From Candidatus Thermoflexus tengchongensis (GTDB taxonomy: Bacteria; Chloroflexota; Anaerolineae; Thermoflexales; Thermoflexaceae): 39,475 nucleotides of DNA. The stretch's first letter is position 1. Each line of letters begins with the position of its first letter. Where the stretch lies: positions 1-39,475 of the forward strand of contig JAEVEX010000024.1 in assembly GCA_016842085.1 (NCBI GenBank), written 5' to 3'. Shown here piece after piece: positions 1 to 39,475 of this stretch. Under the pieces are notes generated by a model. The model was not told the origin of the DNA. It searched no databases and was given only the letters and a program-made list of their open reading frames with translations. The translations under genes and the position numbers were made by a program.

Positions 1-70
1 CCGTAATCCGGACAATCTGGGTTCCAGCAGAAGGAACCGGGCGAAACTAATCGTGTGTGTTCCATTTTGC

Positions 71-120
71 TCCCTCAACCGTCTTGATGCGGTAGATTAT
101 ATATCAACACGATTGAGGGA
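71..120. repeat. Imperfect inverted repeat with 18-bp arms
   Basis: The left arm (71-88) begins TCCCTCAACCG and the right arm (103-120) ends CGATTGAGGGA. They pair over 18 bp with two mismatches around an AT-rich 14-nt loop. The repeat lies just past the stop of the DUF362-like remnant on the minus strand. There is no T-run on either side, so it is a weak candidate for a classical terminator. It could equally be an operator or the end of a decayed mobile element. Confidence 0.6.
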
Positions 121-122
121 GA

Positions 123-407
123 CTACCTCATGGTGTAACGCGAGGGAAACCCTGGCAGGCTGCTGGCACCGATGATCAGGGAGTTGCCAGAAAACAGGCT
201 TCGAACGGCCTCCAGAAGCACGAGGGGAGTAAAGGCATGGGGAGCGAAGCGAGGGTGGGCCCACGGGCAGGCGGGCTGGATCAGGATGCGGCGATGGGTG
301 GGAAGTGCGATTCCCAGCGCCTTCATGCCCCGCTGGATCGCACCCCTCAACTCCTCAGGCGATAAAGCAGATACCCGGGCGATGAAGATTCGATCCATGG
401 AAGGCAC
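123..407 (-). pseudogene. N-terminal remnant of a DUF362-like protein
   Basis: A 94-aa reading frame starts at GTG 407, with a second in-frame ATG three codons on. The order of features resembles the beginning of DUF362-family proteins: a beta strand, then an alpha helix ending near GIALP, then RRILIQPACPWAHPRF (family: 'kVlikPNl...'), then LVLLEAVRSLF, then SLIIGASSLPG (family: 'v.igdsp..g'). Family members are normally about 300 aa or longer, so about two thirds is missing and the frame stops beside the 71-120 inverted repeat. I infer a truncated, probably non-functional copy. The family match is by eye and moderate. A chance frame cannot be excluded. Confidence 0.4.
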
Positions 408-504
408 CTGGGTGATGTTGAACCATCCCTGTGAGAGCCCCGGGGCTTAGCGAGACGCGTGGGGGGCAATCCTTTCAAACCCGGGGACAGTCTGTGCTAT
501 GCAT

Positions 505-510
505 ATTATA
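505..510 (-). promoter_or_regulatory. Possible -10 element upstream of the DUF362-like remnant
   Basis: Read on the minus strand, the hexamer is a perfect TATAAT. It sits about 100 nt before the GTG start at 407. No good -35 hexamer is visible 16-18 bp upstream, so this is a weak call. The 194 bp between 408 and 601 otherwise show no gene. Confidence 0.25.
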
Positions 511-601
511 CCCGAGAGCAATCCAAGGAGGGGCCTCATCCCACGTTCTGATCCTTCAAAGTCAAAGAATGGATCCGGTCGGGACATAACCATGCGAGGC
601 G

Positions 602-1414
602 CTAAAGAGGTGCCTCTCCGGAAAAGCGGGGCGAACGCTTTTCGCGCAGCGCCTGAAGGCCCTCCCGTGCATCTGGAAGCTGGAAGCCCAGGAATTCCAG
701 AGCGGTAGATACATCGAAGATCGGCCCGGCCATCCGAAGCCAGTTGTTGAGCGCATATTTCGTCCAGCGGATCGCCGGTGCGCTCCCCCGGGCCAGGCGC
801 CGGGCGATTTCCAGAGCGGCCTCATAGGCTTTCCCATCTTCCACACACAGGGAGACCAGACCCAGACGCTCCGCCTCTTCCCCGGAGATGGGCTCGTTGA
901 GAAGCAGATAATATTTCGCCCTGGCCATCCCGATCAGCAACGGCCAGATCAGCACCGCATGATCCCCCGCCGCCACCCCCAGACGCACATGTCCATCCAG
1001 CAACCGCGCCCCTCGCGCGGCGACGGAGATGTCGGCCAGCAGGGCGACGGCCAGCCCCGCCCCGACCGCCGGCCCCTCGATCGCCGATACGATGGGCTTT
1101 CCGCAGTGGATGATGTTGTAGACCAGATCCCGCGCCTCCTTCCAGACCCGCATGCAGGCTTCGGGATCTGACATGATCTCTTCAATCAGCGTGAAATCCC
1201 CGCCCGCAGAGAACGCATGGCCGGATCCTCGGACCAGGACCACCCGGATGGAGGGATCCCCATCAATGTCCCGCCAGACATAGGCAAGCTCCCGGTGGGC
1301 GATAGCGTCGAGGGCGTTGAGGGCTTCGGGCCGGTGAAGCACGACCTCCAGGATCCCGGGTTCGGGCTCCTGAAACACCAGACGCTGGTAGGTGGAAGTC
1401 CATAGGGGAGCCAT
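602..1414 (-). CDS. Enoyl-CoA hydratase/isomerase (crotonase) family protein with atypical active site
   Basis: This 270-aa protein has the crotonase fold. The oxyanion-hole segments are HAFSAGGDF (near residue 67) and GPAVGAGLA (near residue 114), followed by the family's 'EAERLGLV' region. Crotonases act on acyl-CoA thioesters in the cytoplasm. Aligned by eye with mitochondrial enoyl-CoA hydratase, both catalytic glutamates are absent: the GGGCE position is GAGLA, and the QPE position falls on H of DGHVRLG. Simple hydratase activity is therefore doubtful, and a decarboxylase, isomerase or other acyl-CoA role is possible. The segment after GVAAGDHAV resembles a subgroup common in actinobacterial genomes. 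The cupin gene lies 18 nt upstream on the same strand, so the two are probably co-transcribed. The start is ATG at 1414, with a weak GAGAGG ribosome-binding site. Confidence 0.9.
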
Positions 1415-1432
1415 TGTCGGGACCTCTCAACC

Positions 1433-1765
1433 TCAGCTGGATAAGCGCGCCAGGAAATCCTCCCGAGGGGGCTGGAAAACATCAAAGGCCAGTGTTTCCT
1501 CCAGGAATGCGACCTCATGTTCAACACCGGATGGGATATGCACGATCTCCCCGGGACCCAGATCTTTCTCCTCACCGGCCATCCGCAGCCGGAGGCGGCC
1601 ATGGAGGACCAGGGTGATCTGCTCGTGAGGATGAGCATGCGGGGGAACTGTCGCACCGGCCGGTGCTTCCACCCGGACCACCATCACCCGCTCACCCGTA
1701 AAGGGACGCAGCGTGAGCGCACCCGCCAGGAACCCGGGCAGGGTTTCGGTCTGTGCCCACTTCAT
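1433..1765 (-). CDS. Small single-domain cupin protein
   Basis: This 110-aa protein carries both cupin motifs. Motif 1 is GATVPPHAHPHEQITLVLHG, with metal-ligand candidates H43, H45/H47 and E48. Motif 2 is GPGEIVHIPSGVEHEV, with H83. Such small cupins bind a divalent metal and act as dioxygenases, isomerases or ligand sensors, and the sequence does not show which. The start is ATG 1765, preceded by a good GGAGG about 8 nt upstream. A longer in-frame extension exists but runs into the transaldolase gene and lacks support. The crotonase follows after 18 nt, so the two probably form a small operon acting on the same metabolite. Confidence 0.88.
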   Translation of the reverse strand: MKWAQTETLPGFLAGALTLRPFTGERVMVVRVEAPAGATVPPHAHPHEQITLVLHGRLRLRMAGEEKDLGPGEIVHIPSGVEHEVAFLEETLAFDVFQPPREDFLARLSS

Positions 1766-1797
1766 CGCAGAGCCTCCAGGATGGAAATTGTGTATAG

Positions 1798-1823
1798 TAG
1801 GGCAACTGCTCGCAGTTGCCCTA
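1798..1823. repeat. REP-like palindrome, family A (copy 1)
   Basis: A perfect 11-bp inverted repeat, TAGGGCAACTG paired with its complement, encloses the loop CTCG. It starts right after the transaldolase stop codon and upstream of the cupin on the minus strand. A second copy at 23009-23034 differs by one loop base. No T-run follows, so this is a dispersed palindromic repeat that might also act as a transcript end or mRNA stabiliser. Confidence 0.8.
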
Positions 1824-2951
1824 TTAATCGATCGGTCGGGCAGCCGTGAGCGCGGTCGTCCGCTTGCGCTCCAGCGCCTCCAGGAGGGTTTCGTAAGAGC
1901 GGCGGAAAGCGTCCACCCCCTCCGCCTGCAAACGCTCCAGGATCTCCTCCAGATCGATCCCCAGCCGGGCCAGCGCGAGGAGATCCGCCTCCGCCTCTTC
2001 CCAGCCCTCCAGGGCAGTGTCCCCGGAAACGCGACCGTGGTCTTCAAAGGCCTGCAGGGTGGCCATGGGCATTGTGTTCACGGTGTCCGGGCCGATCAAT
2101 CCCTCCACGTATTTCACATCGGAATAGGCCGGGTTCTTGGTGCTGGTGCTGGCCCACAGCACCCGCTGGGCCCGGGCTCCCCGGGCGGCAAGATCCGGAA
2201 AGGCGTGGGGGAGGAAGCGCTCCCGGAAGCGACGGTAGATCCGCCTGGCCACTGCGAGCGCGATCCGCCCCAGAAGGGCACGGGCCTCCGGCGTCCCCAG
2301 GGCCTCCAGAGCCCGGTCCACTGCGGTATCGATGCGGCTGACGAAGAACGAGGCCACCGAGGCCACCGATCGGAGGTCCTGGCCGGCTTCCGCCCGGCGC
2401 CGCAGGCCTCGCCAGTAGGCCTCTGCCGCCGCCTCGTAATGAGCGGAGGAGAAGATCAGGGTGACGTTGACGTTCACCCCTTCAGCGATCAGATCCTCGA
2501 TCGCCGGGATGCCGGCGGGGGTGGCCGGGACCTTGATCATCAGGTTCGGGCGGTCCACCGCGCGCCATAGCCGCCGGGCCTCGGCAATCGTCCCCTCCGT
2601 GTCGTGAGCCAGATGGGGAGAGACCTCCAGGCTGACGAAACCATCGGCCCCTCCGGTTGCCTCATAAACCGGGCGCAGGAGATCGGCAGCCATCTGGATG
2701 TCCTCAATAACCAGCGCTTCATAGAGGGCCGTCGTCTCGATCTCGGGATCCCGGGCCAGATGGGCCTGGATCGCTGCATCGTAAGCCGGGCTGGTGGTGA
2801 TGGCCCGCTCGAAAATCGTCGGGTTGCTGGTCACGCCGGTGACGCCGCGCTCGATCCAGCGAGCCAGATCCCCATTGGTCAACCATTCCCGGCGGATCTC
2901 ATCCAGCCAGACCGACTGGCCGCGGGCGCGGAGCTCATGTAGGGAAGCCAT
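1824..2951 (-). CDS. tal: Transaldolase
   Basis: This 375-aa protein matches the long bacterial transaldolase class. It moves a three-carbon dihydroxyacetone unit between sugar phosphates in the non-oxidative pentose phosphate pathway. The visible landmarks are GVTGVTSNPTIFERA near residues 36-50, the Schiff-base lysine K140 in LMIKVPATPAG, NVNVTLIFS, and ASTSTKNPAYSDVKYVEGL. The start ATG at 2951 has a strong GGAGGG that overlaps the last codons of the upstream nucleotidyltransferase gene. The gap is 3 nt, so translation is probably coupled. A housekeeping sugar enzyme at the end of a toxin-antitoxin-like pair is an odd arrangement. Confidence 0.96.
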   Translation of the reverse strand: MASLHELRARGQSVWLDEIRREWLTNGDLARWIERGVTGVTSNPTIFERAITTSPAYDAAIQAHLARDPEIETTALYEALVIEDIQMAADLLRPVYEATGGADGFVSLEVSPHLAHDTEGTIAEARRLWRAVDRPNLMIKVPATPAGIPAIEDLIAEGVNVNVTLIFSSAHYEAAAEAYWRGLRRRAEAGQDLRSVASVASFFVSRIDTAVDRALEALGTPEARALLGRIALAVARRIYRRFRERFLPHAFPDLAARGARAQRVLWASTSTKNPAYSDVKYVEGLIGPDTVNTMPMATLQAFEDHGRVSGDTALEGWEEAEADLLALARLGIDLEEILERLQAEGVDAFRRSYETLLEALERKRTTALTAARPID

Positions 2952-2954
2952 GGT

Positions 2955-3512
2955 TTATCCCTCCTCAGGATGACAGGACATGGGCTTTTCATTCTGGCTT
3001 TCCTCGGGCCCCAGAATCTCTTCGACCAGAAAGCGCGCCCTCGGAGGAATCCGGGCCTCCGGGTAAGTCTCCAGCAGGATCCGGAAAGCCTCCGCTGGAC
3101 GCCGGATGTTCAACATATCGAGCAGGTAACGGATGTCCTCTTCATCTTCCCGTCGGGCTGCCAGCAGCTTCATGGCCAGAAGATGCCGTGGAGAAGCAGC
3201 CATCACGCGAAGACCGGGTTCATCCAGGACAGGGAGCGGCTGCGGATCGGGCTTTCCCATTCCGATGAAGCCTTTTACCGCATCGTTCAACCAGCCTTCG
3301 GGCAAGCCCATTTCGTCTGCCACCTGACGTGCGGCCTGGTAAATCTCCATTTTGGGCTCGAAGATCGCATCGACATCCCGTGTCGACCGTCGCGCGTTGT
3401 AGGCTACGGCCATCGCTGCGCCACCCACCAGATACAGATCACCCTGAATGCCTCGCTCGTGAAGAAGAGCGGCCAAGCGCCGCAGCGCGTCCAGGATCTC
3501 CTCGCGGTTCAT
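2955..3512 (-). CDS. DUF6036-type nucleotidyltransferase-like protein
   Basis: This 185-aa protein has a nucleotidyltransferase core. It shows DLYLVGGAAMAVAYN (the helix-turn with GG), then RRSTRDVDAIFEP, which carries the DVD acidic pair, and later PRHLLAMKLLAARREDEEDIRYLL. The pattern fits DUF6036/AbiEii-like proteins, several of which are the toxin part of type IV-like toxin-antitoxin pairs; others are uncharacterised. The upstream partner ends 3 nt before this gene and transaldolase begins 3 nt after it, so all three are likely read from one message. The start is ATG 3512, with a poor ribosome-binding site that suggests coupling to the upstream gene. Which member, if either, is toxic cannot be read from sequence. 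Confidence 0.8.
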   Translation of the reverse strand: MNREEILDALRRLAALLHERGIQGDLYLVGGAAMAVAYNARRSTRDVDAIFEPKMEIYQAARQVADEMGLPEGWLNDAVKGFIGMGKPDPQPLPVLDEPGLRVMAASPRHLLAMKLLAARREDEEDIRYLLDMLNIRRPAEAFRILLETYPEARIPPRARFLVEEILGPEESQNEKPMSCHPEEG

Positions 3513-3515
3513 GGT

Positions 3516-3920
3516 TCAGCAGCGCTCGAATTCGGTGTGGTCGATAAAAATCCCCCGTCGCCGGAAGGAGGCCGGACTCTCCACCAGGGCCATCGCATGC
3601 AGGCTGCGGAAGCGGGTGGGGAACCACCAGCGATCCAGAAACCGCCCGGGCTCCTCAACCCACTCCGGGACCCTCAGGTTGTGATGGATGGCCAGATGCT
3701 CGGCCAGGGCCGCCAGGTAGGCATCGAAGCGGGGATCCCCTGTGGGCTCCGGCCGGGCCTCGATCATCGCCTGTCGGACCTCCGGGGAAGCCACGCGGAA
3801 ATCGTCCAGGAACTCCCGGATCGGCAGCCAGGCATCGGATTCCCCCTGTTCCGGATCCAGCATGGACTGCCGGATCCGTCGCGCGACCTCCGCCAGCGTC
3901 AGCACCCGGGGATCGACCAT
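3516..3920 (-). CDS. Conserved partner of the DUF6036 nucleotidyltransferase (putative antitoxin)
   Basis: This 134-aa hypothetical protein is mostly helical. Its C-terminal part reads FLDRWWFPTRFRSLHAMAL, then VESPASFRRRGIFIDHTEFERC. I recall this tail from small genes that sit immediately upstream of DUF6036 nucleotidyltransferases in actinobacteria, but could not check it. The start is ATG 3920, with GGAGG seven bases upstream; longer in-frame extensions run into non-coding DNA. The next gene starts 3 nt after its stop. By position it is the likely antitoxin or regulator of the pair, which is inference. Confidence 0.75.
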   Translation of the reverse strand: MVDPRVLTLAEVARRIRQSMLDPEQGESDAWLPIREFLDDFRVASPEVRQAMIEARPEPTGDPRFDAYLAALAEHLAIHHNLRVPEWVEEPGRFLDRWWFPTRFRSLHAMALVESPASFRRRGIFIDHTEFERC

Positions 3921-3967
3921 GGGTCCTCCGGGGAAGAAGCGAATGGGCCACGGGATCTTCTCTCTCG

Positions 3968-3995
3968 ATCTTACACGCTTTTCCGATCTGAGCAA
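3968..3995 (-). promoter_or_regulatory. Putative promoter of the nucleotidyltransferase-transaldolase operon
   Basis: Read on the minus strand, a -35-like TTGCTC (3990-3995) and a -10-like TAAGAT (3968-3973) are 16 bp apart. They lie about 50 nt upstream of the ATG at 3920. No other promoter candidate is visible upstream of the three-gene unit. Confidence 0.4.
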
Positions 3996-4047
3996 CGGAG
4001 AGGGGCGATGAGGGAACGGGAGGCTCGACTTGCCGAAGAGGGAACAC

Positions 4048-4087
4048 CCGTGCTGGGGAGGATCTGGCATCGCCCTCCCCAGCACGG
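4048..4087 (-). terminator. Hairpin terminator downstream of superoxide dismutase
   Basis: Perfect 14-bp arms (4048-4061 and 4074-4087, CCGTGCTGGGGAGG and its complement) enclose a 12-nt loop. They lie 13 nt past the superoxide dismutase stop. On the minus strand a mildly T-rich stretch (TGTTCCCTCTT) follows. This is consistent with intrinsic termination. Confidence 0.7.
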
Positions 4088-4099
4088 CTTGTGGCTCGC

Positions 4100-4738
4100 T
4101 CAGGCCCGGGCGCCGGCACGGATCGATTCGAGGGCTTTGGCGTAGTTGGCCGCCACCTGATCCCAGTTGACCACGTTCCACCAGGCCTGCACGTAGTCCG
4201 CCCGCCGGTTCTGATATTTCAGATAGTAAGCGTGCTCCCAGACGTCCAGGCCCAGCAGCGGGATCAGGCCTTCCATCACCGGGTTGTCCTGGTTCGGGGT
4301 GGAGTGCACCACCAGCTTGCCGAAGGCCGTCATGCTGAGCCAGGCCCAGCCGCTGCCGAAGCGGCCCATCGCCGCTTTGGTGAAGAGGTCCTTGAAGTTG
4401 GCGAAACTGCCGAAGGCTTTGGCGATGGCCTCGGCCAGGGCCCCCGTGGGCTCCCCGCCACCGCCAGGCTTCATCAGGGTCCAGAACATGCTGTGATTCA
4501 GGTGGCCCCCGCCGTTGTTGCGCACTGCCTCCCGGATGTCCTCGGGGACGCTGGGAAGGTTCCGCAGGAGGGTTTCCACCGGCACGTCCTGGAGCTCCGG
4601 GTATTTCTCCAGGGCGGCGTTGAGGTTGTTCACGTAGGCCTGGTGATGCCGGGTGTGGTGGATTTCCATAGTCTGGGCGTCGATGTAAGGCTCCAGCGCA
4701 TCATACGGATACGGAAGCGGGGGAAGCGTATGCGCCAT
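4100..4738 (-). CDS. Fe/Mn superoxide dismutase
   Basis: This 212-aa enzyme disproportionates superoxide to oxygen and hydrogen peroxide. The four metal ligands are all visible: H27 (in [12 protein letters not shown]), H82 (in [11 protein letters not shown]), D165 and H169 (in [13 protein letters not shown]). Gln in TPNQDNP is the position that typically marks Mn-type or cambialistic enzymes. There is no signal peptide, so it is cytoplasmic. The start ATG 4738 has GGGAGGTG upstream. It lies downstream of the beta-grasp/aldehyde oxidoreductase genes on the same strand, separated by 103 bp. It could protect the oxygen-sensitive tungsten/iron-sulfur enzyme encoded upstream. Confidence 0.97.
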
Positions 4739-4841
4739 GATGCACCTCCCGATTTGGGATCAACACAATTATTTTAATTCGGATTGCGGAAGGGCTCCAC
4801 TTCCTGACGGCTTTCCGGCTCTGGAACTTACGCCGCTGAAC

Positions 4842-5135
4842 TCAAATCCGGGAGGGGGAAGGGAAATTCTTCTTCGGGGCGGTGAGGAGCGCCTTCGGTG
4901 CCCCTCCCGCGATCGGCGGGAAGATCCCGATCTCATCTCCCTCCTGGAGGATCCAATCCCATTCCTGGCGGACTCCATTGACAAAGACTACGCGGGCTAG
5001 CTCTGGCGGGATCGACAACCGCTCAATGAGCTGTCCCACCGTGGTTCCCTCAGGGATCTCCATCACCATCGGGCCCCGGCTGGCGTCGGGAACATACTGT
5101 CGCAGGATTGCATACACCTGCACTTTGACCTGCAT
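4842..5135 (-). CDS. MoaD/ThiS-family beta-grasp protein with C-terminal extension
   Basis: This 97-aa ubiquitin-like protein reads MQVKVQVYAILRQY, then EIPEGTTVGQLIERL, VVFVNG, and EGDEIGIFPPIAGG. MoaD proteins normally end at that Gly-Gly, which is thiocarboxylated to donate sulfur for the pterin dithiolene of molybdenum/tungsten cofactor. Here the diglycine is followed by about 18 more residues, so cleavage would be required or the protein does not serve as a sulfur carrier. It is the last of three related genes downstream of the tungsten-type aldehyde oxidoreductase, which points to a role with that enzyme's cofactor. The start is ATG 5135, with a GGGGGTTCGAGG-like upstream sequence. Confidence 0.82.
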   Translation of the reverse strand: MQVKVQVYAILRQYVPDASRGPMVMEIPEGTTVGQLIERLSIPPELARVVFVNGVRQEWDWILQEGDEIGIFPPIAGGAPKALLTAPKKNFPSPSRI

Positions 5136-5248
5136 CCTCGAACCCCCTGCTTCCTCTCCGGAGTTGCGCAGCGAGTTACTTTACAGGCTTTAGAGAGCGG
5201 GAAGCCTCTAATCGCCTCATTTTCCCAAACCCCTGACGATGAGCTGGG

Positions 5249-5509
5249 TCAGCAATACAATAACGCCATGTTCTTCGGGAAGACCCCCAGGCGATCTCCA
5301 TCCTGGACCAGATGGGAGCGGGCATGATAATCGTAGCGTCCATTGATGAAAATATTGCTGACCTCACGATCCGGATCAATCCCGATTTGACGGAGCACAT
5401 CAGCCACGGTCATCCCGGGGTGATAGGGAACCCATGCGATGGCCTCCTCCCGGGGATCCGTCTTCCCCGCATAACGCCGGAGATCGCCATAGAGGTGAAC
5501 TTCGATCAT
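5249..5509 (-). CDS. MoaD-like beta-grasp protein lacking the diglycine tail
   Basis: This 86-aa protein starts MIEVHLYGDLRRYAG and continues PGMTVADVLRQIGI, then NIFINGRYDYHARSHL, then GDRLGVFPKNMALLYC and stop. The fold signature and length match MoaD/ThiS. It ends in a lone cysteine rather than Gly-Gly, so standard thiocarboxylate chemistry is unlikely. It is closely similar to the neighbour at 5567-5866 across the whole fold, which suggests tandem duplication. The ATG at 5509 is preferred to a longer frame beginning further upstream, because alignment with the neighbours begins here and a GGGGG/GGAG sequence precedes it. Confidence 0.8.
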   Translation of the reverse strand: MIEVHLYGDLRRYAGKTDPREEAIAWVPYHPGMTVADVLRQIGIDPDREVSNIFINGRYDYHARSHLVQDGDRLGVFPKNMALLYC

Positions 5510-5566
5510 AGCTCCAACCCCCTGATGATGACCGATCCGGTTTTGGGCGGACAAGTAGAAAGTCCG

Positions 5567-5866
5567 CTAAGTAGCACTCCGGGAATGCTCTGCCCGCGGA
5601 GCGAACAGACGGATATGAGGCATGGTCATGTTCGCCGGGAAAACCCCTACCCGGTCTCCTTCGCGGAGTTCCCGATTCAATCCCTCTGGATCGTAAAGCC
5701 CATTGATGAAAACATGCCGGGCCTCGTCTAAGGGAACACCCAGCTCACGAAGCGCCTCCGCGATCGTCAGACCCGGGCGGACGTTCACAAAGGTCACCGC
5801 GTCCTGCCGGGGATCCTCACACCCGATATAGCGACGAAGCTCGCCATAGAGATGGATCTCAACCAT
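5567..5866 (-). CDS. MoaD-like beta-grasp protein lacking the diglycine tail
   Basis: This 99-aa protein starts MVEIHLYGELRRYIG and continues PGLTIAEALRELGV, HVFINGLYDPEGLNREL, and EGDRVGVFPANM. It then has a basic tail of about 20 residues and no Gly-Gly. It is the first of three tandem beta-grasp genes after the aldehyde oxidoreductase and the closest relative of the 5249-5509 gene. The start ATG 5866 has an AAAGGAG ribosome-binding site. Possible roles are a subunit or chaperone of the oxidoreductase, or a cofactor-maturation factor. The sequence does not decide between them. Confidence 0.8.
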   Translation of the reverse strand: MVEIHLYGELRRYIGCEDPRQDAVTFVNVRPGLTIAEALRELGVPLDEARHVFINGLYDPEGLNRELREGDRVGVFPANMTMPHIRLFAPRAEHSRSAT

Positions 5867-6010
5867 GCAGGCTTCCGCTCCTTTCGGGCGACGGGCGTAT
5901 TGGACGGACCGTGGGCGCGATATCCCGAGGTTTACTTCCGAAAAGACGGGGTGGGGAAGACCATCCTCCCCACCCCGCGCAGGCTCCTTGCATGGGATCA
6001 CCGATCGGGC

Positions 6011-7795
6011 TCAGGCGGCGATCTCCCCAACCACTTCCTTCGGCCACTTGCTGAAATCGTAGACCGCGTCCAGTTCCTCCGGCGGGACATCGAAGACGGT
6101 GTTGTGCGGCGGAAGCGGCTCTTTGGTCATGAAATCCGGCAGGCGGTCATGGGCCCGGGTGAACCCGGCGGCCTCATTGAACAGCCGCTCCTTGCGGATG
6201 ATCTCATAGCCCAGCCGGATCGCATCCTGAGTGGTCCAGTTCACCCCCAGGACGCCCGCGCACGATTCCACCATCCCCTCGAAGCCCTCCGGGATGTCCA
6301 GGACACAGAAGGCGTCGAAGAGGCAATAACCGGTGGAGTCAATGAAGGCCGTGGTGGCCTGAAAGGCCCGGGAGAGATCCGCCTTCTGAACCGCGAAGGG
6401 GTCGGCTTTGCCGCCAACGCCCAGGATCTCCGGCGCGATGGTGTAGCCGGCCGTGTGATCGGCGCCCATCGTGGAGGTGGCATAGGTCACGCCGATCCCC
6501 TTTACCGCCCGCGGCTCATAGGCCGGCATCCCCTGCCCTTTCACCGCCGGAACCCGGGTCACGCCGAAGGCGCGGCCGGTGAAGACACAGCCGTTGCCCA
6601 GGATCCGGCCCAGCGGGGTGCCATGGCGGACCTCTTCATTGAGCAGGCGGATGGCGGTATCGGCGTCGCCGAAGGCCAGCAGCCCGGCCTCCATCGCCAC
6701 CGCCAGCGTGTCGCCCATCTCGATGGTATCCACCCCGATGTCGTTGCAGAGCCAGATCAGATCCGCGATCTTATCCAGGTCCCCGATGCCACAGTTGGCA
6801 CCCAGAGCCCAGACCGATTCGTATTCCATCACGGAGACCTTGAAGGTCCCATCGGGGTTCGCCCATCGATCGGAACACTGGATGATGCAACCGGGATGGC
6901 AGGGATGGCCGGTCATTCCCTCGCCGTTGCGCTTGTGGATGATCTCGGCCTTGGTCTCGCCGCTGATCTGGGAAGCCAGCTCGAAGCGACCGGAGGAGAA
7001 GTTGCGGGTGGGATAGCCGCCGGCCTCGTTCATAATGTTGACCAGGACATTGGTGCCATACGTATTGAGGGCACCGCCCTTCTTGGTCACGTCGTGGGTG
7101 AGGGAGGCCTGGGTGAGCTTCTTGATCCCCTGCTCGAAAAGCTCAGGGTTCTTGATCTCCACGCCGGGCCCACCGCGATCGTCGATTACGATCGCCTTGA
7201 GGCCCTTGGATCCCATCACCGCGCCCAGGCCGCCGCGCCCGGCATAACGCCCGGCAGTGTTCTCCATATCGTTCACACAGATCCCGGCCGCGGCCATTCG
7301 CATCTCCCCGGCCGGTCCAATGCCGATGATCGCCACGCCCTCCCCATGCTCCTTCCAGAGGAGGTCGCAGACCTCATACATCCCCTTCCCCTTCAGATGG
7401 TCCGCCGGGAGCAGACGGGCACCGTCCTTGTCGACCTTCAGAACATAAAAGCGATCCTTCTCTTTCGGCTGGCCCTCTACGATGATCGCCTTGATGCCCA
7501 GACGGGCGATCTTCTGGGAGGAGAGGCCGCCGGCATTGCTTTCCTTAATGCCACCGGTGAGCGGGGACTTGCCGCCGAAAGAGGTCCGGCCAGAGGTCGG
7601 CGCCTTGGTGCCGCTGACAATGCCCGGGGCGATCACCAGTTTGTTCTCCGGGCCCAGGGGATGACAGAGGGGAGGAACTTCATCGTAGATGATACTGGAG
7701 GTAAGGCCTCGGCCACCCAGGAGCGCATACTTCTCCGGCACGTCCTCAAAGCGGACGGACAGATCCGTCATGTTCACCCGAAGTAACTTCGCCAT
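6011..7795 (-). CDS. Aldehyde:ferredoxin oxidoreductase (tungsten pterin enzyme)
   Basis: This 594-aa protein is full length for the family. These enzymes oxidise aldehydes to acids and pass electrons to ferredoxin, using a bis-pterin tungsten cofactor and one [4Fe-4S] cluster. The N-terminal domain has LLGGRGLTSSIIYDEVPP and SGRTSFGGKSPLTGGIKESN. Cluster cysteine candidates are C299, C303 and C307 (CHPGCIIQC) and C491 in DSTGYCLFDAFC. The pterin-binding part includes NTAGRYAGRGGLGAVMGSKG. The chosen start is ATG 7795, with GGGAGGTG upstream; a longer frame adds 16 residues without support. It heads a minus-strand cluster with three MoaD-like genes and superoxide dismutase, from a promoter at 7850-7879. 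The physiological aldehyde is unknown. Confidence 0.96.
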   Translation of the reverse strand: MAKLLRVNMTDLSVRFEDVPEKYALLGGRGLTSSIIYDEVPPLCHPLGPENKLVIAPGIVSGTKAPTSGRTSFGGKSPLTGGIKESNAGGLSSQKIARLGIKAIIVEGQPKEKDRFYVLKVDKDGARLLPADHLKGKGMYEVCDLLWKEHGEGVAIIGIGPAGEMRMAAAGICVNDMENTAGRYAGRGGLGAVMGSKGLKAIVIDDRGGPGVEIKNPELFEQGIKKLTQASLTHDVTKKGGALNTYGTNVLVNIMNEAGGYPTRNFSSGRFELASQISGETKAEIIHKRNGEGMTGHPCHPGCIIQCSDRWANPDGTFKVSVMEYESVWALGANCGIGDLDKIADLIWLCNDIGVDTIEMGDTLAVAMEAGLLAFGDADTAIRLLNEEVRHGTPLGRILGNGCVFTGRAFGVTRVPAVKGQGMPAYEPRAVKGIGVTYATSTMGADHTAGYTIAPEILGVGGKADPFAVQKADLSRAFQATTAFIDSTGYCLFDAFCVLDIPEGFEGMVESCAGVLGVNWTTQDAIRLGYEIIRKERLFNEAAGFTRAHDRLPDFMTKEPLPPHNTVFDVPPEELDAVYDFSKWPKEVVGEIAA

Positions 7796-7849
7796 GGGGC
7801 ACCTCCCTGAAGAGGGGGACAGGAGATTATCTATCCGCCGCACATTTCT

Positions 7850-7879
7850 TATTTAACACTCAAAATCAAGATTTGTCAA
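7850..7879 (-). promoter_or_regulatory. Promoter of the aldehyde oxidoreductase cluster
   Basis: On the minus strand a consensus -35 TTGACA (7874-7879) is 18 bp from a -10 TAAATA (7850-7855). This is about 50 nt upstream of the ATG at 7795. It is one of the few AT-rich stretches in the window. Confidence 0.7.
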
Positions 7880-7951
7880 CACTATCGTGCTCATTTATGA
7901 TAATTTTTGTCATTAAAATCACCTATATTAGCACAGGGAATCCATTGGGCT

Positions 7952-7963
7952 TCCCTTAAGGGA
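7952..7963. promoter_or_regulatory. Perfect palindrome TCCCTTAAGGGA (operator candidate)
   Basis: A 12-bp perfect dyad centred on CTTAAG lies in the divergent region between the aldehyde oxidoreductase and ParB-domain genes. A second dyad with the same CTTAAG centre lies 90 bp away at 8053-8064. Its function is unknown. Confidence 0.35.
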
Positions 7964-8010
7964 GAGGGAATTTGGGAACCGGACGGGTCGCCTTCGGTGA
8001 TCTGTCCTGC

Positions 8011-8041
8011 TTTCAAAGGATACACGGCAGGCTGGTATAAT
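8011..8041 (+). promoter_or_regulatory. Putative promoter of the ParB-domain gene
   Basis: A perfect TATAAT (8036-8041) with an upstream TGG forms an extended -10 element. A weak -35-like TTTCAA lies at 8011-8016. Transcription would start about 100 nt upstream of the ATG at 8146. Confidence 0.55.
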
Positions 8042-8052
8042 TTCTCAGGATG

Positions 8053-8064
8053 GGGCTTAAGCCC
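8053..8064. promoter_or_regulatory. Perfect palindrome GGGCTTAAGCCC (operator candidate)
   Basis: This 12-bp dyad starts about 12 bp after the -10 hexamer of the ParB-domain gene. That is a position where a bound protein would block transcription. It shares the CTTAAG centre with 7952-7963. Confidence 0.35.
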
Positions 8065-8145
8065 TTGAGCTCGGATCGGGAAACGGGAGGCTCCGGGTCT
8101 TCGTAAAAAATTGGCGCGCCATACCCCTGGCTGGAGGGGAGGGCC

Positions 8146-9024
8146 ATGTTCCGGGAAGTTCCCGAGGAGATCCAGCAGGTTATCCAGCAGGTGGAAGCGG
8201 ACGGGGGCATCGTGTGGGCGGCTTATCCGGAGCCCTATGCCCGCCGCTGGCAACTCCTGGTGGAGCTGCCGCTGGATCGCGTGGAACCCACCCCCTACCA
8301 GCGGGATCTTTCTCCTCACCATGTGGAGCGGCTGAAATCGGTCATTCAGGAGATCGGCCGCTTCATTGACCCCATCGTGGCCGTCCGAACGCCGGATGGC
8401 CGCTACTGGACCCCGAACGGCAACCACCGGCGGGAGGCGATGGTCCGGCTGGGGGCCCGGACCATTATGGCCATCCTGATCCCGGATCCATCGGTGGCCT
8501 ATCACATCCTCGGCCTCAATACGGAGAAAGCCCACAACCTCCGGGAGAAGGCGCTGGAGGTGCTCCGGATGTATCGAACCCTTCGGGAAGAGCACCCGGA
8601 GACGCCGGAGCGGACCTTCGCCTTCCAGTTCGAGGAGGCCTATCTGATCACCCTGGGTATCCTGTATGACCGGAAAGAACGGTTCGCCGGGGCTGGCTAC
8701 GTGCCGATCCTGCGCAAGGTCGATCGCTTCCTGGATCTGCCGATGCGGGAAGCGATCGGGGAGCGGGAGCGCCGGGCGCAGGTCATCGAGGCCATCGATC
8801 AGCTGGTGGAACCCATCCTGGAGGCCCTGCATGAGAAGGGGATCCGCTATCCCTTCCTCAAGCAGGCTGTGCTCTCCCAGGTCAATCCGATCCGCCGCAA
8901 GCGGATCGTGACGATGTCCTTCGACGAGGTGATGGCCCGGATCCGGGAAGGGCTGGCCCGTTACAATGTGGAGGCGGTGACGGCCGAGGAGCTGGCCCAG
9001 GTGGCCACCGAAATCGAGGAGTAA
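8146..9024 (+). CDS. Solitary ParB/Srx-domain protein
   Basis: This 292-aa protein has a ParB N-terminal-type domain between about residues 38 and 125. It shows LPLDRVEPTPYQRDLSPHHV, then LKSVIQEIGRFIDPIVAV, then YWTPNGNHRREAMVRLGA, which is the GxHRR-like signature, then LNTEKAHNLREKALEVL. No partner ParA is nearby, so this is not an ordinary chromosome-partition operon. The rest of the protein is charged and helical and I recognise no helix-turn-helix in it with confidence. Stand-alone ParB-domain proteins can be CTP-dependent DNA clamps or nucleases. The start ATG 8146 has GGAGGGGAGGG upstream. It is transcribed alone, convergent with the MerR gene. Confidence 0.8.
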   Translation: MFREVPEEIQQVIQQVEADGGIVWAAYPEPYARRWQLLVELPLDRVEPTPYQRDLSPHHVERLKSVIQEIGRFIDPIVAVRTPDGRYWTPNGNHRREAMVRLGARTIMAILIPDPSVAYHILGLNTEKAHNLREKALEVLRMYRTLREEHPETPERTFAFQFEEAYLITLGILYDRKERFAGAGYVPILRKVDRFLDLPMREAIGERERRAQVIEAIDQLVEPILEALHEKGIRYPFLKQAVLSQVNPIRRKRIVTMSFDEVMARIREGLARYNVEAVTAEELAQVATEIEE

Positions 9025-9038
9025 AAACGGCCCCCGAT

Positions 9039-9461
9039 TTATGATCCTGCATGCTCAATGATTCCGCAGATCGCCCCGTGGCGGCAGGTCCTTCGAGCGG
9101 CCCGTCGACGCAACGCCTGAAGCTCACGCCGGAAGAGCTCCAGCGCCCGGATCTGCCGGTCGAGGTCGGCGATCTTCCGATCCAGCAGGGCGATGACATG
9201 GTCGTATGGCTCCTGCCCGGCATCCCGGAGCCGCAGGATCTCCCGGATCTCGGAAAGGCTCAGCCCGATCGCCCGGGCTTTGCGGATGAAGCGCAGGCGC
9301 TCCCGCTCCGCCCTCCCATACAGCCGATAGCCGGAGGAGGTCCGGCGTGGTGAGGGGATCAGCCCGATCGCCTCATAGTAACGCAGCGTCCGCGGGTTCA
9401 TCCCCAGCTCCGCCGCCAGCTCACCGATCCGCCACATCCGCTGATACACTCCCGATCGCAT
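9039..9461 (-). CDS. MerR-family metal-responsive regulator (CueR/ZntR-like)
   Basis: This 140-aa protein begins with a MerR winged helix, WRIGELAAELGMNPRTLRYY then EAIGLI, then SGYRLYGRAERERLRFI. A long dimerisation helix follows. The tail TCRHGAICGIIEH has two cysteines five residues apart, placed where CueR/ZntR proteins bind metal. The loop is shorter than the seven-residue spacing of CueR, so the bound metal is uncertain. The gene lies 50 bp downstream of the P-type ATPase on the same strand. The ATPase promoter has the exact architecture MerR proteins act on, so this protein is the likely activator of its own operon. The start is ATG 9461, with GGGAGG upstream. Confidence 0.92.
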   Translation of the reverse strand: MRSGVYQRMWRIGELAAELGMNPRTLRYYEAIGLIPSPRRTSSGYRLYGRAERERLRFIRKARAIGLSLSEIREILRLRDAGQEPYDHVIALLDRKIADLDRQIRALELFRRELQALRRRAARRTCRHGAICGIIEHAGS

Positions 9462-9511
9462 CTCCCAGGCCTCCCTTTTGATTCAGAACAGGAGGAAAAC
9501 CAGCGCCCGGT

Positions 9512-11698
9512 TCAGGCTACCGATTTCAGCAGGCGGCTGGAGATCGATCGGAGCCACACCGTGGAGACGCTGAGCCCCATCGCCAGCATCGCCCATATCG
9601 GGTCCACGCGCCCGGTGAGGGCCGCCAGCACCCCCACGCCGTTAAAGCCCAGGGCCAGCCCCACATTGGTGGCAGTGAGACGATAGCTTGCCCGGGAAAG
9701 CTGGAGAGCCTCCACCAGGGCTTGCAGGCGTTTCCCGACGATCACGATGTCCGCCGCCTCCAGGGCGATGTCGGCTCCCGCCCCGATGGCGATCCCGATA
9801 TCCGCCTGCATCAGGGCTGGGGCGTCGTTGATCCCGTCCCCGACGAACGCTACCCTCAGCCCCTGACGCTGGAGCTGCCGGACGATTTCGATTTTCTCCT
9901 GGGGAAGGAGCCCCGCCCACGCCTGGGCGATGCCCAGGGCTTCCGCGACCGCGCGGACGGCCCCCGGGTTATCGCCGGAAACCAGTATGGGCTCCACGCC
10001 CAGATGACGCAACGCGGCGATGGTTTGCGCGGCGTCCGGCTTCAGAGGATCCCCGAAGGCGAGGACCCCGATCACCCTCTGATCCACCGCCACCAGCACG
10101 GTGGTCCGACCCATCGCCTCCTGAGCGGCCAGCACCGGGAGGGCAGCGCTTCCATCCAGGCCCTGTTTCTCAAGGAAAGCCAGCGTTCCCACCCGGACTT
10201 CATGACCCTTCACGTGGGCGATCACCCCCTGGCCGGGGAGAGCGACGAAGGCCTCCGGCTCGGAGGGCTGGATCCCTCGAGCTCGAGCGATCGCTACGAT
10301 CGCTCGAGCCAGGGGATGTTCAGAGGGGAGCTCTGCCTCCGCCGCCCATCGCAGCAGCTCCTGTTCATCCCCGATCAGAGGGATCGCCGCCATCAAGGCC
10401 GGCTGACCTTCGGTCAACGTTCCCGTCTTATCGAGAAGAACGGCTTTTACGTCTTTGAGGGCGTGAAAAGCCTCCGGGGAACGCATCAGGATGCCCCGCG
10501 CGGCCGCTTCCCCGCTGGTCCGGATCATCGCCAGCGGGGTGGCCATGCCCAGGGCGCAGGGATATCCCATCACCAGCGCGGTCAGCAGGGCGAAGAGGGC
10601 ACGGGTCGGATCCGGTGCCCTTCCCACCAGCACCGGACCCACGGTCCAGAGCAGGAAGCCGGCCAGGGCTGCGGCGAAAACCGCGGGGACATAGATCAGA
10701 AGCACCCGATCGACCAGTCGAAGGATCCCGGGTTTCATGGCCCGGGCTTCTGCCACCAGCCGGGCGACCTGACGCAGGAAGGTCTCCTCCCCCACGCGGG
10801 TCACCTCCACGATCAGGGCGCCGCTCAGGTTGATCGATCCGGCGATCACCGGATCGCCAGGCAGCCGATCGCGCGGCAGGGGTTCCCCGGTGAGCAGGCT
10901 TTCATCAACCGCTGAGGCGCCAGCGCGCACGATTCCATCAGCCGGGATCCGTTCCCCCGGGCGCACCCGGATGCGATCCCCCGGCTGTAACCAGGAGGCT
11001 GGAACCGTTTCCTCGCTTCCATCCGGCCGAATCCGGTTGGCCTGTTCCGGCTGGAGTTGAAGAAGACGGCGCACCGCCTGGGAGGCCTGAACATGCACGC
11101 GCACGGAGAAGTAGCCGCCGATGATGTGGAAGGCCAGCACAAAGACCGTGGTGCCCAGGAAGGCGCCTGCCGGAAAGGATGGATCCAGCGCGCCTATCCC
11201 TCCGCCGATCAGACCCGCGAGAGCCGCTGTTAGGACCAGGACGTCCTGGTTAAGGATTTGACGGCGCAGGGATTGAAGGCCGTTGCGCAGAATGAACCGG
11301 GCCGGGCCCAGGGCCATGGCAAGGGCCAGAGCGGCCATTCCGGCCATCCCAAGGGGATGAGGGCCGATGAGGAAGCGAAGACCCATCAGGCCGCTCCCGA
11401 GCAGCAGCGCAAGGCCTGCCCATACCACCTTCCGCCGGGCGGTTTGGAGCTCCGCCTCCTCCTGGGCCAGTGCCGCGGCTTCCTCGGGAGGCTGCACCGT
11501 AAAGCCCAGCGCTTCCAGCGTCCGGTAGAAATCCTCCGGCCTCGCCCGCTCCGGGTCATAGCGCACCAGGGCCTCGCCGTGCGCCACGCTGACATGGACC
11601 TCCAGAGCGCCCGGAAGGCGCGATAGGGCACGGCGGATCGAAGCCTCGCACAGGGAGCAGTGCATGCCACCGATTCGCATGTGGAGAGAAGCGACCAT
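9512..11698 (-). CDS. copA: Heavy-metal P1B-type ATPase (CopA-like) with YPC motif
   Basis: This 728-aa membrane pump has an N-terminal heavy-metal-associated domain with GMHCSLC (C14, C17). Eight predicted membrane segments follow, with the actuator TGE at 270-272, phosphorylation motif DKTGTLT (D423), SEHP (H461-P462) and GDGINDAP at 620-627. The membrane metal motif, normally CPC in copper pumps, is YPC at 379-381. The later membrane motifs also differ: GFN instead of YN, and MGLSVS instead of the MxxSS pattern. The P1B family call is secure, but copper as substrate is inferred from the CueR-type promoter and HMA domain. The start ATG 11698 has AGGAGGTG. It forms an operon with the downstream MerR gene. 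Confidence 0.92.
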   Translation of the reverse strand: MVASLHMRIGGMHCSLCEASIRRALSRLPGALEVHVSVAHGEALVRYDPERARPEDFYRTLEALGFTVQPPEEAAALAQEEAELQTARRKVVWAGLALLLGSGLMGLRFLIGPHPLGMAGMAALALAMALGPARFILRNGLQSLRRQILNQDVLVLTAALAGLIGGGIGALDPSFPAGAFLGTTVFVLAFHIIGGYFSVRVHVQASQAVRRLLQLQPEQANRIRPDGSEETVPASWLQPGDRIRVRPGERIPADGIVRAGASAVDESLLTGEPLPRDRLPGDPVIAGSINLSGALIVEVTRVGEETFLRQVARLVAEARAMKPGILRLVDRVLLIYVPAVFAAALAGFLLWTVGPVLVGRAPDPTRALFALLTALVMGYPCALGMATPLAMIRTSGEAAARGILMRSPEAFHALKDVKAVLLDKTGTLTEGQPALMAAIPLIGDEQELLRWAAEAELPSEHPLARAIVAIARARGIQPSEPEAFVALPGQGVIAHVKGHEVRVGTLAFLEKQGLDGSAALPVLAAQEAMGRTTVLVAVDQRVIGVLAFGDPLKPDAAQTIAALRHLGVEPILVSGDNPGAVRAVAEALGIAQAWAGLLPQEKIEIVRQLQRQGLRVAFVGDGINDAPALMQADIGIAIGAGADIALEAADIVIVGKRLQALVEALQLSRASYRLTATNVGLALGFNGVGVLAALTGRVDPIWAMLAMGLSVSTVWLRSISSRLLKSVA

Positions 11699-11754
11699 CC
11701 CGCACCTCCTGATCCCCGGGATTTTCCCGAGCGTCCCACATCTCGTTCAGCGCA

Positions 11755-11786
11755 AGTGTAAACCTTCCAGTTAACTGGAAGGTCAA
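11755..11786 (-). promoter_or_regulatory. CueR/MerR-type promoter and operator of the metal ATPase operon
   Basis: On the minus strand, -35 TTGACC (11781-11786) and -10 TACACT (11755-11760) are separated by 20 bp. That is the overlong spacer typical of MerR-activated promoters. The spacer holds a perfect 22-bp dyad, ACCTTCC-N8-GGAAGGT (11762-11783), matching the known CueR-type operator. The MerR gene at the end of this operon is the expected regulator. Confidence 0.88.
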
Positions 11787-11795
11787 GTTTTCACA

Positions 11796-11813
11796 CTCCG
11801 GGATTTCCCGGAG
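11796..11813. repeat. Short perfect inverted repeat in the copA-livG divergent region
   Basis: CTCCGGGA and TCCCGGAG pair around a TT centre. The element lies between the metal-ATPase promoter and the transporter promoter. It may be an operator or a chance hairpin. No regulator is assigned. Confidence 0.35.
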
Positions 11814-11870
11814 AAGGGGCCAGCGGTGTATTTCCTGAAACCGGAAAGCCATGGTGTTCAAGAGGAGCGC

Positions 11871-11899
11871 TTGACAAATCCTCTCCGCTTCCATACAAT
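11871..11899 (+). promoter_or_regulatory. Promoter of the liv transporter operon
   Basis: A consensus -35 TTGACA (11871-11876) and -10 TACAAT (11894-11899) are separated by exactly 17 bp. This lies about 55 nt upstream of the first transporter gene and is a strong constitutive-looking sigma-70-type promoter. Confidence 0.8.
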
Positions 11900-11909
11900 A
11901 AGCCAAAAT

Positions 11910-11923
11910 TGAATATATGTTCA
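11910..11923. promoter_or_regulatory. Operator candidate just after the liv promoter
   Basis: TGAATATATGTTCA is a 14-bp dyad with one mismatched pair. It starts about 10 bp after the -10 hexamer, covering the expected early transcribed region. A bound repressor here would block the transporter operon. No regulator gene lies next to it. Confidence 0.35.
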
Positions 11924-11957
11924 CATTTGTGCATTAGACCGCGGAGAGGGCCAGGCC

Positions 11958-12815
11958 ATGGGATCGGCATCGGTCGTTCCACCCCATACAGTGGGAAACC
12001 CCTCACAGGAGGGAACCGGGGTCTTGTCTCCCTCTATCCCCTTACTGGAGGTCGAGGGCTTAACCAAGCGGTTCCAGGGGGTGGTGGCGTTACGGGATTA
12101 CCGGTTGATCCTTCAGGAGGGGGAGATCCTGGGGGTGATCGGGCCGAACGGTGCCGGCAAGACGACCCTGATCAACCTGCTGAGCGGCTTCATCCGGCCG
12201 GATGGTGGGCGCGTTCGCTTCCGCGGGCGAGATCTCACGCGTCTCCCCGCCCATCGGATCCCGAAGCTGGGGATTGCCCGGACGTTTCAGAACATCCGGC
12301 TGTTTCCCTCCCTGACGGCCCTGGAAAACGTCATGGTGGCCATGACGATCCATCATCCCCCCGATGTGTTATCCACGCTGTTCAGCTTCGGACCGGGGCA
12401 CCGGCGGGTTCGGGAGCTGCGAGAGCGGGCGATGGCTTTGCTGGAGCAAATGGGGATCGCCCATCTGGCCCATCGGCCGTCCAGCGCCCTCTCTTATGGA
12501 GACCAGCGACGGGTGGAGATCGCCCGCGCCCTCGCCCTGGAGCCCTCTCTGCTGCTGTTGGACGAGCCGACGGCCGGATTGCATCCGGAGGAGAGCGAGG
12601 CGCTGATCGATCTGCTGAGCCAGCTGCACCGGGAGCGGCGGATGGCGATTGTGATGGTCGCCCATGATATGCCGGTGGTGATGCGCTTCTGCCCCCGCCT
12701 GCACGTCCTGAGCTCGGGCACCCTGCTCGCCGAGGGGACCCCTGAGGAGATCCGCGACAATCCCCTGGTTCTGGAGGCCTTCCTTGGACGGTCCGGCCGT
12801 TCTGGAGCTGCGTAA
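11958..12815 (+). CDS. livG: Branched-chain amino acid-type ABC transporter ATP-binding protein LivG
   Basis: This 285-aa ATPase drives a high-affinity amino-acid or amide importer at the inner face of the membrane. It shows Walker A GPNGAGKT, the LivG-type [19 protein letters not shown], a signature-like [14 protein letters not shown] (SYG in place of LSGGQ, usual for LivG), Walker [14 protein letters not shown] and the switch HD in [10 protein letters not shown]. The N-terminus is about 25 residues longer than usual. A TTG at 12024 with AGGAGG upstream is a credible alternative start. It is the first gene of a five-gene transporter operon. Confidence 0.94.
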
Positions 12816-13503
12816 CCTGGAGGCCGCTTACGGGGCGATCCGCGCCCTGCACGGCCTGTCCATGACCCTCGGGCCGGGCGAAGTGGTGGCCCTGCTGGGG
12901 CCGAATGGGGCGGGCAAGACCACCACGCTGCGGGTGATCTCCGGTCTTCTGCGGCCGGTGCGGGGCCAGGTGCTGTATCGGGGCCAGGAGATCACCGGGC
13001 GCCCTCCCGCGGCCATCGCCCGGCTGGGGATCATCCAGTGCCCCGAAGGCCGCCAGATCTTCAAGAACCTGACGGTTCGGGAGAACCTGATCCTGGGCAG
13101 CTACCGGCTGCGGGATCCTGTTCGGGAGCGCCGCAATCTGGAGCGAGCCCTCTCCCTCTTCCCAATGTTGAAGGAACGCCTGAATTACCCGGCGGGCCTG
13201 CTCTCCGGCGGACAGCAGCAAATGCTGGCCATCGCCCGGGCCCTCATGGCCGACCCGGAGGTCCTCCTGCTGGATGAGCCTTCCCTGGGGCTGGCCCCCC
13301 GTGTGGTGGAGGAGGTCTTCGAGGCCCTGGCGCAACTGAAGGCCCAGGGGTTGACGATGCTGATCGTCGAGCAGAATGCGGAGAAAGCCCTGGAGCTGGC
13401 CGACCGAGCCTATGTGCTGGAGGCTGGCCGGCTTGTCCTGGCGGATGCCGCCGATCGCCTGCGGGAGAACCCGGATCTGATCCGCATTTATCTCGGTCGT
13501 TGA
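12784..13503 (+). CDS. livF: Branched-chain amino acid-type ABC transporter ATP-binding protein LivF
   Basis: This 239-aa second ATPase forms a heterodimer with LivG. It has Walker A GPNGAGKT, the LivF-type GIIQCPEGRQIFKNLTVREN, signature LLSGGQQQMLAIARAL, Walker B LLLDEPSLGLAP and IVEQNAEKAL, where H of the usual H-loop is replaced by Q, as is common in LivF. The start is a TTG at 12784 with GGAGG six bases upstream. It overlaps the end of livG by 32 nt, which implies translational coupling. Confidence 0.95.
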   Translation: MDGPAVLELRNLEAAYGAIRALHGLSMTLGPGEVVALLGPNGAGKTTTLRVISGLLRPVRGQVLYRGQEITGRPPAAIARLGIIQCPEGRQIFKNLTVRENLILGSYRLRDPVRERRNLERALSLFPMLKERLNYPAGLLSGGQQQMLAIARALMADPEVLLLDEPSLGLAPRVVEEVFEALAQLKAQGLTMLIVEQNAEKALELADRAYVLEAGRLVLADAADRLRENPDLIRIYLGR

Positions 13504-13516
13504 AGGGAGAGATCGG

Positions 13517-14425
13517 ATGCAAGCCCTCGGCTCCCCGGAGTTCTGGATTCAGCAGCTGATCAACGCCCTGGGGTTGGGCAGCCAGTATGCCCTGATGGCC
13601 GTCGGCCTGGCCATGGTCTTCGGCGTGATGCGGCTGATCAACTTCGCCCACGGGACGGTGATGATGGCCAGCGCTTACATCGGCCTCCTCCTGCTTCAAC
13701 AGGGGGTGCCCTTCCCGTTCGTGGCGCTCGGCGCCATCGCCGGCGCGGCGGCGCTGGGTGTGCTCATGGAGCGGATCGCTTACCGGCCGGTGCGGGGTGC
13801 CCCGGATGTCGTGCTGCTGCTTAACTCCTTTGCGGTGGCGGTCCTCCTGGAGAACGTGGCCATTCTGCTGTTCTCCCCGCGATCCCGCCCCTTCCCCATG
13901 CCCGAGGTCCTCACCCGGGTCTTCCATCCGGGCGGGAACCTGTTCCTGCCGTCCATTCATCTCTGGGCGTTGGGCGGGGCGCTGCTCGCGCTGGGCGGCC
14001 TGGGGCTCTTTGTGACCCGCACCCGCCTGGGCCTGGCAATGCGGGCGGCGGCGGAGAACCCCACGGCTGCCCAGCTTCTGGGCATCGAGATCGGGAAAGT
14101 CACAGTGCTGGCCTTCGCCATCGGGTCGGCCATGGCCGGCCTGGCCGTTCTGTTCTGGACCGCCCACGTAGGGACGATCAACCCGGGGATGGGCTTCGAG
14201 CCGGTTCTGAAAGCCTTTGTGGCCTGCGTGATCGGCGGCTTCGGAACGATCCCGGGGGCGGTCCTGGGAGGCTATCTCCTGGGCGCTCTGGAGATCGCGC
14301 TTCAGGGTCTCCTGCCCTCGGGAGTCGTCGGCTATCGCGATGCCCTGGTCTATGGGATCCTGATCCTGATCCTCCTGGTGCGGCCGGGCGGCGTGCTGGG
14401 CTATCTGGAAGCGGAGCGGGTGTGA
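13517..14425 (+). CDS. livH: Branched-chain amino acid-type ABC transporter permease LivH
   Basis: This 302-aa hydrophobic permease has about eight membrane segments. It shows the LivH hallmark GLGSQYALMAVGLAMVFGVM, then RLINFAHGTVMM near the N-terminus. The EAA-like loop LRAAAENPTAAQLLGIEIGK-type region (residues about 170-195) contacts the ATPases. A good GGGAGAG precedes ATG 13517, 13 nt after livF. It pairs with LivM to form the membrane channel. Confidence 0.95.
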   Translation: MQALGSPEFWIQQLINALGLGSQYALMAVGLAMVFGVMRLINFAHGTVMMASAYIGLLLLQQGVPFPFVALGAIAGAAALGVLMERIAYRPVRGAPDVVLLLNSFAVAVLLENVAILLFSPRSRPFPMPEVLTRVFHPGGNLFLPSIHLWALGGALLALGGLGLFVTRTRLGLAMRAAAENPTAAQLLGIEIGKVTVLAFAIGSAMAGLAVLFWTAHVGTINPGMGFEPVLKAFVACVIGGFGTIPGAVLGGYLLGALEIALQGLLPSGVVGYRDALVYGILILILLVRPGGVLGYLEAERV

Positions 14426-14426
14426 G

Positions 14427-15521
14427 ATGATCGTCCCATCGGTCCGACGGGAATGGATCTGGGGGCTGCGCAGCTTCCTTTTGCTGCTGCTCGCTGGCGC
14501 CTATCTGGCGCTGGAACGCGGGGGGAATGCTTACCTTCAGCGCCTCGCCATCCTGTTCCTGATCAACCTGATGCTGGTGGTGAGCCTGAACCTCTTCACC
14601 GGGTTCACCGGTGTGTTCTCCCTGGGCCACATCGGCTTCATGGCCCTGGGCGCGTATGCCTCCGCCATCCTGACGCTTCCGGTCAACCTGAAGGCGGTCA
14701 ATCTGCCCGATCTGCCTGCGCCGCTCGCCTCGATCACCCTGCCCTTCTTTCCGGCGCTCATCCTGGGCGGTCTGATTGCGGCGATCGTCGCCCTCCTCAT
14801 CGGCATCCCGGTTCTGCGGCTCAGCGGCCACTTCGTCGCGGTGGCCACCCTGGGCTTCCTGGTCATCACCCGGGTGGTCCTGATCAACGCCGAGACCTTT
14901 ACCCGGGGAACCCGCACGTTCGCGGGCGTGCCCCCATTCACCACCATGGGCTGGGCGGCCCTGTGGGCCCTTTTGAACGTCTATGTCGCTTGGCGCCTGA
15001 AGCATTCGCCGCTGGGCCTGCGGCTCCTGGCCGCGCGAGATGATCCATGGGGCGCGAAGAGCGTGGGGGTGTCCATCGGCCGGATGCGGCTGATCGCCTT
15101 CGGGATCAGCGCCTTCTTCACCGGGATCGCCGGGGGGCTGTGGGCGCATTTCCTCACCGCTTTCTCCCCGAACGCCTTTTATTTCTCCAGGACCTTTGAG
15201 ATCATCGTGATGATGATCGTGGGCGGGATGGGCAGTGTCACCGGATCGATCCTCGGGACGCTGCTGGTGATGGCCAGCACCGAAGCGCTCCGGAACCTGG
15301 AGCCGGGCTTCGCCATCGGTTCCCTTACGGTCGGCCCGCTTTACGGCCTGAGCCAGATCGGTCTGGCTGTGCTGCTGATGCTGTTGATGACCTTCCGCCG
15401 CCAGGGGTTGCTGGGGGATCGGGAGCTCCGACTGGAGGCCATCGCCGAACGCCTGGAGCGCTGGCTCGAGCGCCGGAAGACGGCTCTCGAGGCTCCGCGC
15501 GTTCGGAAGGCAGATCCTTAA
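14427..15521 (+). CDS. livM: Branched-chain amino acid-type ABC transporter permease LivM
   Basis: This 364-aa second permease has many membrane helices and the family motifs NLFTGFTGVFSLGHIGFMAL (early) and LLAARDDPWGAKSVGVSIGR (the ATPase-contact loop), ending with VGGMGSVTGSILGT. The charged C-terminal tail of about 40 residues is longer than usual. The start ATG lies one base after the livH stop, so the two are tightly coupled. Confidence 0.95.
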   Translation: MIVPSVRREWIWGLRSFLLLLLAGAYLALERGGNAYLQRLAILFLINLMLVVSLNLFTGFTGVFSLGHIGFMALGAYASAILTLPVNLKAVNLPDLPAPLASITLPFFPALILGGLIAAIVALLIGIPVLRLSGHFVAVATLGFLVITRVVLINAETFTRGTRTFAGVPPFTTMGWAALWALLNVYVAWRLKHSPLGLRLLAARDDPWGAKSVGVSIGRMRLIAFGISAFFTGIAGGLWAHFLTAFSPNAFYFSRTFEIIVMMIVGGMGSVTGSILGTLLVMASTEALRNLEPGFAIGSLTVGPLYGLSQIGLAVLLMLLMTFRRQGLLGDRELRLEAIAERLERWLERRKTALEAPRVRKADP

Positions 15522-15536
15522 AGAGGAGGGATGGCC

Positions 15537-16766
15537 ATGCGCCCGTTGCGATGGATAGGCCTGGTTCTGGTTTTCCTTCTTGTGACCGCCGCCTGTCAGC
15601 CGGCGGCCCCACCTCCTGCCGTCACGCCGACCGCCCCGTCCGCCTCCCCACCGGCAGGGACGCCGGGGGGCGGTGCGCCGATCCGCATCGGTGCCCCCTT
15701 CAATCTGACCGGCGGGATGGCCTCCATCGATGTCCCGGCGGCCAATGGGGCCCGGCTGGCCGCTGAGGAGATCAATGCCGCCGGCGGCGTGATGGGTCGC
15801 CCCATCGAACTGCTGATCCGTGACACCAAAACGGACCCGGCCACGGCGGCCACCGTGGTTACCCAGCTGATCGAGCAGGATAAGGTGGTCGCGGTCATCG
15901 GGTTCAACGACTCGGACTACGTGCTGGCGGCCGGCCCGATCTGCCAGCGAGCCGGGATCCCCTTCATCACCGTAGGGGCTACCTCGCCACGCCTGCCCGG
16001 GCAGGTGGGGGACATGCTCTTCCTGACCCCCTTCGGCGATAATGTGCAGGCGGCGGTGGGTGCCGAGTTCGCCTTTGAGAAGTTCGGCAAGACCGCCTAT
16101 CTGCTGTGGGATAAGGGGGCTGAATACACGACGGTGCTGGCGAAATACTTCAAGGAGCGCTTCACCGAGCTGGGCGGGACCATTGTGCTGGAGGACACCT
16201 ATCAGTCCGGCGACAAGGATTTCTCGGCACAGATCGCCAAAGTGAAGGCTTTGCCCCAGCAGCCGGATTTCTACTACATCTCCGCCCTGCCCGACGATGT
16301 GGGGACCATCGTGAAGCAGTTCCGTAACGCCGGCATCACCGGGCCGATCGTGGGCGGCGACGGTTACGATACCCCCTTGCTGATCCAGGTGGCTGGATCG
16401 GCGGCCGAGAACGTGTTCTTCACCACCCATTCCCTGCTCACCGCCGACTCGCCGAACGAGCGGGTGCGCAAGTTCGTCGCCGCCTACAAACAGAAATACG
16501 GGACGGAGCCGGAGGCGGTCTTCGCCGCCCTGGGCTACGACACCGTGTATGTGCTGGCCGAGGCCATCCGACGCGCCGGCTCCACCGATGGCCAGGCGAT
16601 CAAGCAGGCGCTGGAGAACATCCGGGACTTCCCGGCGGTCACCGGGGTGATCAATTACTCGCCCCAGTCCCATATCCCTCAGAAAGGGGTGACGGTGATC
16701 GAGGTCAAAGGCGGGAAGTTCACCCTGGCCGCCGAGCGCGTCCCTCAGAAGGTCCCCACGCCCTGA
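15537..16766 (+). CDS. ABC transporter substrate-binding lipoprotein (Leu/Ile/Val or amide family)
   Basis: This 409-aa type I periplasmic-binding protein begins with a lipoprotein signal ending VTAAC (C20), followed by a Pro/Thr-rich tether. That indicates a membrane-anchored protein on the outer face. The mature part starts IRIGAPFNLTGGMASIDVPA and contains INAAGGVMGRPIELLIRDTK and VIGFNDSDYVLAAGPI, as in LivK/AmiC-type proteins. The ATG at 15537 is preferred to the one at 15531 because the AGGAGG lies only one base from the latter but at normal distance from the former. Ligand cannot be read from sequence. The downstream glutamylation genes hint at an amine-containing compound. Confidence 0.94.
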   Translation: MRPLRWIGLVLVFLLVTAACQPAAPPPAVTPTAPSASPPAGTPGGGAPIRIGAPFNLTGGMASIDVPAANGARLAAEEINAAGGVMGRPIELLIRDTKTDPATAATVVTQLIEQDKVVAVIGFNDSDYVLAAGPICQRAGIPFITVGATSPRLPGQVGDMLFLTPFGDNVQAAVGAEFAFEKFGKTAYLLWDKGAEYTTVLAKYFKERFTELGGTIVLEDTYQSGDKDFSAQIAKVKALPQQPDFYYISALPDDVGTIVKQFRNAGITGPIVGGDGYDTPLLIQVAGSAAENVFFTTHSLLTADSPNERVRKFVAAYKQKYGTEPEAVFAALGYDTVYVLAEAIRRAGSTDGQAIKQALENIRDFPAVTGVINYSPQSHIPQKGVTVIEVKGGKFTLAAERVPQKVPTP

Positions 16767-16786
16767 GCGGTGGTTCCTGATCCCGC

Positions 16787-16842
16787 GGTCCGGGGCAGGT
16801 TCCACCCTGCCCCGGACCAAACGGCCGCTCGCCGTTTTCTTT
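16787..16842 (+). terminator. Double-hairpin terminator after the liv operon
   Basis: A 13-bp perfect stem (16787-16799 with 16806-16818) is directly followed by a second 7-bp stem (16819-16825 with 16831-16837) and the run TTTTCTTT. The liv transcript probably ends, fully or partly, here. Genes downstream would then be expressed by readthrough or from an unseen promoter. Confidence 0.75.
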
Positions 16843-16868
16843 CACCCCATTCTGTGGAGGCCAGGAAC

Positions 16869-18215
16869 ATGGCGCCCGGGAAGAGCGAGGTTCTCGCCAC
16901 GATCCGCACCCATCAGATCCGATATGTGCGCTTCATCTGGTGTGACAACGCCGGCCTCATCCGAGCCAAGGCGGTCCACACCGCTTTCCTGGAGGATTAC
17001 CTGGAGGGAGCGGGGGTGGGCATCGCGGCCGCTCAACAGGCTCTCCCTGTGATGATGGACGCCCTCGCCCCGGGTTCCGGACTCACCCCTGCCGGCGAGG
17101 TCCATATGCGGGCGGATTGGTCCACCTTCACCCCCCTGCCCTACGCCCCTGGCCACGCCCGGGTCCTCACGGATATCTATGAAGGGGATGCGCCATGGCC
17201 CCATTGTCCGCGCTCATTCCTCCGCCGGATGATCGAGCGGGCCGGGCGGCGGGGGTGGCGCGTGATGGCCGCCTTCGAGAACGAGTTCTACCTGCTCCGG
17301 CGGGAGGGGGATTCGGTGCTCCCGGCGGATACAACGGTCTTCGCGCAGACAGCCGCCCTGGATGCCGCGGCGCCGTTGCTCGAGGAGCTCACCGCTGCCC
17401 TGGAGGCTCAGGGGATCGTGCCGGAGATGATCTACGCGGAATCCGGACCGGGCCAGTTCGAGATGCCGATCCGGTATGCGGAGGCCCTGCGGGCGGCCGA
17501 CAACCAGATCGCCTTCCGGGAGACGGTGCGCGCGGTCGCCCGCCGTCACGGCCTGATCGCTTCCTTCGTCCCCAAGATCTTCCCGGATAAAGCGGGCAGC
17601 GGCGCTCATCTCCACTTCAGCCTGTGGCGGGGCGATCGCAACCGCACCGCGGACCCCCGCCGTCCCGACGCCCTTTCGGCCGAGGCCCGGGCGTTCATCG
17701 CCGGGATCCTTCATCACCTGCCTGCCCTCATGGCCTTCACCACGCCGAGCCCGAATTCCTTCAAGCGGATCCGCCCGCGTTTCTGGAGCGGTGCGTTCAC
17801 CTGCTGGGGATACGGCAACCGGGAGGCGGCGGTTCGTGTTCCACAGCCTCCTGCCGGCCGACCGATCACCCACATCGAACTCAAGACCGTGGATCCCTCC
17901 TGCAACCCCTATCTGGCGCTCGGGGCGGTGATCGCCGCAGGGCTGGATGGCCTTGAGAAAGGGCTGGACCCCGGCGAGCCGGTCCAGATGGACCCTGCCG
18001 ATCTGCCGGAAGCCGAACGGGCGGCCCGGGGGATCCGGCCGCTCCCTTCGACCCTGGGAGAGGCCATCGCCGCCCTGGAGCAGGATGAGGTCCTCCTGCA
18101 GGCCCTGGGGCCGGAGCTCGCCCGCTCCTACCTCGCCGTGCGACGGGCGGAGTGGGAGGCGATGAAGGAGATGCCCCACGAGGAGGAAGTGCGAATTCTT
18201 CTGGAACGCTACTGA
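16869..18215 (+). CDS. Glutamine synthetase family protein (gamma-glutamyl-amine ligase candidate)
   Basis: This 448-aa protein has the glutamine synthetase fold. A beta-grasp N-domain (IRYVRFIWCDNAGLIRAKAV) is followed by a catalytic domain with the metal-binding glutamates in AAFENEFYLL and ESGPGQFEMP, the GSGAHLHFSLW loop, and NSFKRIRPRFW with the substrate arginine. Such relatives include true GlnA and enzymes that glutamylate polyamines, anilines or other amines (PuuA-like). Context favours the latter, since a FluG-like amidohydrolase and a PuuD-like hydrolase follow immediately. The start ATG 16869 has GGAGG; a 33-residue upstream extension crosses the terminator and is rejected. The true amine substrate is unknown. 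Confidence 0.92.
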   Translation: MAPGKSEVLATIRTHQIRYVRFIWCDNAGLIRAKAVHTAFLEDYLEGAGVGIAAAQQALPVMMDALAPGSGLTPAGEVHMRADWSTFTPLPYAPGHARVLTDIYEGDAPWPHCPRSFLRRMIERAGRRGWRVMAAFENEFYLLRREGDSVLPADTTVFAQTAALDAAAPLLEELTAALEAQGIVPEMIYAESGPGQFEMPIRYAEALRAADNQIAFRETVRAVARRHGLIASFVPKIFPDKAGSGAHLHFSLWRGDRNRTADPRRPDALSAEARAFIAGILHHLPALMAFTTPSPNSFKRIRPRFWSGAFTCWGYGNREAAVRVPQPPAGRPITHIELKTVDPSCNPYLALGAVIAAGLDGLEKGLDPGEPVQMDPADLPEAERAARGIRPLPSTLGEAIAALEQDEVLLQALGPELARSYLAVRRAEWEAMKEMPHEEEVRILLERY

Positions 18216-18229
18216 TCCGGGAGGGCCCC

Positions 18230-19351
18230 GTGGATCTCTCTGCCATCCCCATCGTCGACCAGCATGCCCACAACCTGCTGCGGCCGGAATCCGCGCGGGG
18301 CTTCGCCTATCCTTCCGCCTTCACGGAAGGCTATGCCACCGAGGTGGTGACCCATCACGTGCAGGAGACGATCTTTTTCCGCCGCAGCATGCGGGAGATC
18401 GCGGAGCTTCTGGGATGCGAGCCGAAGCTGGAGGCTATCCTCGAGGCGCGCGAGCGTCTGGGGTTCGAGGAGGTGGCCCGGCGCTGCTTTGCAGCCGCGG
18501 GCTTCGAGGCGATCCTCCTGGACGATGGGTTCATGCCGGATCGGGTCATGCCGACTCACTGGCACAACCGCTTCGCACGGGTCCGCCGGCTGCTCCGGGT
18601 GGAGTTCCTGGCCGAGCAGCTGATCGCGGCACTCCCTTCCTGGACCGCCTTCGAGGAGGCTTTCCGGACGGCCCTTCGCCAGCCGGATCCGGAGGTGGCT
18701 GGCTTTAAGACCATTGTCGCCTACCGGACGGGCCTGGCCGTCGAGCCTCCGGATCCCGAGGCCGCGCGGGCGGCCTTCCAGGCCCTGCGCCAGCAGGCGG
18801 AGCGGGGGGAACGCCTCCGGCTGGCCCACAAGCCCCTGAACGACTGGGTGGTGTGGCAGACGCTGGAGGCCGCCGCCCATCTCCGGTTGCCGGTTCAGTT
18901 CCACACCGGTTTCGGGGATCCGGACCTGGATCTGCGATGGGCCAACCCCCTTCACCTGCGGCCGCTGCTTGAGCATCCGGACTTCCAGCGGGTGCCCTTC
19001 GTGCTGCTGCACGCCTCTTACCCTTATACGCGCGAAGCCGGATATCTTGCTGCCGTCTATCCTCACGTTTACGTGGACCTGGGCCTGGCGATCCCCTTCC
19101 TGAGCCGATCCGGTATGGCGTTCGTGGTGCGCGCCTTTCTGGAATTCACGCCGCTCAGTAAGATCATGTTCTCCACGGACGCCCATCTGATCCCGGAGCT
19201 GTTTTATCTGGGTGCGCGCTGGGGACGGCGCATCCTGGGGGAGGTGCTGGAGGAAACGATCCGCGCGGGGGATCTCACCGTCATGGAGGCCGAGGAGGCC
19301 GCGGAGGCCATCCTGCGGCGGAACGCTCGAACGCTGTATGGCATTGAGTGA
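18230..19351 (+). CDS. FluG-like amidohydrolase (amidohydrolase 2 family)
   Basis: This 373-aa TIM-barrel metal hydrolase has IVDQHAHN (HxH metal site) near the N-terminus, conserved FKTIVAYRTGL, VQFHTGFGDPD, VLLHASYPY and MFSTDAH (catalytic Asp). These match the amidohydrolase half of FluG-type proteins, where it is fused to a glutamine synthetase domain. Here the two halves are adjacent genes 14 nt apart. The start is GTG 18230 with GGGAGGG immediately upstream; a longer ATG frame overlaps the previous gene and is not supported. It probably hydrolyses a C-N bond in the same pathway as its neighbours. Confidence 0.9.
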   Translation: MDLSAIPIVDQHAHNLLRPESARGFAYPSAFTEGYATEVVTHHVQETIFFRRSMREIAELLGCEPKLEAILEARERLGFEEVARRCFAAAGFEAILLDDGFMPDRVMPTHWHNRFARVRRLLRVEFLAEQLIAALPSWTAFEEAFRTALRQPDPEVAGFKTIVAYRTGLAVEPPDPEAARAAFQALRQQAERGERLRLAHKPLNDWVVWQTLEAAAHLRLPVQFHTGFGDPDLDLRWANPLHLRPLLEHPDFQRVPFVLLHASYPYTREAGYLAAVYPHVYVDLGLAIPFLSRSGMAFVVRAFLEFTPLSKIMFSTDAHLIPELFYLGARWGRRILGEVLEETIRAGDLTVMEAEEAAEAILRRNARTLYGIE

Positions 19352-19400
19352 GGCAACCGCTTGTCGTTGCCTGACAGCGTTTCAAAAATGGAGGAACCCC

Positions 19401-20138
19401 ATGCGACGGCCATGGATCGGGGTCACGGTGAAACACATCCGGGAATCGGGTTCGCTGGGTCGCGCGCAGAGCGCCACGGAGACCGCTTACCTGCAGGCGG
19501 TGTGGCAGGCGGGGGGATTGCCGGTCATGCTCCCCAACCTCCCGGAGGCAGCTCCCGAGTTCGCGGAGCGGATGGATGGCCTCCTGCTCACCGGAGGCTG
19601 CGATATCGACCCGGCGCGTTATGGGGCTTCCCCCCACCCCCGAACCGGACCCGTGGATCCGCTCCGGGACGCTTTTGAGTTCGCCCTGGTGGAGGCCGCG
19701 CGGGCGCAGGGGAAGCCGATCCTGGGGATCTGCCGGGGCTCCCAGGTGCTGGCGGTGGCCTTCGGCGCCGTGCTCTGCCAGCATCTCCCGGACGTCACGG
19801 AGCTGACCCACGATCGCGACGCCCCTCCGCCCGCCCGGGCCCACCCGGTGCGCCTGGAGCCCCCGCCCGCCCTGCGGGATCTCCTCCGCGCCCACGGGAT
19901 CGGCGAGGTCCTGGAGGTCAACTCTTACCACCATCAGGGGATCCGCCGCCGGGCGGATTGTCCACCCGCCCTCCAGCCGATCGCGGAGGCCCCGGATGGG
20001 GTGGTCGAAGCGTTTGTATGGGCTCCCGATGTCATCCGGGCCCTGGCGGTGCAATGGCACCCTGAGCTGCTGGTGGAAGACGACCCCCGGCATCTGTGGC
20101 CGTTCCACTGGCTGGTGGAAGCGGCTCGCTCATCGTGA
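19401..20138 (+). CDS. Class I glutamine amidotransferase-like gamma-glutamyl hydrolase (PuuD/peptidase C26 family)
   Basis: This 245-aa hydrolase has the family landmarks LLLTGGCDIDPARYG, the nucleophile elbow ILGICRGSQVL (C111), NSYHHQGI, and AVQWHPE with the catalytic His and Glu. PuuD removes gamma-glutamyl from gamma-glutamyl-GABA in putrescine breakdown. The start ATG 19401 has GGAGG eight bases before. Following a glutamine-synthetase-like gene and an amidohydrolase, it fits as the step that releases glutamate from a glutamylated intermediate. No oxidase or dehydrogenase of the classical Puu pathway is in the window. Confidence 0.93.
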   Translation: MRRPWIGVTVKHIRESGSLGRAQSATETAYLQAVWQAGGLPVMLPNLPEAAPEFAERMDGLLLTGGCDIDPARYGASPHPRTGPVDPLRDAFEFALVEAARAQGKPILGICRGSQVLAVAFGAVLCQHLPDVTELTHDRDAPPPARAHPVRLEPPPALRDLLRAHGIGEVLEVNSYHHQGIRRRADCPPALQPIAEAPDGVVEAFVWAPDVIRALAVQWHPELLVEDDPRHLWPFHWLVEAARSS

Positions 20139-20280
20139 GGCAGCGGGATATCGTCGCAGGGCTCGACGCTTCGACATCGGCTTTAAGCTTTGTAAGCCTT
20201 CCTGGGGCTGAAGGCCGCTCGCTTGTGAACATGGGTGAGCAGGTATGAGGCCAGGGCCGCAGGTAACACAAGCTGTTGTC

Positions 20281-21372
20281 CTATAATGACTGGGCAGGCA
20301 GGAGAATCCGCACCCGGGTGCCCTGGCCCGGCGCGCTCTCTACTTCGATCGCCCCCCCCATCGCCTCCAGGAGGCCCCGCGCCACCGTTAGGCTCAGCCC
20401 GAAGCCCGGGACCTCCCGCACGCGCGGATCTTCCGAGCGCCAGAAGGGGGTGAACAGCCGCGACTGATCCGAAGGCGCGATCCCGATCCCGGTGTCCTTC
20501 ACCTCGCAGATCACCATATTCCCCTCACGCATGGCTCGAACCTGGATCTCTCCACCGGGCGGCGTATACTTCGCCGCGTTGTCCAGCACTTTGCTCAGGA
20601 TCCCCTCCAGCCGCTCCCGATCCGCTGCCACAGCCGGTAGATCCTCCGGGAGATCCAGGGAGAGCCGATGGTTCCGCTCTTCGATCTCCTTCCGAACCCG
20701 CCGCAGGGCTTCCTCCAGCGCCTCTTCCAGGGAGGTCGGCTCCACCCGCAGCCGCAGGCGTCCGGTCTCCATGCGGGAGTGTTCCAGCAGATCATTCACC
20801 AGGGCGGCCAGCCGGTCGATGTTCACCCGGATGGTCTCCAGGAAGCGCTGCTGGTTCTCGGTCAGGGGCCCGGCGAGCCCTTTCCGCAACAGATCCGTGT
20901 AGCCCTTGATGCTGGTCATGGGCAGGCGCAGCTCGTGGACGGCGGTGGAGAAAAAGGTGCCGCGGGCCTCCCGCTCCCGGGCGGCCTCCAGCGCCATCCC
21001 GATCAGCAGCCTCGCCGCCTCCCATCCGGCCATATCCTGTAACCTCTCCGGGCTCGGATCGCGAAGGCCGAGCCATTCAGGGGGTTCTTTTTCCACAAGG
21101 GGAAGGAGCCACGCGGAATCCGCGATGCGTTCCCATCCGGATCCCCAGACAGGCGGAAGCGCCCATTCCTGCGCCCAGAACGCGGGATCCCCATGGGCGA
21201 TGGCGCAGCGCCAGGTCCCCGATTCCCAGATGAGGATCGCCCCCTCCGCGGCTCCGGTCTGTCGGATCGCCCAATCCAGAGCCGCGCGGCGGATCTCCTG
21301 AGGATCCCGCAACGGCCTCAGCGCCTGTCCCAGCTCCACCAGCCGCTCCATTGGGATTGCCATCCCCGCCAT
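20281..21372 (-). CDS. Soluble sensor histidine kinase
   Basis: This 363-aa protein has no membrane segment. An N-terminal sensor region (about residues 1-130, GAF-like by its pattern, not certain) is followed by the dimerisation domain with STAVHELRLPMTSIKGY (H146). The ATPase domain has N-box LSKVLDNAAKYTP, G1 DTGIGIAP, F-box SRLFTPFWR and G2 GFGLSLTVARGLL. No response regulator is within the window, so the partner is elsewhere. The start ATG 21372 has GGAAGG and lies 4 nt after the Nudix gene, so the two are co-transcribed. Confidence 0.93.
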   Translation of the reverse strand: MAGMAIPMERLVELGQALRPLRDPQEIRRAALDWAIRQTGAAEGAILIWESGTWRCAIAHGDPAFWAQEWALPPVWGSGWERIADSAWLLPLVEKEPPEWLGLRDPSPERLQDMAGWEAARLLIGMALEAAREREARGTFFSTAVHELRLPMTSIKGYTDLLRKGLAGPLTENQQRFLETIRVNIDRLAALVNDLLEHSRMETGRLRLRVEPTSLEEALEEALRRVRKEIEERNHRLSLDLPEDLPAVAADRERLEGILSKVLDNAAKYTPPGGEIQVRAMREGNMVICEVKDTGIGIAPSDQSRLFTPFWRSEDPRVREVPGFGLSLTVARGLLEAMGGAIEVESAPGQGTRVRILLPAQSL

Positions 21373-21376
21373 CGGC

Positions 21377-21877
21377 TCATCCTTCCCGGAAGATCAGAAG
21401 GTCCTGCGCATCATAGGTGTAGCTCAGGAAGAAAAGCTCGCCGGTCTCCCGGAAGCGCAGCACCCGGGGCCAGAGCACCGGGAAATCCTCCACGACGGGC
21501 AATTCCAGTACCCGGGAGATCGGCGTCCAGACCAGTGTCCCCTCCGGAGTCGACCGGGTCGGCTCCCCGGAGGTTTCCCCAACGAACACTGCAATGAGAA
21601 CGCCCGGGGAGGCGCCGGTGTCCACGGTGATCAGGCCGGCCAGCCGGAGCGCTTCCACGGGGATGCCCGCTTCCTCGGCGAGCTCCCGGCGGGCGGCGGT
21701 GCGCAGGTCCTCCCCGGGCTCCACATGCCCGCCCAGGCCGTTGTAACGCCCCGGGAAAATTTTCTTCTCCGGGGAGCGCTGCAACAGCAACACCTGATCG
21801 CCCCGGAACAGGAAGCACAGCACCCGCGGGATCACGGCCCAGCGTCCGGCGGCGCTTCCCTGATCCGCTCGTCCCAC
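21377..21877 (-). CDS. Nudix hydrolase (MutT-like)
   Basis: This 166-aa protein contains a complete Nudix box, GGHVEPGEDLRTAARRELAE continuing EAGI, which coordinates Mg for cleavage of nucleoside-diphosphate-linked compounds. Before it is PRVLCFLFRGDQVLLLQRSPE then KKIFPGRYNGLGG. The GTG start at 21877 is chosen because GGAGG lies eight bases upstream and the frame then begins after the preceding gene. Longer frames overlap the hydrolase gene. The substrate is unknown; 8-oxo-dGTP or NDP-sugars are typical. It is the middle gene of a three-gene minus-strand unit. Confidence 0.88.
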   Translation of the reverse strand: MGRADQGSAAGRWAVIPRVLCFLFRGDQVLLLQRSPEKKIFPGRYNGLGGHVEPGEDLRTAARRELAEEAGIPVEALRLAGLITVDTGASPGVLIAVFVGETSGEPTRSTPEGTLVWTPISRVLELPVVEDFPVLWPRVLRFRETGELFFLSYTYDAQDLLIFREG

Positions 21878-21918
21878 TGTTTCATCCTCCTCTGCCTCAA
21901 AGGTTATCGGCTCTCCTA

Positions 21919-22971
21919 TCAAGGGTTCCCGCCCAGATGCTTGCGGAAGAAAGCAATCGATCGCTCCAGGAGCAGGCGGTCCGCCGGGCTGCCAGCGGGG
22001 AACGTATGGGGCTGCCCGGGATATTCGAACCATTCCACGGCTTTGCCCAGGGCGCGCAGCTGCTCATACAGCTCGCGGGACCACTCGGGGGGCACCGTGG
22101 CATCCGCCGCGCCGTGATGGATCTGGATGGGCGTCTGGATGTCCTGCAGATAGGAGGCAGGCGAGATCCGCTGGAGGATCTCCTCGGGGACGCTCAGCTC
22201 CTCCCGGCCATGGGCGCCTCCGGACCACTGGAGGATACGCTCGAAGTTCTTGCGCTCATCGGCGCTCATCGAGCCATAAAGCACAGCTGCGCGGATCTTC
22301 GGGTTCACCACCAGGACTCGCAGGGCGATGCCGCCGCCCATGGAGTGGCCGAACAGGCCGACCGCATCCGCCCGGGCTACAGGCGGTGTCGGGAGCAAGG
22401 CGATCAGGTTCAGCACATCAACGGCATAGCCCACCCGAAACATATTGGGGCCCGTGTCGGAGGGGGGATGATTCCGGTAGTTGGGATGAAGGACCAGGAA
22501 CCCGGCCCGGGCGAGGGCATCCGCGTAGCGCGTGGTGTAGGCCAGGGTCTGGTAGCGGGCGGGATCCACGTAGCCGTGCAGCACGATCACCACCGGGAAC
22601 GGCCCCTTCCCGCGGGGGATGTCCATAAACCCGTAGATCGTCAGGCCATCGCTGGGATAGGTGAACAGGGTGCGGGTGAAGGCAGGGGTGACAGTCAGGG
22701 TACGTTCGAGGTGGATCGACCCGCCGCCGTAGGGGCGCTGACGCAGGGCCTCGATCGTGAGATCCGCGTAGGGATCCGGCGTCGACGTGGGGGTGGGCCG
22801 TGCCGTCGCCGTGGGCATCGGGGTGGAGGACCCGGCCGGGCTGGTCTTTACCGGAGTTAGCGTCGGAGAAGGGATCCCGATGGGCGAGGTCCCTCCCGGC
22901 GACGCCGCGCGCCTCGCGCAGCTCATCGCCATCAGCCCCACAACGATCCATCCGTAGAGGAAGATCCGCAT
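21919..22971 (-). CDS. Secreted alpha/beta hydrolase lipoprotein (prolyl-oligopeptidase/dienelactone hydrolase-like)
   Basis: This 350-aa protein begins with a lipoprotein signal (MRIFLYGWIVVGLMAMSC), then a Ser/Thr/Pro-rich tether of about 60 residues, so it is anchored outside the cell. The hydrolase domain has YGFMDIPRGKGPFPVVIVLHG (oxyanion region), nucleophile elbow VGLFGHSMGGGIAL, acid region HHGAADATVPPEWS, and catalytic His in YPGQPHTF. It probably cleaves esters or peptides. The exact start (22971 or 22980) is uncertain. An upstream ATG at 23016 would translate the palindromic repeat and is rejected. Confidence 0.9.
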   Translation of the reverse strand: MRIFLYGWIVVGLMAMSCARRAASPGGTSPIGIPSPTLTPVKTSPAGSSTPMPTATARPTPTSTPDPYADLTIEALRQRPYGGGSIHLERTLTVTPAFTRTLFTYPSDGLTIYGFMDIPRGKGPFPVVIVLHGYVDPARYQTLAYTTRYADALARAGFLVLHPNYRNHPPSDTGPNMFRVGYAVDVLNLIALLPTPPVARADAVGLFGHSMGGGIALRVLVVNPKIRAAVLYGSMSADERKNFERILQWSGGAHGREELSVPEEILQRISPASYLQDIQTPIQIHHGAADATVPPEWSRELYEQLRALGKAVEWFEYPGQPHTFPAGSPADRLLLERSIAFFRKHLGGNP

Positions 22972-23008
22972 TGGTGCCATCCCTGAATACGAGAACTGCA
23001 GATCGTTG

Positions 23009-23034
23009 TAGGGCAACTGCTTGCAGTTGCCCTA
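23009..23034. repeat. REP-like palindrome, family A (copy 2)
   Basis: The same 11-bp arms as at 1798-1823 (TAGGGCAACTG and complement) enclose the loop CTTG. It lies between the divergent hydrolase and prenyltransferase genes, upstream of both, so a terminator role is unlikely at this site. Confidence 0.8.
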
Positions 23035-23063
23035 CTTCTGGAAGGCCGGGTGCGGCTACAGGA

Positions 23064-23092
23064 TTAAAGTCCAGATGGTCTTTGATTACAAT
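23064..23092 (+). promoter_or_regulatory. Putative promoter of the prenyltransferase gene
   Basis: A -35-like TTAAAG (23064-23069) and -10 TACAAT (23087-23092) are 17 bp apart, about 90 nt upstream of the ATG at 23184. Confidence 0.5.
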
Positions 23093-23183
23093 CTATTCGG
23101 AGAGGAGCGAGCGCGCAACCGGTGCGGCAGCCCAGAGAAGGGGGGAAGCCGATCTCTTCAAGAACCATAGAGGAGGATGGCCG

Positions 23184-24182
23184 ATGTGGCGGAACTGGCT
23201 GGAGATCTATCGCACATGTAACCTGCGGGCCGATCGGCCCATGGATGCGGTCTCGAAGTGGCTGCTCATCGTCCGCTGCTGTGTCTTCCCCATGACCTTC
23301 ATCTCCGCCGCCATCGGGGGATTGCTGGCTGCGGCGGCCGGGCGTTTCGAGCCCCTGCCCTTTGTCCTGTCCACCGTTGGCCTGCTGCTGGCCCACGCGG
23401 CGAACAACATGATCAACGATTACTTCGATCTGGAGACCGGGCTGGATACGGCGGAGTATGTGCGGGCCCAGTATGCTCCCCATCCGGTGCTTTCCGGCCT
23501 GGTCACGCGCGGCCAGCTGCTGCGGGCCATTCTGCTGGTCAACGCCCTGGATGCTGTGATCGCCTTCTATCTGACGGCCCTGCGCGGCTGGCCGATCCTG
23601 GCCTTCGCCCTGGCCGGGCTGTTCATCAGCGTGTTCTATGTGGCCCCGCCCCTGCGCCTCAAACGCATCGGCCTGGGCGAGCTGGGCGTCTTCATTGTGT
23701 GGGGGCCGCTGATGATCGGCGGCACGTTCTACGCGACTACAGGGACCCTGCCGGGGTGGGTCTGGCTGGCGTCGATCCCCTACGCCCTGCTGGTGTCCAC
23801 CGTTCTCATCGGCAAGCACATCGACAAACTGGAACAGGACCGCATCCAGGGGATCCATACATTACCGGTCCTGCTCGGGGAGCGGATGGCGCGTGCCCTG
23901 AACGCGGGGCTGATGGTGGCCTTCTATCTGGTGGTGGGGGGGCTGGCGCTGGCGGGGGTGCTGGGACCATGGGTACTGCTCACCCTGCTGGGCCTGCCGC
24001 GCCTGCTGGACGTGCTGCGAACCTACGCCCGTCCCCGCCCGGCTGAGCCGCCGCCGGGCTATCCGGTGTGGCCGCTCTGGTATGTCTCATGGGCCTTCGT
24101 GTTCAACCGCCGCGCCGGCGCCCTGTTCCTGGCCGGGCTCCTGCTGAACCTGATCCTTCCCCTTCGCCTTCCGATCGGGTGA
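23184..24182 (+). CDS. UbiA/MenA-type prenyltransferase
   Basis: This 332-aa integral membrane protein has about eight or nine hydrophobic segments. The two aspartate-rich prenyl-diphosphate motifs are NNMINDYFDLETGLD and DKLEQDRIQGIHTLPV. The second matches the DxxxDxxxGxxTLPV pattern of MenA (1,4-dihydroxy-2-naphthoate prenyltransferase) better than heme O or UbiA enzymes. A role in menaquinone synthesis is plausible, but no other menaquinone gene is adjacent. The start ATG 23184 has AGGAGG upstream. A longer frame extending back to 22800 is antisense to the hydrolase gene and is rejected. Confidence 0.9.
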   Translation: MWRNWLEIYRTCNLRADRPMDAVSKWLLIVRCCVFPMTFISAAIGGLLAAAAGRFEPLPFVLSTVGLLLAHAANNMINDYFDLETGLDTAEYVRAQYAPHPVLSGLVTRGQLLRAILLVNALDAVIAFYLTALRGWPILAFALAGLFISVFYVAPPLRLKRIGLGELGVFIVWGPLMIGGTFYATTGTLPGWVWLASIPYALLVSTVLIGKHIDKLEQDRIQGIHTLPVLLGERMARALNAGLMVAFYLVVGGLALAGVLGPWVLLTLLGLPRLLDVLRTYARPRPAEPPPGYPVWPLWYVSWAFVFNRRAGALFLAGLLLNLILPLRLPIG

Positions 24183-24407
24183 GAAGGCGCCGGGATGATT
24201 GAAAAGCCCGACCTATCCTTTCATTTCCTTTCATTCCTCCTGAGCAGACCCACCGCATCCAGCTCCTGTTGCGCGGCGGTTTCCTGATTGGGCCGTGTCC
24301 TTGCGTGAGATCCATGGCAGGCCCAGAATAGAAGCCAGCAGATGATAAACGGTCGGCTGCTGCAGGTCGTCACCCTGCGATACCCAGGATGGGAGGAATG
24401 AAAGACC

Positions 24408-25796
24408 ATGGCGAGCACATCCGTGAGCGCGCAGGCGGAGCTGTCCACCGCAAGATCTGTGGCTCCGGGGGAGTTTCCGTTCATCCCTCCGGTGCCGCGC
24501 TCCGTCGAGGAGACCGGGCTTTCTCCGGCCTTCCTGGCCGATCTGAGCCTGAAGATCCTCTACAACGCGGGTTATCTCACTGGAGGGCAGCTGGCGGAGC
24601 GCCTGCGTCTTCCCTACACCGGGGTCACCGAAGTCATCCTGGAATTCCTCAAGCGGGAGCAGCTGGTGGAGGTGCAGGGAGCCCGAGGCGTGGGGGAACA
24701 GGCATATCAGTATGCCCTGACGGCCCGGGGGCGCGATCGGGCCCGTGAGGCCCTGGATCGAAGCCAGTATGCCGGGCCCGCCCCGGTGCCCCTCTCCGCT
24801 TATGCGGTCGCCATGCGCCGGCAATCCCATAAGGGAACGCGGGTGACCCCCCGGCTGATGCGCCAGGCCCTCGGGCATCTGGTGCTCAACGATCGGGTGT
24901 TTCACAAGATCGGCCCCGCTATCAACTCCGGGACTTCCATCTTCCTCTACGGTCCGCCCGGGAACGGGAAGACCTCCATCGCTGAAGCCATCGGCCATCG
25001 GGTCTTCGAGGGGGGCATCTTCATCCCCTATGCGGTCGAGGTCGGGGGCTTCGTCATCAAGGTGTTTGACGAGGTGAACCATGAGCCGTTGTCGAACCAG
25101 CGGCCCGGCCAGACCGGCATGTTAAAGGCCCCGGCGGACGCGCGGTGGATTGCCATCCGGCGGCCCTTTATCGTCAGCGGCGGGGAGCTCACCCTGGAGA
25201 TGCTGGATCTCACCTGGAACGAGGTCAGCCGTTACTATGAGGCGCCGCTCCAGATGAAGGCCAACGGCGGCGTCTTCCTGATCGATGACTTCGGCCGTCA
25301 GCAGGTGCGCCCCCGCGATCTCCTCAACCGCTGGATCGTCCCCCTGGAGAAGGGGGTGGACTATCTCACCCTGCACACCGGCCAGAAGTTCGAGATCCCC
25401 TTCGAGACCCTGATCCTCTTCTCCACCAACCTGAATCCCAGGGATCTGGTGGATGAGGCCTTCCTGCGCCGCATCCGGCACAAGATCGAGATCCCGGACC
25501 CCAGCCCGGCGGAGTTCCGGGAGATCTTCCGCCGCGAATGCCAGGCCCGGGGGATCCCCTATGATGAGCAGGCCCTGGTTTACCTTCTTCAGGAATGGTA
25601 TGTCAAACGCCGGCGGCCGCTCCGGGCGGTCCACGCCCGGGATCTTCTGGCCCACATCCAGGACATCGCCTCGTATTTCAACGTGCCCCCGACGCTGAAT
25701 AAGGAGCTTATCGATCGAGCCTGCGAGGCCTATTTCGTGGAGATGGGTGGTCCCTCCCCTGCCGCGCCCTCGCCCAAACCCTCCGGGGCCTCATAA
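24408..25796 (+). CDS. Winged-helix/AAA ATPase of unknown role
   Basis: This 462-aa cytoplasmic protein has an N-terminal winged-helix-like region, about residues 38-110 (LSLKILYNAGYLTGGQLAER, EVILEFLKREQLVEV, YQYALTARGRDRA). An AAA ATPase follows with Walker A YGPPGNGKTS, Walker B GVFLIDDFG, sensor LILFSTNLNP and arginine-finger region EAFLRRIRHK. The C-terminal lid ends in a Pro/Ser-rich tail. Similar ATPases with an N-terminal winged helix often accompany pilus or secretion genes, but none is here. ATG 24408 is preceded by GGGAGGA. The 225-bp gap before it holds no gene I can support. Confidence 0.85.
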   Translation: MASTSVSAQAELSTARSVAPGEFPFIPPVPRSVEETGLSPAFLADLSLKILYNAGYLTGGQLAERLRLPYTGVTEVILEFLKREQLVEVQGARGVGEQAYQYALTARGRDRAREALDRSQYAGPAPVPLSAYAVAMRRQSHKGTRVTPRLMRQALGHLVLNDRVFHKIGPAINSGTSIFLYGPPGNGKTSIAEAIGHRVFEGGIFIPYAVEVGGFVIKVFDEVNHEPLSNQRPGQTGMLKAPADARWIAIRRPFIVSGGELTLEMLDLTWNEVSRYYEAPLQMKANGGVFLIDDFGRQQVRPRDLLNRWIVPLEKGVDYLTLHTGQKFEIPFETLILFSTNLNPRDLVDEAFLRRIRHKIEIPDPSPAEFREIFRRECQARGIPYDEQALVYLLQEWYVKRRRPLRAVHARDLLAHIQDIASYFNVPPTLNKELIDRACEAYFVEMGGPSPAAPSPKPSGAS

Positions 25797-25848
25797 GGTC
25801 GGTTTCCCCATCCAGGCGGGCGCGGCGGGGTTTCGATACGCGATGGAT

Positions 25849-25880
25849 ACGCGGGGGCACGGCATGCCGTGCCCCCGCGT
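25849..25880. repeat. Perfect 32-bp palindrome (REP-like, family B)
   Basis: Each 16-bp half (left half ACGCGGGGGCACGGCA) is the exact reverse complement of the other, with no loop. It lies between the AAA ATPase and the next nucleotidyltransferase. No T-run follows on either strand. I recall palindromes of this type, built on GGGGCACGGCATG, as dispersed repeats in filamentous phototroph-related genomes; this could not be checked here. Confidence 0.75.
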
Positions 25881-25922
25881 GAAGGAACGAGACCCGTTTT
25901 CTATGGGATTGCGACCCGGTAG

Positions 25923-25943
25923 GGGCGACCCGTCGGGTCGCCC
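25923..25943. repeat. 21-bp palindrome (REP-like, family C)
   Basis: GGGCGACCCG and its complement enclose a single T. It lies 42 bp after the family B palindrome in the same intergenic gap. On the plus strand GGGTTTTCCCC follows closely, so this could function as a terminator for the ATPase gene. Confidence 0.65.
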
Positions 25944-26019
25944 ATAGCGGGTTTTCCCCGGATTGAATTGCCTGCATAATATCCTCTGCCGGCATCCTAT
26001 CTGTCGCTTCTGCAAACCC

Positions 26020-26415
26020 ATGAGCGCCACCCATGAGGAGCGGCTTCGCCGCAGGCTGCAGGAACGCCGCCGGATCCACCAGAGGGAGCTGGAGGAGGAG
26101 CTCTTCCGTCTGGTGGAGGAATTGAAAGCCATCGGGGTCGAGCGGGTGATCCTGTTTGGATCCGTCGTCCGCCGGGCGATCGGTTTAACCAGCGACCTGG
26201 ATCTTCTGGTCATATGGGATACGCCCATGGGGTTCCTGGAACGAACCGCTTTCCTCTATCGCCGGTTGAACCCGCGAGTCCCGGTGGACCTGTTCGTTTA
26301 CACGCCGGAGGAAATCCAGCGGCTGGCGGATCGCCCTTTCATCCGCCGGGCGCTGGCGGAGGGAGAGACAGTCTATGCGGCGGGATCCGAAGGCGGAGGG
26401 CCTTCGCTGACTTGA
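26020..26415 (+). CDS. MNT-type minimal nucleotidyltransferase
   Basis: This 131-aa protein has a charged N-terminal helix followed by the nucleotidyltransferase core VILFGSVVRRAIGLTSDLDLLV. That segment contains GS-x10-DxD, with a third acidic residue in VPVDLFVYTPEE. Such small domains act as AMP-transferring antitoxins or solitary nucleotidyltransferases. No HEPN partner is beside it; the next gene is smpB. The ATG at 26020 matches the usual domain start; a longer frame from 25963 has no support. No clear ribosome-binding site is visible, so the exact start is uncertain. Confidence 0.8.
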   Translation: MSATHEERLRRRLQERRRIHQRELEEELFRLVEELKAIGVERVILFGSVVRRAIGLTSDLDLLVIWDTPMGFLERTAFLYRRLNPRVPVDLFVYTPEEIQRLADRPFIRRALAEGETVYAAGSEGGGPSLT

Positions 26416-26514
26416 GCAGGCGGAGGCCGACCGAAAAGGAGGACCGCTCCTGCTGGAAGGCGTCTAACCTCTATCGCGATTCTCCCGGATTCAGTGAGGA
26501 GAAGGAAGCCTGAG

Positions 26515-26985
26515 ATGGCGAAGAAAACAGAATCCAGCCGGGTGGTGGCAACCAACCCGAAAGCCTATCACGACTATCACATCGAGGAGACCTATGAGGC
26601 GGGCATCGCCCTCACCGGCAGCGAGATCAAATCCGTGCGGGCGGGCCGGATCAGCCTGCGGGAGGGCTATGTGCTCCCCCGGGATGGCGAGCTGTGGTTG
26701 ATGAACGTCCACATCGCCCCTTATGAGCCGGCGGCGCGGGACAATCCGGATCCCCGGCGGCCGCGCAAGCTGCTCCTCCACCGCCACGAGATCAACCGGC
26801 TGATCGGCAAGGCCCAGGAGAAAGGATATACCATTGTCCCGTTGAAGGTTTATCTGAACCCCCGGGGATTCGCGAAGGTGGAAATCGCGCTGGTGAAAGG
26901 GAAGAAGCAATATGAGAAGCGCCGGGCGATCGCCGAGCGGGAGGCCCGCCGCGAGATCGAGCGGGCCCTGAAGGGAGAGGAATGA
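26515..26985 (+). CDS. smpB: SsrA-binding protein SmpB
   Basis: This 156-aa protein binds tmRNA and delivers it to stalled ribosomes for trans-translation. It is clearly recognised by YHDYHIEETYEAGIALTGSE, IKSVRAGRISLREGYV, PYEPAARDNPDPRRPRKLLL and the basic C-terminal tail starting KGKKQYEKRRAIAEREARRE. The start ATG 26515 follows AGGAGAAGGAAG; a 7-residue upstream extension is less likely. No tmRNA gene (ssrA) was seen nearby. Confidence 0.98.
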   Translation: MAKKTESSRVVATNPKAYHDYHIEETYEAGIALTGSEIKSVRAGRISLREGYVLPRDGELWLMNVHIAPYEPAARDNPDPRRPRKLLLHRHEINRLIGKAQEKGYTIVPLKVYLNPRGFAKVEIALVKGKKQYEKRRAIAEREARREIERALKGEE

Positions 26986-26988
26986 GCC

Positions 26989-27486
26989 ATGGGCGTGCGG
27001 GAGCGTTACGCGCACCAGCCGCCCCTGCCTCCCGATGTGATCCAGCGACTGGGAAGCCTGGAAGCCCTCTTCCGGCGGTGTCCGATTCGCCTGGTCTACC
27101 TGTTCGGATCGATCGCCCGCGGCGATCCCCGGGCGGCCGATGTGGATCTGGCGGTGCTCCCGGAGGAGGGCCTGTCGCTTCCCCAGCTCTATGCGGACCT
27201 CTCCCTCGCCCTGGGGACCGATCGCCTGGATCTGGTGGATCTCCGATCCGCCCCCCCGGGACTCCAGCAGGAGATCCTTCGGACCGGGCGCTGCCTTTTT
27301 GCGCGCTCGGAGGTCGAGCGGCAGACGTTTGAGCAGCGAGTTCGGGATACCGCCCGCGACGCGCGGACCCGGATTCTGGCCCAGGCTCGGGAATTCCAGT
27401 GGGGGTCCCTGCCCCTGGCGTTGCGATGGGATTCCCCGTGGTTGGCGCTGAGGATCTGCTTCGGGCGCTCTGGCAAAGGGGGGTGA
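26989..27486 (+). CDS. MntA-like nucleotidyltransferase (antitoxin), C-terminus altered
   Basis: This 165-aa protein has the MntA core RLVYLFGSIARGDPRAADVD with LAVLPEE after it (GS-x9-DxD, one residue shorter than the common spacing). The MntA-type LGTDRLDLVDL, RTGRCLF and FEQRVRDTARDA follow. MntA adenylylates and neutralises the HEPN toxin HepT. The last 40 or so residues (from about ILAQAREF) look like out-of-frame sequence with many W/R/G, not an MntA ending. They overlap the start of a truncated HepT, so a deletion appears to have joined the two genes. The start ATG 26989 lies 3 nt after smpB, preceded by GGGAGAGGAATGAGCC. Confidence 0.82.
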   Translation: MGVRERYAHQPPLPPDVIQRLGSLEALFRRCPIRLVYLFGSIARGDPRAADVDLAVLPEEGLSLPQLYADLSLALGTDRLDLVDLRSAPPGLQQEILRTGRCLFARSEVERQTFEQRVRDTARDARTRILAQAREFQWGSLPLALRWDSPWLALRICFGRSGKGG

Positions 27487-27668
27487 TCACCGGATCCCTT
27501 TACAGCGCGCTGCGGGGAGCGGGGGGATTTCGGAACATCCTGGTCCACGAATATATTCGGATCGATCCGGCGCGGGTGGTGGAGTTCATGGGGAAGGCCC
27601 CCGAGGCCTTTCGGCGCTTCGCCATCGAGATCCGGGAGTGGCTGGCCCGTTTGCCGGAAGAGGATTGA
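27399..27668 (+). pseudogene. Truncated HepT-like HEPN toxin (N-terminal half missing)
   Basis: The frame encodes VVGAEDLLRALWQRGVITGS, then GGFRNILVHEYIRIDP. The RNILVH segment is the RxxxxH catalytic motif of HEPN ribonucleases, and the rest matches the C-terminal half of HepT/DUF86. HepT is usually about 130-145 aa; here only about 75 residues align, and the first helices are absent. There is no convincing ribosome-binding site before GTG 27399 or ATG 27426. I infer an inactivated toxin left after an internal deletion between mntA and hepT. Confidence 0.7.
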
Positions 27669-27680
27669 TCACGCCGTTGT

Positions 27681-28520
27681 ATGGGAACCATGGCGATCGA
27701 GATCGTCAACGAACGATTTGTCTTCCGTGGGCAAACGCTGGCTTCGGTGCGGGAGATCAATCGCCTGTCGGATCCGATCAAGCAGGCGATCTACCGCACC
27801 CTCATCCCGGATTTCCTGCTGGAACGCTACGGGATCGATCCGGTGACCCTCCGCGACCCGGAGGGGTATCCCCTGGTCGACATCGACGCCCCGCCCGGGA
27901 GCCCGGATGTCCAGATTCGCATCTGGCGGCGCCGCGATGATCGGGATCCGCTGGTTTACCTGCACTTCGCGGAGACCATGCACAACCGGATCATCGTGTT
28001 GCTCTTTATGACCAACGATCCGGAATCCCCCCGCTTCGATGTGGATCGGGACTGGCAGGGCCGGCCGACGAAATACGGGACGATGGGTCGGAACATCGAG
28101 GCGGAGGTCGCCGCGATGCAGTTCGGTCTGGCCCCCGGACAGGTTCGAAGGGGGCTGCGTCTCACCAAACATATGCTCCCGCTCTTTGAGCGGTTCATCG
28201 CCCGCCTGGGTCACGATATGTTCCTGGTGGAGCCCCTGGCTTACCACGCGGCGATTCTCTTCGAGCGCTACGGTTGCGGATATATCGAGGGGCGTATGAA
28301 AATGGAATGGATCCATCGGGAGTTCCAGCCGGGCGGGGAACTGCATCGGCGCCTCGATGGCTCCACGCCGTTTCGACAGCCCGGGATGGAGAAGACCGTT
28401 CGCGGCCGCTCCTGGGCCATCTACGATGGGATCCTGGGAGAGCCTTTCGATGGCGTCCGGATGTATAAACGGGTGGGCCACCACGCCGGGGTGTGCACTT
28501 TCCCGGATGCGGTCTGGTGA
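27681..28520 (+). CDS. Conserved-looking protein of unknown function
   Basis: This 279-aa protein is not recognised. It starts MGTMAIEIVNERFVFRGQTL (or at the second Met, 27690). It has no membrane segment or signal peptide. A mixed alpha/beta N-terminal half contains VYLHFAETMHNRIIVLLFM. A helical second half contains RNIEAEVAAMQFGLAPGQVR, HMLPLFERFIARLGHDMFLV and YGCGYIEGRMKMEWIHREF. Codon use and composition match the neighbours, and the mechanosensitive channel begins 3 nt after its stop, which supports a real, co-expressed gene. No catalytic motif is evident. No good ribosome-binding site is seen. Confidence 0.7.
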   Translation: MGTMAIEIVNERFVFRGQTLASVREINRLSDPIKQAIYRTLIPDFLLERYGIDPVTLRDPEGYPLVDIDAPPGSPDVQIRIWRRRDDRDPLVYLHFAETMHNRIIVLLFMTNDPESPRFDVDRDWQGRPTKYGTMGRNIEAEVAAMQFGLAPGQVRRGLRLTKHMLPLFERFIARLGHDMFLVEPLAYHAAILFERYGCGYIEGRMKMEWIHREFQPGGELHRRLDGSTPFRQPGMEKTVRGRSWAIYDGILGEPFDGVRMYKRVGHHAGVCTFPDAVW

Positions 28521-28523
28521 AGG

Positions 28524-29312
28524 ATGGAGTGGTTTCCGATCGAAGCCTCCACGCTCACGCTGGCTTTGAAGATCCTGCTCATCGCGATCCTGGCCGGCGC
28601 CCTCTGGTGGGGGATCGGGCGTGTGGTCCGGTTCCGCCTGCCGATCCCGGATCCTGAGCGCGCCCGGCGGATCCAGGCGGTCTTCTCCCTGGGGCGCAGC
28701 CTGCTGCGGGCCGTTGTGCTCACCGTCGCCCTGCTGATGATCCTGGACCTTTTGGGGCTGAATCTGGGCCCGCTGCTCACCGGCGCCGGCATCCTGGGAG
28801 TCGTGGTGGGGCTGGGCGCCCAGAGCCTGATCCGGGATCTTCTGGCCGGGCTGATCATTGTGCTGGAGGGTCCCTTCGGCATTGGGGATCTGATCCGCAC
28901 GGCCGGGGTGAGCGGGAAGGTGGAGCGCATCACCATGCGGGCCACTTATGTGCGGGACGTCGACGGCACGCTGCACGTGATCCCGAACAGCATGCTGGGG
29001 GTGGTCAGCAACCTGAGCCGGGATTGGGCCCGGGTGATCGTGGACCTGCCGGTGCCCCGGGGGACCCGACTGGAGGAACTTCAGGAAGCGCTGGAGCAGG
29101 CGGCGCGGGCGCTGCGGGAGGATCCAGAGCTGGGAGGGGAGTGGCTGGAACCCCCGATGGTGGCCGGCATCGAGGCCATCGGTGAAAGCGCCTTCATCGT
29201 GCGGGTGGAAGCGAAGACCCGGCCATCGGACCGCTGGACAGCCGCCCGCCGATTGCGGTATCATCTGCTGCAGGCGTTGCAAACTTCGCTGGCCCCTTCG
29301 CCGGATCGTTGA
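28524..29312 (+). CDS. MscS-family mechanosensitive ion channel
   Basis: This 262-aa membrane protein has an N-terminal helix, a second hydrophobic segment (LLRAVVLTVALLMILDLL), and the pore-lining TM3-like stretch GAGILGVVVGLGAQSLIRDL, then LAGLIIVLEGPFGIGD. The beta domain with GKVERITMRATYVRD and DGTLHVIPNSML follows. These are diagnostic for MscS-type channels, which release solutes on osmotic down-shock. It is short, with only about three membrane helices. It probably shares a transcript with the upstream unknown gene. Confidence 0.93.
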   Translation: MEWFPIEASTLTLALKILLIAILAGALWWGIGRVVRFRLPIPDPERARRIQAVFSLGRSLLRAVVLTVALLMILDLLGLNLGPLLTGAGILGVVVGLGAQSLIRDLLAGLIIVLEGPFGIGDLIRTAGVSGKVERITMRATYVRDVDGTLHVIPNSMLGVVSNLSRDWARVIVDLPVPRGTRLEELQEALEQAARALREDPELGGEWLEPPMVAGIEAIGESAFIVRVEAKTRPSDRWTAARRLRYHLLQALQTSLAPSPDR

Positions 29313-29375
29313 GCGGCGGCCTGCGGAGGGTCCCGCCGGTTTCTCATGAGCATTACGGAAATCCCGGAGGTGACG

Positions 29376-30092
29376 ATGCGGATCAGAACAGCGGCGCAAC
29401 CGATCAACGCCCGGAGCCTGGGGCGCATTGCCGTCGTCCTGCTGAGCCTTCTCCTCGCGGCGTGCGGGGGCGCCCCTTTTGGGGCCCCCGTGCCGCCCAC
29501 GGCGACCTTCCCGCCCACCCGCACGCCGCGCCCGACGGCGACGGCCACCTTCACCCCGACCATCACCCCATCGCCGACGGCGACCTTCACGCCGACGCCG
29601 ACGGATACCCCCACGCCGACCCGGACGCCCACGCGGACCCGTCCGCCCTTCACCCCTACCCCGCGCCCGACGGCGACGCCGGTTCCCACCCCCACACCGG
29701 CCTTCGATTTCTATCCGCAGCCCATGTCCAAAGCGCCGAACTGCGGGACCGTCTACATGGAAGGCTACATCCGGGACGCGGCGGGGAACCCGCTCGATGG
29801 AGTGTGGTATCGCCTGCAGATGTTCTTCCCTTCGGGCAGTGGATATGAGCAGGTGTGTCTGTCGCCTGGGGATGGGAACTGTGAAGATTACAAGCAGAGC
29901 GGAGGCCGGGCGCCAGGCCTGTGGGGGTTCGCGCCGCTGAACCCGGCGGACTATCATAAGCCGTTCCGCTTCATCATCGAAATCGTGGAGAGCCCGAGCA
30001 ATCCCCGGCCGCTTTCGCCGCCCGTGGTCATCGACCACCAGGACTGCAATCAGGTCGGTCAGTATGTCTTCGACTGGAAGCGTCGATATTGA
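29376..30092 (+). CDS. Lipoprotein with long Thr/Pro-rich linker and small C-terminal domain
   Basis: This 238-aa lipoprotein has a signal ending SLLLAACGG, then a linker of about 80 residues made almost only of Thr, Pro, Arg and Ala in TPTPT-like repeats. A C-terminal domain of about 120 residues contains four cysteines and begins APNCGTVYMEGYIRDAAGNP, a pattern like a small extracellular beta-sandwich (carboxypeptidase-regulatory-like start). It is anchored outside the cell and probably presents this domain away from the membrane. The ATG at 29376 has GGAGGTG upstream and is preferred to 29346. The linker DNA is a degenerate repeat encoding the TP stretch. Confidence 0.85.
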   Translation: MRIRTAAQPINARSLGRIAVVLLSLLLAACGGAPFGAPVPPTATFPPTRTPRPTATATFTPTITPSPTATFTPTPTDTPTPTRTPTRTRPPFTPTPRPTATPVPTPTPAFDFYPQPMSKAPNCGTVYMEGYIRDAAGNPLDGVWYRLQMFFPSGSGYEQVCLSPGDGNCEDYKQSGGRAPGLWGFAPLNPADYHKPFRFIIEIVESPSNPRPLSPPVVIDHQDCNQVGQYVFDWKRRY

Positions 30093-30102
30093 AGAAGGCA
30101 CC

Positions 30103-30142
30103 GGGGCCCGGCGGAGATCTGTGATATCGCCGGGCCCCTTTT
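30103..30142 (+). terminator. Rho-independent terminator
   Basis: Perfect 11-bp GC arms (30103-30113 GGGGCCCGGCG, 30128-30138) enclose a 14-nt loop and are followed by TTTT. The element lies 10 nt after the lipoprotein stop and ends the plus-strand transcript. Confidence 0.88.
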
Positions 30143-30169
30143 CGCGTGGCTGATCGAAAGGGGGCTGCG

Positions 30170-33100
30170 ATGGGTTCAAAACCTCAACGCCTGCGAAAGG
30201 TCTGGGGGATCCTGATCCTCCTGCTTCTCCTCGACGCCTGCCGTCCCACCCCTACCCCTACGCCCACGCCGGTGGTCTCCAAACTGCCCCCCATCCTGGT
30301 CGCCCGCACGCCGGAGCCCGGGCAGGAAGTAACCCCCGAGATGCCCCTGCGCCTCGTGTTCAGCGAGCCGATGGATCGGGCTTCCGTGGAGGCCAACCTG
30401 CGGGTGATCCCGGCGGTCGCCGGACGCTTTGCCTGGGAGGCCGGAGATCGCATCCTCCGTTTCCTCCCTCAGGCCCCATGGAAGCCCGACACGGAATATG
30501 AGGTCCGTCTGGAGAACGCGCGGGCGCGTAACGGCCAGGGCCTGGCCCGACCGGTGGCCTTCCGCTTCCGCACCGCCTCCCCCCTCACCGTGGTCGAGGT
30601 GATCCCGGCCCCGGACGCCCGGGATGTGGATCCCCAGGCCTCCGTGACGGTGATCTTCAACCGGCCGGTGGTCCCCCTGCGCAGCGATCTCGCCCCTGGG
30701 GATCTCCCGCAGCCCCTGGTCTTCGATCCGCCGGTCCGGGGGACCGGCCGCTGGATCAACACCAGCATCTATTCGTTCCAGCCGGAGGGCTCATGGGCGG
30801 CCGGGCGCACCTACACGGCCCGCGTGGTCGCTGGCCTCCGGGATCTCACCGGGGTGACGCTGGAGAAGGATTACACGTGGACCTTCACCATCCGCCGCCC
30901 GGCGGTGATCGCCTACGCCCCCCGGCCCGGCCGGCAGATGGATATGGATCTGAGCGCGCCCATCTCCATTACGTTCAACATGGAAATGGATCGGGCCTCT
31001 GTCGAATCTGCCTTCTCTTTGCGGGAGGGTGCCGAGGATGGCCCGACGGTTCCGGGGCGTTTTGAATGGATCAGCCAGACGGTGCTCTTCCGGCCGGCCC
31101 AGCCCCTGAAACTGGAAACCCGCTACTTTGTCCGTCTGGAACAGCGGGCCGCGGCCCCCTCCGGGGCCACCCTCGAGGGAGCGGTGGCCTGGGCCTTTAC
31201 CACCCCCGCCTATCCCCGTCTGCAGAGCGCCAGCCTCAGCCCGCAAGGCCCCAACCGCGTGGATCCGGAGGATTCCATCGAGCTTCGCTTCACCTCCGGT
31301 GCTATCCGCCCGGAGACCATCTGGCCCAATCTCCGTTTCGAACCGCCGATCTCCGTGACCCGGGTGTTTACAAACTGGGATCCGGAGTACGGCGTTTTCA
31401 CCCTCTCCGGGTCCTGGCAGCCGGGAACGGTTTACACGCTGACAGTTGGCCCGGAGATCATGGATCGTTATGGCAACCGGCTGGACCGCCAGCATACGTT
31501 CACCTTCACGGTCAACCATCTGGATCCCGTCGCCTATCTGAACATCGGCAGCCCCTACTCTCCGCTGGTGGTGGTGGGGACTTACACGGAGACGACCGCT
31601 TTCCTCTCCACACGCAATCTCGATCGGGTGACCTTCACCCTATCGCGGCTGGAGCTGGAGCGCTTCATCGCCCTGAGCCAGGATCCAGAGGCGACCTTCC
31701 GTTACAGCGCGCCGAATGCCGATCTGGTCGCCCGGTGGACGTTCACCGTGCCGGAGGTGATCACCGATGTCATCATGCTGAACCGCGTTTCCCTGGCCGG
31801 CCCCGACCGTCGTATCCTTCCCACCGGGCTCTATCACCTTCGAATGGATGCCCCGGTCTCCCTGGAGCATCGGCCGGGCCGCTACCTGCTGGCCGCGGTG
31901 GATCTCAATGTGGTGGTGAAGGTGGCCCCCCAGGAGGCCCTGGTCTGGGTCACGGATATGGCCACCGGCCGCCCGGTTCAGGGAGTTCCCGTTCGGCTGT
32001 TCGAAGCCACCGAGGAACACGTGGAGATCTGGGGGGTTCGCGCCACGGATGCGAGCGGGATCGCCCGCTTCGAGTGGTCGGACCCGGTTCCTCTCTGGCG
32101 GATGCGGGTGGCGGTGGCCGGAACCCCCGGCAGCCGCTTCGGGATCGGCGCCAGCGCCTGGTCCGATGGCGTCGAGCCCTGGGCCTTCGATCTTCCGGCG
32201 GACTATGAGCCCCCTCGCTTCCGGGTCTACTGGCAGACCGACAAGCCCATCTACCGCCCGGGCCAGACCGTGCATTTCAAGGCCATCGTGCGCGCCGATG
32301 ACGACGCCCGCTATGCCCCGCCGTCCGATCGGACCTTCGCCATCCGGATCGAGGATCCAGAGGGCCGCGAGGTTTACTCCGCTACCCTGACGTTAAACGA
32401 CTTCGGGACAGCGGAAGGGGCTTTCCCGCTGGCGGAGGATGCGATGCTCGGCCGCTACACCCTGATGGCCGATCTCCCGCCCGGGCTTTACTACCACTCG
32501 ATTTCCTTCCTGGTGGCCGCCTACCGCCGACCGGAGTTCCAGGTGACCCTCACGCCGGAGCGCCCGGCCTATGTGGCCGGCGAGCGCATCCGGGCGGCGC
32601 TCCAGGCCACCTACTATTTCGGAGGGCCGGTGGCGGGGGCGAAGGTGGAATGGACCGCTCGCGTCCAGCCCTATTTCTTCGAATACACCGGGCCGGGGTA
32701 TTACTCCTGGTCCGATTTCGATCCTTACAGCGCCTATGAGGGGGAAGGCGAGGAGGTCATCGCCAGCGGAAGCGGAACTACCGATGCCCAGGGACGGTTC
32801 CTGATCGAGCTTCCCGCCGATCTGGGGGCCCGCCCCGGGAGCCGGCGGGTGATCCTGGAAGCCAGCGTGACCGACCCCAACGACAACCTGGTAGCCGGAC
32901 GAACCGAGGTGGTGGTCCACGCGGGGCGTTTTTACATCGGGCTGCAGGCGGAGCACTATGTGGGGGAGGCCGGCCGCCCGCTCACGATGACGGCGAAAAC
33001 GGTGGATTGGGAGAGCCGGCCGGTGGGCAACATCGCACTGACCTGGACCGCGTATCGCCGCGAGTGGTTCAGCGTGATGCAGGAGACGGACCGCGGGCCG

Positions 33101-33901
33101 ATGTGGACCTGGACTTACAGCGATACCGCGGTGATGAGCGGCACGCTCCAGACGAATGCGGAAGGTATGGGACGCTTTGCGTTCACCCCGCCGGATCCGG
33201 GGACCTATGTCGTGAAAGCGGAAGGGACGGATGCCGAAGGCCATCGGATTCGGAGCGCGGAATTCGTCTGGGTATCCGGGCGGGGGGTGGTGGCGTGGCG
33301 TCAGGAGAACAACGATCGGATCGAGCTGGTTGCTGATCGTCGGGAATACGCGCCGGGCGATACGGCCACCATCCTGGTTCCCTCCCCCTTTACCGGAACG
33401 GTAACCGCCCTGATCACTGTGGAGCGCGGGAGGATCCGACGGGCAGAGGTGCACACTTTACAGGGCAACGCGCCCACGGTAGCCATCCCGCTCTCCGAGG
33501 AGGACGCGCCCAACGTCTTCGTCTCGGTCCTCCTGATCCAGGGGGTCACCCGGGAGAACCCGGCACCGGGCTTCAAGATGGGGATGGTGAACCTCCCGGT
33601 GAAGCCGACGCGACAGACCCTCCACATCGAGCTGATCCCATCGGGATGTGGCGGCCGGTGCCCATTATGGACCCCGGGAGACCATGACGGTCACCGTTCG
33701 CACCACGGACGCGGAGGGCCGGCCGGTCCCGGCGGAGGTGGCCGTGGCGGTGGTGGATGCCTCGGTGCTGGCCCTGGTGGATCCGAACGCCCCGCCCATC
33801 ATGGAGGGATTCTACGGCCGGCGCAACCTCTCCGTCCTCACCGGCGTCTCCCTGATCTACAACCTGAACCGGGTGACGGTGCGTATCGCCCGGGAGCGTA
33901 A
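30170..33901 (+). CDS. Bacterial alpha-2-macroglobulin lipoprotein, N-terminal part (frameshifted)
   Basis: A lipoprotein signal (ILILLLLLDAC) and short TP linker lead into four Ig-like Big_5 domains, each with the 'RLVFSEPMDRASVEANL'-type motif. MG2 (WQTDKPIYRPGQTVHFKAI) and further macroglobulin domains follow. Such proteins trap proteases at the cell surface. The sequence is sound up to about 33640. After LHIELIPSG the frame turns into Gly/His-rich nonsense and stops at 33901, while the correct continuation lies in the +1 frame from 33648. The start is ATG 30170, with AAGGGGG; the GTG at 30146 is less likely. The gene is broken by one base, or the base is a sequencing error. Confidence 0.88.
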   Translation: MGSKPQRLRKVWGILILLLLLDACRPTPTPTPTPVVSKLPPILVARTPEPGQEVTPEMPLRLVFSEPMDRASVEANLRVIPAVAGRFAWEAGDRILRFLPQAPWKPDTEYEVRLENARARNGQGLARPVAFRFRTASPLTVVEVIPAPDARDVDPQASVTVIFNRPVVPLRSDLAPGDLPQPLVFDPPVRGTGRWINTSIYSFQPEGSWAAGRTYTARVVAGLRDLTGVTLEKDYTWTFTIRRPAVIAYAPRPGRQMDMDLSAPISITFNMEMDRASVESAFSLREGAEDGPTVPGRFEWISQTVLFRPAQPLKLETRYFVRLEQRAAAPSGATLEGAVAWAFTTPAYPRLQSASLSPQGPNRVDPEDSIELRFTSGAIRPETIWPNLRFEPPISVTRVFTNWDPEYGVFTLSGSWQPGTVYTLTVGPEIMDRYGNRLDRQHTFTFTVNHLDPVAYLNIGSPYSPLVVVGTYTETTAFLSTRNLDRVTFTLSRLELERFIALSQDPEATFRYSAPNADLVARWTFTVPEVITDVIMLNRVSLAGPDRRILPTGLYHLRMDAPVSLEHRPGRYLLAAVDLNVVVKVAPQEALVWVTDMATGRPVQGVPVRLFEATEEHVEIWGVRATDASGIARFEWSDPVPLWRMRVAVAGTPGSRFGIGASAWSDGVEPWAFDLPADYEPPRFRVYWQTDKPIYRPGQTVHFKAIVRADDDARYAPPSDRTFAIRIEDPEGREVYSATLTLNDFGTAEGAFPLAEDAMLGRYTLMADLPPGLYYHSISFLVAAYRRPEFQVTLTPERPAYVAGERIRAALQATYYFGGPVAGAKVEWTARVQPYFFEYTGPGYYSWSDFDPYSAYEGEGEEVIASGSGTTDAQGRFLIELPADLGARPGSRRVILEASVTDPNDNLVAGRTEVVVHAGRFYIGLQAEHYVGEAGRPLTMTAKTVDWESRPVGNIALTWTAYRREWFSVMQETDRGPMWTWTYSDTAVMSGTLQTNAEGMGRFAFTPPDPGTYVVKAEGTDAEGHRIRSAEFVWVSGRGVVAWRQENNDRIELVADRREYAPGDTATILVPSPFTGTVTALITVERGRIRRAEVHTLQGNAPTVAIPLSEEDAPNVFVSVLLIQGVTRENPAPGFKMGMVNLPVKPTRQTLHIELIPSGCGGRCPLWTPGDHDGHRSHHGRGGPAGPGGGGRGGGGCLGAGPGGSERPAHHGGILRPAQPLRPHRRLPDLQPEPGDGAYRPGA

Positions 33902-36113
33902 GGGCGGTGGCGGTGGCGTCGCCGAGGCTTTCGGGGAGATCCGGCGGGAATTCCCGGACACCGCCTACTGGAACGCGGTCCTGCGGACCGATGCGAACGG
34001 GACGGCGGTCTTCTCCGTGCGCCTGCCGGATAACCTCACCACCTGGCGCATCACCGCGAAGGGGGTGACCCAGGATACCCGTGTCGGCGAGGCCATGCTG
34101 GACGTCATCAGCACCAAAGATCTCCTGATCCGTCCCAGCGTCCCGCGGTTCTTTGTGGCCGGCGATCGCGTGACCCTGGGCGCGGCGGTCCATAACCAGA
34201 CCGGGCGTTCCCTCCCGGTGACGGTGCGCCTGGAGGCGAAAGGGTTCACCCTGGAAAGCCCGGCCGTTCAGGAGGGAACGATTCCCCCGGGTGGCATGGC
34301 CCGCTTCGAGTGGACCGGGGTGGTGGGGCGGGTGGAGGCCGTGGATCTCACATTCTACGCCGAGGGCGGCGGCCTTCGGGATGCCACCAAACCCACCTTA
34401 GCCCGGCCGGATGGCACCATCCCGGTGCTGCGCTATGTGAGCCTGGAGACCGTGGCAGCCGCCGGGATGCTGGAAACCCCGGAGCCCCGGCAGGAGATCG
34501 TGGCCATCCCGCCGGAGCCGGAGGTCACTGGCGGAACCCTCATTCTTCGGCTCTCCCCATCCCTGGCCGCGACGGCCCTGGACAGCCTGACATGGCTTCA
34601 GCACTTTGAGTATGAATGCACCGAGCAGACCATCAGCCGCTTCCTGCCCAACATCGCCACCTATCAGGCCCTTCTCCGTCTGAACCTGGCCCGTCCGGAT
34701 CTGGAGGAGCACCTCCGGCAGCAGATCGCGGTTGGCCTGCAGAAACTGTATGCCGGCCAGCACGCTGACGGCGGGTGGGGATGGTTCCCGTCCATGGAAA
34801 GTGACCCCCTGACCACCGCTTACGCGGTCTTCGCCCTGGCCCAGGCGCGGGCCAGCGGGTTCGCGGTGGCCGACGGCGTCATCGAGCGCGGCGTTGCGTT
34901 CCTGCGCCGATCCCTGGAGGCGCCCGCGGATCTGCCCTCGTGGAAGGCCAACCGGCAGGCGTTCATGCTCTTCGCGATGGCCGAGGCCGGTGCCGGGGAT
35001 GCCGGCCGGATCGTTGCGCTGTGGGAGGCCCAGAAGGAGCATCTCGCCCTTTACGCCCGCGCCTTCCTGGCGATGGCCCTCGGTCGCGTCCAGGCGGATC
35101 ACCCGCTGATCCCCACATTGCGGAACAGCGTGCTCGAGCAGGCCAGCGTGACCGCGACCGGCGCCTTCTGGGAAGAGAAAGGCCTGGACGATTTCAACTG
35201 GAGCACCGATACCCGGACCTCGGCCATCGCCCTGCTCAGCCTGCTGCGCCTGGACCCGAAGAACCCGCTGGCCTTCCAGGCCGTGCGGGGGCTGATGGCG
35301 GCGCGCCGGGCGGACCGGTGGGAGACCACCCAGGAGACGGCATGGGCGCTGATGGCCCTCACGGAGTGGATGGTCCAGAGCGGGGAGCTGGAAGGGAATT
35401 ACACGTGGACGGTTCGCCTGAACGATCAGGTCATGGGGTCCGGTTCCGTGGATCCAGCGCACCTTCAGGAGACCGTGACCCTGCAGCAGGACATCGCCGG
35501 GCTGTTGCGGGAGGTCGGGAACGCCCTGGAGCTTTCCCGGAGCGTCGGGCCCGGTGTGCTGTATTACACCATCCATCTAGCCCTGGAGGAGCCGGTGGAG
35601 CGGATCGCCCCGCGCTCCCGGGGCCTGACCCTGAGCCGCCAGTATCTGCGGCTGGACGATCCGTGCCTGAAGGATCGGCGGCAGGCGTGCACCCCGGTGA
35701 CCTCGGCCCGGGTGGGGGACCTCCTGGTGGTGCGCCTGACCTTGGTGGTTCCGCGTACGGTGCACCATCTGGTGCTGGAGGATCCGTATCCGGCGGGGAT
35801 GGAGGCCATCGATCCCTCGCTGAAGACATCGCCGATGGCGGGGCGGCCGCCGGAGCTGCAGCGGGTCGATCCACGGGATCCCTTTGGCGGGTATGGCTGG
35901 TGGGGCTGGTGGTGGTTCGGGCATACGGCGCTCTATGACGATCGGGCGGCCCTGTTCGCCGAGTATCTCCCGCCGGGGACCTATGAATACACGTATATGA
36001 TCCGGGCGGGCTGGGCCGGGCGGTTCCAGACGCGCCCCGCGCGGGCCTATGCCTTCTACTTCCCGGAGATCTACGGGCAGAGCGAAGGCATGCGGTTCGA
36101 GATCACCCGGTAA
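33648..36113 (+). CDS. Bacterial alpha-2-macroglobulin, C-terminal part with thioester motif (frameshifted)
   Basis: This frame continues the macroglobulin: YGPRETMTVTVRTTDAEGRP, then the A2M domain DTAYWNAVLRTDANGTAVF and LPDNLTTWRITAKGVTQDTR. The thioester domain follows, with FEYECTEQTISRFLPN (CTEQ at codons 34617-34628, the C-x-E-Q thioester), then GGWGWFPS and the terpenoid-cyclase-like helical repeats, and a C-terminal receptor-like domain. The thioester would bond covalently to an attacking protease. The apparent GTG start at 33648 is simply the first codon after the shift and has no ribosome-binding site. Read together, 30170-36113 would encode about 1980 aa, a normal size for long bacterial homologues. 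Confidence 0.88.
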   Translation: MAAGAHYGPRETMTVTVRTTDAEGRPVPAEVAVAVVDASVLALVDPNAPPIMEGFYGRRNLSVLTGVSLIYNLNRVTVRIARERKGGGGGVAEAFGEIRREFPDTAYWNAVLRTDANGTAVFSVRLPDNLTTWRITAKGVTQDTRVGEAMLDVISTKDLLIRPSVPRFFVAGDRVTLGAAVHNQTGRSLPVTVRLEAKGFTLESPAVQEGTIPPGGMARFEWTGVVGRVEAVDLTFYAEGGGLRDATKPTLARPDGTIPVLRYVSLETVAAAGMLETPEPRQEIVAIPPEPEVTGGTLILRLSPSLAATALDSLTWLQHFEYECTEQTISRFLPNIATYQALLRLNLARPDLEEHLRQQIAVGLQKLYAGQHADGGWGWFPSMESDPLTTAYAVFALAQARASGFAVADGVIERGVAFLRRSLEAPADLPSWKANRQAFMLFAMAEAGAGDAGRIVALWEAQKEHLALYARAFLAMALGRVQADHPLIPTLRNSVLEQASVTATGAFWEEKGLDDFNWSTDTRTSAIALLSLLRLDPKNPLAFQAVRGLMAARRADRWETTQETAWALMALTEWMVQSGELEGNYTWTVRLNDQVMGSGSVDPAHLQETVTLQQDIAGLLREVGNALELSRSVGPGVLYYTIHLALEEPVERIAPRSRGLTLSRQYLRLDDPCLKDRRQACTPVTSARVGDLLVVRLTLVVPRTVHHLVLEDPYPAGMEAIDPSLKTSPMAGRPPELQRVDPRDPFGGYGWWGWWWFGHTALYDDRAALFAEYLPPGTYEYTYMIRAGWAGRFQTRPARAYAFYFPEIYGQSEGMRFEITR

Positions 36114-36129
36114 AGGGGAGTATAGGCGT

Positions 36130-36813
36130 GTCGAATGAATTCGACCTCCGAGGCCTTCGGCCGATGGCCGGCGTGGGCGTCGAATGAATTCGACCTCTGA
36201 GGCCTTCGGCCGATGGCTGGCGTGGGCGTCGAATGAATTCGACCTCGAGAGGCCTTCGGCCGGTGGCCGGCGTGGGCGTCGAATGAATTCGACCTCGAGA
36301 GGCCTCCGGCCGATGGCCGGCCTTCGCCGGCCGAAAGGATTTTTGCGTCGGCGGAGGCCGACGCGCGGCGCGGGAGGGCGTCGAATGAATTCGACCTCTG
36401 AGGCCTCCGGCCGATGGCCGGCCTTCGCCGGCCGAAGGGCTTTTCCCGTCGGCGGAGGCCGACGTCTGGCGCGTAAGCGCCACGCGAGGCCGATTTCTAA
36501 TCGGCGCGAAAGGCCGACGCCTGCGCGCGGGGGCGTCGAATGAATTCGACCTCAAGAGGCCTTCGGCCGATCGGCCGGCCTTCGCCGGCCGGAGGGCTTT
36601 TCCCGTCGGCGGAGGCCGACGCCAGGCGCGTAAGCGCCTCGCGAGGCCGATTTCCAATCGGCACGATAAGCGATGGCCGGCGTGAGCGTCGAATGAATTC
36701 GACCTCTGAGGCCTCCGGCCGATCGGCCGGCCTTCGCCGGCCGGAATGTTTTCGCGTCGGCGGAGGCCGACGTCTGGCGCGTAAGCGCCTCGGGAGGCGA
36801 TCTCAATCGCCGC
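36130..36813. repeat. Nested array of hairpin repeats, seven units headed by GTCGAATGAATTCGAC
   Basis: GTCGAATGAATTCGAC recurs at 36130, 36179, 36228, 36278, 36380, 36535 and 36688. Unit lengths are 49, 49, 50, 102, 155, 153 and about 126 bp. The first three units contain the header plus a GGCC-rich stem. The fourth adds GGCCGGC/GCCGGCC and GTCGGC-GGAG-GCCGAC stems. The fifth to seventh also add GGCGC-GTAA-GCGCC and GCCGATT/AATCGGC stems. Every module can fold into a hairpin, and the last stem changes on both sides in the final unit (GGCGAT/ATCGCC). The array lies between the macroglobulin and the next secreted protein, has no credible gene, and carries no unique spacers. Confidence 0.9.
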
Positions 36814-36867
36814 GATGCACGCCCCCCCCGAAGCGGTTCCCCGATGGTCCCTGGACCCCTACCTCGC

Positions 36868-36896
36868 TTGCGCGATTTTCCCGATAAAGTTAGAAT
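36868..36896 (+). promoter_or_regulatory. Putative promoter of the DNRLRE protein gene
   Basis: A -35-like TTGCGC (36868-36873) and -10 TAGAAT (36891-36896) are 17 bp apart in the only AT-rich stretch after the repeat array. They lie about 36 nt before the GTG start at 36932. Confidence 0.55.
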
Positions 36897-36931
36897 ATAG
36901 TTAGTTTGATTCTGGTTTGAAAGGGGTTCCT

Positions 36932-38377
36932 GTGCGGAGATCTCTGGCTGGTCTGTTTTTGCTGGGCTGGATCCTGAGCCTTTACGGAGGCGGCGCGCCG
37001 GGCCCGGCCGTTCCGGAGGCCTCCCAGGCGCTCGCTTCTACCTCGGGGGGGTCCTTCCAGGTTTATCTCCCGCTGATCCTCCGGAACGCGGGCCCGCCGA
37101 CAAACCGCCAGGCGAATGCGCCGCGCCTCGCAGACCCCCTCGGGGTGGACTTCCCCCGCATGGCGATTTTCTGGTTCGGGAGGATCACGCCCACGGCGAA
37201 TTACGCGGATGTGCGCGTCGCGTATACGAGCGCTGAACTGGTGGTCTATGTAGCGGTGATCGATCGTCGTCTGTGGTCCGCCCCCTCCCCTTCCCCGGGG
37301 AACCTCACCGCATGGGATGCGGTCACGCTCTTCCTTCACCTGGATGGCAACGTTGGAGATGCGCCATCTCCTTCTGCCTATCGCTTCATCGGGGGGTTAA
37401 GCAACGCCGATGCCTCCGGCCGCTATCAGGCGGCCGATCGGGGCACCGGCTCGGGCTGGACACCGGTGTCGCTTTCGTTTACCGCCCTCGCCGGCTGGCG
37501 GGGGGAACGATTGAACGACGACGGGGACGATCGGGGCTGGGCCATGACCTTCCGGATCCCCTTCGCCAGCCTGGGCCGCTCCGGCCCGCCGCCCGAGGGA
37601 ACCATCTGGGGCCTGGGGGTGATGGTGCACGACCGGGACGACGCCGCCGGCACCCCGATCCCGGTGGCGACATGGCCGGAGTCGATGCGCCCGGACGTCC
37701 CGGCCACCTGGGGGCGGCTCCGCTTCGGGATGCCGGCCTACACGCCCCCTCCGTCCCGGCCCGGAGGAACGGTGATCGTCCGCCATGGCCTGAACGGCGC
37801 GGTGGTGAAGGACGCCGGCATCGGGGGATACACGACCTGCGGGAGCGGGCTGGATTACTGGACCCAATGGGGCGAGGCGCCGGATCCCGGGCGGCCGGAC
37901 TTCAACATCCAGAATCAGATCGACATCGCGGACTGGCCCTGTTTCTCGAAATACTACATCATCTTCCCCCTGGATGCCATCCCGCCGGGCAAGGTGATCC
38001 TCTCGGCCACCCTCACGCTGTATCAGATGGGGAACGCCGGTTCTAACCCACCCCCCTCCTGGATCCAGGTGCTGACGGTGCGGGAGGACTGGGAGGAATG
38101 GTCCCTGACCTGGAACCGTGCGCCCCTGGCCTGGGAAAATATCGGGGGGACGTGGGTGGATGCGGTGCGGAACTTTCCCGGGTGGCCGGGGATCCCCTAT
38201 ACGTGGGACATCACCCGGGCGGTGGCCGAGGCGTATGCGGCCGGCCAGCCCCTCCGCCTGGCCCTTTATTCCGCCGACGCGGCCTACCACAGCGGCAAAT
38301 ACTTTGTGTCCTCCGATACCGGGGACTGGAACGCGCAGGGCCGCCCGACCCTCACCATCGTGTGGGGTGATCCGTGA
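36932..38377 (+). CDS. Secreted CBM9-like/DNRLRE domain protein
   Basis: This 481-aa exported protein begins with a signal peptide (VRRSLAGLFLLGWILSLYGG). The first domain (about 60-265) has SAELVVYVAVIDRRLW, TAWDAVTLFLHLDGN, WAMTFRIPFASLG and WGRLRFG, resembling carbohydrate-binding family 9. The second (about 275-480) has ILSATLTLYQMGNAG, WEEWSLTWNRAP, YTWDITRAVAEAYAAG and KYFVSSDTGDWNAQGRPTL, which is the DNRLRE pattern. Both are adhesion or binding modules, and no catalytic domain is present. The start is GTG 36932, with AAAGGGG; the TTG at 36917 is the alternative. Its ligand may be cell-wall or environmental polysaccharide. Confidence 0.85.
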   Translation: MRRSLAGLFLLGWILSLYGGGAPGPAVPEASQALASTSGGSFQVYLPLILRNAGPPTNRQANAPRLADPLGVDFPRMAIFWFGRITPTANYADVRVAYTSAELVVYVAVIDRRLWSAPSPSPGNLTAWDAVTLFLHLDGNVGDAPSPSAYRFIGGLSNADASGRYQAADRGTGSGWTPVSLSFTALAGWRGERLNDDGDDRGWAMTFRIPFASLGRSGPPPEGTIWGLGVMVHDRDDAAGTPIPVATWPESMRPDVPATWGRLRFGMPAYTPPPSRPGGTVIVRHGLNGAVVKDAGIGGYTTCGSGLDYWTQWGEAPDPGRPDFNIQNQIDIADWPCFSKYYIIFPLDAIPPGKVILSATLTLYQMGNAGSNPPPSWIQVLTVREDWEEWSLTWNRAPLAWENIGGTWVDAVRNFPGWPGIPYTWDITRAVAEAYAAGQPLRLALYSADAAYHSGKYFVSSDTGDWNAQGRPTLTIVWGDP

Positions 38378-38493
38378 GGACGCCGATGTGCAAACCCCGG
38401 ACAACCCCTTGCGGTTCTCCTGCCCGTTTTCCCGCAACGAATGGATCCGCAGCGCCGAAAGGATCGGGAGAGGCCCCAGCCTGAATTCCCGGA

Positions 38494-39354
38494 TCACCTG
38501 GGGGACTTCCTTCTTCGAGGCGAAACAGACAGAACGGAGGATTTCAAGGCTTTCCATAAACGATGGAAGACGACGCGATAGCACCTGAGGCAATGAAGGC
38601 GATAAAGGAACGGGAGCTCGATGGTCGCAACGATGGCGCCTTCCCGGAGGCGGTCGGCCGCTCGCTGGAGGAGCAGGGCCAGGAGGGCCAGGAGCAGGAT
38701 CCCTCCGGCGCGGGGGAGGAGGGGGAAAACGGGCCGGGATTCCAGCGATCGCTCCACGAACGCCTGCGCGAGGGTGAGCCCCAGGAAGGCCCCGGCGGCC
38801 AGGCTTGCCCACGCCAGGCCCCGAAGCCATGGCCCGATCCGCCGCATCCAGGCGGGCGCGGGCGGGGGCTCCAGGGGATCCCGCCACGGGGAAGCGGCCG
38901 CCCTCAGCGCGGCCTCGCGCTCCAGGATCGCGGCGAGCAGGTCTGCATGCCCATTCTCGATCGCTACCCTTCGCAGATGAGCGAGCTGGCGAAGGAGCGA
39001 GCGACGCGGAGCTGGATCCTGGGGAGGATGAATGCGTTTCAGAACTGCCGCCAGGGCCTCGACGGCCGCCCGGCGCACCCACCGGACCTCATCCTTCAAG
39101 GCCTCGGTGAGGGCGGGGAGGGCCTGGGGGCCGCCGATCTTCCCCAGGGCCTCGGCGGCCGCCCGGCGCACCTCCGAGTCCTTATCCTTCAAGGCCTCGA
39201 TGAGGGCGGGGAGGGCCTGGGGGCCGATCTCCCTCAGGGCCCCGGCGGCCACCTCGCGCACCCCCGAGTCCTTATCCTTCAAGGCCTCGATGAGGGCGGG
39301 GAGGGCCTGGGGATCGCCGATCTTCCCCAGGGCCTCGGCGGCCGCCCGGCGCAC
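38494..39354 (-). CDS. HEAT-repeat membrane protein, part downstream of an in-frame stop
   Basis: This 286-aa frame opens at GTG 39354 in the middle of a HEAT/PBS-lyase-type repeat block. Units of about 31 residues have the consensus DPQALPALIEALKDKDSGVR. A linker, two membrane segments (LAWASLAAGAFLGLTLAQAF and GGILLLALLALLLQ) and a basic C-terminal tail follow. HEAT repeats bind other proteins, so this looks like a membrane-anchored scaffold with repeats on one side. The reading frame continues upstream into 39361-39475 except for one TAG codon at 39358-39360. No ribosome-binding site precedes 39354, so this is probably the C-terminal part of a broken gene. Confidence 0.75.
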   Translation of the reverse strand: MRRAAAEALGKIGDPQALPALIEALKDKDSGVREVAAGALREIGPQALPALIEALKDKDSEVRRAAAEALGKIGGPQALPALTEALKDEVRWVRRAAVEALAAVLKRIHPPQDPAPRRSLLRQLAHLRRVAIENGHADLLAAILEREAALRAAASPWRDPLEPPPAPAWMRRIGPWLRGLAWASLAAGAFLGLTLAQAFVERSLESRPVFPLLPRAGGILLLALLALLLQRAADRLREGAIVATIELPFLYRLHCLRCYRVVFHRLWKALKSSVLSVSPRRRKSPR

Positions 39355-39475
39355 CCCCTAGTCCTCATCCTGCAAGGCCTCGAGGAGGGCGAGGAGGGCC
39401 TGGGGGTCGCCGATCTCCCCCAGGGCCCCGGCGGCCGCCTTGCGCACCCACGAGACCTTATCCTGCAAGGCCTCG
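39355..39475 (-). pseudogene. Upstream part of the HEAT-repeat gene, interrupted by TAG and cut by the window end
   Basis: Translated in frame with the downstream piece, this encodes LGEIGDPQALLALLEALQDE, then D, then a TAG at 39358-39360, then GVRRAAAEALGK. At the same place in the neighbouring repeats the codon is TCG (Ser), as in KDKDSGVR, so one base change (C to A) explains the stop. The repeat DNA runs off the window edge, so the real start is not visible. Confidence 0.65.

Follow-up and report, generated by a model that had tools for sequence, protein, structure and literature searches.

The hairpin array at positions 36130 to about 36815 of the window, by which we mean the whole analysed stretch of 39,475 nucleotides from Candidatus Thermoflexus tengchongensis, is probably one tandem cluster of a non-autonomous element that is dispersed over the genome, whose unit of ~125 bp consists of six hairpin modules (A-F), and which would be the DNA partner of a Y1 HUH transposase (TnpA) of the IS200/IS605 type. 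Units of this kind are dispersed, keep their module order, covary in their stems and form polar arrays; arrays and TnpA lie together in several taxa, and array sites are occupied in some sister species and empty in others. Since the same repeat surrounds TnpA in sister species and in other Chloroflexota, it is most likely the mobile, tandem-growing substrate of that enzyme.

Modular Architecture of the Window Array

Seven exact copies of the head GTCGAATGAATTCGAC were found in the window, starting at 36130, 36179, 36228, 36278, 36380, 36535 and 36688, with head-to-head spacings of 49, 49, 50, 102, 155 and 153 bp and a final unit of ~128 bp that ends at about 36811-36815; these are the units and sizes of the original prediction, which had put the last one at ~126 bp. 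The units are built from hairpin modules in the invariant order A-B-C-D-E-F: the head hairpin A (GTCGAA-TGAA-TTCGAC), B (GGCC-TTC-GGCC), C (GGCCGGC-CTTC-GCCGGCC), D (CGTCGGC-GGAG-GCCGACG), E (GGCGC-GTAA-GCGCC) and F (GCCGATT-TCT-AATCGGC). All lie on the plus strand. Unit 1 (36130..36178, 49 bp) contains head A (36130-36145), hairpin B (36152-36162), the 5' arm of C and a GTGGGC junction, and units 2 (36179..36227, 49 bp) and 3 (36228..36277, 50 bp) likewise hold A, B and the C 5' arm. The 102-bp unit 4 (36278..36379) adds complete C (36315-36332) and D (36346-36363) and runs into E, of which it keeps the 5' arm. The 153-155 bp units add E and F: unit 5 (36380..36534, 155 bp) is a full A-B-C-D-E-F with F at 36488-36505, followed by a D/E remnant and a junction, while unit 6 (36535..36687, 153 bp) is a full A-F with F at 36645-36662, followed by a C 5' arm and a GTGAGC junction. 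The stepwise gain of modules along the array is therefore as originally described. So is the altered stem of the last unit (unit 7, 36688..36815), which comprises full A-E and a variant F at 36796-36811 (GGCGATCTCAATCGCC), where GGCGAT/ATCGCC replaces GCCGATT/AATCGGC and the arms remain paired. We also agree that this is neither a CRISPR array, a simple satellite nor coding DNA; in place of the identical repeats and unique spacers of a CRISPR array, the inter-head sequence here consists of shared modules.

The array follows the C-terminal part of a bacterial alpha-2-macroglobulin gene (33648..36113, plus strand), with 16 bp between its stop codon and the first head, and the gene pair around the array is syntenic in sister species that have no array there. 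The placement next to surface genes to which the original prediction drew attention looks incidental, because arrays adjoin many other kinds of genes.

Dispersed Copies and Variable Sites within the Genus

A genome-wide pattern search, of the kind proposed with the original prediction, detected 82 exact heads in the source genome (46 on the plus and 36 on the minus strand, in ~30 dispersed clusters) and no match to the reversed head pattern used as a control; together with the folding z-scores given below, this speaks against a chance pattern. Exact heads were also present in four sister genomes, with 26 in G003, 26 in G004, 6 in G006 and 46 in Candidatus Thermoflexus japonica HRbin22 (G008); the same search of the genus genomes found none in G001, Thermoflexus SKYG36 (G002), G005 or G007, and outside the genus a single isolated match was evident among 51 genomes of the same class. 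The distribution of the F module mirrors that of the head, except for five matches in SKYG36. Overall, the repeat copy number per genome ranges from 4 to more than 200. Near-identical units at the end of contig C80 and the start of contig C88 indicate that the assembly of the source genome is broken by arrays. A scan of the unit against Rfam gave no match at the gathering score, no report of these repeats was found in the open-licence literature, and transposons and insertion sequences are not mentioned in the Thermoflexus genome paper.

G004 has two types of head side by side, GTCGAA..TTCGAC and GCCGAA..TTCGGC, and its head count rises to 120 once the second type is also counted. Among the 100 matches listed for this genome, the second head pair is T-A in 26, C-G in 67 and other in 7, and the T-A type is enriched in the 5'-most unit (12/25, compared to 13/62 of later units; Fisher p = 0.018).

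The occupied sites differ between species. At the window site, japonica HRbin22 (94% identical upstream) carries a different array, in which two heads are accompanied by two headless units. The same gene pair is present in G003, G004 and G006, separated by a short intergenic gap without an array, and these empty sites bear other terminator-like hairpins. Five further arrays of the source genome (L025, L027, L029, L034 and L038) are missing at the aligned sites of japonica HRbin22. Comparisons of joined flanks made insertions and absences visible, with hairpins bordering the element; because the intergenic flanks are too diverged, no base-exact empty site was found by this approach in japonica HRbin22, G001, SKYG36 or G005, nor for the element of SKYG36 itself.

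Folding and Covariation of the Units

To the covariation analysis we submitted an alignment of 13 units, seven from Thermoflexus (GTCGAA/GCCGAA type) and six from other taxa. In this alignment 94% of the cells were paired, compared to 85% after shuffling and 18-43% in slid controls, a percentage biased toward the window unit that served as the reference structure. Sixteen of the 39 base pairs had changed on both sides, compared to seven in shuffles and one to six in slid controls. The covariation score was 0.285, with 0.113 for shuffled alignments (as high in 0/500) and at most 0.060 for slid ones. The comparison with shuffles is inflated by shared ancestry; the two-sided changes between genera are independent of these biases.

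Folded as single-stranded DNA, the units gave z-scores of -4.3 to -6.9; for the 155-bp unit, z was -3.7 as RNA and -6.9 for the hairpin part as DNA. We scored G-T against A-C mispairs in modules A, C, D and F and obtained 13:16 for A, 35:26 for C, 56:52 for D and 29:10 for F. As the two kinds of mispair are about equally frequent in A, C and D, there is no sign of one strand acting as RNA in these modules.

Polarity and Genomic Setting of the Arrays

Array statistics were drawn from 48 arrays with at least two heads. Their units run head-to-tail in one orientation, and head-to-head distances peak near 50, 103 and 153 bp. The growth seen in the window array holds as a general rule, the arrays being polar, with short units at the 5' side and a complete last unit: 45 of the 117 internal units are truncated, compared to only two of the 48 final units that are without F, and the shortest internal unit stands first in 24/32 arrays (13.4 expected; as high in 0/5000 shuffles). 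Truncation points consist of the 5' arm of a hairpin, then G-rich sequence before the next head; the foot immediately before that head follows a weak G[RC]GY consensus in the source genome and a looser one in G004 and japonica HRbin22.

In 28 of 62 arrays a co-directional stop codon lies at most 40 bp from the head end, whereas the tail end meets a convergent stop in only nine of the 62 (binomial p ~0.003); these counts stem from crude gene calling, and some calls are wrong, including that for the gene upstream of the window array (stop at 36113). In several arrays a TGA within the head itself serves as the gene stop. No lagging-strand orientation bias was seen in the G004 arrays by GC-skew sampling.

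A scheme of nested insertion, in which a new unit enters a hairpin loop and displaces the remainder to the 3' side, was considered for array growth and rejected: arrays that carry headless (C)DEF tails agree with it, but the window array, with four truncated units and no such tail, does not.

The Associated Transposase

A scan of the genus with the Pfam Y1_Tnp model gave strong matches in japonica HRbin22, G004 and SKYG36, each with one tnpA per genome, nested in an array and oriented as the array is. In SKYG36, two units with the head GCCGACTAAAGTCGTC lie on either side of the gene, and only four copies of that head exist in the genome, which is a founder-like state. The G004 TnpA is 82% identical to that of SKYG36 and 77% to that of japonica HRbin22. 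The head sequence does not strictly track this distance: the G004 TnpA is closer to that of SKYG36, yet the G004 head is that of japonica HRbin22.

The original prediction had pointed to a REP-associated tyrosine transposase. A Y1 transposase is indeed associated with the repeats, but it fits the IS200/IS605 model (NF033573, 58-67 bits with a cut-off of 55; PF01797 is also matched) and stays below the cut-off of the RAYT model (NF047646, 25-27 bits with a cut-off of 80). When homologues outside Thermoflexus are included, most TnpAs are above the IS200/IS605 cut-off, and PDB matches include the ISHp608 TnpA. The motifs DHxH (x = L, T or V), WQ and Y---Q--HH recur across eight TnpA loci, although DHxH was not found in the frame of L111. 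On these motifs, TnpA carries the signature of TnpA_Y1 subclass 1.2, for which DH[IV]H, WQ and Y---Q--HH have been described (Quentin et al., 2018, PMC6006769). No tnpB was noticed next to tnpA in the loci read.

Neither the Pfam scan nor a protein search with a threshold of E<=10 found a cognate tnpA in the source genome, where the gene was either lost or is hidden within assembly gaps; in G003 arrays are likewise present and tnpA was not found. The two Y1 genes of the source genome (L039 and L040) were considered as the mobiliser and rejected, both being of RAYT type with no heads within the flanks examined. L040 (contig C97) is flanked by a second hairpin family, GGAGTGCGGTGCC...GGCACCGC, which also occurs at L164 and interrupts the array at L016; the japonica HRbin22 site orthologous to the L025 array holds the same family.

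Related Loci in Other Chloroflexota

Scanning GTDB species genomes for TnpA yielded eight loci. Homologues of 64-82% identity are flanked by A-F units at L108 and L111 (Anaerolineae), L109 (Thermoflexales) and L112 (Chloroflexi, groundwater). At all four, the 5' flank is an A-(B)-C-D-E-F unit that stops immediately ahead of the start codon, and copies comprising D-E-F or more lie 3' of tnpA. The stems of these units differ nearly everywhere from those of Thermoflexus, with head stems GCCGACT/AGTCAGC, GGCGACT/AGTCGCC and GCTGACT/AGTCAGC, C stems AGGACGGC/GCCGTCCT or GCGTCTGC/GCAGACGC, a D stem GCGTCAAC/GTTGACGC and an F stem GGCGATT/AATCGCC. Genome-wide, F has 234 matches in the L108 genome and 22 in the L109 genome, and in both the dispersed units keep the A-F order, some with extra hairpins inserted. 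Such hairpins (TTCACTTCGTTCGC, GGGGCAACC..GGTTGCCCC), observed in units at L196, L202 and L195 of these two genomes, point to the gain of modules as a general feature.

At L113 and L114, which represent more distant TnpA relatives, the flanking hairpins are inverted (TIR-type) and do not form direct unit arrays; the tip of L113 has GACTGAAGTC, which is common to the heads of L108 and L111.

Proposed Mechanism and Alternative Explanations

We infer that TnpA acts on the units by a single-strand route. The folded single strand, above all head hairpin A, would be recognised by TnpA, which would cut at the 5' foot of the head (the weak GNGY consensus); the head-to-head segment could then be moved as single-stranded DNA and joined either at another head, so that the array grows head-to-tail, or at a fresh site, frequently right behind a stop codon. 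Head-to-tail arrays would result from insertion at heads because any head could act as a start. The arm of hairpin C or E may serve as an alternative right end, giving the quanta of 50 and 103 bp, and the shortened units, ending after C or E, would pile up on the 5' side. The complete unit might be left over where two unit copies lack the gene between them, and selection against gene damage could leave the surviving insertions at gene ends. IS608-type transposition predicts a lagging-strand bias, whereas the G004 arrays show none, and tandem growth by itself could stem from recombination or slippage. Further points against mobilisation by TnpA are the arrays of the source genome and G003, where no tnpA was found, the failure of the flank comparisons to yield a base-exact empty site, and head sequences that do not strictly track TnpA distance.

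The setting of the arrays could also suggest that they are 3' UTR structures kept by the host, such as terminators or mRNA-stabilising hairpins, which are spread by recombination and are linked to the transposase only secondarily. The excess of co-directional stops at the head end, the arrays that supply the gene's stop through the head TGA, the other terminator-like hairpins at the empty sites and the skew of F mispairs to G-T all fit such a role. However, the wobble in A, C and D is symmetric and gives no sign of selection on an RNA strand, array sites differ among sister species, copy number varies widely between genomes, and the nesting of TnpA in arrays of several genera would go unexplained; we therefore regard this explanation as unlikely. 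Much the same wobble argues against a unit that works as RNA, in an array of structured small RNAs or ribonucleoproteins: its stable multi-hairpin fold, strong covariation and conserved module order would suit such a function, but given that G-U excess is absent from A, C and D, that Rfam offers no match and that units are freely truncated, we consider it very improbable.

Passive selfish repeats could likewise be amplified when replication slips or switches templates at hairpins, with quasipalindrome correction making the paired changes and no dedicated enzyme involved. Tandem arrays and quantised deletions that end at hairpin arms are in line with this, inverted arms favour template switching, and no tnpA was found in the source genome. 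It is nevertheless hard to credit, as transposition is needed to reach ~30 unlinked sites, genera with very different stems retain the module order and the pairing, and co-location with TnpA is recurrent.

Mobilisation by TnpA remains our preferred explanation, and to it may be added a bolder and more doubtful proposal: that a conserved fold of several hairpins, in DNA (or RNA), serves the subclass 1.2 TnpA systems of Chloroflexota as a functional scaffold beyond the terminal recognition hairpins, and that a dedicated route makes their arrays grow with 5' polarity. As the A-F order is kept across genera while the stems turn over, the whole fold may contribute to transposition or serve the host, but we offer this only tentatively.

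Relation to Known Systems

The original description of the array as a composite REP/BIME-like element holds for its dispersed, multi-copy nature, but not for its arrangement, since Thermoflexus arrays run head-to-tail without the alternating or inverted pairing of BIMEs and REPINs. As in REPtrons, where REP/BIME sequences accompany a RAYT (TnpA_REP), the palindromes are dispersed and mostly intergenic, one Y1 HUH gene per genome lies amid its repeats, and orphan repeats occur where the gene is missing. The gene flanked by high-copy dispersed repeats is seen in japonica HRbin22, G004 and the L108 genome, whereas SKYG36 has four copies only. The unit differs in having up to six hairpins (~125 bp) and in the absence of the GTAG/GT[AG]G tag of REP sequences at the 5' foot, which reads G[RC]GY in the source genome and is looser in G004 and japonica HRbin22, and the Thermoflexus TnpA falls outside the RAYT enzyme model.

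The match to the TnpA model, the HUH and Tyr motifs and, in the loci read, a tnpA next to which no tnpB was noticed are shared with IS200/IS605 elements (IS200, IS608, ISDra2) and their non-autonomous derivatives, and the hairpins that border the unit may correspond to their hairpin ends. Here, though, tnpA sits within arrays of direct repeats, a genome can hold more than 80 non-autonomous units and the unit is multi-hairpin. Enzymes of TnpA_Y1 subclass 1.2 have been described as low-copy, without REP and generally without IS200 terminal structures, and as hosted mostly by Cyanobacteria or Bacteroidetes (Quentin et al., 2018, PMC6006769); their substrate is not known from that study, as neither IS ends nor REP sequences were reported. 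The proteins described here resemble them in DHxH, WQ, Y---Q--HH, a length of ~148 aa and low gene copy, and differ in their abundant repeats and Chloroflexota hosts. Class 3 enzymes are marked by NHVH and YV[VI]xEQ and by a foot that reads CnGA (PMC6006769), and the motifs described here differ from these. TIRtrons, mobilised by TIRYT (Di Nocera et al., 2013, PMC3733652), resemble the inverted hairpin ends of the sister TnpAs at L113 and L114, a possible evolutionary link, but the Thermoflexus units are direct and not inverted.

The best reading is therefore a REPtron-like working of an IS200/IS605-type protein with the subclass 1.2 signature, its abundant repeats standing against the published description, and the multi-hairpin tandem repeat, its most likely substrate, is of a kind not reported for these enzymes. 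High-copy multi-hairpin units with an order conserved across Chloroflexota thus become a candidate substrate for TnpA_Y1 subclass 1.2, and such units would also account for repeat-driven assembly breaks in Thermoflexus genomes. This makes testable the REP-like dispersal of repeats by an IS200-type enzyme, the formation of polar tandem arrays, and the question why multi-hairpin order outlasts stem sequences.

Other Features of the Window

Coding sequence resembling alpha-2-macroglobulin spans 30146-36113 and is divided between two ORFs that overlap in different frames, the first with the Big_5/MG2/bait region and the second with A2M/TED/MG10, a split that reflects a frameshift, either genuine or an assembly error. 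On the minus strand at 39051-39475, 93-bp tandem repeats lie at least partly within a HEAT-repeat ORF and look ordinary.
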